Shown: positions 1-64,000, numbered from the stretch's first letter. The stretch: DNA of 64,000 nucleotides from Persephonella sp. IF05-L8 (GCF_000703045.1 NZ_JNLJ01000005.1:225023-289022), one strand, 5' to 3'. Notes: a model not told the origin generated them from the letters alone. Translations and numbers: made by a program.

Positions 1-1
1 A

Positions 2-1270
2 GGACTGGAAAAGGCGAAACAGGAATTATACGACCTGATTATATCTGATATGCGTATGCCTGAGATGACAGGGGAGGAGTTTTTAAAAAAGCTCAGAACT
101 TTCAACAAGATAACAAGTTTCATTGTTATGACAGCCTATGGAACTATCCAGAATGCAGTTGAGTGCATGAAAGAAGGGGCTTTTCATTATCTTACTAAAC
201 CTATTGATTTTAACGACCCAGCTGTATGGAAACTTATTCAGGAAGCTGTTGAAAAAGCCCAAATTCTCAAAGAAAATCAAAGGCTAAAGGAAGAACTTGA
301 AGTTGTTAAGGCTGAGGTTGATTTTATCATCACAAGAAATCCTTTAATGCAAAATATAATTGAGTTTATTAAAAAGATAGCGTTGTTTGATAATACTGTT
401 CTGGTTTATGGTGAAAGCGGCGTAGGAAAAGAACTTATAGCAAAAGCTATCCACAAATTAAGTCCCAGAAAGGACAAACCATTTATTCCTGTAAACTGTG
501 CAAATATATCCCCTGACCTTATGGAAGCAGAATTTTTTGGGTATAAAAAAGGTGCATTTACAGGGGCAGATAAAGACAGTGCAGGGCTAATAGAAAAGGC
601 CAACGGTGGAACATTATTTTTAGATGAGATTGGAGAGATACCGTATGATATGCAGGCCAAGTTTTTAAGATTTCTTGAAACAAAAGAAATAAGAAGGATA
701 GGCGAGGAAAAACCCAGGAAAATAGATGTCCGTATAGTTGCAGCAACAAACAGAAATCTGGAAGAAATGGTTAAAAGGGGAGAATTCAGAGAAGACCTGT
801 ATTTCAGAATAGGTGGTTTCAAAATAGAAATTCCACCTCTCAGAGAAAGGAAGGATGATATCCCCCTGCTTGTTGAATATTTTATCCAGAAATTTAATGA
901 GAAATATAATAGAGATGTAAAGGGAATAACCCCACAGGCTCTAAAAATACTTGTTGAGTATGACTGGCCGGGAAATGTTAGACAGCTGGAAAATATGATA
1001 TACAAAGCCTGTATGCTAACAGAACCGGGACAGCCTATAGATGTAAAAAATATAGACCCTGAGATAAAAGGTGCTTCAGAATTCCCTCTAAGCTATTCAG
1101 AAGCAAAAAAACAGTATATGGAAAAATTTATGAAAAAATATCTCAGTGTTCTGCTTTCTATGACAAATGGAAATATCTCAAAAGCTGCCAGAATGGCAAA
1201 TATAGAAAGACAATCTTTACAAAAATTACTTAAAAAATATAATGTTGACCCAGCAAAATATAGAAAATAG
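2..1270 (+). CDS. NtrC-family sigma-54-dependent response regulator (5' end outside window)
   Basis: The reading frame is open from base 2, so the gene starts upstream of the window. The visible part begins inside the receiver domain: the phosphoacceptor Asp lies in LIISDMRMP (bases 47-49), followed by the conserved Thr of MTAYG and the Lys of LTKP. The central AAA+ domain has Walker A GESGVGKE, the sigma-54 contact loop GAFTGA, Walker B GGTLFLDEIGE, AATNR, and the WPGNVRQLEN sensor II region. The C-terminus is a short Fis-type helix-turn-helix (NISKAARMANIERQSLQKLL). By family knowledge it is phosphorylated by a histidine kinase and remodels sigma-54 polymerase at enhancers. The kinase and target genes are not visible. 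The end lies 3 bases before the earliest start of the next gene. Confidence 0.95.
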   Translation, partial: GLEKAKQELYDLIISDMRMPEMTGEEFLKKLRTFNKITSFIVMTAYGTIQNAVECMKEGAFHYLTKPIDFNDPAVWKLIQEAVEKAQILKENQRLKEELEVVKAEVDFIITRNPLMQNIIEFIKKIALFDNTVLVYGESGVGKELIAKAIHKLSPRKDKPFIPVNCANISPDLMEAEFFGYKKGAFTGADKDSAGLIEKANGGTLFLDEIGEIPYDMQAKFLRFLETKEIRRIGEEKPRKIDVRIVAATNRNLEEMVKRGEFREDLYFRIGGFKIEIPPLRERKDDIPLLVEYFIQKFNEKYNRDVKGITPQALKILVEYDWPGNVRQLENMIYKACMLTEPGQPIDVKNIDPEIKGASEFPLSYSEAKKQYMEKFMKKYLSVLLSMTNGNISKAARMANIERQSLQKLLKKYNVDPAKYRK

Positions 1271-1348
1271 CTATTGAAATTTATTTCAAAAAATACTATT
1301 TTTCTGTCAGTTATAAATTACTGGAGGTTATGGAAAAATTTGAAAACA

Positions 1349-3661
1349 ATGGTAAAACAAAGAACAGACGACCTGAAAACACTGGAATATTTTAAATTCC
1401 TTGAGTATCTATCACAGTTTACCCCAAATGAAAAAACAAAAGAAAAAATAAAAAGTCTCAAACCTGCCATAGATAAATATTCTGTAGAGAACAGAATTAC
1501 AAGAACGCAGGAGTTTTTAAATATACTTAATCATGCAGGATATTTCCCTCTTTCTGAAATCCCTGAAATAGATACAGCCCTTGAATTACTATCAATAGAA
1601 GAAAGTATTCTTTCCCCTCAGGAAATACTTGATATAGGTAGTATTCTAAAAATATCCAGAGATATAAAAAACTTTTTATCTCCATACATAAAAGAAACCC
1701 AGCAATTACAAATCATATACAAAGACCTTTATTCCTCTCGGGAAATAGAAAGGATTATTACCGATAGTATAGACCCTTCAGGAATGATAAAAGATACAGC
1801 CAGCAGAGACCTATACAACATCAGAAAAAATATAAAAGAGGTTGAAAAACAAATCACAACAATTCTGGAAAAATTACTTAACAACTCAAAATTTACAGAT
1901 ATTTTGCAGGACAGGATTATTACAATAAGAAGAGACAGGTATGTAATTCCTGTTAAGCATAATTTTGCAGGAAAAATTCAGGGAATTATACAGGACAGGT
2001 CTTCCTCTGGACAAACGGTATACCTTGAGCCTGTTGGAGTTGTAGAACTGAATAATAAGCTCTCAGACCTGAAACTACAGGAACATATTGAGATAAGAAA
2101 AATCCTGAAATTTATAACCGATATACTCAGGGACAAATATCAGAATATATCACGGACATATCAGGCTACTATAGAGTTTGATTTTCTCTACACAATTGGA
2201 AAATACAGCAGAGAGTTCGGCTGTGTGTTCCCAAAACTATCAGATAAAATGTATTTGAAGCAGGTCAGACATCCTATTTTTCTGTTTATGGAAAAAGAAT
2301 TTAAACCAATAGACCTTAGATTAGGGGAAAAGAAAAAAGGACTAATTATCACGGGACCCAACACCGGTGGAAAAACAATAGCCCTAAAAACAGCAGGCTT
2401 ATCAGCCTTACTGGTGCAATCTGGAATTCCTCTACCTGCACAGGAAGAAAGTGAAATTCCTGTATTTGAAGGAGTATTTGCAGACATTGGGGATATGCAG
2501 TCTATAGAGCAAAATCTATCCACATTTTCAGCACACATTAAAAATATCAAAGAAATACTCCAGCAAGCCGGAGAAAAAAGTCTTTTACTTCTTGATGAGC
2601 TTATTCCCGGAACTGACCCAGATGAAGGAGCAGCAATAGGTATCGGAATACTCCACAAAATAAAAGAGTTAAATGCCTATGTAATGGCGACAACACACTT
2701 TAAACAGATTAAGATTTTTGCCCTTTCTGATGATTATTTTGAAGTTGCCTCGGTGGGATTTGATAAAGAAACACTTTCGCCAACATACACACTCCATTAT
2801 AACTCTGTTGGTGAAAGTATGGCATTTTATATTGCTGAAAAGCTTGGTATTGATGAAGAAGTTCTGAATATTGCAAGAAGATATATAGATGAAACATTCC
2901 TGCAGCTTGAAAAGGCAATTCAGGAACTTGAGGTATATAAGGCAAAATATGAAGAAGAACTAAAGGAACTTGAGCAACTAAAAAGCAACTTAACAGAGCA
3001 AAAGGAAAAGTATGATAGGCTGTTAAAGGAACTCCAGAAGGAAAAAGAAAAAAGATGGGAAACTGTTAAAAAAGAAGCAGAGGATTATCTAAAGCAGCTT
3101 AGAGAAGAAGGATATCAGATACTACAGGAATTAAAAACAACAAAATCAGGAAAAAGCCTTGAGCAGTTTCTAAAAGAGCGTAAAAATCTACCTCTTAAAG
3201 AGCAAGAAGAAGAAATTTCCCAGGATATAGATATTGGAGATTTTGTCCGCCTAAAAGGAAAAGGCACCATAGGAGAAGTTATCTCTGTAAGGGAAAACAA
3301 AGTTCATGTTAACTTCAATGGCATTAAAATATGGACTAAAAAATCAGACCTTGAAAAAGTAGAGCAAAAGAAAAAAACAGAGGTTAAATTTAATTTTAGC
3401 AGGAAAAGGGATAGCTCATTTAAGCCTGAGATTAAATTAATTGGGAAAACAAAAGAAGAGGCCATAAAAGAGTTAGAACAATTTATAGACAGGGCTATAA
3501 CAGAAGGTTTTTCAACAGTTAGAATAATTCATGGTTATGGTTCTGGTATACTGAGAAAAGCAGTGAGGGAATATTTAGATACATTACCATATAAAATAAA
3601 ATATGAAGACGCCCCTTATAATGAAGGAGGTATGGGTGTTACAATAGCCCACATACAATAG
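1349..3661 (+). CDS. mutS2: Endonuclease MutS2
   Basis: MutS2-family ATPase, a homodimer thought to suppress homologous recombination or act on ribosome collisions rather than mismatch repair. Walker A GPNTGGKT is near residue 335, Walker B LLLLDELIPGTDPDEG near 412 and MATTHF follows. A long charged coiled coil, a KOW-like segment (GDFVRLKGKGTIGEV) and a C-terminal Smr domain ending with HGYGSGILRKAVREYL come after. A TTG start at 1274 would add 25 unlike residues. The ATG at 1349 gives 770 residues, the usual family length, and begins the typical N-terminus (TLEYFKFLEYL). A TTG at 1340 has better spacing from GGAGG at 1323-1327 and is the alternative. The Smr domain lacks the usual LDLRG entry motif (IKLIGK here). 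Confidence 0.93.
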   Translation: MVKQRTDDLKTLEYFKFLEYLSQFTPNEKTKEKIKSLKPAIDKYSVENRITRTQEFLNILNHAGYFPLSEIPEIDTALELLSIEESILSPQEILDIGSILKISRDIKNFLSPYIKETQQLQIIYKDLYSSREIERIITDSIDPSGMIKDTASRDLYNIRKNIKEVEKQITTILEKLLNNSKFTDILQDRIITIRRDRYVIPVKHNFAGKIQGIIQDRSSSGQTVYLEPVGVVELNNKLSDLKLQEHIEIRKILKFITDILRDKYQNISRTYQATIEFDFLYTIGKYSREFGCVFPKLSDKMYLKQVRHPIFLFMEKEFKPIDLRLGEKKKGLIITGPNTGGKTIALKTAGLSALLVQSGIPLPAQEESEIPVFEGVFADIGDMQSIEQNLSTFSAHIKNIKEILQQAGEKSLLLLDELIPGTDPDEGAAIGIGILHKIKELNAYVMATTHFKQIKIFALSDDYFEVASVGFDKETLSPTYTLHYNSVGESMAFYIAEKLGIDEEVLNIARRYIDETFLQLEKAIQELEVYKAKYEEELKELEQLKSNLTEQKEKYDRLLKELQKEKEKRWETVKKEAEDYLKQLREEGYQILQELKTTKSGKSLEQFLKERKNLPLKEQEEEISQDIDIGDFVRLKGKGTIGEVISVRENKVHVNFNGIKIWTKKSDLEKVEQKKKTEVKFNFSRKRDSSFKPEIKLIGKTKEEAIKELEQFIDRAITEGFSTVRIIHGYGSGILRKAVREYLDTLPYKIKYEDAPYNEGGMGVTIAHIQ

Positions 3662-3672
3662 GAGGAATAGCC

Positions 3673-4191
3673 ATGGATGGAAAAAAGGTTGCCATTTTAC
3701 TTGAAGATTTTGTGGAGGATGTAGAATTTATATATCCTTTTTACAGGTTCAAAGAAGAAGGATATATCGTTGACGTTCTTGCACCAAGAGTTGGCGAGTT
3801 CACAGGTAAAAAAGGTTTGATTTTTCATTCTTCCCATAGAGTAGAGCCTGATACCGTTAACCAGTATATAGCTCTTTTTATTCCAGGTGGATATGCACCT
3901 GATAGATTTAGAAGAGATAAAGAGACTATTGAATTTATCAGAAGAATGTATGAAGAAGGAAAGATTGTTGGTGCAATATGCCATGGTCCATGGGCTTTAA
4001 TCTCTGCCGGAATAATAAAAGGCAAAAGGGTTACAGGATTTTTCTCAATAAAGGATGATATCCAGAATGCAGGTGCAATATACACAGGAAAGCCTGTTGA
4101 GGTTGATGGAAATCTGATTACAGCCACAGACCCTAAGGCTATGCCAGAGATGTTAAAAATAATGACAGCAATGCTTAGAGAAAAGGCATGA
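3673..4191 (+). CDS. DJ-1/PfpI family protein
   Basis: 172 residues, the normal size for a single-domain PfpI/DJ-1 protein. The nucleophile elbow is AICHGPW with Cys103 and His104, and the upstream Glu region fits LEDFVEDVE. The family includes peptidase-like and glyoxalase/deglycase members, mostly stress related, and the substrate cannot be read from the sequence. The start is supported by GGAGG at 3661-3665 shortly after the mutS2 stop. It overlaps the next gene by 4 bases (ATGA), so the two are probably translated together. Confidence 0.9.
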   Translation: MDGKKVAILLEDFVEDVEFIYPFYRFKEEGYIVDVLAPRVGEFTGKKGLIFHSSHRVEPDTVNQYIALFIPGGYAPDRFRRDKETIEFIRRMYEEGKIVGAICHGPWALISAGIIKGKRVTGFFSIKDDIQNAGAIYTGKPVEVDGNLITATDPKAMPEMLKIMTAMLREKA

Positions 4192-5066
4192 GTATTTTAG
4201 GGATAGATATAGGCGGAACATTTATAAAATACTGCGGAAAAGTCGGACAGGATATAAAAAAAGGAAAAGTTCCTACAGAGAAAGATATAGATAGTGTTTT
4301 ATATCAGATAGAAGAACTGATTAAAAACTTTTATCCAAAGGCAATTGGGATTGGTATTGCAGGCCTTGTAAACAAGAAAACAGGAAAATTGGAAAACTCT
4401 CCTAATCTTAAATTTTTAGAAGGTGTTAATCTCAAATCCTTAATAGAAGACAGACTTAAAATCCCTGTCATTGTTGAAAACGATGCCTCTGCTGCTGCCT
4501 TTGGTGAGTATAAGTATGGAGCGGCTAAAAACGGCAAAATAGTTGTATGTCTTACACTGGGGACAGGACTTGGTGGCGGTCTTGTTATTGATGGAAAGCT
4601 TATAGACGGTGTATCAGGAACTGCTATGGAAATAGGCCACACAACCATTGATATAAACGGATGGGAATGTCATTGTGGAAGAAAAGGTTGTTTAGAGGCT
4701 TATGTATCTTCCTATGGGCTGGAAAGATTTTATTTTTTTCAAACAGATGAGAAACTTACCTCTTCAGAGATTATACTCCTTGCAAATGAAGGAAATACTG
4801 CTGCAATGAAGGCTTTGGAAGAATTTTCAGAATACCTTGCCATTGGGCTTATGAATATTTTACATATATCCAATCCTGATTTTATTGTAATTGGAGGAGG
4901 TATACCAGAAAACTATCCTGCCGTTATTGATATGGCAGTTGCAAATCTAAAAAAAATAGCATTCCCTCTTCCCTTTGCCTCCTGCCAGATAAAAAAGGCA
5001 GAACTTGGAGAATATAGCGGAGCATTTGGAGCATTAGCACTTGCAGAGGAGAGATATGGAAGTTAA
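4188..5066 (+). CDS. ROK-family sugar kinase (glucokinase-like)
   Basis: 292 residues with the ROK/ASKHA layout: phosphate-1 loop IGIDIGGT-like segment at the N-terminus (GIDIGGTFIKY), the catalytic-Asp segment VENDASAAAFGEY, LTLGTGLGGG, the sugar-contact segment MEIGH, and the zinc site CHCGRKGCLE characteristic of the family. It should phosphorylate a hexose with ATP in the cytoplasm, glucose being the likeliest substrate by family, though N-acetylhexosamines are possible. The start overlaps the stop of the PfpI gene. Pgi, the next step for glucose 6-phosphate, lies in the same window but 56 kb away. Confidence 0.9.
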   Translation: MSILGIDIGGTFIKYCGKVGQDIKKGKVPTEKDIDSVLYQIEELIKNFYPKAIGIGIAGLVNKKTGKLENSPNLKFLEGVNLKSLIEDRLKIPVIVENDASAAAFGEYKYGAAKNGKIVVCLTLGTGLGGGLVIDGKLIDGVSGTAMEIGHTTIDINGWECHCGRKGCLEAYVSSYGLERFYFFQTDEKLTSSEIILLANEGNTAAMKALEEFSEYLAIGLMNILHISNPDFIVIGGGIPENYPAVIDMAVANLKKIAFPLPFASCQIKKAELGEYSGAFGALALAEERYGS

Positions 5067-5478
5067 AAATCTGGTTTTTAACAGACTGGGAAACAATATA
5101 TCTATTCTTATTGACTATCCCCAATTCCAGATACAGATATGGGATAAGGTAAAATTCAATATAAATGATGGATATGTTGAGATTAAAAGTATAGCTGTAG
5201 ATTTTCAGGATAAATTAAATCTGGAACTAATTATATATAGAAACACAGGAGATATAAGCCTGAAATTCTGTTTTACGGAAAATTTTCTCAAAATAAATGA
5301 GGAATACACCCTTGAACCCTATGATGAAGGGTATATCTGGAAGATAGAAAATCCAGACTTATTATTTAAAATTGGAATGAACCCGGAATTATCAAAACTT
5401 CTCCATAATAACTCTATAAAAATTTTACAGCAAGATTTTTTCAAGAATGTAGCTTTGATATTCTCCGTTATATCTTGA
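5056..5478 (+). CDS. Conserved-looking hypothetical protein
   Basis: About 140 residues, no signal peptide, no membrane segment, rich in Ile, Asn and Phe with alternating hydrophobic residues that suggest a beta-rich fold. I do not recognise a family. The ATG at 5056 is chosen over an in-frame TTG at 5041 because GAGGAG lies just before it. It overlaps the end of the ROK kinase by 11 bases, so it is probably the last gene of the operon starting at mutS2 or the PfpI gene. Confidence 0.65.
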   Translation: MEVKNLVFNRLGNNISILIDYPQFQIQIWDKVKFNINDGYVEIKSIAVDFQDKLNLELIIYRNTGDISLKFCFTENFLKINEEYTLEPYDEGYIWKIENPDLLFKIGMNPELSKLLHNNSIKILQQDFFKNVALIFSVIS

Positions 5479-5486
5479 AAACTTTA

Positions 5487-5514
5487 TTGCAACCACGGTA
5501 AAAACCTATAAATT
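5487..5514 (+). promoter_or_regulatory. Possible sigma-70 promoter for the CsgG-domain gene
   Basis: TTGCAA at 5487-5492 and TAAATT at 5509-5514 are separated by 16 bases, in the 69-base gap before the start at 5548. A very strong ribosome site (AGGAGG at 5535-5540) follows with 7-base spacing. Confidence 0.4.
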
Positions 5515-5547
5515 TATTGATTAGAAAGGAGTACAGGAGGAATTTAA

Positions 5548-6933
5548 ATGATTAATATATTAAAAAAGACCTTATTTGTTGGATTATTGATAGGAATTAT
5601 GCATTATCTTACCGGATGTTCTGGGACAACGGTAACATCCGTTCAAACAACAGAGCAAAATCTAAATGAAACTGTTAAATACGAAGGTCCAAAAGCCAGA
5701 ATAGCCGTAGCTGATTTTAAATGTGTGGCAGCTAAATGTAATGGTTATATAGGAGAAGGTATTAGAGATATGCTTGTTGATGCCCTTGTAAAAACAGGGA
5801 AATTTATTGTTCTTGAAAGAGGTGAAGGATTAGAAGCTATAAAAAAAGAACTTGAGCTTGGTCAATCCGGTCTTGTTCAGCCAGGTAAAGCTCCAAAACC
5901 AGGATTATTAGAAGGTGCTGACATACTTGTAGTGGGTTCTATTGTTGCGTTTGAACCAAATGCAGGAGGAATAAAAGGAGGTATAGGTGCGATTGTTCCA
6001 AAAGTACCAATTCTTGGAGGAATTAAACTGGGGAAAGAGGATGCATATATAGTCGTAATTCTAAGGCTTATAGACGTAAGAACTGGAAGAATTATAAATT
6101 CAACAAGAATAGAAGGGAAAGCCTCAAGTTTTAGTGTAGGGGGGCTTGGAGGAGGAATAATTGGGACTGTTCCGTTGGGGGGAGGTCTTGAAGTATATAA
6201 AAACACCCCAATGGAAAAGGCTGTAATGGTTCTTCTGGACAACGCAGTTAAGGCTATAGAGAAATCAGTTCCAGAAAGCTATTATAGATATAATGCAAAA
6301 GGACTTCCTATTAAACCCACGGTACAAACAACCAATACAGTTGATAACTCTACAAATGTAGAAACCCATGCAACTCACCAATCTGCACAAAACCTTAAAC
6401 TTATTTTTTCAGATGACTTCGAAAGTTATGGAATAGGACAAAAAACTCCTTTAACTAAATGGAAAGGAACTGCAGAAGCAACAGTTAGACTTAAACCTCA
6501 AATTAACAAAAACCTTGGGAAAATACTTGATTTCCATGACCTTCATAACTTTATATGTGCAAAAATACCAAAACAGAAAGATTTTGTAGTTATCTTGCTT
6601 AGAAAAAACGATGATTATCATGATGCCAACCTGTTTTTTAGAGTTAATGAGAAAATAGGATACAAACTCAAAATGAGAGGAGAAAGATACTATATTAAAA
6701 AAGTTTCTGGTAATGATGAGGTGGAAATTGCAGATAACGGTGGTGGAAAAGCCTATAATAACTGGTATAAAACCAAACTTGTGGTAAATGGAAGTAATAT
6801 AAAGGTTTACGATGGAAATAGATTAATACTGGATATCAATGATAACGACCAGTTTTTAAATAAAGCTGGAGATATATGTATCAATGGAGAAGCCTGGTTT
6901 GATGATATAGAAATCTATGAAATTGTAAAGTAA
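5548..6933 (+). CDS. CsgG-domain lipoprotein with C-terminal LamG-like domain
   Basis: 461 residues. The N-terminus is a lipoprotein signal with lipobox YLTGC (Cys24). Residues about 45-250 match the CsgG/penicillin-binding-protein-activator fold: IAVADFKC, GEGIRDMLVDALVKTGKFIVLERGE and a Gly-rich stretch with GADILVVGSI, then VILRLIDVRTGRI. After a Thr/Asn-rich linker the last 170 residues form a beta-sandwich resembling LamG/3-keto-disaccharide-hydrolase domains (FSDDFESYGIG at its start, WFDDIEIYEIV at its end). CsgG proteins form outer-membrane secretion pores for curli, but many relatives are only periplasm-facing lipoproteins. No other curli gene is present, so curli export is not supported. 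The following terminator isolates it as a single-gene unit. Confidence 0.8.
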   Translation: MINILKKTLFVGLLIGIMHYLTGCSGTTVTSVQTTEQNLNETVKYEGPKARIAVADFKCVAAKCNGYIGEGIRDMLVDALVKTGKFIVLERGEGLEAIKKELELGQSGLVQPGKAPKPGLLEGADILVVGSIVAFEPNAGGIKGGIGAIVPKVPILGGIKLGKEDAYIVVILRLIDVRTGRIINSTRIEGKASSFSVGGLGGGIIGTVPLGGGLEVYKNTPMEKAVMVLLDNAVKAIEKSVPESYYRYNAKGLPIKPTVQTTNTVDNSTNVETHATHQSAQNLKLIFSDDFESYGIGQKTPLTKWKGTAEATVRLKPQINKNLGKILDFHDLHNFICAKIPKQKDFVVILLRKNDDYHDANLFFRVNEKIGYKLKMRGERYYIKKVSGNDEVEIADNGGGKAYNNWYKTKLVVNGSNIKVYDGNRLILDINDNDQFLNKAGDICINGEAWFDDIEIYEIVK

Positions 6934-6942
6934 ACATCTTAC

Positions 6943-6965
6943 GCCCCTTTTTTTAAGGGGCTTTT
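6943..6965 (+). terminator. Rho-independent terminator after the CsgG-domain gene
   Basis: GCCCCTT (6943-6949), loop TTTTT, AAGGGGC (6955-6961), then TTTT. The 7-bp GC-rich stem followed by T residues starts 9 bases after the stop codon. Confidence 0.8.
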
Positions 6966-7031
6966 CCTAAACTCATCAAAACTCTGACAAAACCCATTTT
7001 TTTATTTTCATTTCAGGAATAAATTGTTTAT

Positions 7032-7565
7032 ATGAAGAAAATCACTTTTATTATAAGTCTATTCCTAACTTTCATATACGGATGTAATATAGAAGAAAGG
7101 CATCAAGCGCATTTTGTAGGGATATTTACTCAACAACTTGCCGATATGGATAAAGATGATTTCCTTGCCAAAAAAGTAAAAAAAGAGTATCCCAACCTTC
7201 AGATAGGTCTTATTTACTACGATAAATTAGACGACAAATACAAAGCAGTTGACCCAAGAAAAGGTTTTGAAAAATTAGGCTACTCAGAAGCTTACAATAG
7301 AGAAGTTTATCACTATGTTATGCATAACCTTATAAAAAAATCATTAAAAATAGAAGATAAGCAGCTACAAAAACAGCTAATAGCAACTTTAAAGGAATAT
7401 CAGCAATACCTGAAAGAAGCCCGGAAAACAGAAAAAATGCAGCAAGAACTAACAGAAAAACTGCTTAAATATGCTCCATACGGATTGATACTCTTTTTTG
7501 CATTTGTAGGAAGTGGTATAGCTTATCTACTTTTTACAATAGCCAAAAAAGAAAAAATACTCTAA
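7032..7565 (+). CDS. Hypothetical lipoprotein with C-terminal membrane anchor
   Basis: 177 residues. The first 18 residues form a signal with a lipobox-like IYGC. The middle is charged and helical with a probable coiled coil (residues about 105-145, [18 protein letters not shown]), and residues about 150-170 form a transmembrane helix followed by Lys. I do not recognise the family. AGGAAT at 7015-7020 is a weak ribosome site. Its end overlaps the convergent gpsA by 4 bases. Confidence 0.65.
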
Positions 7566-8560
7566 AGCTCTTCTTTTTTCGGTTGTCTGTTCATAAGTAT
7601 CTTTACAGCCTCAACAGGAGAAAGATTTTCATAAACCACCCTGTAAACAACATCTGAGATGGGAAGTTCAATATTCTCCTTTTCCATTATTTTTCTCAGA
7701 GCTTTTACAGTTTTTATACCTTCAACCACCTGTCCAACTTCTTGAAGAGCTTTTTCTACAGAAAGCCCTTTTCCCAGTAATTTACCGAATGTTCTGTTTC
7801 TGGATAAATCTCCTGTTGCAGTCAAAACAAGGTCTCCCATACCAGAAAGACCATACAAAGTTTCAGGTTTTCCACCGAACACCTTTGCAACTCTGGTCAT
7901 CTCATAAAGACCTCTGGTAATAAGACCTGCACGGGCATTATTCCCAAGACCAAGCCCGTCGCTTGCACCTGTTGCAATTGCGATAACATTTTTGACTGCA
8001 CCGCCAATCTGAACACCTATAATATCCTTATTTAAATACAGCCTGAAACTTTCTGTGTTCAGAATTGACTGGAGTTTCTCTCCTAACTCTAAATCACCTG
8101 CAAGGGTTACAGCTGTTGGAAGCCCTGCAGCAACTTCTTTCGCAAATGATGGACCCGATAAAGCAAAAATCCGTTTTTTGTCTATCTTAATTGTTTCTGC
8201 AATCACATCAGATATTAGTTTTAAGCTTTCTATCTCTATTCCTTTAGATGCTGAAATAACAGGTTTTTCAACAGGGTAATCTATATGCTGCAAGGTTTGT
8301 CTGATAAATTGGGTAGGAACAGCCACGATTATGATATCCCCTTTATCAAAAGCAAATTTTATATCTGTGGTTCCCTGTATATTTTCCTTTAAAATCAGAC
8401 CTGGTAAATACTTTGAATTTAAATGGTTCTGGTTTATATCTTCTATTACCTCTTGATTTCTTCCCCAGACAAAAACACTCTCAAACTTGTCGGCAAATGC
8501 CTGTGCAAGTGCTGTTCCCCAGCTTCCTGAGCCTAAAATTGTTAAATTTTTAAAATTCAT
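7562..8560 (-). CDS. gpsA: Glycerol-3-phosphate dehydrogenase [NAD(P)+]
   Basis: 332 residues. It reduces dihydroxyacetone phosphate to sn-glycerol 3-phosphate for phospholipid synthesis in the cytoplasm. The N-terminal Rossmann fold has [15 protein letters not shown], the catalytic-Lys region is [32 protein letters not shown], and [23 protein letters not shown] is a family hallmark. The length is typical. AAGGAT precedes the ATG. It is divergent from tonB with only 39 bases between the starts. PgsA, which uses the product, is encoded at 17860. Confidence 0.97.
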
Positions 8561-8564
8561 ATCC

Positions 8565-8593
8565 TTGCCTGCTTTTATCCTCTGTCATAAAAT
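8565..8593 (+). promoter_or_regulatory. Promoter predicting a leaderless tonB mRNA
   Basis: TTGCCT (8565-8570), a 17-base spacer and TAAAAT (8588-8593) are followed by 6 bases and the ATG at 8600. The predicted transcription start therefore coincides with the start codon. No Shine-Dalgarno sequence exists between them, unlike most genes here. Confidence 0.5.
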
Positions 8594-8599
8594 ATAGCT

Positions 8600-9343
8600 A
8601 TGGATATCTATCTTCCTCAAAAAAGCTACATAAATAAGAAATTACTTATTATTTCACTACTGATAGGGTTTGTTGTCAATATTGTTTTTCTGTATCTTCT
8701 TGGTTTCTGGACAGCAAATGTTCAACCTATAAAGCAAAAACAGGTAAAAGTTAAATATATTCATTTAAAACCCAAGGAAAAGAAAAAGGTAGTAAAGAAA
8801 AAAATAAAAAAGGAAGCTGTCAAAAAGCCACAGAAACAAAAAATCTCAAAAGGAGAAAAAGTAGCTCCAAAACCTGCTGTACCAGCTATCACACCTGAAC
8901 TGCCAGAAGTTGCAAACCTACCAGAAGAAGAGTTATCCCTTCCTGAAAACGAGATGGATACAGGAGATTTTTCTGATATACCTGTTGAAACTGGAGAGAT
9001 TAAGGAATTCAGAGCGATAACAAAAGGAGAATTTAATCCAACATTTGGGACAGAACTTTCCAAAGTAGATAAAACAGCTACAGGAACAGCTATTGGTAGA
9101 AAACTGATATATAGACCCCCACCACCTTTAATAAAGGCAAAAGTTCCACCTCCCCCTGTAAAAGTAAAACTATGGATAAACAAGGATGGAACAGTATCAA
9201 AAGTAATTCTGCTTGAAACCACCGGAAATAACAAAATAGACCAGATTATAAAAAGATACGTCCAGAGCTGGAAATTCAATGAGATAAAGGAAAACAAAGA
9301 AGAGTGGGCAATAACAACAATAAGATTTAAACCATCTTCCTGA
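8600..9343 (+). CDS. tonB: TonB-family energy transducer
   Basis: 247 residues. One N-terminal membrane helix (about 15-37) is followed by a periplasmic Lys-rich then Pro/Glu-rich linker and a C-terminal TonB domain (about 170-247: PPPPVKVKLWINKDGTVSKV, then IIKRYVQSWKFN). TonB proteins carry proton-motive energy from ExbB/ExbD to outer-membrane receptors. No exbB or exbD is in the window. A receptor-like protein is encoded at 49718. The stop codon overlaps the start of the next permease gene, so the three genes from 8600 to 11780 form an operon. Confidence 0.88.
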   Translation: MDIYLPQKSYINKKLLIISLLIGFVVNIVFLYLLGFWTANVQPIKQKQVKVKYIHLKPKEKKKVVKKKIKKEAVKKPQKQKISKGEKVAPKPAVPAITPELPEVANLPEEELSLPENEMDTGDFSDIPVETGEIKEFRAITKGEFNPTFGTELSKVDKTATGTAIGRKLIYRPPPPLIKAKVPPPPVKVKLWINKDGTVSKVILLETTGNNKIDQIIKRYVQSWKFNEIKENKEEWAITTIRFKPSS

Positions 9344-10557
9344 TGAAAAAATTACTTAGAATTTTTAATCAATCATTTATAGCTGTAAGAGCTTATAAAC
9401 TAAGAACTTTTTTTTCTTTACTTGGAATAGCTCTGGGTATAGCTTCACTTTCTATTATTGTTGCTGCTGTAGAAGGCTCTTATAACCGAGCTTACGAAAT
9501 AATTGATGTTTTTGGTCCTGAAAGTATTATCATTTTTAGCGGTTCACGGGAAGAAAGAGGGGTTAGACACAGACAAAAAACCCTAACAATGAATGATTTG
9601 AAAGCACTTAAAGAGGCAATTCCAGAAATAAAACTGATTATGCCAGTTTTATTTGTTGATGATGCCACCATTTATTATAAGGGAAATATAACCACCTCCC
9701 GAGTTTACGGAGTTTCTGACCAGTATGAAGAAGCATGGAACTGGTATCTGATAGAAGGAAGATTTTTTAATAAGCAAGAAATAAAAACAAAACAGAATGT
9801 ATGTGTAATAGGGCTTTATGTCAGAGAGGAACTCTTTGGCAAAGAAGACCCTATAGGAAAGATGATACTGGTAAATAGATTACCCTGTAAAATTCTGGGA
9901 GTTCTCTCAAAAAGAGGAACTACACCAACAGGTAGAAATCTTGATGACAGGGTTTTAATGCCATATACCACAGTCATGGCGAAGATTAACCATGATTTTC
10001 TTTATATAAATGCTATAAGAATAAAGTTTGTAAAAGGAGCTCCTGTTGAAAAGCTTATAGAAAAGGTAAGACAGATTTTAAGGCAGAGGCATCATCTTTC
10101 CCCTGGAGAAAGTGATGATTTCTTTATACTTTCTCCAACAGAAATAATAAGATTTTTAGTTAATTTAACAGGAACACTGGTGCTATTTTTAGGTTTATCA
10201 TCGGCTATATCACTAACTGTTGGTGGTTTTGTTCTGGCAAATCTGTTTTTACTTTCTGTAAATGAGAGAAAAAAAGAGATAGGAATAAGAAGGGCTATCG
10301 GAGCAAAGAAGAAGGATATCTTATTCCAGTTTTTGTTTGAAGCTATAATCATAACCATATTTGGTGCGATTATAGGATTTGGGCTTGCTATTATTGGAGC
10401 AAAAATGCTTACATATATCGCCCAGTTTCCAATTAAGTTTTCATTTATAGCATTTTTAGCAGCAGTAGTAGTATCCGTGATAGTTGGAGTTATATCTGCC
10501 CTCAGTCCTGCAATAAAAGCTGCAAATCTTAATCCAATTGAGGCAATCCGTGGATGA
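9343..10557 (+). CDS. MacB-type ABC transporter permease
   Basis: 404 residues. The topology is one N-terminal helix, a large periplasmic MacB-PCD domain (about 45-260) and an FtsX-type three-helix C-terminal domain with the hallmark NERKKEIGIRRAIGAKKKDILFQFL (quoted in part) and a C-terminus LSPAIKAANLNPIEAIRG. Such permeases act as mechanotransmitters for export of lipoproteins, peptides or antibiotics, always with an ATPase. No ATP-binding gene is adjacent. It overlaps tonB by one base and the next permease by 4 bases. It resembles its neighbour, so the pair may form a heterodimer. Confidence 0.9.
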   Translation: MKKLLRIFNQSFIAVRAYKLRTFFSLLGIALGIASLSIIVAAVEGSYNRAYEIIDVFGPESIIIFSGSREERGVRHRQKTLTMNDLKALKEAIPEIKLIMPVLFVDDATIYYKGNITTSRVYGVSDQYEEAWNWYLIEGRFFNKQEIKTKQNVCVIGLYVREELFGKEDPIGKMILVNRLPCKILGVLSKRGTTPTGRNLDDRVLMPYTTVMAKINHDFLYINAIRIKFVKGAPVEKLIEKVRQILRQRHHLSPGESDDFFILSPTEIIRFLVNLTGTLVLFLGLSSAISLTVGGFVLANLFLLSVNERKKEIGIRRAIGAKKKDILFQFLFEAIIITIFGAIIGFGLAIIGAKMLTYIAQFPIKFSFIAFLAAVVVSVIVGVISALSPAIKAANLNPIEAIRG

Positions 10558-11780
10558 TTGATAAATTTTTGCTTTTACTGGCTGTAATTGCACGGATTTT
10601 TAAGGAGTATAAAGCAAGGTCTATCCTGTCTGTTTTGGGGGTGGGATTTGGAACATTTGCCCTTATAATGATGGTTTCTATATCAAACTCCCTGAAAGAA
10701 AAAAGCAGACAGGAAGTTGAGAAATTTGGGAAAAATCTTGTGGTGGTTAAAGCGGGAAATGTCAGAGTTTTTAGAGGAAAAAGCAGAACAATATCCACCG
10801 CAACCACACTGAAAATCCCTGATGCTATAGCAATAAAGCAGCAGATAGACCATGTTGTAAGGGTACTACCCTCTTTTCATATTTCCTATCCTATCAGAAA
10901 AGGTGGCACAACTATTTTTGCAACAATTATAGGTGTTGGAAAGGAATATCCAGAGATAAGGAATATAAAGGTCTGGCAGGGAAGGTTCTATACCCAAAAA
11001 GAAGAAAAAACAGGGGAAAAGGTAATAGTCTTAGGTTATAAGATAGCAAAAGATTTTTTTAAGGATGAAGACCCTATAGGCAAAACACTGCTTATATTCA
11101 GGGTTCCCTGTAAAGTAATAGGTGTTATGGAAGAAAAAGGGGCAGATATATCAGGAGAAGACCAGGACAGTTTTATTTATACTCCACTAAAAACAGCAAT
11201 GAGAAGGCTGGCAAATGTAGACTACATAAATACCATATATGTTCAGGTTGATAAAAAAGAAAACATCCCTTATGTAAAAGAAAAAATAAGAGAGCTTCTC
11301 AGAAAAAGACACCATTTGAAGCCTTCTGACAGAAATGACTTTACTGTCCTTTCTCCAGATGATTATATAAGAATGGAAACAGAAGCAATGCATATATTCA
11401 GCATACTGGGAGGAGTTTCTGCAGTAATATCTTTCCTTATTGGAGGAATAGGTATTCTTTCTATAATGATACTGATTATTAATGAAAGAATAGAGGAAAT
11501 CGGCATCAGGCGGGCTGTAGGGGCAAAAAAAACTGATATTATGCTTCAGTTTATACTGGAGGCATCTTTCATATCAATAACAGGAAGTTTTATTGGGGCT
11601 ATTATAGGAACAGCTTTATCCCTTTTAATATTTATAACCTTTAATCTGCCTGTAGCCATATCTTACAGCTGGATATTATTCTCATTCGTTTTATCAATCA
11701 TTACAGGGATTTTAGCCGGAATATATCCTGCTTATCGGGCTTCCACCATAAAACCTGTTCAGGCTTTAAGGAGAGTTTGA
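10554..11780 (+). CDS. MacB-type ABC transporter permease (second copy)
   Basis: 408 residues with the same architecture as the preceding gene: N-terminal helix, periplasmic domain, and C-terminal FtsX domain with NERIEEIGIRRAVGAKKTD and an end at YPAYRASTIKPVQALRRV. The parallel order and shared motifs (DPIGK, VPCKVIGV, RHHL) indicate a tandem duplication with divergence. It is translated from an ATGA overlap with the first copy. As with the first, the ATPase subunit must be encoded elsewhere. Confidence 0.9.
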   Translation: MIDKFLLLLAVIARIFKEYKARSILSVLGVGFGTFALIMMVSISNSLKEKSRQEVEKFGKNLVVVKAGNVRVFRGKSRTISTATTLKIPDAIAIKQQIDHVVRVLPSFHISYPIRKGGTTIFATIIGVGKEYPEIRNIKVWQGRFYTQKEEKTGEKVIVLGYKIAKDFFKDEDPIGKTLLIFRVPCKVIGVMEEKGADISGEDQDSFIYTPLKTAMRRLANVDYINTIYVQVDKKENIPYVKEKIRELLRKRHHLKPSDRNDFTVLSPDDYIRMETEAMHIFSILGGVSAVISFLIGGIGILSIMILIINERIEEIGIRRAVGAKKTDIMLQFILEASFISITGSFIGAIIGTALSLLIFITFNLPVAISYSWILFSFVLSIITGILAGIYPAYRASTIKPVQALRRV

Positions 11781-11812
11781 AAATTTCCAGATAAATACCG
11801 ATTATTAAAAAA

Positions 11813-11828
11813 AACCTCCGGCGAGGTT
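11813..11828 (+). promoter_or_regulatory. Hairpin covering the ribosome site of the chemoreceptor gene
   Basis: AACCTC (11813-11818), loop CGGC, GAGGTT (11823-11828) form a perfect 6-bp stem. The GAGG in the 3' arm is the only ribosome-site candidate for the ATG at 11832. Read on the minus strand the same hairpin is followed by a T run, so it could alternatively be a terminator against antisense transcription. Confidence 0.45.
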
Positions 11829-11831
11829 ATT

Positions 11832-13481
11832 ATGACCCTCAGAAAAAAGTTTATACTCAGAATTGTTATTATTCTTTCCCTTATTCTTGCTTTTACTATA
11901 GCTATTAATGCGTTTTCCTTCAGAAAATATGGAATTCATAATGCAGATAAAACAGGAAAAATTGTTGCCAAGCTGGTGGAAAGTGGTCTTACTGCCCATA
12001 TGATGACAGGGACTATGGGGATGAGGCATTATTTTTTAGACCAGATAAGAAGTATTGAAGGAATTGAAAAGTTATGGGTTATCAGAGGAGAGCCTGTCAT
12101 AAGGCAGTTTGGGAAAGGAAGTAGTTATGAAGCCCCAAAAGATGAACTTGATTTAAAAGCAATTCAGACAGGAAAAATCCAGAGAAAACTCATAGAAAAT
12201 ATGGATACCGTAAAATACCGGATAACCATTCCTTACGTTGCCACTTCCCGTGGAAAGATAAACTGTCTTCAATGCCATCAAGTTCAGGAAGGGGAAGTTT
12301 TAGGAGCTATAAGTATAATTACAGATATATCAGATGTCAGAGCGTTTGCACTCTCAACCACTAAAATGATTTTGTTGTTCTCAGCGACCATCTTTGTTTT
12401 AGCAGGAATTTATATGTATAGATTTATTGGTAAATATGTAGATATTTTTGAGAAACTAAAAGTCGCCATGGGCAAAGCAATAAAAGGAGATTTTTCAGCA
12501 AGGATTAACACCAACCTGAAAGATGAGGCAGGGCAGACAGCTATAGAATTCAACAGATTTATGGAAGAGCTAAACCAGAATTTTGATGAGATAAAAAAGG
12601 TCATGAAAGCCTTAGCTGAAGCCGATTTAACAAAACGAATAAACAGGAAAATGGAAGGGGAATTTGAGACCCTCCGTCAGAATATCAATAAAAGTATTCA
12701 ATCGCTTGCAAACACTCTCCATATAACTTTAGAGGGGTTTGGCTCAATTTTGACTGAGCTGGAAAGGATAACCCAGCAGATAATAAGAATTTCAGAAGAT
12801 ATAAAAGAGGAAAACACAAACATTCAGGAAATTAAAAATTCCATATACGAAATAAAAGAAAGAATAAAAGCTATTTATGATAGTGCACAAAAAGCTCAGA
12901 AATTAGGAGTTCAGATTAAGGATGAAATCACAAGTGGTGAGCAAAATATAAAAGAGCTGGAAGAGTATGTATCTGCACTGATAGAAGCAGGAGAAAACAT
13001 AAAATCTATGACTAAAAATATTCTGGAAATTGCAAATCAGACAAATCTTCTTGCCTTAAATGCTGCTGTTGAAGCTGCCAGAGCCGGTGAAGCTGGAAAA
13101 GGTTTTGCAGTTGTTGCTGATGAGGTAAGACAGCTGGCAGAAAATACATCTAATTTTGCCAGAAAAGTTCAGAGTGTTGTTGACCAGGTTTTTGAAAATA
13201 TCAAAAAAGCCCGCAGTTCACTTAATAAAACCCACACAGGATATACCCAGATGGCAGCAAACTATGACAGGATGTCTGAGCTTATGGATGAGATTGCCAG
13301 AGCCATATCTATCCAGTCCCAGCATATATCAAAAATGTCTGAAAATATAGAAAAAATATCCCAGATATCACAGCATAATACACAGGAAAATCAGGAGATA
13401 ACAGAAAAAATCAAACAGATGTATAAAACAGCAGAGGAAATTCAGGAAGAGGTTAAAAAATTCAAATTAGAAGGGGAATAG
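11832..13481 (+). CDS. Methyl-accepting chemotaxis protein with periplasmic c-type haem motif
   Basis: 549 residues. A first membrane helix (about 8-27) precedes a periplasmic domain of about 145 residues containing CLQCH (Cys145, Cys148, His149), the covalent haem-attachment motif. A second helix (about 178-198), HAMP, coiled coil and the MCP signalling hairpin tip ([21 protein letters not shown]) follow. The domain resembles the haem-containing Tll0287-like/DUF3365 sensors of redox-responsive chemoreceptors. By family it signals to CheA/CheW, probably reporting redox potential or a gas ligand. No che gene is nearby and no CheR-binding pentapeptide ends the protein. The ribosome site sits in a hairpin. 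Confidence 0.93.
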
Positions 13482-13487
13482 GAAAGT

Positions 13488-14945
13488 CTATTCCCCGGGA
13501 AATCTTTTATAAAAATCATTTAATCTTTCATAATAGTGGGCTACCTGTAAAAGTGTTCCTTCATCAAAAGGCTTTCCTATCAGTTGAAGGCCAACAGGTA
13601 ATCCATCTTTAAATCCACAAGGTATGCTAATTCCTGGAATACCAGCCATATTAACTGAAACTGTAAATATGTCTGATAAATACATCTGAATAGGGTCAGA
13701 TGTTTTTTCCCCTATTTTGAATGCAATATCTGGAGTTGTTGGGGTGGCAAGAATATCAACCTTTTGGAATACATCCATAAATTCCTGATAAATTAGTGTC
13801 CTTACCTTCTGGGCTTTCAGATAATAAGCATCATAATATCCAGAAGATAGAGAGTAAGTTCCAAGCATTATTCTTCTTTTTACCTCTGCACCAAAGCCCT
13901 CATCTCTGGTTTTAGAATACATCTCTTCAAGGTCTTTATAATCTGATGTTCTGTAGCCGTATCTGACGCCATCGTATCTGGCAAGGTTGGATGACGCTTC
14001 GGAAGGAGCAATTATATAATAAGCCTCAATTGCATATTTTGTTGTAGGGAGAGATACTTCTTCTATAACGGCACCCTCTTTTTCAAGCTGTTTTATAGCA
14101 TTTTCAACAATATTTTTGATTTCTGGGTCTAACCCTTCAATGAAAAATTCTTTTGGAACCCCAATTTTCAAACCTTTTATATCTTTGCCAATATATGAAG
14201 TAAAATCTGGAACTTCCTGTTTTGAGGATGTGCTGTCTCTCCTGTCCCAACCAGATATAACATTCATAAGCAGTGCAGCATCTTCAACAGTTCTGGTAAT
14301 TGGACCAATCTGGTCAAGGGAAGAGGCAAAAGCCACAAGACCATATCTGGAAACTCTACCATAGGTAGGCTTTAATCCAACAACTCCACAGAAAGCTGCA
14401 GGCTGTCTTATAGAACCACCTGTATCAGAACCAAGAGCTGCAGGAACTATCCCTGCCCCTACTGCTGCAGCCGAACCACCTGAGGAGCCTCCTGGAACCC
14501 TTTCATAATCCCAGGGGTTTCTGGTGGTGAAGAATGCAGAATTTTCTGTGGATGAACCCATTGCAAACTCATCAAGATTTGTTTTCCCTGTGATGATATA
14601 TCCCTGCTTGTTTAGCTTTTCTATTACAGTTGCGTTGTAAGGTGGAACAAAGTTTTCAAGTATTCTTGAGGAACAGGTAGTTCTAATCTCCTTTGTTATT
14701 ATGTTATCTTTAATGGCGATTGGTAGACCAAAAAGGTCTGGAATTTCTTCTAATTTTAATAGTTTATCATCTTTCTTCTTTGCCTCTTCATAGGCTTTGT
14801 CTATTAGATTGGTAACGTAAGATTTAATCTCTGGTTCTACTTTTTGTGTTCTTTCTAAAAATGCCTCTAAAATTTCTGAAGGCTTAACTTCTTTATTCTT
14901 TACTGCACTGGAAAGCTCTGTAAGGCTTTTTTTCCACAGGCTCAT
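13488..14945 (-). CDS. gatA: Glutamyl-tRNA(Gln)/aspartyl-tRNA(Asn) amidotransferase subunit A
   Basis: 485 residues, standard length. The amidase-signature Ser-Ser-Lys triad is visible in LPIAIKDN (Lys), [11 protein letters not shown] and [12 protein letters not shown]. It releases ammonia from glutamine for transamidation of mischarged tRNA as part of GatCAB. gatB and gatC are not in the window, which is common in this group. The start overlaps the stop of the DksA-like gene by 4 bases. Confidence 0.97.
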
Positions 14946-15421
14946 TTATCCTCTCCTTCCTCTTTTACATCTTCTTCCAGTGGTTCATAATAAGGAATAA
15001 GACTTTCTCTCAGATAAACAGTATATCTGTGGTCAATTAAATCTCTTGTTTTTTCAGCTTCTGCAGCATGTTCAATACAGAGTGTTGTCCATGGCAGTGC
15101 TTCAAGCCTTTTTTCCTCTATAGGCTTTCCACAAACCTCACATAGCCCGTAAGTTCCTTCCTCCATCCTTTGGAGTGCTTTATCTATTTCCTGAAGAATT
15201 TCAACTTCTATATCCTCAAGCTCAGAAAGTATAAATTCTGTGTAATCTATTCTTGCATAATCATCTAACTCTTCAGGTATAGTAAGACCTTCTTCTGTCA
15301 TCTTTTTGATTATATCTTCCTTCTGAAAAATTCTGTCTAAAATCCTTTTCTTCTCTTGAAGTAGCAGCTTTCTGAATTTTTCTAACTTTTTCTTATCAGC
15401 AACATAGGGACTAACAGCCAT
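14942..15421 (-). CDS. DksA/TraR-family zinc-finger protein
   Basis: 159 residues. The N-terminal half is a long helical hairpin and the C-terminal finger is CEVC-x17-CIEH. Canonical DksA has four cysteines; here the fourth ligand would be His. DksA-family proteins enter the polymerase secondary channel and modulate stringent-response transcription with ppGpp. A tail of about 45 acidic residues follows the finger. GGAGGG precedes the ATG. A 23-bp palindrome lies 29-51 bases upstream. It heads an operon with gatA. Confidence 0.88.
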
Positions 15422-15449
15422 TTTTGCCCTCCTTATCTTATTAATGTTA

Positions 15450-15472
15450 TTTTACAAAAAATTTTTGTAAAA
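15450..15472. promoter_or_regulatory. 23-bp palindrome in the divergent dksA-like/membrane-protein promoter region
   Basis: TTTTACAAAAA (15450-15460), a single central A, and TTTTTGTAAAA (15462-15472) match perfectly. It is placed between divergent genes and is either an operator or, in RNA, a weak AU hairpin. A -35-like TTTACA for the dksA-like gene overlaps it on the minus strand. Confidence 0.5.
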
Positions 15473-15583
15473 AACTTGCTTTTATAAGTTATGCCTGCTT
15501 TTTGAGTATTTCCAATAGAAAATAGGATTTATACCTTCTGATATGATAGAATATTGGCCAGTTATTCCAGACTGGAGAGGTTT

Positions 15584-15913
15584 ATGTCAGTAGAGGTTCT
15601 TTTTTATTTTCCACTTTTTATTTTAGGGCTTATTGCAGGTTTTTTTTATTTTACACACCTGTTTAAAAGTATAAATAATTTTGGCACTGATAAAGGAAAA
15701 GTTCTCAGAAGTATGATAATCAGACTACCTATACCAGTTATTGCTGTTTTAATCGGAAGTCTTGCTGGTATCGGAGGAATAATCTCTGTTATGGTTGGTT
15801 TTACTACATTTCAGATATATTTCCTTGTGAAAGTGGGAACACAGCTTAAAAAGGAAGTTGAGGAAGAGGCCGAAAAGTTATCTCAGGAAGAAAATAATTT
15901 AGAAAATAAATAA
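15584..15913 (+). CDS. Small membrane protein of unknown function
   Basis: About 109 residues with three hydrophobic segments (about 4-24, 43-62, 64-85) and a highly charged Glu/Lys tail. An Arg-Leu-Pro pair sits at the start of the second helix (MIIRLPIPVIAVLIG). The size and arginine recall AtpI/AtpR subunits of ATP synthases, but the similarity is too weak for a call and no ATP synthase gene is near. The ATG at 15584 is chosen because GGAGAGG precedes it; an in-frame TTG at 15554 lacks support. It is first in the run leading to pilD. Confidence 0.6.
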   Translation: MSVEVLFYFPLFILGLIAGFFYFTHLFKSINNFGTDKGKVLRSMIIRLPIPVIAVLIGSLAGIGGIISVMVGFTTFQIYFLVKVGTQLKKEVEEEAEKLSQEENNLENK

Positions 15914-15915
15914 AA

Positions 15916-16698
15916 ATGGAAAATCTGTTTTATTTTTATCTATTTGCTGCTTTTATTTTTGGTCTTATTGTGGGGAGTTTTTTGAATGTGGTTATATACA
16001 GACTGCCACGGGGTAAGTCTGTTGCCAGTCCAGCATTTTCTTTCTGCCCAAGTTGTGGTCAGAAAATAAAATGGTATGACAATATACCTGTACTGTCTTA
16101 TCTGATACTGAAAGGCAGGTGCAGACATTGTGGAAATAGAATTGGTCTTAGATATCCATTTGTTGAAATTTTGACAGGTATCGCTTCTGTGGCAGCACTC
16201 TGGAAAACAGGCCTTTCTATTGATTACATCTTTGTCTTTCTATTTCTGGCGTTAATGATAGCTATTACATTTATAGATATTGATTTTAAAATTATTCCAG
16301 ATGAGATTAATTTTATAGGGGCTGTTTCTGGACTGATTTATTCGTTTTTTAGAACAGATTTTAGCTGGATAGATGCATTAATTGGTGCTGCTGTTGGTGC
16401 AGGATTTTTATTTGGTATAGCTTATTTTTACCTTAAGTTTAGAGGGATTGAAGGGCTTGGAATGGGTGATGTTAAAATGATGGCCTTTGTAGGCACATAT
16501 ATAGGCTGGTTTGGTTCTTTATTTACAATATTTTTTGGCTCTTTACTTGGTGCTGTTGTTGGGATTTTAGGGGCTTATCTTTCAAAAAGTGAGGATAAAG
16601 GTAGATTTGAAATTCCTTTTGGGCCGTTTCTTGCCTTTGCATCTGTGATTTATCTATTTTTTGGTGAAACCATAAAAAGCTGGTATTTTGGTGGATAA
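15916..16698 (+). CDS. pilD: Prepilin leader peptidase/N-methyltransferase
   Basis: 260 residues, polytopic inner-membrane aspartic peptidase that cleaves and N-methylates type IV prepilins and pseudopilins. The N-terminal segment GSFLNVVIYRLPRG and the zinc-type four-Cys cytoplasmic domain (CPSCGQKIKW and CRHCGNRIG) mark the bifunctional form. Catalytic aspartates lie in FIDIDFKIIPDEI and GLGMGDVKM. No pilin genes are in the window. No clear ribosome site precedes the ATG two bases after the upstream stop, suggesting translational coupling. Confidence 0.95.
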   Translation: MENLFYFYLFAAFIFGLIVGSFLNVVIYRLPRGKSVASPAFSFCPSCGQKIKWYDNIPVLSYLILKGRCRHCGNRIGLRYPFVEILTGIASVAALWKTGLSIDYIFVFLFLALMIAITFIDIDFKIIPDEINFIGAVSGLIYSFFRTDFSWIDALIGAAVGAGFLFGIAYFYLKFRGIEGLGMGDVKMMAFVGTYIGWFGSLFTIFFGSLLGAVVGILGAYLSKSEDKGRFEIPFGPFLAFASVIYLFFGETIKSWYFGG

Positions 16699-17028
16699 AT
16701 GGCAAAAGGATATAAAATTAGATACAAGATATGGCTTGAAAAGGATAAGGATATTATAATGGGACTGGGAAGGGATAAACTTCTCAGGGAAATAGAAAAA
16801 ACCGGCTCAATTTCAAAGGCAGCTAAAGCTGTTGGCATGTCCTACAAAAAAGCGTGGAGTTTTTTAAAAACAATGGAAAACAGACTTGGGATAAAATTGG
16901 TGGAAACCCAAAGAGGTGGCAAAGGTGGTGGTGGAACCCAGCTAACAACTGAGGCCAAAAAACTCCTTTCTGAATTTGAAAAAATAAACAAAGAATTTGA
17001 AAAATTAGCTAAAAAGTTGTCAAAATGA
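16699..17028 (+). CDS. ModE-like winged-helix regulator lacking the molybdate domain
   Basis: 109 residues corresponding to the N-terminal half of ModE: a LysR-like winged helix with GSISKAAKAVGMSYKKAWSFLKTME, then the wing with a Gly-rich loop (RGGKGGGGTQLT). The C-terminal MOP (molybdate-binding) repeats are absent, so how it senses metal or oxyanion, if at all, is unknown. It begins directly after the pilD stop and overlaps the next gene by 4 bases. Confidence 0.85.
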   Translation: MAKGYKIRYKIWLEKDKDIIMGLGRDKLLREIEKTGSISKAAKAVGMSYKKAWSFLKTMENRLGIKLVETQRGGKGGGGTQLTTEAKKLLSEFEKINKEFEKLAKKLSK

Positions 17029-17402
17029 TGTCAGAAAAGCTCTTTCAACTAAGGCGATTTTATTTTGCTTCTCTGTATTTTTCTTTATTTTATATTGCTT
17101 TGTTGATAATTATTTTTAAAGGGAGAAATATCCAGCCTGTTGAGTTTTCATCACTGGATTATATTGTGCTTGGAATTATTTCTCTGGTGCCGGCAGCTAT
17201 ATTTTTCATTAAGCAGATTAAGTATGTATATGAAAAAAACATTTATTTTGTGATGCTAATTTTTGGAGAAATTCCGTTGATTATAGGTTTTATATACTCT
17301 CTCATAAAGGGTAATAGTATTTATCTTATTATCTCATATCCCGTTTTTTTACTGGGCTATTTACTACTTTTACCTACCAAAAAAGCTGTAGAGGGGAAAT
17401 AA
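17025..17402 (+). CDS. Small polytopic membrane protein, function unknown
   Basis: 125 residues with four predicted membrane helices (about 12-30, 42-62, 72-92, 95-115). No family recognised. ATG codons at 17025 and 17028 are both possible starts; the first overlaps the ModE-like stop (ATGA). It is followed by rfaE2 without a gap, so it belongs to the same operon. Confidence 0.6.
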   Translation: MMSEKLFQLRRFYFASLYFSLFYIALLIIIFKGRNIQPVEFSSLDYIVLGIISLVPAAIFFIKQIKYVYEKNIYFVMLIFGEIPLIIGFIYSLIKGNSIYLIISYPVFLLGYLLLLPTKKAVEGK

Positions 17403-17858
17403 ATGGATTATATGGAAATAATAAACCAGTGGAAAAAGGAAGGTAAAAAGATAGTTTTTACCAATGGTTGCTTTGATATTATCCATGCCGGTCATGTTGA
17501 TTATCTGGAAAAGGCCAAAGCCCTTGGAGATGTGCTTGTCGTAGGGCTAAATAGTGATAACTCTATCAGAAGAATAAAAGGAAAAGATAGGCCTGTGAAC
17601 ATTCAGGAACACAGAAAAAAGGTTTTAGAAGCATTAAAACCTGTTGATTTAGTTATTATTTTTGAAGAAGATACACCTGAAAGGCTTATAAAAGAGATAA
17701 AACCGGATGTGCTGGTAAAAGGTGGGGACTGGAGTATAGAAAATATTGTTGGTGCGGATTTTGTTAAATCCTACGGTGGAGAAGTTAAAACCATAGATTT
17801 TGTGTATGACATTTCCACAACTAAAATAATAGAAAAAGCAAGAAACTCAGGAAAATAA
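17403..17858 (+). CDS. rfaE2: D-glycero-beta-D-manno-heptose 1-phosphate adenylyltransferase
   Basis: 151 residues, a stand-alone version of the C-terminal half of HldE. The nucleotidyltransferase signature is [17 protein letters not shown], containing the HxGH motif, and VKGGDW and STTKIIEK close the fold. It makes ADP-heptose for lipopolysaccharide inner core, indicating an outer membrane. The kinase half is not adjacent. A GAGGGG ribosome site is present. Confidence 0.93.
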
Positions 17859-17859
17859 A

Positions 17860-18393
17860 TTGAGCATTGCAAATTACATAACCGTCTTAAGAATATTCCT
17901 TATCCCAGTTTTTATAATATTCTTAGGCTATGGAAAACCTCTATATGCTTTGATTGTTTTTATAATAGCTGGATTAACAGATGCCCTTGATGGTTTTGTG
18001 GCAAGAAAGTTTAACCAGATAACCACCCTTGGAAAAATCTTAGACCCTATTGCAGATAAAGCCTTATTAATAAGTAGTTTTGTTTTTATATATACCTCTG
18101 ACTTGTCTGTTAAATTTCCTTACTGGTTTGTGGTTATTGTAATTAGCAGAGATGTTTATATCCTTCTTGGCAGTGCTTTGATATATTTTCTAAAAGGATA
18201 TCTGGATGTCAGGCCTTCTATTTTTGGTAAAGCAACAACTTTTTTCCAGATACTTTCTGTAATAATTGTGCTGGTTGCTAATATAATTCAGATACCAGAA
18301 CTTGCTGTAAAGAGTTGCATATATACTGCTGCATTTTTTACGGTGCTTTCAACTATTACATATACCTATGATGGAATTCAGAATTTAAAATAA
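17860..18393 (+). CDS. pgsA: CDP-diacylglycerol-glycerol-3-phosphate 3-phosphatidyltransferase
   Basis: 177 residues, integral membrane CDP-alcohol phosphatidyltransferase. The signature DG-x2-AR-x8-G-x3-D-x3-D is complete: DALDGFVARKFNQ followed by TTLGKILDPIADKA. It makes phosphatidylglycerol phosphate using the glycerol phosphate made by GpsA. The start is TTG, one base after the rfaE2 stop; no better start fits the N-terminus SIANYITVLRI typical of the family. The 3' end overlaps the convergent DUF255 gene by 9 bases. Confidence 0.95.
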   Translation: MSIANYITVLRIFLIPVFIIFLGYGKPLYALIVFIIAGLTDALDGFVARKFNQITTLGKILDPIADKALLISSFVFIYTSDLSVKFPYWFVVIVISRDVYILLGSALIYFLKGYLDVRPSIFGKATTFFQILSVIIVLVANIIQIPELAVKSCIYTAAFFTVLSTITYTYDGIQNLK

Positions 18394-20190
18394 GTTTTTA
18401 TAGCTGGAAAATACCCTGAAAATTTGTTTTCTTATATCCTCTGCATTTTTGTTTTCCAGATAACAGGTGTCTATATTACACAGATAAGCTGTTGTTTTTT
18501 CTTTTACTGGATATCTTAATTTTGATAGTAGTTCTTTATCATTTTTATCTATAAACTGGGTGTAATTCCAGTAAGGAAAAACCGTAAAAGAGGATAAAAC
18601 AAATTTATCTTTCTCTTTTTTATTTCCAATTATATGAACTACAGTGGGGGGATATATTTCCAGCATAAATCCAATAGCTGTATTAAGGTTAATATTAGAT
18701 GGTAGGTGGGAAACAATTTTTTTGTATGTATCTCGGTAGTCCATATTTCCGGTAAACATAGTAAGCTGATAAAGGGCTATAGATAGTCGTCTATTTAAGG
18801 CTACTATGTCATCAATAAATGAAATTCTGTTGTAGTTTAGACCTACATCTGCCATATCTGTAAATAGGTTTATTTTTTTTGAAAAGTAATATTTATCCAA
18901 AATTTTGAATAACTCCTCTGCCTTTTTTAGATACTGTTTATTGCCTGTTATCTGGTATGCAGTCAAAAGAGCTTCCAGAGTATATACATTTGAGTTAAGA
19001 AAGTATTTTTTAATTTCAGGAGAATACATAATTCCTTTTTCAGCCCAGCCTTTTTCAAGAATATTTTTAAGAACTTTTTCAGCTATGTTCAGATATTTTG
19101 GGCTTTTTGTGAATGCATAGGTATAAAATAAAGCCTGTGATATAAGGGCATTTGTTCTAAAATACACAACTCTTTCAATATTTGGTGCATAGCCCAGTTT
19201 TTTGACAGCTTTTTCCCTTTCTTCTTTGTCTAAAACAAAATACTCCTCCCCTGTCATCAGCAATGTGCCGTGTTCATCTATTATGTCTGCACCCTGAGAG
19301 TTATAAAAAAAGCCTGTTTTAGTGTCATAAAGTCTGTTTATAGCAAAATCCACAAGGGAAAGTGCAGCTTTTAGATATTTTTTATTCAGTGTTAGAGCAT
19401 AAGCATTAAGAAATATTGTTGACAGGTCTGCCTGGTCTTTCAGGAGTTTTTCGTAATGGGGCTCTGTCCAGAATTCATTTACGCTATACCTATAAATTCC
19501 TCCTTCTACAGGGTCTATAAGTTTCATATATCCTTCAAGGGTTCTGTCCAGCATTTTTTGGGCTTCGTTGTTGTTGAAAAATAAAGAATAAAGCATCAAA
19601 AAATGTGGAAGTTCTTCTTCAGGGAATTTAGGATGGCCGTAAAATCCGCCGTTGTCCCAGTCAAATCTAAGCTTTACAGATTTAAAGGTTTTTTTTATAT
19701 ATTTCTGGGATGGTTCTTTGGGACGGGTTTTTTTTAAAAATCTTTTTTGATGCCGCTGTATCCGTCTTTGATTTTCTTTTACAAGTTCCTGTATTTCTTT
19801 TGGGGATAATGTTCTGAAGTAATTTAGCAGATTAACCATCTCATCAGGGGATACATAAATTCCACCCCAAACAATATTCCCGTTTTTGTCCAGTATTAAT
19901 GTTGATGGAAGGCCACCCTGATTGTATTTTTTATTAATCTCAGGTCTTTTTTCTGCATCAACTTTGACAGGTATGTAATATTTTTCAATTAGTTTGATAA
20001 CCCTTGGGTCTCTGTAAGTTGTATTTTCTATCACATTACACCAGTGGCACCACTGGGCATAGATATCCATCAATATAAGCTTATTCTCCTGCTTTGCCTT
20101 TTTTAACCCTTCCTCAAAGGAAAACCATCTAATCTCCGACCCAAAAGCTATGGAGATAGAAACCATAAGAAAAAATATAATCTTCTTCAT
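18385..20190 (-). CDS. Secreted thioredoxin-fold/DUF255 protein with six-hairpin glycosidase-like domain
   Basis: 601 residues. A signal peptide (about 1-17) is followed by a thioredoxin-like domain with WCHWC (about residue 47) and the cis-Pro loop GGLPSTLILD. The rest resembles the alpha/alpha barrel of the YyaL/SSP411 (spermatogenesis-associated protein 20) family, seen in DWDNGGFYGHPKFP and repeated helical hairpins. Function in this family is poorly known. The signal peptide puts it in the periplasm, where a CxxC thiol could act in redox or disulfide chemistry. The start lies 3 bases after the stop of the preceding small membrane gene without a clear ribosome site, so it is coupled to the RHS operon. 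Confidence 0.82.
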   Translation of the reverse strand: MKKIIFFLMVSISIAFGSEIRWFSFEEGLKKAKQENKLILMDIYAQWCHWCNVIENTTYRDPRVIKLIEKYYIPVKVDAEKRPEINKKYNQGGLPSTLILDKNGNIVWGGIYVSPDEMVNLLNYFRTLSPKEIQELVKENQRRIQRHQKRFLKKTRPKEPSQKYIKKTFKSVKLRFDWDNGGFYGHPKFPEEELPHFLMLYSLFFNNNEAQKMLDRTLEGYMKLIDPVEGGIYRYSVNEFWTEPHYEKLLKDQADLSTIFLNAYALTLNKKYLKAALSLVDFAINRLYDTKTGFFYNSQGADIIDEHGTLLMTGEEYFVLDKEEREKAVKKLGYAPNIERVVYFRTNALISQALFYTYAFTKSPKYLNIAEKVLKNILEKGWAEKGIMYSPEIKKYFLNSNVYTLEALLTAYQITGNKQYLKKAEELFKILDKYYFSKKINLFTDMADVGLNYNRISFIDDIVALNRRLSIALYQLTMFTGNMDYRDTYKKIVSHLPSNINLNTAIGFMLEIYPPTVVHIIGNKKEKDKFVLSSFTVFPYWNYTQFIDKNDKELLSKLRYPVKEKTTAYLCNIDTCYLENKNAEDIRKQIFRVFSSYKNLF

Positions 20191-20193
20191 GGT

Positions 20194-20502
20194 CTATAAA
20201 ATATCATTTTTTGCAATTAGTTTTAATATACAACCCATAGAGCTTTTAGTGAAAATTAATAGTAGGATCAAAGAGCCAAGGCTCCATATAAAGCTAATTA
20301 TTCTCTCAAGATTATTAAGGTGCTTATAAATAGATTTTAAGTTATACGCACTAACTATGTTAATAATAAGCAAAATAAATGAATAAATAAACAATGATAA
20401 ACATTTATTATGCCTTTGTATAAGAAAAAAATTGATAGTAAGGCCTATATAAATAAGCCCAAAAATATAAACATACCATTTTGGATACTTTAGTCTGTAT
20501 AT
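20194..20502 (-). CDS. Small membrane protein with apparent AUA start
   Basis: 102 residues if started at the ATA at 20502-20500. The frame is open from about 20535 and contains no ATG, GTG or TTG until 20394, yet GGAGG at 20514-20510 stands 7 bases before the ATA and just after the stop of the upstream gene. The resulting N-terminus (YRLKYPKWYVYIFGLIYIGL) is a natural membrane-protein start. Three to four hydrophobic segments are present. If AUA is not used, the TTG at 20394 would give a 66-residue fragment. It could also be a gene that lost its ATG. Function is unknown; the position suggests a partner of the RHS protein. Confidence 0.5.
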   Translation of the reverse strand: MYRLKYPKWYVYIFGLIYIGLTINFFLIQRHNKCLSLFIYSFILLIINIVSAYNLKSIYKHLNNLERIISFIWSLGSLILLLIFTKSSMGCILKLIAKNDIL

Positions 20503-20518
20503 TTTGTTTCCTCCAGTG

Positions 20519-20773
20519 TTACCTGCAATTTTTTGTTAAATGATAAACAAAAAATCCAAATACAACAAATGCCATAAAAAATGCGTAAATTAAGAATAAC
20601 TTCTCTATTTTATTCGGTTTTTCCACAAACAAAAATAGATTTATTATGAAAATCAGTGCACATAAAATAGAACCTGCAAAATTTATACAAATATTGTCAG
20701 GAAGCACAATTAGGGTAAAGAAAAAAAACAAAAATAAAGCCATCAAAATTGAAGATTTATATTTTTTATCCAT
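20519..20773 (-). CDS. Small membrane protein in the RHS operon
   Basis: 84 residues with three hydrophobic segments (about 8-25, 30-50, 60-78) and a basic end (TKNCR). No family recognised. Only a weak ribosome site (ATGGA) precedes the ATG. It lies between two other small membrane-protein genes downstream of the RHS gene, a position where immunity proteins often occur, but that role is inference. Confidence 0.5.
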   Translation of the reverse strand: MDKKYKSSILMALFLFFFFTLIVLPDNICINFAGSILCALIFIINLFLFVEKPNKIEKLFLIYAFFMAFVVFGFFVYHLTKNCR

Positions 20774-20807
20774 TCCATAATTAATCTCATCAAGTTTTTA
20801 CTTAATT

Positions 20808-21326
20808 TCATTTTTCAATTTTTGATAGTTGTTGTATGTTTTTCCAAACTTGCTTTTCGGCCAGTATAAGTAAAGTCATAATACTATAATTTAAAATTAA
20901 AAGTAGTATTAGATACAAAGCAAATATCAACTCCCCATAAGAAATATTCGATAGATTAGGAATTAATTTTGTTAAATTAGTTATCACAAACATATAACTT
21001 TTAATCAAAGGTGAACCTTCCGCAAAAAGAAGACCGGCTGGATTAAGAGGAAATGGAATAATAAAAGCTATTATATAAAATATAAATCGTTCTACAGAAG
21101 CTATCATACAGAAGATTCTATTTCCCTTAAGAATGCATACTAACAAAATAGGAATCATAATTATACTTTCTATGAAATAAGGAGTTTGCATAAATTTTGA
21201 AAAATTTCTTAGCTTAAAAACATATAGATAAAGAACATCGGAAAGCCCGATTAAAATTAAAGTAAGATGTATTTTATTCACATATTTAGTATAAATCTTA
21301 AAGAAGGATTTTATTAATCTATGCAC
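20808..21326 (-). CDS. Polytopic membrane protein directly after the RHS gene
   Basis: 172 residues with four predicted membrane helices (about 18-36, 48-64, 75-95, 130-155). The GTG start at 21326 lies one base after the RHS stop, so translation is probably coupled, with GGAG inside the RHS end as ribosome site. No family recognised. By position it is the first candidate for a cognate partner or immunity protein of the RHS tip. Confidence 0.6.
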   Translation of the reverse strand: MHRLIKSFFKIYTKYVNKIHLTLILIGLSDVLYLYVFKLRNFSKFMQTPYFIESIIMIPILLVCILKGNRIFCMIASVERFIFYIIAFIIPFPLNPAGLLFAEGSPLIKSYMFVITNLTKLIPNLSNISYGELIFALYLILLLILNYSIMTLLILAEKQVWKNIQQLSKIEK

Positions 21327-21327
21327 A

Positions 21328-24300
21328 TTATTTTCTCCATTTTACATCGAAATCAGGTAGAGGAGATCCTTCTGGATTAAAAGGATTTTCTGGATTCTTT
21401 ATACACCTCCACATGCAATATCCATGATCTACGATGTAACCCTTAACTGCACTACAATTGTCAGAGCGTAATTCCCTTAAGTTTTTATATCTTATTTGTA
21501 GGCACGCTCTAACACAATCTTCCCATTCATCTCCTGGATTCCAATCAAATAAATACTTAAAAAACGGACATGCGTTAGATGCTATATGGCAAGGATAGAA
21601 ATCTCCCGTTTCTTTACATGCATCTTCATAAATCTTACAACTTTCTGTTCCAAATAACCCCCACCAATCTCCGTAATTTACAAAATCACAGCCTGTATAG
21701 TTATAAAGATTAATCCCTCCTTCAAACAAGATAGGGTCTCTCTGGATGAATCTTCTAAGTTCGGGAGAGTAGTATCTGGCTCTTAAGTAGTATAGGCCTG
21801 TTTCTCTATCGTAATATGCTCCAGTATATAGGAATGGTTGTTTTATTTTTTCATCTATATTTCTGATATTTCCATCTGGCCAGTAATCGTAGAAGTTTAC
21901 AATCCTACCTTTATTATCAGCGACGGCTATCACCGAACCTTGATGATTATGTATGTAATAGTAAGTTTTGTATCTGTTACCTTTCTTTATTACCATTGCA
22001 ACAGGCCTGTCCAGTTTTCCGGGAATATAAATGTAATATCTTTCTTCTTTGAGATTACCCCTCTGGAATATTCTCTCATATAGTAAATTCCCATCTACTC
22101 CGTAGAAATACTCATAAACCTGGTTATTTGTTTCCTTCTTTAATCTGTAATCTAATGGGGTGTATGAAAATTTTATTTCTTTGTTGCCGATTTTTACAGC
22201 TTTCAGTTTGTTATCGTAGTCGTATACAAACTCTTTTCTTCCAGAATTACTTTCCCATAAAATAAGATTTCCCAGGGAATCATATTCCAAGTTTTCCTGA
22301 CCTGAATCTGTTTCTAAGCTTATAAGCTGAGAGGCAGAATCATATACCGCATTTCTGAAAATAAAAGGTTTTATAGTATTAAGATTTCCGACAGTTCCTA
22401 TATGTTCTTGTTTTATAACTCTTCCCATATCATCACGTTCGTATTTTATGTATATTTCTCCAAACCTATGTCCTAAAATTTTAATTTTACTGACTAATCC
22501 ACGTTTATCATATTTATACTTAATTTTAATTCCTTTGAATTTAATCCTTTGAAGTAAACCTCTTTTGTTATATTTATATCTAATTTTCCCCTTTTTGAAT
22601 TTTATCTGTTCTACATTGCCATCTTTATCATAATCATACCTAACTTCAAGGTTCCCTGGATAATTTATAGATTCCACAAATCCACCAGGTGAATATTTAT
22701 AAGAAACCGATAGGTTTAATGTTTTCTCTGTCAGTTTTATAGGCCTGTTTAGAACGTCATATTCTATTTCTATGGATGAGTCTGGATTCTCGGCTTTTAT
22801 TATGTTTCCGTTGAAATCATACTGGAATTCTTTATAACTACCATCTGGATAGTTGATTTTTGTTAATCTGCCTGAACTGTCATACTCATAGGTTATCTTT
22901 TCTTCGTTAGGGAGAGTTATAGAAGTAAGTCTGAAATTATTGTCATAATCTTTTTTTATTGTGTTGTTTAATGGGTCTTCTAAACCTGCAGGATAACCGG
23001 CTATATCTTTCAAAAATTTCCATTTGTTTCCATTGTAATCTACTAAGCCTATTACTCTTCCTATCTCATTTCTTTCATAAGAGTAGCAATTGCCTTCCTT
23101 ACAAACCTGCACAAGTAAATCCAATGGATTATAGGTATAAGTTGTTTCCTTTCCTAAAGGGTCAATATATCTGACTAAGTTTTTGTGATTATATTCAAAG
23201 GAATAGATATTTCCTTCAGGGTCTTTAATCTGGGTAACTCTCCTTAGGGTATCGTAGCTGTATTCATATTTATTTCCTTGAGGGTCTGTTACCTCTAATA
23301 AATCGCCGATATTACTATATTTGAACTTCCATTTTCTTCCGCTTGGAAGTGTAATTTCAGAAGGATAACCAAAATCATCATATTGTATGCTTACAGCTCT
23401 ATTTTCAGGAAGTATGACTTTTTCTGCTAAACCTTTATCGTTATAGATAATCTGTTTTTGGGAACCATCCGGATATTGTACTGAAGTTAGATTACCGTTA
23501 CCATCATAAGTAAATATGTATTCATTGCCATTTCTGTCTTTAAACCTTGTTGGAAAGTCATATTCATTATAAGAAAATTCTTCGTAACTGCCATCTGGAT
23601 ATTGTATTTTGGTTATATTCCCTTTTTCATCATAGCTTAACTCAGTTCTGTTTCCTTTTGCATCAACAAATATACTTCTCAGTCCATCTGAATTATAGCC
23701 AAATAAAGCTATCCTTCCTTTTTCATTAAATACTTCTTCGGTCCAACCAGGATATATATTCCAGTAAGAAATCCATGTCCCATCTGGATAATCTATTCTT
23801 GTGTTGTAATCACTTCTCCATGTTCTATATTTTTTGATTTTTCCGTTAGGTAGTTCTATTGCAGTTAACGCATAACCTTCCCATGTTGTGTAATAGTTGA
23901 ATTTGTAAGTCCCGTTAGGAAGTTTAAGTCCAACAAGATATCCTTTGTCATCATATTGATATTCTATTATTGTTCCATAAGCGTCTATATTTTTTATAAG
24001 ATGTCCTTTGGAATCATACTCATAAGATATTGTTATTCCATTAAAAGTAGATATTGCACTGACTAATCCCTGGTCATTGTATTCTATTGAAATTTCTCTT
24101 CCTGCAGAGTCTATAATCCTTACAGGTTTAAAAGGAATACTATCATCTTCATACTCAAATCTGATGTAGTTCCCATTTCTATCTCTAACTTCAACTAATT
24201 TTCCAATTTCATCAAAAATCCAGTATATTCTGTCTATTTTTCTGTAAAGGACATACTGATTTCCTTCTTTTCTGAGTTCATCAGTGACACCGTATTCTGG

Positions 24301-25566
24301 TATAAATGTATTATTTGTCTGGTCATAATAAAAATGAACTATTCTTCCTGTTGGGGTATACCAGTCAATTTCTCCTGAAGGTGTTTTCCTAAGTCTTGTT
24401 CCATAATACCAGCTCCATCCTTTACCAAATATAGAAACATGAGGAGAATCTGCATTATAAGTTCTTTTAAGGGTGAAATCTATCCCAAAATGTTTGTATC
24501 TAAAGTCTATATCTGAAATAACTAAATTTAAAGTTGCCGTATTTGTTAGAATTGCAGGTAATCCCATGGAGGTTCCACATTCCGTTTTATCATACTCGGT
24601 GTTTTTGTTATCTTCGGGACCTCCAAGCTCTCCCGGTGGACAACACCAGCAGTAAGCACCAAAAAGGCTACTTGCAAGCTCCTGACTGATTTCACTATAT
24701 TTGCCATTATCAAAAACTAAAGCATACCCTGTAAATTTCTCCTTAAATAGTTTTATATTTTCAACTAAAACTCTTCTTCCTTTCGCAGGGTCTATGTATG
24801 CTATATCAGCACCTTTTCTTCCTAAGAAAACGACATAATGCTTGTTTTTCAGCAGAACAATTTTAGGTTTTTTTGTTTTGATTAAATCTTTTGTTGAAGC
24901 TTTTACAATTTTTACATGAACCCCTTTCTTTTTGAGAAAATTCTTTAGTTGCGCAAGGCTTAGCCCTTTATTATTCACAGATAGTTCTACAATTTCTTCC
25001 CATACTATAGGTAAATTAAGTTTTTCTACTACTGCCAGTAAAGAACCTTTTCCACATGCAAAAGCTACAGGTCCAAAATTTTTTTCATACTCTTTTATTC
25101 TTTTTATATATCTGAGCCAATAATTACAAAATTTAATCTGTCTTTCATCGTTTGTATTTTTTAGAACTTCTTGAATTAATTTTTCAGCATCATCAATACG
25201 TCCCATATAGAAATAAACACTGGCAAGATGAGTTTTAGCATCATTGATTATTTTTGTGTTGCTGGAGATTTCCATTGCTTTTTTGTAATGGTATATAGCA
25301 TTATCAAAATCCCATTTGTACTTGTAAATTAAACCTTTACGTAGATTAGCAAAAGCAACCTCGTCAGGTGTATATTCTTCCGGATGTGTCAAGATTTTGT
25401 TTATTAGAGTTTCAGCTTCGGAGAAATCTCCTTTTTCAAACAGGATATCTATTTTCTTTATGATATTATCAGGATAGTTTATGTATGCTCCTGAAAACTC
25501 TGTTGAATAGGAAAGTTTAAAAAAGATGGCAAAAATTATAAATAGTAAAGGAAAGAACCTTTTCAT
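21328..25566 (-). CDS. Secreted RHS/YD-repeat protein with TPR and C39-like peptidase domains and cysteine-rich tip
   Basis: 1412 residues. In order: signal peptide (1-21), TPR-like helices (about 35-140), a C39-like peptidase domain (about 160-290) with plausible Cys171, His243 and Asp259 triad, an RHS-start domain (FRYKHFGIDFTLKRTYN), about 30 YD repeats, the RHS core end (ETGLYYLRARYYSPELRRFIQRDP) and a tail of about 110 residues with nine cysteines after GDWWGLFG. By family, RHS proteins form a shell around a C-terminal effector released by processing. A secreted form with its own C39 domain is uncommon. A strong GGGAGGGAGGG ribosome site precedes the ATG. The tail matches no toxin family I recognise. 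Confidence 0.9.
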   Translation of the reverse strand: MKRFFPLLFIIFAIFFKLSYSTEFSGAYINYPDNIIKKIDILFEKGDFSEAETLINKILTHPEEYTPDEVAFANLRKGLIYKYKWDFDNAIYHYKKAMEISSNTKIINDAKTHLASVYFYMGRIDDAEKLIQEVLKNTNDERQIKFCNYWLRYIKRIKEYEKNFGPVAFACGKGSLLAVVEKLNLPIVWEEIVELSVNNKGLSLAQLKNFLKKKGVHVKIVKASTKDLIKTKKPKIVLLKNKHYVVFLGRKGADIAYIDPAKGRRVLVENIKLFKEKFTGYALVFDNGKYSEISQELASSLFGAYCWCCPPGELGGPEDNKNTEYDKTECGTSMGLPAILTNTATLNLVISDIDFRYKHFGIDFTLKRTYNADSPHVSIFGKGWSWYYGTRLRKTPSGEIDWYTPTGRIVHFYYDQTNNTFIPEYGVTDELRKEGNQYVLYRKIDRIYWIFDEIGKLVEVRDRNGNYIRFEYEDDSIPFKPVRIIDSAGREISIEYNDQGLVSAISTFNGITISYEYDSKGHLIKNIDAYGTIIEYQYDDKGYLVGLKLPNGTYKFNYYTTWEGYALTAIELPNGKIKKYRTWRSDYNTRIDYPDGTWISYWNIYPGWTEEVFNEKGRIALFGYNSDGLRSIFVDAKGNRTELSYDEKGNITKIQYPDGSYEEFSYNEYDFPTRFKDRNGNEYIFTYDGNGNLTSVQYPDGSQKQIIYNDKGLAEKVILPENRAVSIQYDDFGYPSEITLPSGRKWKFKYSNIGDLLEVTDPQGNKYEYSYDTLRRVTQIKDPEGNIYSFEYNHKNLVRYIDPLGKETTYTYNPLDLLVQVCKEGNCYSYERNEIGRVIGLVDYNGNKWKFLKDIAGYPAGLEDPLNNTIKKDYDNNFRLTSITLPNEEKITYEYDSSGRLTKINYPDGSYKEFQYDFNGNIIKAENPDSSIEIEYDVLNRPIKLTEKTLNLSVSYKYSPGGFVESINYPGNLEVRYDYDKDGNVEQIKFKKGKIRYKYNKRGLLQRIKFKGIKIKYKYDKRGLVSKIKILGHRFGEIYIKYERDDMGRVIKQEHIGTVGNLNTIKPFIFRNAVYDSASQLISLETDSGQENLEYDSLGNLILWESNSGRKEFVYDYDNKLKAVKIGNKEIKFSYTPLDYRLKKETNNQVYEYFYGVDGNLLYERIFQRGNLKEERYYIYIPGKLDRPVAMVIKKGNRYKTYYYIHNHQGSVIAVADNKGRIVNFYDYWPDGNIRNIDEKIKQPFLYTGAYYDRETGLYYLRARYYSPELRRFIQRDPILFEGGINLYNYTGCDFVNYGDWWGLFGTESCKIYEDACKETGDFYPCHIASNACPFFKYLFDWNPGDEWEDCVRACLQIRYKNLRELRSDNCSAVKGYIVDHGYCMWRCIKNPENPFNPEGSPLPDFDVKWRK

Positions 25567-25594
25567 CGTCCCTCCCTCCCACGGATATAAATAT

Positions 25595-25798
25595 CTAATT
25601 CATACGGATTTCAATAATATTGCCATTGTTATCGTAAATATACTCTATATTCTTTTTTTCTAAGGCATTTATATAATTTTCTTTTTGTAGTCTATCTTGG
25701 TTATCGTAAGAATATTTATCCTCAAAAAAATCAGTTCCACAGGAGATAAAGGATGCCGATATAAATAACATTGTCAGCAGGATGATTTTTTTATACAT
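25595..25798 (-). CDS. Small lipoprotein with YD-like repeat motifs
   Basis: 67 residues. A lipoprotein signal ends at FISCG (Cys20). The mature part contains two segments of YD-repeat form: YSYDNQDRLQKENYI and IEYIYDNNGNIIEIRMN. That is essentially one or two RHS repeats on a lipid anchor. GGGAGGG precedes the ATG. It is 28 bases upstream of the large RHS gene and shares its promoter, so it may dock to or cap the RHS shell. That role is inference. Confidence 0.7.
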   Translation of the reverse strand: MYKKIILLTMLFISASFISCGTDFFEDKYSYDNQDRLQKENYINALEKKNIEYIYDNNGNIIEIRMN

Positions 25799-25836
25799 AA
25801 CCTTCCCTCCCCTGCAGGCGACAATTTTATTATTAA

Positions 25837-25864
25837 TCTATAACTAATAATTATATACTGTCAA
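25837..25864 (-). promoter_or_regulatory. Promoter for the RHS operon
   Basis: On the minus strand, TTGACA (25864-25859) and TATAGA (25842-25837) are 16 bases apart, upstream of the small lipoprotein start at 25798. The -35 matches consensus exactly. A TAGATT two bases further is an alternative -10. Confidence 0.5.
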
Positions 25865-25899
25865 GTAGGAGTGATAAATTTTAAATTAGATAGTATAAA

Positions 25900-26454
25900 T
25901 CAATAATCAAGGCCTTTTTGAGCGGGGATGCCTTTGTGGAAAGGATGTTTTATTTCTTTCATCTCTGTGATTAGGTCTGCTATTTCCGTAAGCCAGTCAG
26001 GGCAATATCTGCCGGTGATTATAAAATGGAAATCCTTTTTGTATTCTTTCAGGAAGTTTTTAACTCTGTTTTTTTCTATTAGTTTGTAGTTTAAAGCTAC
26101 ACAGAGTTCATCCATTATAATTACATCATAGGTTTGATTTATCACTGCATTAATCACAAATTCTATTCCATCATTTGCCATTTGATAATCTATTTTTGAG
26201 AAGGGTTTGAACCCTTTTTCTTTAAGCTCAGGATTTTTTTCCAGTTCTTCTTGTGGAAGATAAAATCCTTTTCTGCCGAAACTTTCTATATCAAAATTTT
26301 CCAGTTTACTCAAAACATTGTATTCTGATGAAAGTTCTTTTACTTTCATAAATTGAACCATTAAAACTTTGTAGCCTGCCCCTACAGCTCTAATACCTGT
26401 TCCAATAGCTGCTGTGGTTTTGCCTTTTCCATTTCCTGTAAATATATAAATCAT
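25900..26454 (-). CDS. cobO: Corrinoid (cob(I)alamin) adenosyltransferase, CobO/BtuR type
   Basis: 184 residues. P-loop FTGNGKGKTTAAIGTGIRA at the N-terminus, VLMVQFMK, the Asp-Glu of VIIMDELCVALNY, and a C-terminal HPFHKGIPAQKGLDY that is diagnostic of CobA/CobO/BtuR. It transfers the adenosyl group of ATP to reduced corrinoids. No other cobalamin gene is present. It follows the NifX-like gene by 25 bases. Confidence 0.95.
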   Translation of the reverse strand: MIYIFTGNGKGKTTAAIGTGIRAVGAGYKVLMVQFMKVKELSSEYNVLSKLENFDIESFGRKGFYLPQEELEKNPELKEKGFKPFSKIDYQMANDGIEFVINAVINQTYDVIIMDELCVALNYKLIEKNRVKNFLKEYKKDFHFIITGRYCPDWLTEIADLITEMKEIKHPFHKGIPAQKGLDY

Positions 26455-26479
26455 AAAAACTCCTGTGGCTGTATAAATT

Positions 26480-26842
26480 TTAGTGGTGGTGATGTTGGGG
26501 AACCATATAAAAATTTTGTGGAGTTATTTCCGTTAGTTTGTTTTCTAAAAAACTTTTAATAATTTTTTGATAGCTTTGATTTTTATCCTCTGTGAAATAA
26601 GCCTTTATACCTTTTTCAACAAGTGCATTGTAAGCCCCGCCACCTATATGATTAGTGATTACCACATCCACATGCTCACCAGCCAAATCCTGTGCAATTC
26701 CTTTGCCGTTTAATGCTGTATTTTCAATTATTTTACTTTCCTGTGTATCGGTGTCATAAATTAGGAAAAATTTTGCTTTTCCATAGGCAGTTGACAGAAC
26801 ATAATCATCTCCTTTTGGTTTTACAGGCATTGCTATTTTCAT
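26480..26842 (-). CDS. NifX/NifB-type dinitrogenase iron-molybdenum cofactor family protein
   Basis: 120 residues matching the single-domain NifX/VnfX/NafY-like fold (MKIAMPVK, FGKAKFF-like AYGKAKFFLIYD, HVDVVITNHIGGGAYNALVEKGIKAYF). Members bind Fe-S or FeMo-co precursors, and many non-nif members are uncharacterised. The C-terminus ends in four consecutive His, which may bind metal. No nitrogenase genes are near, so a role in nitrogen fixation cannot be claimed. A GGAGG-like site lies before the ATG. Confidence 0.88.
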   Translation of the reverse strand: MKIAMPVKPKGDDYVLSTAYGKAKFFLIYDTDTQESKIIENTALNGKGIAQDLAGEHVDVVITNHIGGGAYNALVEKGIKAYFTEDKNQSYQKIIKSFLENKLTEITPQNFYMVPQHHHH

Positions 26843-26874
26843 TTTAATCCTCCAGTTAGTATTTACTAACCATA

Positions 26875-28155
26875 TTATATATATTTTTTAATTCCTTTCC
26901 ACAGATTTTTCAGCCTTTCTTTAATTTTTTTCTCTCTACCGTTTTCAGTTGGTAGATAATACTGTTTATTTTTTAATTCAGCTGGAAGGTAGTTTTGCAC
27001 CACAAAATTTTCAGGATAGTCATGGGGATATTTGTAATTCTTACCATAGCCTAATTTTTCCATTAGTTTTGTTGAAGGGTTTATTAGATGAAGGGGAACA
27101 GGAATGTTTGGATTTTGCTTAACATCTTTTATAGCTTCTTTTATGGCTTTATATGCTGCGTTACTTTTTGGACAGCTGGCAAGATATGTGGCTGTCTGGG
27201 ATAGAATAATCTGTGCTTCCGGCATTCCAATTTTTTCTACTGCTGTTAAACAGCTTGTTGCAAGAGTAAGGGCATAGGGTTCTGCATTTCCTATATCCTC
27301 ACTTGCAAGAATAACAAGCCTTCTTGCGATAAAGGCTGGGTCTTCTCCTCCTTCCAGCATTTTAGCAAGATAATACACTGCTGCGTCAGGGTCAGAACCT
27401 CTAATGCTTTTTATAAATGCAGAAATCAGGCTGTAATGGATATCCTGATTTCTGTCGTATATTAAATTTGGTCTGGAAAAGACCTGCTTTATAAGGTCTT
27501 TGTCTATTATTACAGGGTCTTTTTCTGTTATATTAACTGCCATTTCTATTGCATTTAATAAGACCCGTGCATCCCCTCCTGATAGATTTATTAGCATTTT
27601 TTTATCAGAAATCTGAATGTTTCGTTTGGATAGTATTTTGTCTTCTTTTATAGCTCGGTCTATTAATTTTTCCAGTGCTTCATAGGATAGAGGTTTAAGC
27701 TGGAATATATGACATCTGGAAAGCAGAGGAGAAACAAGACTAAAGGATGGGTTTTCTGTCGTAGCACCTATCAGAATGATTTCTCCTTTTTCCACTGCAG
27801 ATAATAAGGCTTCTTGCTGTCCTTTATTAAATCTGTGTATTTCGTCTATAAATAGGATTGTTCCATTTGAAAATAGAGGGTTTTTCTTGCTTTCTTCTAT
27901 AACTTTTCTTATATCCTGAACCCCTGATGATATAGCATTAAGTTCAAAGAATTGGTAATTTGTCTCTTTTGCTATTACTCTGGCGAGGGTCGTTTTTCCA
28001 GTCCCTGGAGGTCCCCATAAAATCATAGATTTTAGGTTTCCTGTTTTTATCATTTGCCTTAAAGGTTTGCCTTCTTCTATGAGCTCTTCTTGTCCTATTA
28101 TCTGTGATAGTTTTTCAGGTCTTATTCTTTCACTTAATGGAGGAATTTTATTCAT
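26875..28155 (-). CDS. rarA: Replication-associated recombination protein A (AAA+ ATPase)
   Basis: 426 residues, standard length for RarA/MgsA/WHIP. Walker A GPPGTGKTTLA, Walker B FIDEIHRFNKGQQEALL, sensor 1 GATTENPSF, SRC arginine region, and the family C-terminal domain (SDPDAAVYYLAKMLEGGEDP, ASEDIGNAEPYAL). It acts at stalled replication forks. It is the first gene of a minus-strand run with the NifX-like and cobO genes. Confidence 0.96.
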   Translation of the reverse strand: MNKIPPLSERIRPEKLSQIIGQEELIEEGKPLRQMIKTGNLKSMILWGPPGTGKTTLARVIAKETNYQFFELNAISSGVQDIRKVIEESKKNPLFSNGTILFIDEIHRFNKGQQEALLSAVEKGEIILIGATTENPSFSLVSPLLSRCHIFQLKPLSYEALEKLIDRAIKEDKILSKRNIQISDKKMLINLSGGDARVLLNAIEMAVNITEKDPVIIDKDLIKQVFSRPNLIYDRNQDIHYSLISAFIKSIRGSDPDAAVYYLAKMLEGGEDPAFIARRLVILASEDIGNAEPYALTLATSCLTAVEKIGMPEAQIILSQTATYLASCPKSNAAYKAIKEAIKDVKQNPNIPVPLHLINPSTKLMEKLGYGKNYKYPHDYPENFVVQNYLPAELKNKQYYLPTENGREKKIKERLKNLWKGIKKYI

Positions 28156-28251
28156 TTTTGCCTTTACTATAAATAAAAATTTTTTAAAAATAATAACCTA
28201 TTCAGGTTTCCATTCAAGGTCTTTATGAAATTTTTTATAAACTTTCCGAAA

Positions 28252-28277
28252 TATAATTTATATGAGTATAAATTATA
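28252..28277. promoter_or_regulatory. Inverted repeat, 11-bp arms, upstream of the gene at 28322
   Basis: TATAATTTATA (28252-28262), spacer TGAG, TATAAATTATA (28267-28277) are perfect arms. It is followed six bases later by a second palindrome. The TATAAT may also be a -10 element. Confidence 0.55.
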
Positions 28278-28282
28278 AAATT

Positions 28283-28302
28283 TAAGACAATATATTGTCT
28301 TA
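28283..28302. promoter_or_regulatory. Perfect 20-bp palindrome before the gene at 28322
   Basis: TAAGACAATA (28283-28292) joins directly to TATTGTCTTA (28293-28302). No spacer is present, which favours a dimeric DNA-binding protein over an RNA hairpin. GGGGGG of the ribosome site follows immediately. Confidence 0.6.
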
Positions 28303-28321
28303 GGGGGGATTAATAAAAACA

Positions 28322-28693
28322 ATGAAAATATATAAGGAACTATTGACTGCTTTTACTGTTATTTCAGTGTTTTATTTGTTTATTTTTAGTTTGGCTGTAT
28401 GGTTAGATGTTGCCAATTTTAATTTTATGAGTTTTCTATTTGGGATACTAAATGCAGTAGGGGCTTTAACTCTAATAAAGAATAGAGTTTTTCCTTTTAG
28501 AAATGTTTTTTATAGTGTGTTATTTTTTGCTAATATCTGGGCTTTGGTATATTCGTTAAATATTTTACTAAAAGATATTAATTTTTTTCCTCTTTTGTGC
28601 CATAAAATTGTATATGCTTTTATTGGTAGTGTGGTATTTTCAATTAGTTTTTTGAAAACTATCGGTATCATCAGGAACAAAATTGATATTTAG
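28322..28693 (+). CDS. Four-helix membrane protein of unknown function
   Basis: 123 residues with four hydrophobic helices (about 10-30, 34-50, 62-80, 95-115) and a basic end. No family recognised. The A/G-rich AGGGGGGAT is 13 bases before the ATG, longer than usual spacing. The two palindromes immediately upstream suggest dedicated control. It stands alone between rarA (minus) and the tRNA gene. Confidence 0.6.
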   Translation: MKIYKELLTAFTVISVFYLFIFSLAVWLDVANFNFMSFLFGILNAVGALTLIKNRVFPFRNVFYSVLFFANIWALVYSLNILLKDINFFPLLCHKIVYAFIGSVVFSISFLKTIGIIRNKIDI

Positions 28694-28712
28694 CCTGAGA
28701 TTTTATTTGTTC

Positions 28713-28742
28713 TTGACATAGACGAAATTTTGCATATATAAT
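28713..28742 (+). promoter_or_regulatory. Promoter of the tRNA-Gly gene
   Basis: Consensus TTGACA (28713-28718), an 18-base spacer and consensus TATAAT (28737-28742) lie 15 bases before the mature tRNA 5' end. Confidence 0.75.
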
Positions 28743-28757
28743 ATTCACCCTAATTGA

Positions 28758-28833
28758 GCGAGCGTAGCTCAGTTGGTAGAGCACTTCCTTGCCAAGGAAG
28801 GGGTCGCGGGTTCAAGTCCCGTCGCTCGCTCCA
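28758..28833 (+). tRNA. tRNA-Gly (GCC)
   Basis: 76 nt cloverleaf: acceptor GCGAGCG/CGCTCGC, D arm GCTC/GAGC, anticodon stem CTTCC/GGAAG with loop TTGCCAA (anticodon GCC), T loop TTCAAGT, discriminator U and encoded CCA. About 60% GC against an AT-rich background, as expected for a thermophile. Its last 22 bases overlap the 3' end of the convergent CorC/HlyC gene. Confidence 0.97.
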
Positions 28834-30089
28834 TTATTGTCAGATTTCTCTTTTAATTTTTCTATCAGGACTTCCTGAACCCTTCTTATATTAATGCTTA
28901 AAACTGTAAATTTGGCATTCCCTACTGTTAGACTTTCTCCTCTTTTGGGCATTCTCCCAAGCGTATATATAATCATTCCACCTATAGTTTCATAAGGTCC
29001 CTCTGGTAATTTCTCGTTTATAAGCATTTCCACTTCTTTTAATTCTATACGACCATCAACAACTATTTTGTCCTGTATAAATCTTTTTATCATTTTCTTT
29101 TCTTTTTTGGAAAATTCATCTCTGATTTCTCCGACTATTTCTTCAAGGACATCCTCAAGGGTGATTATCCCCATTGTAGCTCCCCTTTCATCAACAACTA
29201 CTGCCATGTGGTCTTTGAACTGTTTAAACCCTTTTAAAACGTTGGGGAGGCTTGTAAACTCAGGAAGATATCTTATAGGTCTGACCAGTTTATCTACAGT
29301 ATCATCAACATCTGCTTTAACAAGGTCATAGGCTCTGACAACTCCTACAATCTGGTCTATTCTTTTTTTATAAACAGGAATTCTGGAAAAACCTGTATCT
29401 TTAAATATGTGAATGATTTCACTGATTTTACTACCCAGGGGAATAGCTGCAACGTCAGACAGAGGAACAACTATCTCGCCAAGTCTTCTTTCTTCAAAGA
29501 TAAGCACATTGGCAACAATTTTTTTCTCTAATTCTTCTATTCCTTCTGTTTCAAGTCTAAGAACATCAAGTAGTTCTTCCCGTGATAAGAGTTTGTCTTT
29601 TTTAGGTTGCAGCCTGAATAGGAAAAATACCAATCTGTTTATTGCTTTTGCTATGAGTAATAATGGATAAAAGATTTTTCTGGAAAACTCCAGGGCAGGC
29701 ACAATATAAAAGATTATTTTGTCTGCATAATGCTGGAATATACTTTTTGGGAGGATTTCTCCAAATAAAAGGGTAACTACAATTATACTTTCTGCCAGAA
29801 GTTTTTCTTTATTTTGTATAAAAGGGACAAAATTTGATAAAGAGTATAAGAAACTAACAAAGAGAGCAGTTATTGTAACAATGCTTAAGGTTGTTCCTAT
29901 TAAACAGATAGCAACATAGTCGTCAAATCTTTTTTCTAATTTTTCATAGACCTTCTTTGCCCTTTTGTCTCCATTTTTTGCAAGATATTTCAGTCTATTT
30001 CTGTCAACAGAAAATAAGGCTAATTCTGAGCCTGAGAAAAATGCCTCAAGTATTAAGAAAAACAAAATTCCTATCAGATAACTTATCAT
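28812..30089 (-). CDS. CNNM/CorC-HlyC family membrane protein (copy 2)
   Basis: 425 residues: N-terminal DUF21/CNNM membrane domain (about 1-140, GSELALFSVDRNRLK, GEILPKSI), two CBS domains (about 205-320, FSRIPVYKKRIDQIVGVV and VVVDERGATMGIITLEDVLEEIVGEI) and a C-terminal CorC/HlyC domain. These proteins are linked to magnesium or cobalt efflux or homeostasis. It overlaps its paralogue at 30086 by 4 bases. The final codons (GASDGT) are encoded by the antisense of the tRNA-Gly T arm and acceptor. Confidence 0.92.
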   Translation of the reverse strand: MISYLIGILFFLILEAFFSGSELALFSVDRNRLKYLAKNGDKRAKKVYEKLEKRFDDYVAICLIGTTLSIVTITALFVSFLYSLSNFVPFIQNKEKLLAESIIVVTLLFGEILPKSIFQHYADKIIFYIVPALEFSRKIFYPLLLIAKAINRLVFFLFRLQPKKDKLLSREELLDVLRLETEGIEELEKKIVANVLIFEERRLGEIVVPLSDVAAIPLGSKISEIIHIFKDTGFSRIPVYKKRIDQIVGVVRAYDLVKADVDDTVDKLVRPIRYLPEFTSLPNVLKGFKQFKDHMAVVVDERGATMGIITLEDVLEEIVGEIRDEFSKKEKKMIKRFIQDKIVVDGRIELKEVEMLINEKLPEGPYETIGGMIIYTLGRMPKRGESLTVGNAKFTVLSINIRRVQEVLIEKLKEKSDNNGASDGT

Positions 30090-31369
30090 TCTTTCTCTTC
30101 CTCTTGTGGTTGTTCTGGAAGTTTCTCAATAATTACAGAGATAATCCTGTTATTTTCTACTTTTTCTATGGTGAACTTGTAGCCCTGATATATAAAGCTT
30201 TCGTTTTCTTTTGGAATTCTTTTTATATAATCAAGTATAAATCCTGCAACTGTATCAAATTCATAATCAGGGGGAAGAGTAATCCCCAGGTCTTCTTCAA
30301 GGATTTCAACTTCTAATTTTCCTGAAACCCTCCATTTATCTTTTCCAATTTTTTCCATAAATGGTTCTTCTTCTTCATATTCTTCAGGGATATCTCCAAC
30401 TATAAACTCAAGAATATCCTGAAAGGTAATTAAACCAACAACTGTTCCGTGTTCATCCACAACTATGGCTATATGGTTTTTAGTTTCTTCAAATTTTTTC
30501 ATTATGTCTAAAAGGGGGGTAAATTCAGGAACAAAATAAGGCTTTCTTAAAAATCTGTCTATTTTTTCTTCTCTGCCTTCAAATTTCAGGAAGATAATGT
30601 CTTTTACATAGAGAATTCCGACTATATTATCCAGAGAACCCTCATAGACAGGTATTCTGCTATAGTCGTGCTCTTTGATTATCTCAAGGACTTCCCTTAC
30701 TGTTTTTCCTTTTTCTATGGCAAATATATCTCTTCGGGGGGTCATTATTTCGCTTACGGTTACTTCGTGGAGTTCGAGAGCTGACTCTATAATTTCTTTT
30801 TCTTCTTCCGTAAATACTTTGTTTTCTGTTCCTACTGAAATAATAGATAAAAGTTCATCCTCGGATAGCTTGTGGCTTTCAACAGGAAGTTCCAGACCTA
30901 CTTTTTTTAGTATATATTCGGCAAGTTTCATAAATACAAATCTAAAAGGAGTTATTATTATATAAAACATATAAAAAGGTCTTGCAGCAAAAAGAGCATA
31001 TCTTTCTGGATAGTATGAACCTATGGTTTTTGGGGTTATTTCACCAAAAGTGAGAATAAGAATGGTCATTATTATAATTGCAATAAATAAATATTTTTCT
31101 CCTAAATAATGTAGAACCAGCCCTGATGTAATCGCAGAGGCTGTGATGTTTACCAGTTCGTTCCCAATTAAGAAGGTAATAACCAATTCTTTTGGCCTTG
31201 AACGGAGTAAATCGGCTATTATTGCAGATTTTTTCCCTTCTCTGGCAAGGCGTTTAATTTTAAGCCAGTCCATTGAGAAAAAAGATGACTCAATACCTGC
31301 AAAGAATGCAGATAATAAAAGAAGTCCAAAGATTATTCCTATCTGAATAAGCAAACTGCTATCAAGCAA
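30086..31369 (-). CDS. CNNM/CorC-HlyC family membrane protein (copy 1)
   Basis: About 427 residues with the same order as copy 2: DUF21 (GIESSFFSMDWLKIKRLA, GEITPKTIG), CBS pair (MTPRRDIFAIE, YSRIPVYEGSLDNIVGILYV, IVVDEHGTVVGLITFQDILEFIVGDI) and CorC/HlyC C-domain. The TTG at 31369 is the likely start because GGGAGG at 31387-31382 lies upstream of it; a TTG at 31396 would include that site in the coding region. It overlaps the end of the OppF-like gene by 8 bases. The two copies may form a heteromer. Confidence 0.9.
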   Translation of the reverse strand: MLDSSLLIQIGIIFGLLLLSAFFAGIESSFFSMDWLKIKRLAREGKKSAIIADLLRSRPKELVITFLIGNELVNITASAITSGLVLHYLGEKYLFIAIIIMTILILTFGEITPKTIGSYYPERYALFAARPFYMFYIIITPFRFVFMKLAEYILKKVGLELPVESHKLSEDELLSIISVGTENKVFTEEEKEIIESALELHEVTVSEIMTPRRDIFAIEKGKTVREVLEIIKEHDYSRIPVYEGSLDNIVGILYVKDIIFLKFEGREEKIDRFLRKPYFVPEFTPLLDIMKKFEETKNHIAIVVDEHGTVVGLITFQDILEFIVGDIPEEYEEEEPFMEKIGKDKWRVSGKLEVEILEEDLGITLPPDYEFDTVAGFILDYIKRIPKENESFIYQGYKFTIEKVENNRIISVIIEKLPEQPQEEEKE

Positions 31370-32315
31370 AGTGGCAATAAACCTCCCTGTTGTCAAATTT
31401 TTTGTATTCTGGCTGTGTTTTGCATATATCCTGTGCTACTGGACATCTGGAGTAGAAGACACATCCATTTTCAGCCTCTTCTCTGTAAACTTCGGTTATC
31501 TGTTCAAGTTTTTTTCTTTTTGAGGGATGGTCTGGAGGAAGAGAGGCTAAAAGCACTTTCGTGTAAGGATGTGATGGGTTTTTTAATATTTCCTTTGCTC
31601 TTCCTTTTTCCATTATTTTTCCTCTGTAGATAACCATAATCCTGTCTGCAAGCATACCAACTACATTAAGGTCGTGGGATATAAAAAGAAAACTTATTCC
31701 AAACTTTTGTTTAAGATTGTTTATCAGGTTTATAATTTGAAGCTGTATGGATACATCAAGGGCTGATGTTGGTTCATCTGCAACAATCATTTTTGGTTTT
31801 AAAACAATTGCCCTTGCAATAGCAACTCTTTGCCTTTGTCCTCCAGAAAGTTCTGAAGGATATCTATCTAAAAATGTTTCATCCAGTCCTGCATCTTTTA
31901 TTGCCTGAACCACCAGTTTTTTTCTTTTTTCCTTTGGGAATTCATGAACAATTAATGGCTCTTCAATAATCTGTTTAATTTTTAGTCTTGGATTAAGGGA
32001 TGTTCGGGGGTCTTGAAAAACTACGGATGTTTTTCTTCTAAACTCTTTTTCTTCTTTTCTGCTCAGTTGATATATATCTTTTCCCTCAAACTCTATTTTG
32101 CCACTATCTTTTCTTATTAGTTTTAGGATTAATTTTCCGATAGTAGATTTTCCACTTCCTGACTCACCAACAACACCTAATATCTCATTCTGGTTTAAAC
32201 AGAAATTGACATCATCAACGGCAGTAAAATACTCTTTTTTTAGAAGGGATTTCTTTATGAGAAATTTTTTTGATAAGTTTTCTACCTTTAATAAGGTAGG
32301 ACTGCTGCTATCCAT
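31362..32315 (-). CDS. Oligopeptide/dipeptide-type ABC transporter ATP-binding protein (OppF/DppF-like)
   Basis: 317 residues. Walker A GESGSGKST, Q-loop VFQDPRTSLNPR, signature LSGGQRQRVAIARAI, Walker B MIVADEPTSALD, H-loop ISHDLNVV. The C-terminal oligopeptide-transporter extension has four Cys (GCVFYSRCPVAQDIC and YCHFA at the very end), the spacing described for an iron-sulfur site in DppD-type ATPases. No permease, binding protein or second ATPase is adjacent, so the substrate is unknown. Confidence 0.9.
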   Translation of the reverse strand: MDSSSPTLLKVENLSKKFLIKKSLLKKEYFTAVDDVNFCLNQNEILGVVGESGSGKSTIGKLILKLIRKDSGKIEFEGKDIYQLSRKEEKEFRRKTSVVFQDPRTSLNPRLKIKQIIEEPLIVHEFPKEKRKKLVVQAIKDAGLDETFLDRYPSELSGGQRQRVAIARAIVLKPKMIVADEPTSALDVSIQLQIINLINNLKQKFGISFLFISHDLNVVGMLADRIMVIYRGKIMEKGRAKEILKNPSHPYTKVLLASLPPDHPSKRKKLEQITEVYREEAENGCVFYSRCPVAQDICKTQPEYKKFDNREVYCHFA

Positions 32316-32386
32316 TTTTTATATTAACCTGCTTTTAATACCCCTAAAAAAATTTTTTAAAAGTATATCACAAAAGAAATTTTTGC

Positions 32387-34717
32387 TTATGATATAGGTA
32401 AGGTAGGTGAGGGTTTAGCAAAGTAATATCCTTGAGAGTAATCTATTCCCAGTTTTTCTACCTCTTTTTGTATTTCTTCGTTTTCCACAAATTCTGCAAT
32501 GGTACTTATATTTACTTCTTTTGCAAATGTTACTATGGCTTCTACAATGGCATGGGAAATCTTATTTTCCAGCATTGTTTTAATTAAAGAGCCATCTATC
32601 TTAATATAATCAATGTTTAACTCTACCAGATAAACGAAGTTTGAGTATCCACTACCAAAATCATCAATGGATATTTTTGCTCCTTTTTCTTTTACTTTGT
32701 TAACAAAATCTATAACTTCCTGAGCTCCTTCAATACTCTCATCTTCCAGTAGTTCAAAGGTTATATATTTACATACATCTTTTGTATCAAGTAGCTGAAG
32801 TATAAAGTTTTCCATTTCCACGTTGATAATATCTGACAGAGATAGATTTATTGATAGATTTATTTTGTATTTTCTTGCTGTCTTAAATGCGTTTTGTATT
32901 ACTGTTTTTGATATATCTGTGTATAGTTTATATTTTTTTGCTATCTCAAGGAAATGATATGGAGTATAAACTGTTCCATCTTCATCTATCAACCGAACCA
33001 GAACTTCATATTTTTCAATCTGTCCAGTCTTATTGTTTATAATAGGTTGATAATAATTTACTATTCGTCCGTCTTGAAGAGCAGATTTTATTCTATTTAC
33101 CCATATTAGATTTTCTTTATATTCTGCAATTGCTGAGCTTTCCTCTATGTAACTACTGACTGGTACATTTTCAAGTAATCTTGCATTTTTTAATGCTATA
33201 TCTGCCTTTTGTAATGGGTCGTTCTGAGCAATGGCTATTCCTGCTGATACCCTTAAATTTACTGCCTCATTACCATGCTTGAAAATCATATTATTTATTT
33301 TTGAAACAATATTTTTTATAGCTTTTTCAAATTCTTCAGGGGGAAGATTGTTATTAAGGTCGGCAATAACAAATTCATCACCAAAAATTCTGTATACTTT
33401 TAATTTGGAATGGATTTTTTTTGCTTCTTTTTTGAGAATTTTACCAATAGTTTTGAGTATGTAATCTCCAAACTCATAGCCGAATACATCATTTATTTCT
33501 CTGAAATTGTCTATATTTATGACTGCTATTGTTGCTATACGGTATTTTCCTATATCTTTGTTGAATTTTTCTCTGTTGAACAGACCTGTTAATTTGTCTT
33601 TATATATTTTAAGTATAAGATTTTTCCGTTCTTTCTGAAGGGATTTTTCTTTTGAGGATAACTCTTTTTCTGCTGCAGAAACCTGTCTTAGAAAGAGGAA
33701 ACTTAATATTGCAAGAAGAGAAAATAGAAATCCTCCTGCTGCAGTTGTTGTTAAGATGTCTTTTTTAACTGTCTCTTTGAGGTTTTTTAGCTTTTTCTCA
33801 ATAATCTCTTTTATATCTCCCAGATAGAATATAGATACAATATACATATCCCAGTTGGAGTAATACTTTTTATAGATAAGATAATCTCTATCCTGGGAAA
33901 TTCCCTCTTTGAGATTTTTTATAAAACTAAATTTTTTGCAGGTGGCTGTATCAGAAAGACAGGATTGTGTAAATCCATCTATTAGAAGAATTTGATTTAG
34001 ATTATTTTTCTCCATTTTTTGAATTGTTTTGGCAAATTCTGTTTTAACCTGTTGCCGTAGATATTCTATATAATCTCCAGAACCAATAATCCAGTTAAAT
34101 GGTTCAAATAATTTTAGGTAAGCAATTTTTTTGTAAGGTTTTTTCCCATGACCTGGGAGATACCAGTAATAGCTTACAAATCCACCACCTCTTAAAGCTG
34201 TCAGTAAAAACTCCCTCTGAACATATTTGCCATAGATATCCTGATAATTCCACATTGATTTATTTTCAATTTCAGGAAAGGCAGGATTAGCAAGGACAAT
34301 ACCTGTCGTATCTGCACGGGTAATAAAGTAGTATCCTCTACCACTGAAAAATCTTACTTTTCTTATTGATGCTAAGAATATATTTTGGATTTCTTGGTCT
34401 GAGATTTTTCCTTTAAGAAATAGATAGATTTGTTCAAGCATGGTGTCTGCAATTCCAACAACATCTTTTAGATTGTTTTTTAGTCTTGTTTCCAGCAGAC
34501 TATTTTCAAATTCAGCCAGGGTTATAATCTGGTTAATCTGATTTTCCATTAATTTTTTTCTTTCTTCTATGATTGTAGATTTAAGCTGATTTTTTCCCAG
34601 ATTATATTCCTGTATTTCCTGATATATGTTAAATCCTGTGAAGAATATAAATGCAATAACTGCCAGCAGTATTATCCAGAATAAAACAAGCCTTGAAATA
34701 GGGTCTTTTCTTTTCAT
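32387..34717 (-). CDS. Cache-GGDEF-EAL membrane protein (c-di-GMP turnover)
   Basis: 776 residues. Two membrane helices (about 10-30 and 312-335) flank a periplasmic Cache_2-like sensor (GRGYYFITRADTTGIVLANPAFP). A GGDEF domain follows with a changed signature, FGDEF, and no obvious RxxD inhibitory site. The EAL domain keeps its metal and catalytic residues (EVLVR, INLS, FELLED, IDDFGSGYS, IKIDGS, EFVEN, SQGYYF). It is therefore most likely a phosphodiesterase with a cyclase-like domain that may only bind GTP. Monocistronic by position. Confidence 0.92.
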   Translation of the reverse strand: MKRKDPISRLVLFWIILLAVIAFIFFTGFNIYQEIQEYNLGKNQLKSTIIEERKKLMENQINQIITLAEFENSLLETRLKNNLKDVVGIADTMLEQIYLFLKGKISDQEIQNIFLASIRKVRFFSGRGYYFITRADTTGIVLANPAFPEIENKSMWNYQDIYGKYVQREFLLTALRGGGFVSYYWYLPGHGKKPYKKIAYLKLFEPFNWIIGSGDYIEYLRQQVKTEFAKTIQKMEKNNLNQILLIDGFTQSCLSDTATCKKFSFIKNLKEGISQDRDYLIYKKYYSNWDMYIVSIFYLGDIKEIIEKKLKNLKETVKKDILTTTAAGGFLFSLLAILSFLFLRQVSAAEKELSSKEKSLQKERKNLILKIYKDKLTGLFNREKFNKDIGKYRIATIAVINIDNFREINDVFGYEFGDYILKTIGKILKKEAKKIHSKLKVYRIFGDEFVIADLNNNLPPEEFEKAIKNIVSKINNMIFKHGNEAVNLRVSAGIAIAQNDPLQKADIALKNARLLENVPVSSYIEESSAIAEYKENLIWVNRIKSALQDGRIVNYYQPIINNKTGQIEKYEVLVRLIDEDGTVYTPYHFLEIAKKYKLYTDISKTVIQNAFKTARKYKINLSINLSLSDIINVEMENFILQLLDTKDVCKYITFELLEDESIEGAQEVIDFVNKVKEKGAKISIDDFGSGYSNFVYLVELNIDYIKIDGSLIKTMLENKISHAIVEAIVTFAKEVNISTIAEFVENEEIQKEVEKLGIDYSQGYYFAKPSPTLPIS

Positions 34718-34734
34718 TTAATTATTATCATCGG

Positions 34735-36003
34735 TTATCTTTCTAAAATTGTTATGCTTTCTATATGGTAGGTTTGGGGGAACATGTCTATCATATAGGT
34801 CTTTGTGAGCTGGAAGCCACTTTCTACAAGTTTATTTATATCCCGAGCCAGAGTTGATGGATTACAGGATATATATATCAGCTTTTTAAGCTGTGGTAGT
34901 TCTAAGAGTGCATTTAAAGTATCTTTATCCAGTCCTGTTCTTGGAGGGTCAACCAGAACAAGCTGTGGGTTTTTCTTTTTCATGTAGTTTAAAACCTGTG
35001 ATGCAGGTGCCCTGTGGAAATGAACATTAGGGGTTTTATTCAGTTTTTTATTGTGGTTTGCATCCTGAACAGCATAAGGATTTATCTCCACCCCAAAGAC
35101 CTTTTCTATATATCTGCCCATAGGAATGGTAAATGTTCCAACTCCGCTATATAGGTCAAATGCAACTGATACATCACTATTTTTTGCTTCTTCCTCAACA
35201 ATCTGTATCATATTTTTGACTTGAAATCTGTTAACCTGAAAAAATGAGTCTGCAGATACTCTAAACCTGTAATCTCCAACAGTTTCATAACCGAATGGGC
35301 TGCCTATAAAGTTTAATCTTTTTGGTATTTTGTCCTTCTGGTATATACCTGCACCTACAAGGGTTTCTCCTAAAAATGCTTTAAGATGTTTCAGCCCCAG
35401 AGGGAAGCTTTTTACCCTACGGGGAAATATAAATCTGACTGTCATCTGGCCTTCTGAGGATGAATAAAAATGAGCTTCAACAGGCTGGAAGGTAAGAAAT
35501 GGTAAAACTTCTCTTAAACCAGCTAAAGCCTGATTTAACTCTTCTTTCAGGAGATAGCAGTAGTCTATATTGATAACATTATGGCTTTCCCGTTGATAAA
35601 AGCCGACCTTTTCTCCGTATATTTTAAACTGAACTCTATTCCGGTAATGGAAAGGATTTTCTGACGGGAAAACATTTTGCAGGGGAATGTCTTTTATTTT
35701 TCCTATTCTTTCAAGGGTTTCAAGGAATATTTCCTTTTTGTATTCAACCTGTTTTTCATACTGGATATGCATATAATCACAGCCGCCACAGTAGGTAAAA
35801 TATTTGCAGACAGGTTCTACACGGTAGGGAGAACTTTTTAAGATTTCAACAGGCTGGCACTCAATAAAACTTTTTTTCTCGCTTGTTATTTTTACGGAAA
35901 CTTCCTCTTCAGGTAGGACAAAGGGGACAAAGCATACTCTATCATCTATTTTCCCAAGTCCTTTTCCACCATAAACAAGTTTTTCAATATTGACTTTTAT
36001 CAT
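34735..36003 (-). CDS. rlmD: 23S rRNA (uracil-C5) methyltransferase, RlmD/RumA family
   Basis: 422 residues. N-terminal TRAM-like segment (VYGGKGLGK), iron-sulfur cysteines (CKYFTYCGGCDYMH plus an earlier Cys), SAM-binding FDLYSGVGTFTIPMG, catalytic LVDPPRTGLDKD and ISCNPSTLARD with the nucleophilic Cys. It methylates a uracil in 23S rRNA; which position (RlmD or RlmC type) cannot be fixed from sequence alone, so the symbol is tentative. Confidence 0.88.
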   Translation of the reverse strand: MIKVNIEKLVYGGKGLGKIDDRVCFVPFVLPEEEVSVKITSEKKSFIECQPVEILKSSPYRVEPVCKYFTYCGGCDYMHIQYEKQVEYKKEIFLETLERIGKIKDIPLQNVFPSENPFHYRNRVQFKIYGEKVGFYQRESHNVINIDYCYLLKEELNQALAGLREVLPFLTFQPVEAHFYSSSEGQMTVRFIFPRRVKSFPLGLKHLKAFLGETLVGAGIYQKDKIPKRLNFIGSPFGYETVGDYRFRVSADSFFQVNRFQVKNMIQIVEEEAKNSDVSVAFDLYSGVGTFTIPMGRYIEKVFGVEINPYAVQDANHNKKLNKTPNVHFHRAPASQVLNYMKKKNPQLVLVDPPRTGLDKDTLNALLELPQLKKLIYISCNPSTLARDINKLVESGFQLTKTYMIDMFPQTYHIESITILER

Positions 36004-36071
36004 TTATAAAACTAATTCCTTCTGTGATATTAAAATAGTTTAAAAATAATATATCATTTTGGAGAGGCTGA

Positions 36072-37232
36072 ATGTTTTATGTGTCAAAAGTAACTCCGTT
36101 CTTTTTTATTCTGGCTTTTATTGATTTGTTTATGGCTGTTTTTTCACATGGAATAGGGTATGACTATGTTTTTGTTGGTCTGGTATCTGTTTTTGGATTT
36201 ATTTTGCATACAATACTTGGGGCAGCTTATCAGATAATCCCAAACTCCCAGCAATCTGAACTAAAAAATGAAAAACTCCAGATAGCTGTTTTTGTGGCTG
36301 CTTCGTTGTCTTCGTTGCTTATGTATATAAAAAACTATCAGATAGCTGCACTGTTTGCCCTTACAGCAGTTGTTTTATTTACCATTCATGTTTTACCTGT
36401 GATAAAAAATTATCAGCCGATAACTATTAGATTTCTGGTTGGTTCTCTTGTTTATATGAATTTAGGTAGTTTATTTTTTGTCCTTGCTTATATCCCTCTT
36501 GATTGGATACCTTTTGTTCCTTTTCAGCTGGCAGTTCATACAATAACCACTGGAACAATGCTGAATGCAATTCTGGGTGTTGAGCTTGCATGGATACCGA
36601 TGCTGATGATGCATACCCTTAATGTGAGGTTTGCCAATATTGTGTTTTATGCCACCCAGGTTTCTATTTTTGTTTTTCTAACAGGATTTGCAATTATGAA
36701 TTATAAAGTTGTTGCAGCTGGAGGAGTTCTGCTGCTGCTGTCTGTTGGATTGTTTTTATGGATAGTATTTAATGCTATTAAAAACTCCACACATAAAGAA
36801 ATTCCTTTTGTTGTTAAATTTTTCCTTGCAGGACTTGTCTTCCTTGTTGCTGGAATACTTTCAGGTGCACATCTATCAGGCAGCGAAAACTTTAAGTTTG
36901 TTCCAATGCATATGGTACTGATGGTTTTTGGGTTTGGTGGATTGACAATAGCAGGTGCAATGTTCCATTTACTACCAAGAATTGTATGGAATATGGTTCA
37001 TGTTAAAAAGGCACAGGAAGGAAAGCAGATACCAAATGTGTTTAATATTCTGAGCAAAAAAGAAACCATGATTACATTTTATCTGCTGATAGCAGGTGTT
37101 ATTCTGATGGTCGGTGCTACATTTATTGAACTGAACACAACCAGATATGTTGCTTCGCTGATATATTTATCTGGACTGGCAATGTTTTTTAAAGCATTAT
37201 TCTATAGACTTTATCTTCTGTACACCCTATAA
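36072..37232 (+). CDS. Polytopic membrane protein with conserved His, haem-copper-oxidase/NnrS-like
   Basis: 386 residues with about ten to twelve membrane helices. Histidines sit inside or at the ends of helices: FSHGIGYD, FILHTILG, TIHVLPV, LAVHTITTG, MMHTLNVR, GAHLSG, PMHMVLM and AMFHLLPRI. Such patterning is seen in haem-copper oxidase subunit I relatives and NnrS proteins, but the full copper/haem ligand set is not evident, so the call is only by resemblance. GGAGAGG precedes the ATG and a terminator follows the stop. Confidence 0.55.
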   Translation: MFYVSKVTPFFFILAFIDLFMAVFSHGIGYDYVFVGLVSVFGFILHTILGAAYQIIPNSQQSELKNEKLQIAVFVAASLSSLLMYIKNYQIAALFALTAVVLFTIHVLPVIKNYQPITIRFLVGSLVYMNLGSLFFVLAYIPLDWIPFVPFQLAVHTITTGTMLNAILGVELAWIPMLMMHTLNVRFANIVFYATQVSIFVFLTGFAIMNYKVVAAGGVLLLLSVGLFLWIVFNAIKNSTHKEIPFVVKFFLAGLVFLVAGILSGAHLSGSENFKFVPMHMVLMVFGFGGLTIAGAMFHLLPRIVWNMVHVKKAQEGKQIPNVFNILSKKETMITFYLLIAGVILMVGATFIELNTTRYVASLIYLSGLAMFFKALFYRLYLLYTL

Positions 37233-37236
37233 AATC

Positions 37237-37259
37237 AAGGGCTGTAAACCAGCCCTTTT
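37237..37259 (+). terminator. Rho-independent terminator
   Basis: AAGGGCTG (37237-37244), loop TAAAC, CAGCCCTT (37250-37257), then TT. The 8-bp stem lies 4 bases after the stop at 37232. Confidence 0.75.
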
Positions 37260-37263
37260 AAAG

Positions 37264-37282
37264 TTTCCTTATTAAAAGGAAA
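37264..37282. promoter_or_regulatory. Palindromic operator-like element, copy 1
   Basis: TTTCCTT-ATTAA-AAGGAAA. The same 7-bp arms recur at 37297-37315. This copy overlaps the expected -35 region of the ATPase gene. Confidence 0.55.
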
Positions 37283-37296
37283 AAATTATGTTAAAA

Positions 37297-37315
37297 TTTC
37301 CTTATGAAAAGGAAA
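37297..37315. promoter_or_regulatory. Palindromic operator-like element, copy 2, spanning the start codon
   Basis: TTTCCTT-ATGAA-AAGGAAA, with the ATG at 37304 in the centre. Its centre is 33 bp from that of copy 1, about three helical turns. A TAAAAT -10 candidate (37292-37297) ends at its edge, so an occupied site would block transcription. Confidence 0.55.
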
Positions 37316-38608
37316 GAGATATTTAAAGAGCTTATAGTTGAGTTCCAAAACAGGCAATTACCAGCTATTATAAATCGTAATATAGAAATTCCTATCAATA
37401 CAAAAAAAATAATTTCTATTATAGGTGTAAGGCGAAGCGGTAAGACTTTTGTTCTTTTCCAAACAATCAAAAAATTGCTCAATGAATATAAAATTCCTGT
37501 AGAAAGAATAGTCTATATAAATTTTGAAGATGAACGCCTTGAAATAACAAAAGAGGATTTAAATCAGCTTATAGAGGCTTATACAGAGCTTTATCCAGAT
37601 ATCTCTCTGGATAAGGTTTATCTCTTTTTTGATGAAATTCAAAATGTGCAGGGTTGGGAAAAATTTATTCGCAGAATTTACGATAGCTATACAAAAAATA
37701 TATTCATAACCGGTTCAAACTCAAAACTATTATCCTCTGAAATAGCAACTTCTCTAAGAGGGAGAAGTATACCATTTACGGTGTATCCACTTTTGTTTAA
37801 AGAATTTATGAAATTCAAGAACATAAAAACAAAAAAAACTGATATTTATGACATAAAGAAAAGAGCCAAAATAAAGAACTTGTTCTTAGAATATATGGAG
37901 TTTGGAGGATTTCCTGAAGTTGTGTTTTTAGAAGATGAAAATTTAAAAATAAAGGTATTACAGGAATATTTTGAAGTAATGCTTTATAGGGATATTATAG
38001 AAAGATTTCAAATAAAAAATCCTTTAGTGCTGAAATATTTTGTAAAAAGAGTTGTAGAAAATGTAGGAAAACCTTTGTCAGTTAATAATATCTACAATGA
38101 ATTGAAATCTCAGGGGTTTAAACTGGCAAAAGATAATTTATATTCTTATTTGGAAATATTAGAAGCTATATTTTTTTCATTTATAGTGAAAAAATATACA
38201 AAATCAGTTTTAAAATCTGAATTATCACATAAAAAGGTTTATCTAATTGATAATGGGTTTTTAAATGCTTTGAGTTTTTCTTTTAAAGAAAAAAAGGGTG
38301 CTTTGCTGGAGAATATACTTGTAAAAGAGTTTAAAGCCAGAGGCAATGAAGTTTTTTATTTTAAAGAAAAAAAAGAATGTGATTTTGTAGTTGTAGATAA
38401 TGAAAATAATCTAACTCCTGTTCAGGTTAGCCTTTCTCTTACAGATAAAGAAACAAGGAAAAGGGAAATTGAAGGGTTAATAGAGGCTTTAAAGTTTCTT
38501 GGTTTAAATAAAGGAGTAATAATAACTTTAGATGAAAAAGAAGAATTAGAAGTAAATAACTACAAAATAGATATAATCCCTGCTTACGAGTATCTGCTAC
38601 AGTTATAA
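37304..38608 (+). CDS. AAA-family ATPase with DUF4143 (AAA_14)
   Basis: 434 residues. Walker A IIGVRRSGKTF, Walker B LFFDEIQNVQGWEKF, sensor ITGSNSKLLSSE and TSLRGRSIPFTVYPLLFKEF identify the AAA_14 domain. The C-terminal DUF4143 part (YFKEKKECDFVVV and TPVQVSLS) resembles a restriction-like fold with an E/D-x-V pattern. Members are common in accessory regions and their function is uncertain. No Shine-Dalgarno sequence precedes the ATG. The start codon lies within a palindrome and six bases after a TAAAAT, suggesting a leaderless, repressed gene. Confidence 0.88.
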   Translation: MKRKEIFKELIVEFQNRQLPAIINRNIEIPINTKKIISIIGVRRSGKTFVLFQTIKKLLNEYKIPVERIVYINFEDERLEITKEDLNQLIEAYTELYPDISLDKVYLFFDEIQNVQGWEKFIRRIYDSYTKNIFITGSNSKLLSSEIATSLRGRSIPFTVYPLLFKEFMKFKNIKTKKTDIYDIKKRAKIKNLFLEYMEFGGFPEVVFLEDENLKIKVLQEYFEVMLYRDIIERFQIKNPLVLKYFVKRVVENVGKPLSVNNIYNELKSQGFKLAKDNLYSYLEILEAIFFSFIVKKYTKSVLKSELSHKKVYLIDNGFLNALSFSFKEKKGALLENILVKEFKARGNEVFYFKEKKECDFVVVDNENNLTPVQVSLSLTDKETRKREIEGLIEALKFLGLNKGVIITLDEKEELEVNNYKIDIIPAYEYLLQL

Positions 38609-38650
38609 TCCAATAAATTCCCATAAGGAAATCCCCCTGTAAATATGGTA

Positions 38651-38673
38651 AAATATTGTTTTAATCAATATTT
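38651..38673. promoter_or_regulatory. Inverted repeat upstream of gyrA
   Basis: AAATATTG (38651-38658), 7-base spacer, CAATATTT (38666-38673). Perfect 8-bp arms end 14 bases before the gyrA ATG, next to the AAGGGG ribosome site. It is either an operator or a leader hairpin; a TAAAAT (38649-38654) overlaps its left arm as a possible -10. Confidence 0.35.
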
Positions 38674-38687
38674 GAAGGGGTTTTTAG

Positions 38688-41600
38688 ATGTCAGAAATTA
38701 TTAAGCAACCTATTGAGGAAGAAGTAAAGTCAGCCTATTTGGATTACGCAATGTCTGTTATCGTCGGAAGGGCGATACCAGACGTCAGAGACGGCCTTAA
38801 GCCTGTTCAAAGAAGAATTCTTTACGCAATGAATGAACTGGGATTATATCCAAATAAACCATATAAAAAGAGTGCAAGAGTAGTAGGGGAAGTCCTTGGT
38901 AAATACCATCCACACGGTGATACATCCGTTTACGATGCCCTTGTTAGAATGGCTCAGGATTTTACCCTTAGATATCCTCTTATACAGGGTCAGGGAAACT
39001 TCGGTTCAATAGATGGTGACCCTCCAGCTGCCATGAGATACTGCGTTGTTGGAGATACATTAATCCACACAGATAAAGGTCTTATAAAAATAAAAGATAT
39101 TGTTCCAAACAGCAAAGAAAACTCAGATAATCCTATAGATATAAAAATCCAGTCTTTAAACAGAAAAATTAACAGCTCTGACATGTTCTTTAATAGCGGA
39201 AAACATAAAACCATAAGAATAGAAACAGAAGAAGGCTACGAACTGGAAGGAAGTCTTAACCACCCTGTTTTAACATGGATTACAGATAAGAACGGCAAAC
39301 CTGTTTATAAATGGAAAACCCTTGACCAGATAAAATCTGGAGATTATGTGATAGTCAGTAGAATAAACGATATAGAACCTACTGAGGATTTACTTACAGA
39401 AGAAGAGGCTATTTTGCTTGGTTCCCTTGTTTCTGAAGGCTATATCTCAGACAGTAGAGTAGGATTTAATAACACAGATGAGGATTTTGCAAAGCAGTTT
39501 GAAACAGCCCTTGTTGGCAGCTATGGAACAGTGGGGTGTAGGTATGAAAGAAAACTCAAAAGTGGGAAAACACTGATTGAATATCAAGTTCATCATAAAG
39601 AGGTTATTGAAGACATAAAGGAAAAAGGTTTTACCCAAAAATCAGCAGATAAAGAAGTGCCGCATATAGTTTTAAGGTCTTCAAAGAAAGTGCAGAAAGC
39701 ATTTCTCAAAGCTTTATTTGAAGGGGATGGCTCTGTTTATAAAGGGAAAGGGACTGTTGCTATTTCTTACACCTCTAAAAGCAAAAAACTCTTAAAACAA
39801 CTACAGGTTTTACTCCTGAACTTTAGAATTATTTCAAGAATTCACAGAGATAAGCAAAACTTTAGACTTATCATCTCAGGTTATGAAAATGTAAAACTGT
39901 TTAAAGAAAAAATAGGATTTTTAGGCACAAAACAGCAAAAATTAGAAAGACTTCTAAAAGAGTTAAACGCAAAAGAAACAGCAAATAGCAAAACAGATTT
40001 TATTCCTTTTATAGCCGAGTATATTAGAAGAAAATATAGAGGGAAAGGTTTTAATGAATGGCTCTCAAAACACAATATAGATAGATATCCAAAGATTGAA
40101 AAATACTGGGAAAAACTTGAAACAATACTTGATGAAGAAGATTTAGCCCTTTATAGAGAACTTCTTGAAAACAGATACTACTTTGCAAAGGTTAAAACTG
40201 TAGAAGAAACAGGGGAAAAAATCGTTTACTCAATCAGGGTAAATAGCCAGTGTCATTCTTTTGTTGGAAATGGAATAATCAACCATAACACTGAAGCCCG
40301 TCTTACAAAGCTTGCAATGGAAATGCTTGCTGATATAGATAAAAACACCGTTGATATGAAAGAAAACTTTGATGCTTCTTTAATGGAGCCGGAGGTTCTC
40401 CCTGCAAAATTCCCAAATCTGATATGCAACGGTGCAGCAGGTATCGCTGTAGGGCTTTCAACAAATATTCCACCTCACAACTTCACAGAAGTTGCAGAAG
40501 CCCTCAAATACTTGGCAGAGTTTCCAAATGCAACAGTTGAAGAACTATGCCAGTTTATAAAAGGGCCAGACTTCCCAACAGGTGGTGTTCTAATCACACC
40601 AAAAGAAGAAATAATTAAGATTTATCAAGATGGTAGAGGCTCAGTAACAGTAAAAGGAAAAGCCAGAATAGAAAAACTTCCAGGAAACAGACACAGAATT
40701 ATCATTTATGAAATACCATATCAGGTAAACAAAGTTGAGTTTATAAAAAGAATTGCAGAGCTTGTTAGAAAAGGACAGGAAAAAGGAATATCAGACCTTA
40801 GAGATGAATCAGACAGGGACGGTATCAGAATAATTGTTGAACTAAAAAGGGAAGCCGACCCTGAAAAAGTCCTTAAAAAACTATACAGAAGAACACAGCT
40901 CCAAAAATCAATACCTATAAACTTTACCGTTCTGGTAGGGAAACAACCGAAAACATTAGACCTTAAAGGAATTTTATGGGAGTTTATAAAGCACAGAATA
41001 GAAGTTATAACCAGAAGAACACTTTATGAACTTGAAAAAGCGGAAAAAAGACTTCATATAGTAGAAGGTCTACTTAAAGCCCTTGAAAATGCAGACAGGG
41101 TTATTGAAATAGTCAGAGGCTCAAAAGATGTATCCTCTGCAAAAGAACAGCTAAAGGCAGAATTTGGCCTTTCTGATGCACAATCACAGGCAATTCTGGA
41201 TATGAGACTTTCCAGATTTACAGCACTGGAAGGAGATAAGCTATATCAGGAAGCTGATGAACTAAGGCTAAAAATAGAGGAATATCAAAGAATTCTCTCC
41301 TCAGAAGAAGAAAAGATAAAAGTATTTATTCAAGAGATGGATGAGCTACTTGAAAAGTTTGGTGATGAAAGAAAAACAATGGTTATGGAAGAAAAAGGAG
41401 AGCAGCTCACATTTGATGAGGATTTCATACTGGCTGTTTTAAGCTCAGGAAGAATAATAAACAGAAAATTTGATGAGACAGAAACAAAAGAAGAAGTTTA
41501 TCAGAAAGTTCTAAGCGAAGTTATTACATCTGTAGCTCCTGGAGAGAAACTTATTTCAATACAGGAAGTAAAAAGCTCAACTCCTATAGCATTTATAACA

Positions 41601-42344
41601 AACAAAGGCAGAGCCTACTGGAGCCTTGTTGCTGACCTTCCAAAAGGAGAAGGAAAGATAAATATTGAAGAAGGGGAAATAGTCGGAACTTCATTTAAAG
41701 GTGAAGGGGATGAAGATAGACTGTTTATTCTGACCAAAAAAGGAATAATTAAGAGAATGTCCTACGAGGATATATTCTACAAGTCTCAGAACCATCTGAT
41801 TATTCCTCTTACGGAGGATGACGAGGTTGTTCAGGCATTCTCAGATGACCATCCATCAGCAATAGCAGTTTATACCAGAAAGGGCGACCTGCTTATGTTT
41901 GACAGGTCTCAGGTAAGGGTAACAGGGGATAAAGCAAAAGGCGTAGAAGCCATAGACTTAGATGAAGGAGATGAAGTAAGAGGCGGATTTTTAATAAACA
42001 GCGAAGAATATGTCCTGACAATAACAGAAAAAGGATATACAAAGCTTGTTAGAAAAGAGGAGTTCTATACAAAAGAAGGAAAACTGAAAAAAAGAGCCCA
42101 GAAGGGACTTATGGCTGTCAAGCTTTCTAAAGATGACGCCTTATCAGTTGCTACCAGTGTAAATATTGGGGATAATCTGCTACTTTCCACAGAAAAAGGA
42201 CGTATTCTGAAGCTTAAGATTGACGAAAACACAATACCGGTTGCCAAAAGAACAGCAATGGGAGAGCAACTTATAAAGATAGAAGGTGATAAAGTCGTAA
42301 GAGCTATTAAACCAAAACTTAAAGAGGAAGCTCAAGAAGAATAA
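38688..42344 (+). CDS. gyrA: DNA gyrase/topoisomerase IV subunit A containing an intein
   Basis: 1218-residue precursor; about 802 residues after splicing. The N-extein ends with PPAAMRY, whose Tyr118 is the DNA-cleaving tyrosine, and the C-extein resumes at [13 protein letters not shown]. The breakage-reunion domain and a six-bladed C-terminal beta-pinwheel are complete. The canonical GyrA-box (Q-R-R-G-G-K-G type) is replaced by KKRAQKG around 42094-42114, so strong negative supercoiling by wrapping is doubtful. For Aquifex aeolicus I recall a report that its GyrA likewise behaves like topoisomerase IV. gyrB is not in the window. AAGGGG precedes the ATG. Confidence 0.97.
39042..40289 (+). 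mobile_element. GyrA intein with LAGLIDADG homing endonuclease
   Basis: 416 in-frame residues inserted directly after the catalytic tyrosine codon, the position used by mycobacterial GyrA inteins. Block A starts with the nucleophile Cys ([15 protein letters not shown]), block B is [10 protein letters not shown] with its His, and the end is [11 protein letters not shown] followed by Thr (+1 nucleophile). Between them lie two LAGLIDADG helices, [12 protein letters not shown] and [12 protein letters not shown], each with its acidic residue, so the endonuclease looks intact. Block B has Asn where Thr is usual (NxxH against TxxH reading SLNH). The insertion makes gyrase production depend on splicing. 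Confidence 0.96.
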
Positions 42345-42551
42345 ATGGTTTACATATTACTGATTTTTGGAATTATAGTTGGACTTTATGCAATTTTTAA
42401 CAATATTGGCGGAGTTTTCTCCGCCTTTCAATATCAAGATGAAACCTTAGTGGTTGGGAAATTCCTCCAGAGCCTTCTCCCTGTCATAGCCGGGGCTGTA
42501 ATAGTCTGGATTTCAGCCCTTAATCTGTATGATATGATAAAGAAAAAGTAA
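42345..42551 (+). CDS. Small two-helix membrane protein after gyrA
   Basis: 68 residues, two hydrophobic helices (about 1-28 and 42-62) and a Lys-rich end. The ATG follows the gyrA stop with no gap, so it is translated by coupling. No family recognised. Confidence 0.6.
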   Translation: MVYILLIFGIIVGLYAIFNNIGGVFSAFQYQDETLVVGKFLQSLLPVIAGAVIVWISALNLYDMIKKK

Positions 42552-42607
42552 TATATTACAGATTTTAAGTTATAATAATATTGATATATATCTTTGGGGG
42601 AGGAACC

Positions 42608-43149
42608 GTGCTTTCGCATGTGGATAAATTGATAAATCAGACTATTGATACAGGGGAAAATTTTTATAAAAATATGCTTTCTCTTATAACTTATACTGAT
42701 ACAACAGACAGAAAAACTCTTTTTAGGTTATTTTTAAAAACATATAAAAGCTGTGCTGATTATAACTCGTTGCTTTTTCTTTGTTTCTCAAATGATTTAA
42801 CAGAAAGGTTATTTGATGCTTTAAATAGAATAGAATAGAAAATAAAGTTCACTATACAATTGATATCTGGAAAGAAACAGACAGATTTATAAGGGATTTT
42901 GAAATAATTTTCAAAAATTTTGAAGCAAAAACAGAAAGTGAGGACTGTTTATTTTCAGAATTAATATCAGGGGATTTCAAGGCTAATGTTATAGATATTT
43001 ATGATGAACTTAACAAAATATATACAGGTATGAAATTTGATAACTTTGATAGCTTTAATATCAGCATTCAGGAGATGCTTTTTCAGCATTTAACATTTTT
43101 TGAGATAATTCTTAGAGGTCTTATCCTTACATTAAAAGAAAATCTGTAA
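42608..43149 (+). pseudogene. Helical protein gene split by a frameshift at a TAGAA triplet repeat
   Basis: A GTG at 42608 with GGGGGAGG just upstream opens a 76-residue frame that stops at 42836-42838, inside three tandem copies of TAGAA (42826-42840). Another frame opens at 42829 and runs without interruption to a TAA at 43147-43149. Removing one pentamer joins the two into a continuous protein of about 178 residues (LFDALNRIENKVHYTIDIWK across the join). The protein is acidic and helical, with no recognised family. It may be a true pseudogene, a phase-variable gene or a sequencing error. A -1 ribosomal shift within 42829-42838 would also join the frames. It precedes the exonuclease/AddB/AddA genes. 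Confidence 0.75.
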
Positions 43150-43211
43150 TGTCAGATTTTTCTCTGCCCGAAGTTTATAATTATTAGAAACAAATATTTG
43201 TAGAGGGTGTT

Positions 43212-44048
43212 ATGGAGGGTCAGAATAATCTCTGGGGCAGGGAAAAAATACAAAATCGCAGAAAAGATTATTCCAAGGATTTTACAAACTTTCTTATCCT
43301 TGATATTGAAACCATAAGAGATACCCAGATGATAGATGATATTCAGGACGAAAAAATCCTGAAAAAACTGGAAGAAGATAAAAATTATTTTATCCCCCAT
43401 CCTTATCATCGTATTGTTGCAGTTAGTATAATGAGTATCAAAATGCCTGATGGGGACACTATTTTTAAAAGTTTCGCATCAGAAGATGAAAAAAGATTAT
43501 TAGAGCTTTTCTGGGAGTATTATCTGAAAGCTCATTCCTTCGGAGTTTATAAAACTCAAAATGGGGACAGGAAAAAAGCCATTTCCCGTTTTCCTGTGCT
43601 TATTACTGTGAATGGGAAGGATTTTGACCTGCCTGTAATAAAACTGAGAAGCCTGAAATATATACCGGATTTTCCAGACCACAAAAAATTTATCATAAGC
43701 ACGTATCTGGACAGGTTTGATAAATGGGAAAATGATTATCCCAGATATACTATGCACCATACAAAGTTCCATATAGATATTCCAATTGATTTTTTTAATA
43801 AAAAGGTATCCCTGAAAAACCTGTGTTATCTGTGTGGTATTCCTGTTAAGCAAGAGGGAGATGGTTCTAAAGTTCAGGATTATTTTGATAATGGAGAGCT
43901 GGAAAAAATTGCAAGATACTGTGCAGAAGATGTAAAAGCAACAGCATTACTGTTTGCTTACATAAATAAGCACCTTCTATATGAAACATACCTGTTTCCT
44001 GGTATGGAATTTATAAAAAGTCTTGAAGGGGATATTCAGGTGTTATGA
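43212..44048 (+). CDS. Predicted PolB-like 3'-5' exonuclease
   Basis: 278 residues of the DnaQ-like fold: Exo I FLILDIETIRD, Exo II TVNGKDFDLPVIKLR, Exo III YCAEDVKATALLF. The Asp/Glu set for two-metal catalysis is complete. The closest type is the predicted 3'-5' exonuclease related to polymerase B proofreading domains (PF10108-like). It overlaps the AddB-like gene by 4 bases and so probably acts in the same repair process. GAGGG precedes the ATG. Confidence 0.85.
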   Translation: MEGQNNLWGREKIQNRRKDYSKDFTNFLILDIETIRDTQMIDDIQDEKILKKLEEDKNYFIPHPYHRIVAVSIMSIKMPDGDTIFKSFASEDEKRLLELFWEYYLKAHSFGVYKTQNGDRKKAISRFPVLITVNGKDFDLPVIKLRSLKYIPDFPDHKKFIISTYLDRFDKWENDYPRYTMHHTKFHIDIPIDFFNKKVSLKNLCYLCGIPVKQEGDGSKVQDYFDNGELEKIARYCAEDVKATALLFAYINKHLLYETYLFPGMEFIKSLEGDIQVL

Positions 44049-46666
44049 AAGAAAGATTTTTCTGTGGAAGCTATTCTTATCTGAAAGAAAAACTCTCTGA
44101 AATTATCATTCAGATAAATAAAAACCAGCCGGGAAGCAAACTTACATTTATAGTCCACTCAAACCAGATGAAACAGGCTTTCAAGGAGTATCTAACAGAT
44201 AAGGCAGGTATACTGGTCAATGCAAAATTTTACACCCCTATTGATATAGCAAAGGAAATTGCAGAAGTAGAGCCTATGCAAAATTTTGAAAAGCAGCTGA
44301 TATTGAAAAAAGTTATGTTTGATAATGGTTTTGAGCTGGAAGGACTTGTTGAGGAATATGGTCTGTTAACCCAGCAGATTAAAGAGTATGAAATATCCAC
44401 AGAAAAAATAAATAATCCTGTAGTCAGAAAAATAGTTCAGGATTATATAAATCTAACAGGAAAAGAGATTATAGACAGGGAAGACACACATAAGATTGCA
44501 ACATCAAAAGACACCAATTTTCAGACTGATTATCTGTTTATAATTGGTATTAAATCAGTTGCCCCTATTCATCAGAAATTATTCAAAAAGCTTAAGAAAC
44601 TTTCTAAAGAAATATTTGTATTTTTGCCATTTTTCTTTGATAGCGGATATTATGAAAACCACGACCATTTCAAAACCCTAAGAGCCTTTTATGAAGAATT
44701 ATCAGAAACTCCACCTGAGATAGAAAAAACAGATAACCCAAATGTAAAAACAGGCAAATATGTATATAGATTTTTCTATGAGGATTTACCTGTGAAAAAT
44801 CCTGATTTACAGGTATATCAGGCGACAGGCATAGAAGAGGAGGTCGAATATGTTGCGATAGATATTGTTGGTAAATTACTTGATGGAGTGCAACCCCATC
44901 AAATAGGAGTTATAATTCCAGATATCCAGAAATATATACCTCAGTTAAAGGAGATTTTCCGAAAATATAACATTCCATATTATCTGTTTGAGGAAAACAG
45001 ATTTTTAGATGACCCGATTTACAGCCGTCTTTTTGGAATTTTTCAAATTAAACTTCAGGAATTCTCAAAGGAAAGTGTGTTGAAGGTTTTATCTCCAGAG
45101 CTTCTGGATTTACCAGATTTAGACAGCTTATATCTGAAAATCCTTCAGGAAAATAATCTGAGTAGCTATCAGGACTGGGAGAGTTTTGTTTTTGAAGGAG
45201 ATAATTCCCCTTTAAAAGAACTCCTCGGGATTTTAAACTCGCTGCCAGAACAGGCAAGTATAAAAGAGTTTATAAAATATTTTGAAGATATAAAGGACAG
45301 GTATACAACCTGTGAAAAATGCAAAGAATTCCTTGAAAATATTTTTGAGTTTTTACTGGAAAACAGAATTTACTCTGAATTTTTCTCAGAAATATCCTAT
45401 AAGGAATTTGTTTCTATAGTAGAAACTTTTTTCAGTCAGGAAAATAAAGAAAACCGCAAAACAGGAGATTTTGTTTCTGTTCTTACCCCTTCAGCTGCAG
45501 AGGGAAATAATTTTGAATATATATATTTTCTGAACCTGAATTCTGGAGTTTATCCTTCACCACTCCGTGAAGAAATCCTTGCTACTGCTTCAGAGCTGGG
45601 AATGGATTATCCCTTTCATGTGCTTATGCAGGAGCTTGCAAATTTTGCAGCAATACTGGACAAAGGCAAACAGATTAAGCTGTTTTACACTGCTACAGAT
45701 ACAGAAAAAAGAAGCCTATACCCATCTGTTTTTGTAAATGAAGTGATTAGAATAACAGAAAAAGAACCTGAAAAAATCCAAGTTCAACCTGTTTTATACA
45801 CTGATTTTGTTTTACACAATGGGGATAAGCTGGCAAGCCCTGTAAGTTATGAATTTACAAAGGAAAATTTTATTTATGACTTTGTAAATATAAAAAAGCC
45901 TATTTCCCCGACAGGCTTTGCTGTTTATGTAAACTGCCCATATAAATACTTCTGGGATGCGATTATTGGAGTAGCTCAGGAAGAAATTGACAGAAGACAA
46001 ATTCCTGCCTATGAGACAGGGAAGTTCATACATGATATTTTATACAGGTATTATAAGGGACAAATTACCACCCAACAGATTGAAAAAGAATTTGAGGAAT
46101 TTTTTGAAAAACAAAAAAGATTTTTACTTCCTGCATATATCCCTGTGGAATACACCAGAATAAAGCTTTTAAAAGAAAAGACCATAGATTTTCTCAAAAA
46201 AGATGAACTCAGGATGAAAGAAAATGGAATAAAAATAGATTTAGAGCTCCTTGAAAAAGAGTTATCAAATGGAATATTCAAAGGCAGAATAGACAGAGCA
46301 GAAAAAGACCCTGAAGGCTTTTATTATATAGCAGATTATAAAACCGGTAATGTAAAAGAATTACATAAAACCTTTGAAAGAGAGTTGAAGAAAAAATACA
46401 TCCAGCTGCTTATATACAAAAAACTTCTTGAACAGGAAGGCAAACAGGTTAAAAATGTGGCGATATTTGCCATAAATGACCATACAAAAAAATATTTTTA
46501 CTTCGGGGAAAATCTTGATTTTACTGCCCTTGAAGAGTATCTGGACGAGATGGTAAATCAGCTTTTCAGCAAAAAATTCCATCCTGAACAAAATGATGAA
46601 TGTAGGTATTGCCCTTACTTAACTTTTTGTCATAGAGACAATATACAGGAGCAGGAAGATGCCTAA
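44045..46666 (+). CDS. addB: AddB-like helicase/nuclease subunit
   Basis: 873 residues. The first two thirds resemble an inactivated UvrD-type helicase (no Walker A; SAAEGNNFEYIYFLNLNSGVYP is the motif-V/VI region). The C-terminal PD-(D/E)XK nuclease is present: GRIDRAEKDPEGFYYIADYKTG, with cysteines VNCPYKY and ECRYCPYLTFC placed as in the iron-sulfur clamp of AddB. With the next gene it should form an AddAB/RexAB complex that resects double-strand breaks. It overlaps both neighbours (4 and 8 bases). Confidence 0.85.
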   Translation: MKERFFCGSYSYLKEKLSEIIIQINKNQPGSKLTFIVHSNQMKQAFKEYLTDKAGILVNAKFYTPIDIAKEIAEVEPMQNFEKQLILKKVMFDNGFELEGLVEEYGLLTQQIKEYEISTEKINNPVVRKIVQDYINLTGKEIIDREDTHKIATSKDTNFQTDYLFIIGIKSVAPIHQKLFKKLKKLSKEIFVFLPFFFDSGYYENHDHFKTLRAFYEELSETPPEIEKTDNPNVKTGKYVYRFFYEDLPVKNPDLQVYQATGIEEEVEYVAIDIVGKLLDGVQPHQIGVIIPDIQKYIPQLKEIFRKYNIPYYLFEENRFLDDPIYSRLFGIFQIKLQEFSKESVLKVLSPELLDLPDLDSLYLKILQENNLSSYQDWESFVFEGDNSPLKELLGILNSLPEQASIKEFIKYFEDIKDRYTTCEKCKEFLENIFEFLLENRIYSEFFSEISYKEFVSIVETFFSQENKENRKTGDFVSVLTPSAAEGNNFEYIYFLNLNSGVYPSPLREEILATASELGMDYPFHVLMQELANFAAILDKGKQIKLFYTATDTEKRSLYPSVFVNEVIRITEKEPEKIQVQPVLYTDFVLHNGDKLASPVSYEFTKENFIYDFVNIKKPISPTGFAVYVNCPYKYFWDAIIGVAQEEIDRRQIPAYETGKFIHDILYRYYKGQITTQQIEKEFEEFFEKQKRFLLPAYIPVEYTRIKLLKEKTIDFLKKDELRMKENGIKIDLELLEKELSNGIFKGRIDRAEKDPEGFYYIADYKTGNVKELHKTFERELKKKYIQLLIYKKLLEQEGKQVKNVAIFAINDHTKKYFYFGENLDFTALEEYLDEMVNQLFSKKFHPEQNDECRYCPYLTFCHRDNIQEQEDA

Positions 46667-49661
46667 TATAAACTACATAGCATCAGCAGGAACAGGGAAA
46701 ACATACAAACTTGTTGAGCTTGTGATAGACAAGGTTTTAAATGAGGATATACCCTTAAAAGATATGCTTATTCTCACATTTTCAGAAAAAGCAGCTACAG
46801 AGATAAAAGAAAGAATAGCCAAAAGAATAAAAGAACTTCTGTCTGAGAACTCACTAAACAAAGGAGAAAAAGTCCGTCTCCACAGGCAGCTGATATTCCT
46901 TGATAACAGTTATATAGGGACATTTCACAGTGTATTTTTGAGATTTTTAAAGAGATTTCCTGAAAAATCAAAAATAGATAATAGTTTTTCAATACTGCCT
47001 GAAGGTCAAATAGACCAGTGGCTTGAACTATTGTTTGACAAATGGATAGAAGCTGATTTTGAAAATGATAAGGACAGATGGGAGGAGATTTTAGGTTTAT
47101 TTGAGGGGAAAATAAATCTGGTTAAAAAATTTCTGAAAGCCTTATACAGTAACCGTTTAAAGCTAAGTTTTTCAGAAATTAACCTTGAAAATCAAAAACA
47201 GGAAATACAGAAAATAAAAAAACAGATTTTTGAAGTAAAAGATGAATTTATTAAAAATCCTATTTATGAAATTTTGAAAAATGCAGAAAAGGAATATCCT
47301 CAGGCTTTCAAATTAAAGCCATCTGAGATTTTGAATGCAATTGAAAATGATGCCATTTTAAGTCTTAGACTGGAAGAATTTTTTATAAAAAAAAGCATAC
47401 CTAACAGTGTTCCAGCAGACCTGAAGAAAGAGCTTAAACAGATAACCAAATCCCCTGAATTTCTGCATCTACAAAACAAACTTATAGGCTTAATCAAAGA
47501 ATACCAGCAGGAATTTGCTGATTATAGAGCAAATCTCATTCTATCCAAATTTTATCAATTCCTTGATTTTGTTAAAAAAGAAAAAACTGAGAAAAAAATA
47601 ATTGATTTTGATGATATTCTCCAGAAAACTTTGGAACTACTTGAGGATAATCAGGCTACAGAACATCTAAAAGACCAGTTTAAATATATATTTGTTGATG
47701 AGTTTCAGGATACAGACAGAATTCAGACAGAAATCTTAAAAAGGATTTCAGACCATAATATATATGTTTTTGGAGACCCTAAACAGTGTATATACACCTG
47801 GAGAAATGCCGACCTTGATATTTATTTTGATTTCTTAGAGAAAAATAATTTTCAGGATAAGATACTTGATACTAACTACAGAAGCACACCACAGCTTGTT
47901 GAGTTTTTTAATAGATTATTTTCTGATACGGAAATTCTGGCACATATCAACGAAGAGTTCAGAAAGCCTGTTAAACCTTCAAAAAACAACAGTATAGAAG
48001 ACCCAGCAGTAAGACTGATTAGCATAAAAGACACCCCTGAAAAGCAGGAGATTACAGCAGAAGCATTTGCAACAGCACAAGTTATAAATCAACTTGTTTT
48101 AAATGGTAGATATGATTACAGGGATATATCCATTTTATTTGACAGGAATGATGATATTAATGAATTTTTAAATATATTCAATCAACTTGGTATCCCTGCA
48201 GTTTCTCTAACAAATATTAGATATTCACAATTACCTGAAATCAGGCTATTAATAGATTGTTTAAGATTTATTGAAAATCCAGAAGACAGCCTTCTGGCAA
48301 CCTGTATTCTAAAATCTCCTGTTGTTCTATCTTCAGATGAGGAAATTTATAAAAATGGTCTAAAGTCTGAACATAGATTTTTCAGATTGTTAAAAGGACT
48401 ATCAGACCAGAAATACAAATTATCAGTAGAGCAAATCATAGACAGGATTTTTCAGGAGTTTCCATTTCTTGAGGTGTTTTCTGTTATGGAGGATGGTCTG
48501 CAGAAAGTAAAAAATCTCAAGATGGTCAAAACACTGGCAAAGAAAAAAACATTTGATAGTATTTCCCTGCAGGAGTTTATCAGATTTTTGGAAGATTATG
48601 AGGCAACTCCTGTTAACTCTAAGGATAATGCTGTTCAACTTATGACAATGCACAAATCAAAGGGATTGCAAAACGAAGTTATTATTATTCCGTTGATATG
48701 GAAAAATTTTAATCTGAAACTTTTTGGGAATATTCATATATATGAAGACAAGCCTCTTATTTACCTGTCAAAAGCAAAAAGCAAGTTATTAAATGATGAA
48801 AATATAGAAAAATTTCTTAAAGACAGGATACTGCAAGAAAAGATTAGATTGTTTTATGTTGCAACCACAAGGGCAAAAGAACAGCTAATATTTATTTCAG
48901 CAAATAACAAGGGAGGTAAGAATTCTATCTTATCCCTGATAAATGAGTTTTTACCTGATAAAACAGGTATACATCACGAGGAATTCAGATATGAAGATAT
49001 AACACCTGAAAGCCAAGCTCAACAAACAGAGCCTATTGATTTACTGCAGCTAAAAGAGGTAGAACAGAAAGAGAAAAAAATAAGAAACATAAGTTTTGAT
49101 AAAGAAAGATTTACCTCGGTAACAAAACTGATGGAGGAAGAGAAAGAAGAAATTAGCTTTGGAAAAAAATCAGAAGAAAATCTGGGAATTTATATCGGAA
49201 TTTTAACCCATGAGGTTCTGGAAGATTTAGATTTTGAGAACTTTTCTACTGAGCAGCTGGAAAAACTTGTTCAGCAGAAAAAAAATATTGTACCCCAGCA
49301 TCTTCAAGAAAAAGTTATCCAGTATGTTGAAGAAATTATGGAGAGATTTCTAAATTCAGAAATATATAAAGAATTAAAAACCAGCCAGATTTTATTCAGA
49401 GAGCTTCCTTTTATTCTAAAGGACAACTCGTCTTTTGTGGAAGGTCGTATAGACATAGTTTATAGAAAAAATAAAAAAATTTATGTAATGGATTTTAAAA
49501 CAAATAGATATGAAAGTCCTCAAGAGAAAGATAATATTATCCGTCAGTATCAAAAGCAAAAGGAATATTATCTAAAAGCAATAAAGAAACTATTTCCTGA
49601 AGAAGATATATATTTTTCGTTAGGATTATTATGGAAAGGGGAAATTGTATTAATACCATAA
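46659..49661 (+). CDS. addA: AddA-like UvrD/REP helicase-nuclease
   Basis: 1000 residues. Helicase motifs in order: Ia/I ASAGTGKTYKL, LTFSEKAATEIKERI, II YIFVDEFQDTDRIQ, III FGDPKQCIYTWR, IV DTNYRSTPQL, V LMTMHKSKGLQNEV, VI LFYVATTRAKEQL. The C-terminal nuclease has FVEGRIDIVYRKNKKIYVMDFKTNRYE (shown in parts here: GRIDIVY and MDFKTN). Helicase motor of the AddAB complex. It overlaps the addB-like gene by 8 bases. Confidence 0.92.
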   Translation: MPNINYIASAGTGKTYKLVELVIDKVLNEDIPLKDMLILTFSEKAATEIKERIAKRIKELLSENSLNKGEKVRLHRQLIFLDNSYIGTFHSVFLRFLKRFPEKSKIDNSFSILPEGQIDQWLELLFDKWIEADFENDKDRWEEILGLFEGKINLVKKFLKALYSNRLKLSFSEINLENQKQEIQKIKKQIFEVKDEFIKNPIYEILKNAEKEYPQAFKLKPSEILNAIENDAILSLRLEEFFIKKSIPNSVPADLKKELKQITKSPEFLHLQNKLIGLIKEYQQEFADYRANLILSKFYQFLDFVKKEKTEKKIIDFDDILQKTLELLEDNQATEHLKDQFKYIFVDEFQDTDRIQTEILKRISDHNIYVFGDPKQCIYTWRNADLDIYFDFLEKNNFQDKILDTNYRSTPQLVEFFNRLFSDTEILAHINEEFRKPVKPSKNNSIEDPAVRLISIKDTPEKQEITAEAFATAQVINQLVLNGRYDYRDISILFDRNDDINEFLNIFNQLGIPAVSLTNIRYSQLPEIRLLIDCLRFIENPEDSLLATCILKSPVVLSSDEEIYKNGLKSEHRFFRLLKGLSDQKYKLSVEQIIDRIFQEFPFLEVFSVMEDGLQKVKNLKMVKTLAKKKTFDSISLQEFIRFLEDYEATPVNSKDNAVQLMTMHKSKGLQNEVIIIPLIWKNFNLKLFGNIHIYEDKPLIYLSKAKSKLLNDENIEKFLKDRILQEKIRLFYVATTRAKEQLIFISANNKGGKNSILSLINEFLPDKTGIHHEEFRYEDITPESQAQQTEPIDLLQLKEVEQKEKKIRNISFDKERFTSVTKLMEEEKEEISFGKKSEENLGIYIGILTHEVLEDLDFENFSTEQLEKLVQQKKNIVPQHLQEKVIQYVEEIMERFLNSEIYKELKTSQILFRELPFILKDNSSFVEGRIDIVYRKNKKIYVMDFKTNRYESPQEKDNIIRQYQKQKEYYLKAIKKLFPEEDIYFSLGLLWKGEIVLIP

Positions 49662-49669
49662 AAAAGTTA

Positions 49670-49698
49670 TTAAAAACTTCCGATAATTATGTTATAAA
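49670..49698 (+). promoter_or_regulatory. Possible promoter of the receptor/c-di-GMP operon
   Basis: TTAAAA (49670-49675), a 17-base spacer, TATAAA (49693-49698), in the 56-base gap before the ATG at 49718. CAGGAAAAG serves as ribosome site. Confidence 0.35.
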
Positions 49699-49717
49699 TT
49701 AATTTCAGGAAAAGCAG

Positions 49718-51631
49718 ATGAAGAAAAGTATAATTTTTGCAACCTGCGGGGCTTTAATATCAGGCGTTGTTTTTGCAGCATCAGAGGAAAGTATGCTTTC
49801 ACTGATAAAAAAATATGAAGAAGCTGCAGACCTATCCAAAAAAACCAGAGAAGAAAGTCTGGGACATATCATAGTTTATACACGAAAAGAATTAGAAACA
49901 ATGCGTGTCTATACCTTAACGGATTTACTCCGAATATTACCTTTAAATAACAATTTACCTAATAATTATGGAGTAGAAACTCTTATATTTCCCGGAGGAG
50001 GAAATAGTATTCCTATTATTTATAGATTATATATAGATGACCATGAAGTAAGTTCAATAAATACCTCCAGTCCATTTTTGACCTACGATAGATATCCTTT
50101 AGACCATATAGACCATGTGGAAGTCTATTATTCATCTGGAGCAATAAGTGTTACAACAGAGCCTTCAAAAATCATAATAAAGTTATATACCAAGAAACCT
50201 GAAAGAGAAAATACTACAAAATTAAGAGGTTCTCTAAGTTCAAAAAAATCATATACATTAGACCTTTTTTCTGCTTATAAACGGGGGAAAAATATTTCTT
50301 ATCTAATTAATTTCAGCAAAGCATACTTTAGATTTCCCAGACCTGAAATTAATGGTCAACCTGTAAGTAGAAACCAGTTTAGAAAAGATTTATTTCTCAA
50401 GTTTATTTATTATAAAACCGAGATTGAACTTTCTTTAGCTGATGTAAAAAGGGGAAGTTTTTTTGGTATGTCTGCCGATAAATCTCCAGACTATGCTTAT
50501 ACCCACTCTTTTGATAGTTACTTAGTACTTTCCCAGAAATTTGATAGAAATACGAAACTTGTTATTTCGTATGATTTCCAAAAAAGAAAACATAAAGAAC
50601 AAAACAAAGCAAGCGATGGAGGGCTTATTATCCCTAAACTTTTCAATCCATCTCAACCTCCTATTGTGGAATATTATGAGAGTTTAAATCTTCACAAATT
50701 TTCTGTTGTTCTGAATAAAAAGATAAAAACCACTAAAAATCTTCTTTTACTGGGAACTTTCTGGAGATATTATGCAGAAGACACGCTGAACAACTATTAT
50801 ATTGATGCTTTAAATACAAAACATGATATAACAGATACCCCCAGGGTAAAAAATTATTATATAGGCTCGGTATATATGGAAAACAGCTATAATATAAATG
50901 ATAAGAATTTAATAATTTTAGGAGCAAATCTGGATAAATTTAAATTTTATGGTCAAAAAAGCAAAGATGAATTAAACTTAAGAGCCGGGTTTATTTCTTT
51001 TATAAACTCAAAGTTAATGTTTAAAAGTTTCATTTCAAGATATTATGTTATTCCTTCTCTACTGATGATTGAGCTGTCTGAAAATAATAAACTTAAGCCT
51101 ATGAAAGTTAATGCATATACAGGAGAGGTAAGATATAAATCAAAACACAATGAAATAAAAGTTTTTGCAGGATATTATCGCATAGATGATATAGTAAAGT
51201 TGGATTATGAGAAGATGGTGTTAATTAACAGTGGTGGCTCTGCGAACTTCCATGAGTACGGAGTTACCCTACGGCGAAATTTTACTGATTACTTATTCTC
51301 AGAGATTAATTATTGGTTTACAGATGTTGGCAAAAATTGTTTTTCTCCAGATAGGGGAGGTTATTTTAGATTAGGAGGAAATTTTGATAAACTGAAGTTA
51401 TACACTGACCTTGTCTATAAAGGGGATTATAAACCTTATGGTATACATATCAAAGAAAGTTATAATCTCAGGCTTTCTGTTTCTTATAATCTGCCTGAGG
51501 GATGGAATTTTACACTCACAGGAGATAACTTACTTAAAAGAGCTGAAAAGAAGGCTTATCTGGGTTTAGATAAAGGAGCTGTATCACTTTATTATAGACA
51601 AATAATATTTACGGTAGAGAAACTATTTTGA
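49718..51631 (+). CDS. TonB-dependent-receptor-like outer-membrane protein
   Basis: 637 residues. A signal peptide ends near VVFAA (about 20), followed by a plug domain: TREESLGHIIVYTRKELETM, TLTDLLRILP and the VEVYYSSGAISVTT segment. The rest alternates aromatic and polar residues as beta-barrel strands and ends in Phe, the usual outer-membrane sorting signal. A helical segment precedes the plug instead of an obvious TonB box. It is followed with overlap by a periplasmic protein and a c-di-GMP enzyme, suggesting a signalling rather than uptake role (inference). Confidence 0.78.
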   Translation: MKKSIIFATCGALISGVVFAASEESMLSLIKKYEEAADLSKKTREESLGHIIVYTRKELETMRVYTLTDLLRILPLNNNLPNNYGVETLIFPGGGNSIPIIYRLYIDDHEVSSINTSSPFLTYDRYPLDHIDHVEVYYSSGAISVTTEPSKIIIKLYTKKPERENTTKLRGSLSSKKSYTLDLFSAYKRGKNISYLINFSKAYFRFPRPEINGQPVSRNQFRKDLFLKFIYYKTEIELSLADVKRGSFFGMSADKSPDYAYTHSFDSYLVLSQKFDRNTKLVISYDFQKRKHKEQNKASDGGLIIPKLFNPSQPPIVEYYESLNLHKFSVVLNKKIKTTKNLLLLGTFWRYYAEDTLNNYYIDALNTKHDITDTPRVKNYYIGSVYMENSYNINDKNLIILGANLDKFKFYGQKSKDELNLRAGFISFINSKLMFKSFISRYYVIPSLLMIELSENNKLKPMKVNAYTGEVRYKSKHNEIKVFAGYYRIDDIVKLDYEKMVLINSGGSANFHEYGVTLRRNFTDYLFSEINYWFTDVGKNCFSPDRGGYFRLGGNFDKLKLYTDLVYKGDYKPYGIHIKESYNLRLSVSYNLPEGWNFTLTGDNLLKRAEKKAYLGLDKGAVSLYYRQIIFTVEKLF

Positions 51632-52086
51632 AAAAGATAGTAATTTTTTTGGTTTTTGTATATGTACTAACTGCATTTGCAGTTGATATAGATGCTGCAA
51701 CTAAGCTGGAGATAAAAATATTAGAAAAACTGGTTCTTGACATTACAGGTAAAAAGAACCCCTTGGTTTATTTTATAGGTCTTTCTAAAAAAAAGGTGAA
51801 TTTACTCACCAGGTATTCTGTATTAAAAAAAGCCAAAACTGAAGCAAGTGCAGATTTTGTATTTATTAAAGATATAAATAAAAAATTCTATGCCACAAAA
51901 CCTACTGTAGCTTTGGATTATTCTTCCTTTAAAAAATGTGAAAATTGCATAGGGCTTTTTACATGGAGAAATGGAAGACCCATATTGCTTTTAATAGAGG
52001 AAAACCTGATTAAATTCCATATATCTTTACCGGAAGATTATAAATATTTTATTGAAAGTAAGAATTTTAATATCGGAAAAAAATGA
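51628..52086 (+). CDS. Small periplasmic protein between the receptor and c-di-GMP genes
   Basis: 152 residues, signal peptide about 1-18. The mature part resembles small YfiR-like (DUF4154-type) periplasmic proteins: a central AxxDFVFI strand, then KKCENCIGLFTWRNGRPILLL and a C-terminal LIKFHISLPEDYK. A CxxC pair (CENC) could form a disulfide, as reported for YfiR. The start is TTG overlapping the receptor stop by 4 bases, and its end overlaps the next gene by 4 bases. In YfiBNR systems the periplasmic protein represses a membrane cyclase. A similar job here is inference. Confidence 0.6.
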   Translation: MKKIVIFLVFVYVLTAFAVDIDAATKLEIKILEKLVLDITGKKNPLVYFIGLSKKKVNLLTRYSVLKKAKTEASADFVFIKDINKKFYATKPTVALDYSSFKKCENCIGLFTWRNGRPILLLIEENLIKFHISLPEDYKYFIESKNFNIGKK

Positions 52087-53981
52087 ATTTTGATTTTAAA
52101 TATAAAAAAAGAAAATTTATATATACAATTTTAGGACTTATAGGCTCTCTTTTAGCCATTCTTTATATTTACAGTAGTATTGTGCCTGCTATTGAGGAAA
52201 AAATAGAGAAAAAAATTATATATAATTCAACTATAGATGTTATCAACGCTATAAAAAATACAATTCGCATGAACCTTCCAAAAGAAGACTTTATTAAAAA
52301 AGTATTGAAAGACAATAACTATAGAAAATCTCTATCCAAAGCCTTATCTGTATTTTTGTCAGATAGACTTGAATACATTTTCTTAATTTTTAGAGATAGA
52401 GGTAAGTATAGATATCTTCTGGATATAAGCAAAAATAATGATAAGCTCTATCCAGGTTTCCTATTTGTACCCCTTTACGATGAAGAAAAAGTATTAGAAA
52501 AGGTAATTAAAGAGAAAAATGAACAGGTTGTAATTCACAAAGATATAAATACTATAGGTATTACCTATTACTTGCCAATAATCCAGGAAAACAAGGTTAA
52601 ATCAGTATTAATCGCTGACTTCTCTTTTGAAACATTAGGAGAGATAAAAAATCTAATGAGCTTTATAAAAGAAATATTATTAGCTGCAGGTATAACCATA
52701 GTAGGATTAATACTTTTTTCTGGCTATTCTTTTTATCGGAATGTTCTCTTAAAGGAAAAGATATTTATTGATTCTCTTACCGGTGTTTATAACAGAAGTT
52801 ATCTGGAAAATTTATATAACTCATTAAATCTAAATGATTATGTTATTTTACTTTTAGACGTAGATTATTTCAAAAACATAAATGATACCTACGGACATCA
52901 AGTTGGAGACGAAATCTTAAAAAATGTCTCAGAGATTTTAAAAGAGAGTTTACGGGGAGAAGATTATATAATTCGGTATGGAGGTGAAGAATTTCTTATT
53001 CTACTCAAAAAAAGTGAAGAGGATAAAGAAGGAAAGTGGGCATTACACGTAGCAGAAAAACTTCTCCAGAAAATAAGGACACACAAATACAAAAATATTA
53101 AAATAACTGCCTCTATTGGTATTAATTTAAATGCTGCCGAAGCAAGAAACCTAACAGATGCAATAAAAAAAGCAGATATAGCACTTTATAAAGCTAAGAA
53201 TAGTGGTAGGGATAGACTTGAAATATATTCTCTCCATGAAGAAAAAGGAAATATTACACTTGCTGAACTAAAAGAAGTATTGGAAAGTAATAAAATTGAA
53301 TGTTGGTATCAGCCCATTATTAATATGAAGACTGGAGAGCCTCTTTATTTTGAGGCTTTAGCGAGAATATATCATCAGGGAGAGTATCTGGTACCAGCAA
53401 GGTTTATAGATTTAATAAAAGGAACATTTATGTATGCGAAATTTACCAAAGCTATAATTGAATATAATATAAAAATACTGCAAGAAAATCCTCAGTTGAA
53501 AGTCAGTATAAATATGTCTCCTTCTGACTTTGTAAATGAAACTACTATAGAGCTTCTACTCTCGGCAAATAAAGATATAGTTAGAAGGCTGAAATTGGAA
53601 GTTCTTGAAACAGAGGAAATTCATAACTATAAATCCTTAAAAACAAATATCAATAAATTAGTAGAAGCCGGATATCAAATAGTGCTGGATGATTTTGGGG
53701 CTGGATATGTAGATTTTTACTATATAACAGATATAGATGCAAAGTATTTAAAGTTAGACGGTTCAATGATTAGACAATTGACAGACAATGAAAGGTATTA
53801 CAAACTTACAAAACATCTTGTTTCCTTCTGTAAGGATATGGATAAAACCCCAATAGCAGAATTTGTGGAAAATAAGAAAATTCTTGACATATTACTTGAA
53901 TTAGGAATAGAGTATGGACAGGGCTACTATTTTTCACGACCTATTCCCATTGAAGAAGTTATTAAAAAATATTTTTCTTGA
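52083..53981 (+). CDS. Membrane GGDEF-EAL protein (c-di-GMP cyclase/phosphodiesterase)
   Basis: 632 residues. Helices at about 12-32 and 195-218 enclose a periplasmic domain of about 160 residues without an obvious Cache signature. GGDEF is intact (RYGGEEFLIL, metal Asp in LLLDVDYFKNIND). EAL is intact too (FEALAR, INMSPSD, LEVLETEE, LDDFGAGY, LKLDGS, EFVEN, GQGYYF). Both activities are thus possible. The operon with a receptor-like and a periplasmic protein suggests control across the envelope. Confidence 0.9.
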   Translation: MNFDFKYKKRKFIYTILGLIGSLLAILYIYSSIVPAIEEKIEKKIIYNSTIDVINAIKNTIRMNLPKEDFIKKVLKDNNYRKSLSKALSVFLSDRLEYIFLIFRDRGKYRYLLDISKNNDKLYPGFLFVPLYDEEKVLEKVIKEKNEQVVIHKDINTIGITYYLPIIQENKVKSVLIADFSFETLGEIKNLMSFIKEILLAAGITIVGLILFSGYSFYRNVLLKEKIFIDSLTGVYNRSYLENLYNSLNLNDYVILLLDVDYFKNINDTYGHQVGDEILKNVSEILKESLRGEDYIIRYGGEEFLILLKKSEEDKEGKWALHVAEKLLQKIRTHKYKNIKITASIGINLNAAEARNLTDAIKKADIALYKAKNSGRDRLEIYSLHEEKGNITLAELKEVLESNKIECWYQPIINMKTGEPLYFEALARIYHQGEYLVPARFIDLIKGTFMYAKFTKAIIEYNIKILQENPQLKVSINMSPSDFVNETTIELLLSANKDIVRRLKLEVLETEEIHNYKSLKTNINKLVEAGYQIVLDDFGAGYVDFYYITDIDAKYLKLDGSMIRQLTDNERYYKLTKHLVSFCKDMDKTPIAEFVENKKILDILLELGIEYGQGYYFSRPIPIEEVIKKYFS

Positions 53982-54036
53982 AAAGGAGAACAGAATAAAA
54001 TATATTTGGAAAAAAAGGAACTAAGGAGCTATATAT

Positions 54037-54651
54037 ATGAAAATATTAATGATAGATAACTATGATTCCTTTACATATAACATAGTTCAGTACTTTTATG
54101 AGTTAGGTGCAGAGGTTTTGGTTAAAAGAAATAATGAAATAGATATTGAGCATATAAAATCCCTTGATGATATTGATGCTATTGTTATATCACCGGGACC
54201 CTGTACCCCTAATGAAGCCGGTATTTCTGTTCAGGTTATAAAAGAGTTTAAAGGTATTTATCCTATCTTTGGGGTGTGTCTGGGACATCAATCTATAGGA
54301 GCTGCTTTTGGGGCAAAAATAGTAAAGGCAAAATGTCTTATGCACGGGAAAACTTCCGATATTTACCACACAGAAGAAGGCTTGTTTGAAGGAATACCAT
54401 CTCCTTTTAAAGCAGTCAGATATCACTCCCTTGTTATAGATAGAAATACCCTCCCAGAAGATATTAAAATAACTGCATGGACTAAGGAAGATAATGAAAT
54501 AATGGCTATAGAGCATACAAAATATCCAATCTGGGGGGTTCAGTTTCATCCAGAGTCTATTCTTACCGAATACGGAAAAAAACTTTTAAAAAACTTTATG
54601 GAACTTGCTCAAAAATCAAAAGGGAAATTAAAGACTATGTCAAATTCCTGA
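54037..54651 (+). CDS. trpG: Anthranilate/aminodeoxychorismate synthase glutaminase subunit
   Basis: 204 residues, class I glutamine amidotransferase. MIDNYDSFTYNIVQYF, oxyanion loop ISPGPCTPNEAG, nucleophile elbow GVCLGHQSIG and the His-Glu of GVQFHPESI are all present. It supplies ammonia for anthranilate and probably also aminodeoxychorismate synthesis (TrpG/PabA). No trpE or pabB is adjacent. AAGGAG precedes the ATG. The 3' end overlaps the convergent TamB-like gene by 43 bases. Confidence 0.95.
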   Translation: MKILMIDNYDSFTYNIVQYFYELGAEVLVKRNNEIDIEHIKSLDDIDAIVISPGPCTPNEAGISVQVIKEFKGIYPIFGVCLGHQSIGAAFGAKIVKAKCLMHGKTSDIYHTEEGLFEGIPSPFKAVRYHSLVIDRNTLPEDIKITAWTKEDNEIMAIEHTKYPIWGVQFHPESILTEYGKKLLKNFMELAQKSKGKLKTMSNS

Positions 54652-57600
54652 TTGCCAGTTTCAAACCATTTATACTGGAATGAAGACCTTTCCCTTATTC
54701 TAAAACCAACACTATACCACCCTATCATCTTTTCCTCTTCTATCTCTCCCAGAGGTTTAGAAAGAGCAACGAATATTCTCCTTGTTAAATTCCTTTTAGC
54801 AAAAATAGATGCAGAAATACCTGTTGAGGGAGAATATTGAGGAAGGATATTAATCTCAAATCCAGTATTAAACAATCCTCTTTGATTTTGTGATTTAAAA
54901 GGTAGCAACGTATATATAATTTTTCCAATTGTTTGGAATATGGGCATATTTTCAAGTGCAGAAGGTGTATCTCTCAGTAGTAAAATAGAAAGTATTTCAT
55001 CTTTGGACTTTGGAGGGCTTGAAGAGAAATTAATCTTAGGCTGAAACAATGAACCGGTAATATCTATAAATATAAATGTTTCTGCTGTAGAGGTTGAAAT
55101 TCTTGCAGATATGTAAGGTTCACTATTTATCAGTCTTATATTAGCAAAATCTATATTATATTTGTTTTTCATAAAGAAAATTTCCCCATAAATTATACTT
55201 AAATTACCATTTACTACAGGTTTAGCTACTGTACCTGTTATTTTTAGTTTAAATTCTCCGTAAGCCTTTCCCCATTTTCCATATATATAAACTGGTATGT
55301 AGCTTTCCAAACTAATATCAAGAGTAATTTTTTCCAGAAAGTTTAGTTGATTGTTCCCAGATACCTGGAGCTGCTTTTGTAAATTCTTCTCTAATCTGAG
55401 CCTACCTGTTGCCAGTATCTTTCCTTTTATCTTGTAATGAACATCTTTATTTTTTGTAAATGATTTTATCTTAAGGTCTGTATTTATGTTCCCGGAAACT
55501 ATATTCATATATTTAATTGGTAGGAATTGGGATTTTATATCAATTCTAAAAATATTTTTAGGGAGATATCCATTTCCGGTTATATCAAAAAAACTTTCAC
55601 CAATGGAAACATTGGGACTTTTCCCTAAAAGGATTAGTTTTAATTTCCCATTTTCTACAGATATTAAAGCATTTTTTACTTCAAGAATTCCTATGGTATA
55701 AGCTGTCTTTATTTCTAAATCTTTGGAATATACCTTAACTTTCATATTTTGTGCAAAATTTTGAATTTTTCCTGAAAAATCAAAATCATACTTAAGGTCT
55801 CCTGATGTATTAACATATTTCAGAAATACTGAGAGAAAATCCCTGTTAATAACTCCTGTGGAATGTAATTCCATATAATTACTAACCGGTTTATAGATAA
55901 ATCTGTTTATTTTTCCTTTTATTATTCCAGCAAATTTAACAGGTTCCCCGTATAAAACACCATTTTTCACTCTTACTTTTACAGAGGAAGAATCAAAAAA
56001 GTAAAGATATTTTTGGGAAACAGTAAACTTCTCAAGTATAATATTGCCCTCCACATTTTTTGGGTTCTTGAGGGGGATTGTTAAATCCCCTTTAAGACCA
56101 AGCAGATATATGTTGAAATCTTCAGGTAGTTTTATGGCAAATTTATTAGAAAATACATTTATATTTACAATTTGATTGTTCCTTCTTAAGCTAAAGTTGA
56201 TAGAGGTTGAGAGAGATAGCTTCTTGGCTTGCTCCCCTTCTATAAATAATTTTCCTTTAATTTTATCTATTTTCCCGTTAAAGCTTATCTTTAGATTATT
56301 CTTAAATCCATTCTTCTCCAAAATAAGAAATGCTTTTCCTGTGATATGTTTTGAATTGAGATTAAACTGTGAATTGGCTTTAAAAATGGCTTTTTGGAAA
56401 TCAGAAAGTCCTTTTGCTTCTAAATTTATATAACCATTCTTATTTTTGAAATGAAAAACCCCTTCTATAGATTTGATGGAATAATCTTTGAATTTTACAT
56501 TTTTCCCATAAATCAAGGTATGGATATTAATCTCTGATTTAGATATCTCTCCTTTTGAGTTAAATCTAAGCTGACTGTTTGTCAGGGGAATAAAAGCCAA
56601 TCCATCAGAAAAGTTATATTTTAGCTTCCATTCAGCAGGAGTGATTGATAGAAGTAAATCTCCTGATATTTGCTGGGGTTTAATATTTGCAAACACTGCT
56701 GGAAATTTTTCTGTTAAAAATGGATTTACTGGTGTTAAGTTTGCTTTATTTGCTTTTATGCTAAGCTCTAATTGAAATGGAGAAAATACTATATTAAGAT
56801 TTCCATTAAGTTGGGCGTTTTTATCAAAGGATATCTGTAGTCTTTTTTCTTTTGATAAATAATTTATTACATAGGAGATTTGATTTAATTTTATTTTATC
56901 GTAATAAAATTCTTCAGCCACCCCTGAAACATTTACATTTATTTCCGGAATTGTTCCTGAATAACTTCCACTTCCATCGGTTATTCCACCGAATTTAAAT
57001 TTCCTACCAAAACTAAGCTGGTACAATTCAAGATTTTCAAAGGAAAAACTTCCATTAACATAATTTTTACTAAAGCTCCCATTGACAAATAAAAAGCCTT
57101 CTTCTTTTTCTAATTTTAATGTATATATTCCTGAAACTTCTTTATTTTTAATTTCTGAGTATATGCTGCCTTTATCATATTTAATCCCATAAACTTCAGG
57201 GGAAATAAGATTAAGATTTACTAAAGTAATATTATTTTTTAGATTTACCTTTATATTTCCTGTTATGGTAGAAGCTATAGGAATTTCTTTTTTAGTAAGT
57301 AAATAAAAATCAGACAACTTTACCCTATTTAAACTAATACGGATATTGCTGTCTTTATAATCAAAGGATAACTTTAGATTTTTAGAAGTTAAGTTTCCAT
57401 CTATGTATATTTTTTTGTCTTTTACAGATACTTTTATGTTTGATTTCAGTTCAGGAATTAGAAAATTTTTAATTTTTATGGTTTTTATATACCCTTTCCC
57501 TGAAGAAATAAGTATATTCTTCTCAAGTAAGAAATCAAATCTTTGTGTAAAAGATATGTTAGAAATATCCAGATTACCCTTAATTAGCTTTGATATTGTT

Positions 57601-58469
57601 AAGAAAACTTTTCCGTGAAGTTTTTCCTGACCGTTGTAATTTACTTTGATATTTATATTCTTCAGAGTACTCTTCTGATAAATCAAATTATCAAAGGATA
57701 GGTTAAAATTACCACTTTTTTCATTTTCCTCTTTCTTTATATAGAAAGAGGCTTTACATCCTTTTAGATTTACATTATTAAAACTAAGTTGATTACCTTT
57801 ATAACTACCAGAAAAATTATATTCCCCTTGAAAATTAAAATTTCCTTTGAAAGTAAGTATTCCTTCTTCTATGTAAGCAATGCCTCTGTTTATAGAAATG
57901 CTTTCTGGTTCAATAAAACCTGAGATTTCCTCAACTTTTGCAGTAAGACCGTCAAATGTTACCAAAAAAGGCTTTTTTGTTGAAAATTCATTATAGCTGT
58001 TTTCCAGTGAGAAGTTTTTTACATGCAGCTCCTTTCTGTTTGGAAACTGTATTTTTAGATTTAAATTATCTATATCTGATTTTATAAAATACAATGTGAA
58101 AAATATGTACTTAAATGGATTTTTTCTAATTTTCTGGTTTTTTTTACTTTTATTCTGAACAGTAATTGAGATATCGGCGTTTTTAATATTAAGTTCAACA
58201 AAGGGTTTTCTTCTTATTAAATTAAACAGACTAAAATCTACATTTATATTTTGTATAGAAAGATTAAATCTGTTCTTTGCACTGGCTTTTATATAACTAC
58301 ACTGTAGCTTCCCTAAATAAAGACTACAATCATCCTCAAGCTGAACACCATAATGTTTTGCAATAATATCTCTCTTTTGCCAGAAAAAAGATATTGTTAA
58401 ACCTATTAAGGAAAAGATAGAAATTATTATTGCAAAAACAACAAGTATGGTGATTATATCTTTTTTCAT
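54609..58469 (-). CDS. TamB/AsmA-like translocation and assembly protein
   Basis: 1286 residues. A single N-terminal membrane helix (about 8-30) anchors a very long periplasmic beta-rich body with repeating short strands, typical of the beta-taco/groove of TamB and other AsmA-like proteins, and a C-terminal TamB (DUF490) domain (SPSTGISASIFAKRNLTRRIFVAL in part, ending FDIVFNFPFDF). Such proteins bridge inner and outer membranes for phospholipid transport or barrel assembly. No tamA/BamA gene is next to it. The end codes into the 3' part of trpG. Confidence 0.87.
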   Translation of the reverse strand: MKKDIITILVVFAIIISIFSLIGLTISFFWQKRDIIAKHYGVQLEDDCSLYLGKLQCSYIKASAKNRFNLSIQNINVDFSLFNLIRRKPFVELNIKNADISITVQNKSKKNQKIRKNPFKYIFFTLYFIKSDIDNLNLKIQFPNRKELHVKNFSLENSYNEFSTKKPFLVTFDGLTAKVEEISGFIEPESISINRGIAYIEEGILTFKGNFNFQGEYNFSGSYKGNQLSFNNVNLKGCKASFYIKKEENEKSGNFNLSFDNLIYQKSTLKNINIKVNYNGQEKLHGKVFLTISKLIKGNLDISNISFTQRFDFLLEKNILISSGKGYIKTIKIKNFLIPELKSNIKVSVKDKKIYIDGNLTSKNLKLSFDYKDSNIRISLNRVKLSDFYLLTKKEIPIASTITGNIKVNLKNNITLVNLNLISPEVYGIKYDKGSIYSEIKNKEVSGIYTLKLEKEEGFLFVNGSFSKNYVNGSFSFENLELYQLSFGRKFKFGGITDGSGSYSGTIPEINVNVSGVAEEFYYDKIKLNQISYVINYLSKEKRLQISFDKNAQLNGNLNIVFSPFQLELSIKANKANLTPVNPFLTEKFPAVFANIKPQQISGDLLLSITPAEWKLKYNFSDGLAFIPLTNSQLRFNSKGEISKSEINIHTLIYGKNVKFKDYSIKSIEGVFHFKNKNGYINLEAKGLSDFQKAIFKANSQFNLNSKHITGKAFLILEKNGFKNNLKISFNGKIDKIKGKLFIEGEQAKKLSLSTSINFSLRRNNQIVNINVFSNKFAIKLPEDFNIYLLGLKGDLTIPLKNPKNVEGNIILEKFTVSQKYLYFFDSSSVKVRVKNGVLYGEPVKFAGIIKGKINRFIYKPVSNYMELHSTGVINRDFLSVFLKYVNTSGDLKYDFDFSGKIQNFAQNMKVKVYSKDLEIKTAYTIGILEVKNALISVENGKLKLILLGKSPNVSIGESFFDITGNGYLPKNIFRIDIKSQFLPIKYMNIVSGNINTDLKIKSFTKNKDVHYKIKGKILATGRLRLEKNLQKQLQVSGNNQLNFLEKITLDISLESYIPVYIYGKWGKAYGEFKLKITGTVAKPVVNGNLSIIYGEIFFMKNKYNIDFANIRLINSEPYISARISTSTAETFIFIDITGSLFQPKINFSSSPPKSKDEILSILLLRDTPSALENMPIFQTIGKIIYTLLPFKSQNQRGLFNTGFEINILPQYSPSTGISASIFAKRNLTRRIFVALSKPLGEIEEEKMIGWYSVGFRIRERSSFQYKWFETGNQEFDIVFNFPFDF

Positions 58470-58541
58470 TATATTTATCTTTTATGAAGGATAGTAGTAA
58501 AATTATATCAGTTTTCCTTTATTTAAATGGAGGGATAAGAT

Positions 58542-60820
<2,279 letters not shown>

Positions 60821-60831
60821 GGGAGGCCAAA

Positions 60832-62178
60832 TTGATAAGAATTGACTACACCAATGTGATGGCCGAGGTTATCGGAGAAAGAGATGGTATTCTCAGAGAA
60901 GAGCTACTTTCATTTAGACATTTTGTTGTTGAAACCCATTCAATAATCCAGAAGGAAAAAGAAAGAAAATTTTATTTTTGTAAATTGCCTTATCAGGACA
61001 CAGAGGAAATAAAAGAATATGCAAAGCATATAAGAGAGAATTTTGAGTATTTTGTTCTTATAGGTATAGGTGGTTCATCTCTTGGAGCTAAAATGCTTTT
61101 TGAGAGCTTAACAGACCTGAATTACAACCTGAAAAATAACCCTAAATTTTTTGTTCTTGAAAATGTTGACCCATCTGTTTTTGCTTCAGTTTTAGAGCAG
61201 ATAGACATTAGAAAAACCTGTTTTAATGTGGTAACAAAATCAGGTTCAACTGTGGAAACCATTGCTAACTTCTCAATAATACTATCTATGCTGAAAGAAG
61301 AGCTTGGGGATAGATATAAAGAGCATCTTGTTTTTACCACAGACCCGGAAAAGGGATTTTTACGTAAACTGGGAAATCAAGAAGGTATCAAGATGTTTGA
61401 TATTCCACCTAAAGTAGGTGGTAGATTTTCTGTTTTATCTCCTGTTGGTCTTCTTCCTGCCGCAGTTGTAGGAATAGATATAGATGAGCTGTTGTCAGGT
61501 GCCAGGAAAATGGACTTGATATGCTCTATAGAGGAGCATGTTGAACATAATCCGGCTTATCTGATAGCCCTTACCCATTATATAGCCAATATGAGAAGAG
61601 GAAAAACTATTTCTGTGATGATGCCTTATGCAGAAAAATTATCATCTTTTGTGGACTGGTATAGGCAGCTATGGGCAGAAAGCCTGGGTAAGGATGGCCT
61701 TGGGCAAACACCAGTTAAAGCAATAGGAACCATAGACCAGCATTCACAGATACAGCTTTACAGAGAAGGTATCAGAGATAAAATCATTACGTTTATACAG
61801 ATAGAAGAAACGGAACAAGACTTTAAAATTCCAGAGGATTTACCGGAGGATATATCCTATTTATCCGGACACTCTCTTCATGAGATTTTAAATAAAGAAC
61901 TGCTTGGAACAAAAGCCGCTTTAATAAAAAGCAAAGTGCCGAATATTACCATATCCATGGACAAGATTTCTGCTTACAACATAGGAATGATGATTTATAT
62001 GTATGAGCTGGCAACAGGATTTTCAGGTTATTTATACAAGATTAATCCATTTGACCAGCCTGCTGTTGAAGAAGGTAAGAACTTTACCTATGCCCTTATG
62101 GGAAGAAAAGGCTACGAAGAAAAATTAGAAGAATTCAAAGAACTATACAAAGAAAAATATAAAATAGAAATCCAGTAG
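60832..62178 (+). CDS. pgi: Glucose-6-phosphate isomerase
   Basis: 448 residues, a length typical of the short thermophile/Gram-positive type. IGIGGSSLGAKML, VTKSGSTVETIANF (phosphate site), PKVGGRFSVLSPVGLLPA, the catalytic Glu in LWAESLGKDG and GTIDQHSQIQLY are all present. It interconverts glucose 6-phosphate and fructose 6-phosphate in gluconeogenesis or glycolysis. The start is TTG, supported by GGGGAGG and the lack of an upstream alternative. Eleven bases after serS. Confidence 0.97.
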   Translation: MIRIDYTNVMAEVIGERDGILREELLSFRHFVVETHSIIQKEKERKFYFCKLPYQDTEEIKEYAKHIRENFEYFVLIGIGGSSLGAKMLFESLTDLNYNLKNNPKFFVLENVDPSVFASVLEQIDIRKTCFNVVTKSGSTVETIANFSIILSMLKEELGDRYKEHLVFTTDPEKGFLRKLGNQEGIKMFDIPPKVGGRFSVLSPVGLLPAAVVGIDIDELLSGARKMDLICSIEEHVEHNPAYLIALTHYIANMRRGKTISVMMPYAEKLSSFVDWYRQLWAESLGKDGLGQTPVKAIGTIDQHSQIQLYREGIRDKIITFIQIEETEQDFKIPEDLPEDISYLSGHSLHEILNKELLGTKAALIKSKVPNITISMDKISAYNIGMMIYMYELATGFSGYLYKINPFDQPAVEEGKNFTYALMGRKGYEEKLEEFKELYKEKYKIEIQ

Positions 62179-62211
62179 AAATATAATGAAATCTTCATTT
62201 TAGAGGAAAAT

Positions 62212-63456
62212 ATGAACAATTGGGCTAAAATAATAATAGGCGATAGCCGTAAAATGTTAGAGATTAAAGATAATTCCGTTCAACTGATAGTTACTTCACC
62301 ACCATATTGGTCTATAAAAAACTATGGAAAAGAAAATCAAATCGGATATGGCCAGACACTTCATGAGTATTTAAAAGACTTATATAGAGTCTGGAAAGAA
62401 ACCTATAGGGTGTTAGAGCCTGGAAGAAGACTAATTATTAATATAGGAGACCAGTTTGCGAGGTCTATAATCTATGGCAGATATAAGATAATTCCCTTGC
62501 ATGCAGAAGTAATAGCACAATGTGAAGATATTGGATTTGACTACATGGGTTCTATCATCTGGCAGAAGAAAACTACTATGAATACAACAGGTGGTGCAAA
62601 TGTAATGGGCTCTTATCCTTATCCTCCGAATGGTATGATAGAAATAGATTATGAGCATATACTTATTTTCAAGAAACCTGGAAAAAGCAAAAAAGTAGAT
62701 AAAGAAATTAAAGAAAAATCAAAGCTATCTAAAGAAGAATGGAAAGAATATTTTTCCGGTCATTGGTATTTTGCAGGAGCAAGACAAATAGAACATCAAG
62801 CAATGTTCCCAGAAGAATTACCAAAAAGAATAATAAAGATGTTTTCCTTTGTTGGAGAAACAGTCCTTGACCCATTTCTTGGAAGCGGAACCACTGCCAA
62901 AGTTGCTTTGGAACTAAACCGAAATGCAATTGGATACGAAATAAACGAGGATTTCTTAAAAATTATAAAACAAAAATTACCTTTTAACAGATTAGATAAG
63001 ACAGATAAAAAGATAGAAATAATTAAAAGGAAAAATCTGCCAGTATTAGAGCCTGTCTATTATATTCCAAGGATAAAAGATGCAAAACCCGTTATAGAAC
63101 CAGAAAAACTTAAGTTTGGAAAAAATGAATTTTATAAAGTTGTTGAAATATTAGATGATGGAAGATTGAAATTAAATACAGGACTTATAGTGAAATTTAG
63201 AGGGATTATTATTAAAAATTTAGAAGATACAATTTCATATTTAAAGCAGTACGTTTTGAAAAAAAATATTTATCTTAAATTTGATAAAGGATATAAGATG
63301 GATGATAAAGATTTTGTTGAGGCATATGTATATTTAAAAAACAAAATTTTTGTAAATGCTTATCTCTTAAAAGAGGGATTTGCTTCTGTTGATATAAATT
63401 CTGAATTTGACTTAAAGAATAAATTTATAAAATTAGCTAATTATATTAAGGTGTAG
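62212..63456 (+). CDS. DNA methyltransferase (N4-cytosine/N6-adenine, beta type) with SNase-like C-terminal domain
   Basis: 414 residues. Catalytic motif IV TSPPYWSIKNYG (about 29-40) precedes the SAM-binding motif I DPFLGSGTTAKVALELNRNA (about 219-238), the order of beta-class amino-methyltransferases; SPPY favours N4-cytosine. From about residue 300 a second domain matches the staphylococcal-nuclease fold (FYKVVEILDDGRLKL, VKFRGI, EAYVYLKNKIFVNAYLLKEGFASV), but the usual catalytic Arg and Glu positions are changed. That part is probably a DNA-binding module. AGAGGA precedes the ATG. The partner endonuclease begins 5 bases downstream. Confidence 0.88.
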   Translation: MNNWAKIIIGDSRKMLEIKDNSVQLIVTSPPYWSIKNYGKENQIGYGQTLHEYLKDLYRVWKETYRVLEPGRRLIINIGDQFARSIIYGRYKIIPLHAEVIAQCEDIGFDYMGSIIWQKKTTMNTTGGANVMGSYPYPPNGMIEIDYEHILIFKKPGKSKKVDKEIKEKSKLSKEEWKEYFSGHWYFAGARQIEHQAMFPEELPKRIIKMFSFVGETVLDPFLGSGTTAKVALELNRNAIGYEINEDFLKIIKQKLPFNRLDKTDKKIEIIKRKNLPVLEPVYYIPRIKDAKPVIEPEKLKFGKNEFYKVVEILDDGRLKLNTGLIVKFRGIIIKNLEDTISYLKQYVLKKNIYLKFDKGYKMDDKDFVEAYVYLKNKIFVNAYLLKEGFASVDINSEFDLKNKFIKLANYIKV

Positions 63457-63461
63457 TATTG

Positions 63462-64000
63462 ATGGAATTGAAAATAAAAAATAAGGAAATTAGAGAACTT
63501 TTAAATATAGAAACTCCCGAATTCCCCAAATATGCAACCCAAATCATAAATCTTGCAAATCAAAATGCCCAAGCAACAAGGCCTAAAGTTGTAGGACAGA
63601 TGAGCGAATTAATAAAAGAATTTACAGGTAAATCCATTGAAGAATGGGAAAAATGGTATATGGAAAAACATCCGGAAGCTATAGATGAGGCGACGAAGAA
63701 AATTGTAGAAATGATTAATAATTTTAGGGAAGTTATTAGCCAAATAGATGAAAATTTAGTTCGTCAATGGGTTAGGGATTTAATAATTGTTAAAACATTT
63801 ATTGGATTGAAATTTCAAGAAGCGATTTTAAAGAAAATTGCTGATGAATTTAAATTAGATTACAAACCTTCAGCCCCTGAAGAAGAAAGCAAAGGGATTG
63901 ATGGATATATAGGAAATATACCTATTAGTCTAAAGCCAATCAGTTACAAACAAAAAGAAATGTTGCCGGAAGAAATAGCTATAGATATTGTTTATTATGA
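63462..64000 (+). CDS. MjaI-like type II restriction endonuclease (3' end outside window)
   Basis: About 179 residues visible and the frame is still open at the last base. The segment INLANQNAQATRPKVVGQMSELI followed by EWEKWYMEKHPEAIDEAT (quoted in parts: NAQATRPKVVGQ, WEKWYMEKHPEAI) is what I remember of the MjaI endonuclease family, whose type member cuts CTAG. A PD-(D/E)XK-like core may be GIDGYIGNIPISLKP. The position directly after a methyltransferase supports a restriction-modification pair. The family call is from memory of motifs, not a search. Confidence 0.75.
   Translation, partial: MELKIKNKEIRELLNIETPEFPKYATQIINLANQNAQATRPKVVGQMSELIKEFTGKSIEEWEKWYMEKHPEAIDEATKKIVEMINNFREVISQIDENLVRQWVRDLIIVKTFIGLKFQEAILKKIADEFKLDYKPSAPEEESKGIDGYIGNIPISLKPISYKQKEMLPEEIAIDIVYY

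Follow-up and report, generated by a model that had tools for sequence, protein, structure and literature searches.

A conserved three-gene unit encoding a TonB-receptor-like barrel, a periplasmic protein of predicted YfiR fold and a GGDEF-EAL protein in Aquificota and Campylobacterota

Positions 49718 to 53981 of the window (the whole 64,000-nucleotide stretch of Persephonella DNA that was analysed) hold genes for a TonB-dependent-receptor-like outer-membrane barrel, a small periplasmic protein with a predicted YfiR fold, and an inner-membrane GGDEF-EAL protein. These form a tightly coupled, co-inherited trio that is present in two phyla. As it recurs in two deep phyla of bacteria, the trio is probably a conserved, little-studied route from the cell exterior to the c-di-GMP pool. 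It is proposed here, with moderate confidence, that the three proteins act as one envelope-spanning signalling unit that resembles YfiBNR and is built from different parts. To our knowledge, it is not known what most c-di-GMP enzymes sense, and the route by which a surface signal reaches such an enzyme is an open question; the trio would provide, within one operon, a defined path by which such a signal could reach c-di-GMP.

All three genes lie on the plus strand, namely, the barrel gene (49718..51631; 637 aa, ATG start), the gene of the small protein (51628..52086; 152 aa, TTG start, with a signal peptide), and the gene of the enzyme (52083..53981; 632 aa, ATG start). The 4-base overlaps claimed for all three genes in the original prediction were found exactly, as TTGA at 51628-51631 and ATGA at 52083-52086. 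An AddA/UvrD-type nuclease-helicase gene lies 56 bases upstream of the trio and a trpG/pabA-type gene 55 bases downstream (both named from their sequence), in a host genome of 1.83 Mb.

Recurrence beyond the source genome had been set beforehand as a check, and the trio was indeed found in Aquificota as well as Campylobacterota. That 40 complete homologous trios with tight junctions were recovered makes the trio a real conserved unit and not a product of chance. Gene order was the same in all 40; the gap between the barrel and small-protein genes ranged from -20 to +3 bases and that between the small-protein and enzyme genes from -20 to -1, a single value of -154 being a start-codon artefact; the flanking genes vary between genomes while the trio stays intact. 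Up to three copies occur in one genome, each with all three genes. The Persephonella genome itself contains a second complete trio (C1:535.4-539.6 kb; L029), with 28%, 28%, and 36% identity to the barrel, small protein, and enzyme of the window, respectively, and a lone third barrel paralogue at about C1:626.5-628.4 kb (L135). A Persephonella MAG has a locus that matches the second trio with 99-100% identity. Among 112 genomes of the same order, 43 were found to encode the small protein, as were 54 of the 298 Campylobacterota that were sampled. A conserved-peptide scan of 84,980 species returned 50 small-protein loci, all from Aquificota or Campylobacterota (e.g., Sulfurimonas, Sulfurovum, and Nitratiruptor); as it was built on a narrow small-protein alignment, the scan could have passed over phyla in which the WxxGR motif has diverged. 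According to blastp, the small protein is adjoined by the enzyme in 48 and by the barrel in 45 of these 50 loci. Partners missing from scan loci mostly coincide with contig ends. In a variant seen in two genomes of one genus of a sister family (L035 and L044), a GGDEF-only gene precedes the barrel gene and no EAL protein follows. Pairwise distances are correlated between barrel and small protein (r 0.84), small protein and enzyme (r 0.89), and barrel and enzyme (r 0.91), as is also expected of any jointly inherited gene set.

As read from its sequence, the enzyme keeps both catalytic motif sets, in agreement with the earlier claim that both halves are intact. The GGDEF domain (52764..53216; Pfam 1.2e-40) starts at residue 228 and contains the predicted GGEEF active site at residues 300-304 and, five residues upstream, an RxxD I-site (R291-D294). 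The EAL domain (53265..53942; Pfam 2.6e-55) starts at residue 395 and has the expected metal and catalytic residues, i.e., EALAR at 424, N477, DD536-537, K557, E593, and Q613, the motif also being present in relatives. Across the 40 trios, the EAL motif is intact in every one and the GGDEF motif in 33, the remaining seven showing AGEEF, SGEEF, GGTEF, NGAEF, or GGAEF. No Pfam match to HAMP was obtained in the enzyme, in which the GGDEF domain begins shortly after the second membrane helix. An AlphaFold2 model of residues 1-222 (pLDDT 92.5) predicts a membrane helix, a single Cache/PAS-like domain, and another membrane helix, with the sensor at about residues 36-190 (52188..52652) placed in the periplasm. 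Isolated WalK sensor domains are the closest structures (Z 11.5-12.2; Z 12.2 with rmsd 2.9 over 141 aligned residues for one comparison). YfiN is not among the structural matches listed, which does not argue against kinship. D114 and P165 are invariant in this sensor, and R110, S116, T161, and D179 nearly so. The Persephonella genome gave 18 GGDEF and three PilZ matches, so the organism is well equipped for c-di-GMP signalling.

The small protein matched no Pfam or NCBIfam family. The YfiR family PF13689 was matched neither by the window protein, nor among the families listed for 35 relatives, nor anywhere in the Persephonella genome. Within its WxxGR motif (W113-R117; 51964..51978), the W, G, and R are invariant in 35 sequences from the two phyla. 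The AlphaFold2 model, built from 27 sequences (pLDDT 90.3), predicts a YfiR fold: aligned by VIA-align with the YfiR entries 4xjy, 4zhu, 4yn9, 4yn7, 4yna, 4zhy, 6ikk, and 5eb1, it gave Z 8.5-9.8 and rmsd 3.1-3.8 over 119-122 residues (for 4xjy, rmsd 3.5 over 121 of 147 residues), and unrelated chains reached Z 5.7 or less. The top 17 PDB matches from Foldseek comprised YfiR, single-domain substrate-binding-like proteins, the two-lobe Vibrio protein 3lkv, and one aminotransferase. The single-domain proteins of Rhodothermus marinus scored Z 7.7-9.0, and the two-lobe binding proteins 3lkv and 3lft aligned with rmsd 6-7. Matches to aminotransferases (Z 5.7 or less) were set aside as reflecting a widespread alpha/beta arrangement, and a direct profile search of the PDB with the small protein gave no match. 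Sequence homology to PF13689 was considered and rejected: hhalign probabilities of 82-90% were obtained with signal peptides included and vanished when these were removed, the scores then being 16.6-17.4 as compared with 17.9 and 21.7 for the best column-shuffled controls. Since this comparison is not significant without signal peptides, the predicted fold is taken as common to the small protein and YfiR, with common descent unproven. One lobe of periplasmic binding proteins has the YfiR fold as well, so that no function can be assigned from the fold alone. Conservation is highest in the C-terminal third of the small protein; in YfiR, the surface that contacts YfiB, and for which YfiN binding has been proposed, likewise lies mostly towards the C-terminus (F151, E163, I169, and Q187; PMC4887326), a correspondence that is positional only.

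That the first component is a TonB-receptor-like barrel, as originally predicted, was confirmed by Pfam and by family-profile matches. The TonB_dep_Rec_b-barrel match (3.5e-7) is above the cut-off; the Plug match of the window protein (0.19; residues 46-140, 49853..50137) is below it and is backed by Plug matches in 31 of 34 relatives. The family profile matched the solved structures of the colicin I receptor Cir (5e-8) and BtuB (1.4e-7). These matches assign the barrel, with its plug, to the TonB-dependent receptor superfamily. A 40-protein alignment revealed a conserved segment, LLxxYxxxxxLxxKTxxESxGH, at the N-terminus of the mature protein directly before the plug (49793..49867), in which L29, L30, Y33, L39, T43, E46, and G49 are near-invariant. 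No TonB box could be recognised by eye in the 40 aligned N-termini, its expected place being occupied by this segment. Neither the window barrel nor its relatives gave a Pfam match to an N-terminal signalling domain, and no sigma/anti-sigma pair is present among the genes neighbouring the window trio. TonB and ExbD matches are present in the Persephonella genome, and an energised function of the barrel is therefore possible.

Loci with true YfiR (PF13689) proteins provide parallel cases. In Campylobacterota, a TonB-type receptor adjoins YfiR in 14 of 16 such loci, often together with a GGDEF or kinase gene. The order is receptor-YfiR-GGDEF-EAL at L117 and L128, receptor-YfiR-GGDEF at L123 and L126, and GGDEF-YfiR-receptor at L116, and at L130 the receptor is cut short by a contig end. 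Two loci hold YfiR fusions: at L121 the fusion partner is GGDEF, with a receptor alongside, and at L122 it is a hybrid kinase, with a divergent receptor alongside. On alphaproteobacterial plasmids, receptor-YfiR-kinase is found at L132 and L134, and at L133 two unnamed genes follow the receptor where YfiR is matched. The YfiR-enzyme fusions speak for an action of the YfiR fold on the enzyme, and the adjacency of receptor and YfiR genes argues that the receptor is the input. Like the trio, these loci place a TonB-type receptor, a YfiR-fold periplasmic protein, and a membrane signalling enzyme side by side, but their periplasmic protein is a true PF13689 member, their plug motifs are canonical, their outputs also include a kinase or SpoIIE-type phosphatase, and some are fused or reordered. 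With the trio included, this association is thus seen for two kinds of periplasmic protein that are distinct in sequence. No description of either the barrel-YfiR-fold-GGDEF arrangement or the receptor-PF13689-GGDEF/kinase loci of Campylobacterota and Alphaproteobacteria was found in the open-access literature.

In the proposed signalling unit, the YfiR-fold protein would bind the Cache/PAS-like domain of the enzyme and set the balance between c-di-GMP synthesis and breakdown. The periplasmic face of the barrel, i.e., the conserved N-terminal segment and the plug, may bind the same small protein when an extracellular ligand occupies or moves the barrel, or when TonB does so, and would thereby release or present it, so that the small protein is handed over between barrel and enzyme. 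By default, repression of synthesis may be assumed, as in YfiR-YfiN. Control of the phosphodiesterase is about equally plausible, since the EAL motif, and not the GGDEF motif, is kept in every complete trio compared.

A different, rather unlikely reading is that the trio serves nutrient uptake with coupled sensing, with the barrel as a working TonB-dependent transporter and the small protein as a single-lobe substrate-binding protein; acting as a co-receptor and not a repressor, it would bring the imported ligand to the Cache domain, through which the enzyme would read ligand in the periplasm. Small molecules are the usual ligands of Cache domains, the sensor of the enzyme has the invariant residues D114 and P165, and TonB and ExbD are encoded in the genome. 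The fold of the small protein, moreover, matches the Rhodothermus marinus single-domain proteins, 3lkv, and 3lft, and genes for single-domain binding proteins have been reported near chemoreceptor genes (PMC10805632). However, a conserved segment stands where a TonB box would be expected in the 40 barrels, the small protein is a single lobe without an interlobe cleft, and no transport or catabolic gene accompanies the trio in the neighbourhoods examined. YfiB is known to report cell-wall stress, and the barrel might likewise be no solute receptor, its assembly or the state of the outer membrane being reported through sequestration of the small protein. The lack of a recognised TonB box would suit such an envelope-integrity sensor, which is nevertheless judged improbable: members retain a full-length barrel with its plug (matched in 31 of 34 relatives), and a sensor of stress alone would have no need of the large regions that face the cell exterior. 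That a transporter, an unrelated periplasmic protein, and a c-di-GMP enzyme merely keep company through common inheritance is hardly credible, as their order persists in two phyla while the flanks change, their starts and stops overlap, and the analogous YfiR loci repeat the association independently, fusions included.

On the preferred reading of the trio as a YfiBNR-like signalling unit, a likely role is given to an unannotated periplasmic family, and it is suggested that many genes annotated as TonB-dependent receptors beside YfiR-family genes encode signalling parts. A wider proposal, to which slightly less than even weight is given, holds that TonB-receptor-like barrels of a widespread class serve mainly not as transporters but as outer-membrane sensors, whose occupancy a partnering YfiR-fold messenger would relay through the periplasm to c-di-GMP enzymes or kinases, the Aquificota and Campylobacterota trio being an ancient, c-di-GMP-specific branch.

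Among known systems, the TonB-dependent receptors Cir and BtuB share plug and barrel with the window protein according to the profile match, whereas the latter has no recognised TonB box, has an additional conserved N-terminal segment, and has a plug without the usual RGP...GVINIIT-type motif. In FecA-type TonB-dependent transducers, a TonB-type barrel is likewise thought to signal inward; unlike these, the window barrel is partnered by a c-di-GMP enzyme and has neither a signalling-domain match nor sigma/anti-sigma neighbours. The single-domain substrate-binding protein of Rhodothermus marinus (5z6v, 6k1x; PMC10805632) has a single-lobe fold similar to that of the small protein, and genes of this type also lie near a signalling receptor gene, but the receptors there are reported to be chemoreceptors.

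The closest comparison is with YfiBNR of Pseudomonas aeruginosa and HmsCDE of Yersinia, which, like the trio, combine an outer-membrane part, a periplasmic protein of YfiR fold (predicted in the trio), and an inner-membrane GGDEF protein with a PAS/Cache-like periplasmic domain, all encoded together. The YfiBNR-like layout originally proposed holds in that YfiR is the best predicted-fold match of the small protein and that true YfiR proteins occur in similar neighbourhoods, and the analogy is well supported by anatomy. It does not hold in the parts themselves: the outer-membrane part is a TonB-receptor-type barrel and not the Pal-like lipoprotein YfiB, the periplasmic protein is not recognised by PF13689, and the output enzyme carries EAL besides GGDEF and gave no Pfam match to HAMP. 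Two defining parts, PF13689 and YfiB, were tested for and neither was found, and the trio is therefore classed apart from YfiBNR. Malone and colleagues (PMC3375315) regard YfiR-YfiN as a modular core whose inputs and outputs vary, GGDEF-EAL being one such output, and they report that divergent Yfi systems mostly lack YfiB. By analogy, the trio would fit this modularity as a form with a barrel as its outer-membrane input; it is not a strict YfiBNR homologue but a variant of Yfi-type tripartite signalling.

In one Aquificota genus, represented by two genomes from a sister family, the enzyme is GGDEF-only and its gene is located upstream of the barrel gene (loci L035 and L044, 2847-6356). The order of the genes and the output can therefore vary, with the pairing of the barrel and the small protein being kept.

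Additional barrels were also observed, namely, one in tandem at locus L048 and a divergent one at each of the loci L039, L046, L055, and L056. In the genome of the window itself, a third paralogue of the trio barrel stands alone, without small protein or enzyme (L135:1994-3886, about 626.5-628.4 kb of contig C1). Besides the trio enzyme, the window encodes another GGDEF-EAL-like protein of 776 aa, apparently without a barrel link (32387-34717, minus strand), and contains a weak TonB C-terminal-domain match inside an open frame of 250 residues (9158-9331, plus strand).

Among the Campylobacterota loci with a true YfiR-family (PF13689) protein, two have this domain in a fusion, one with GGDEF (L121:2248-3792) and one with a hybrid histidine kinase (L122:2957-5509), and both fusion genes adjoin a TonB-type receptor gene. 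At L118:1218-5557, a gene for YfiR, one for a TonB-type receptor, and one for a CHASE8-SpoIIE phosphatase protein are consecutive, the phosphatase protein being an additional output type for the arrangement of YfiR with such a receptor.
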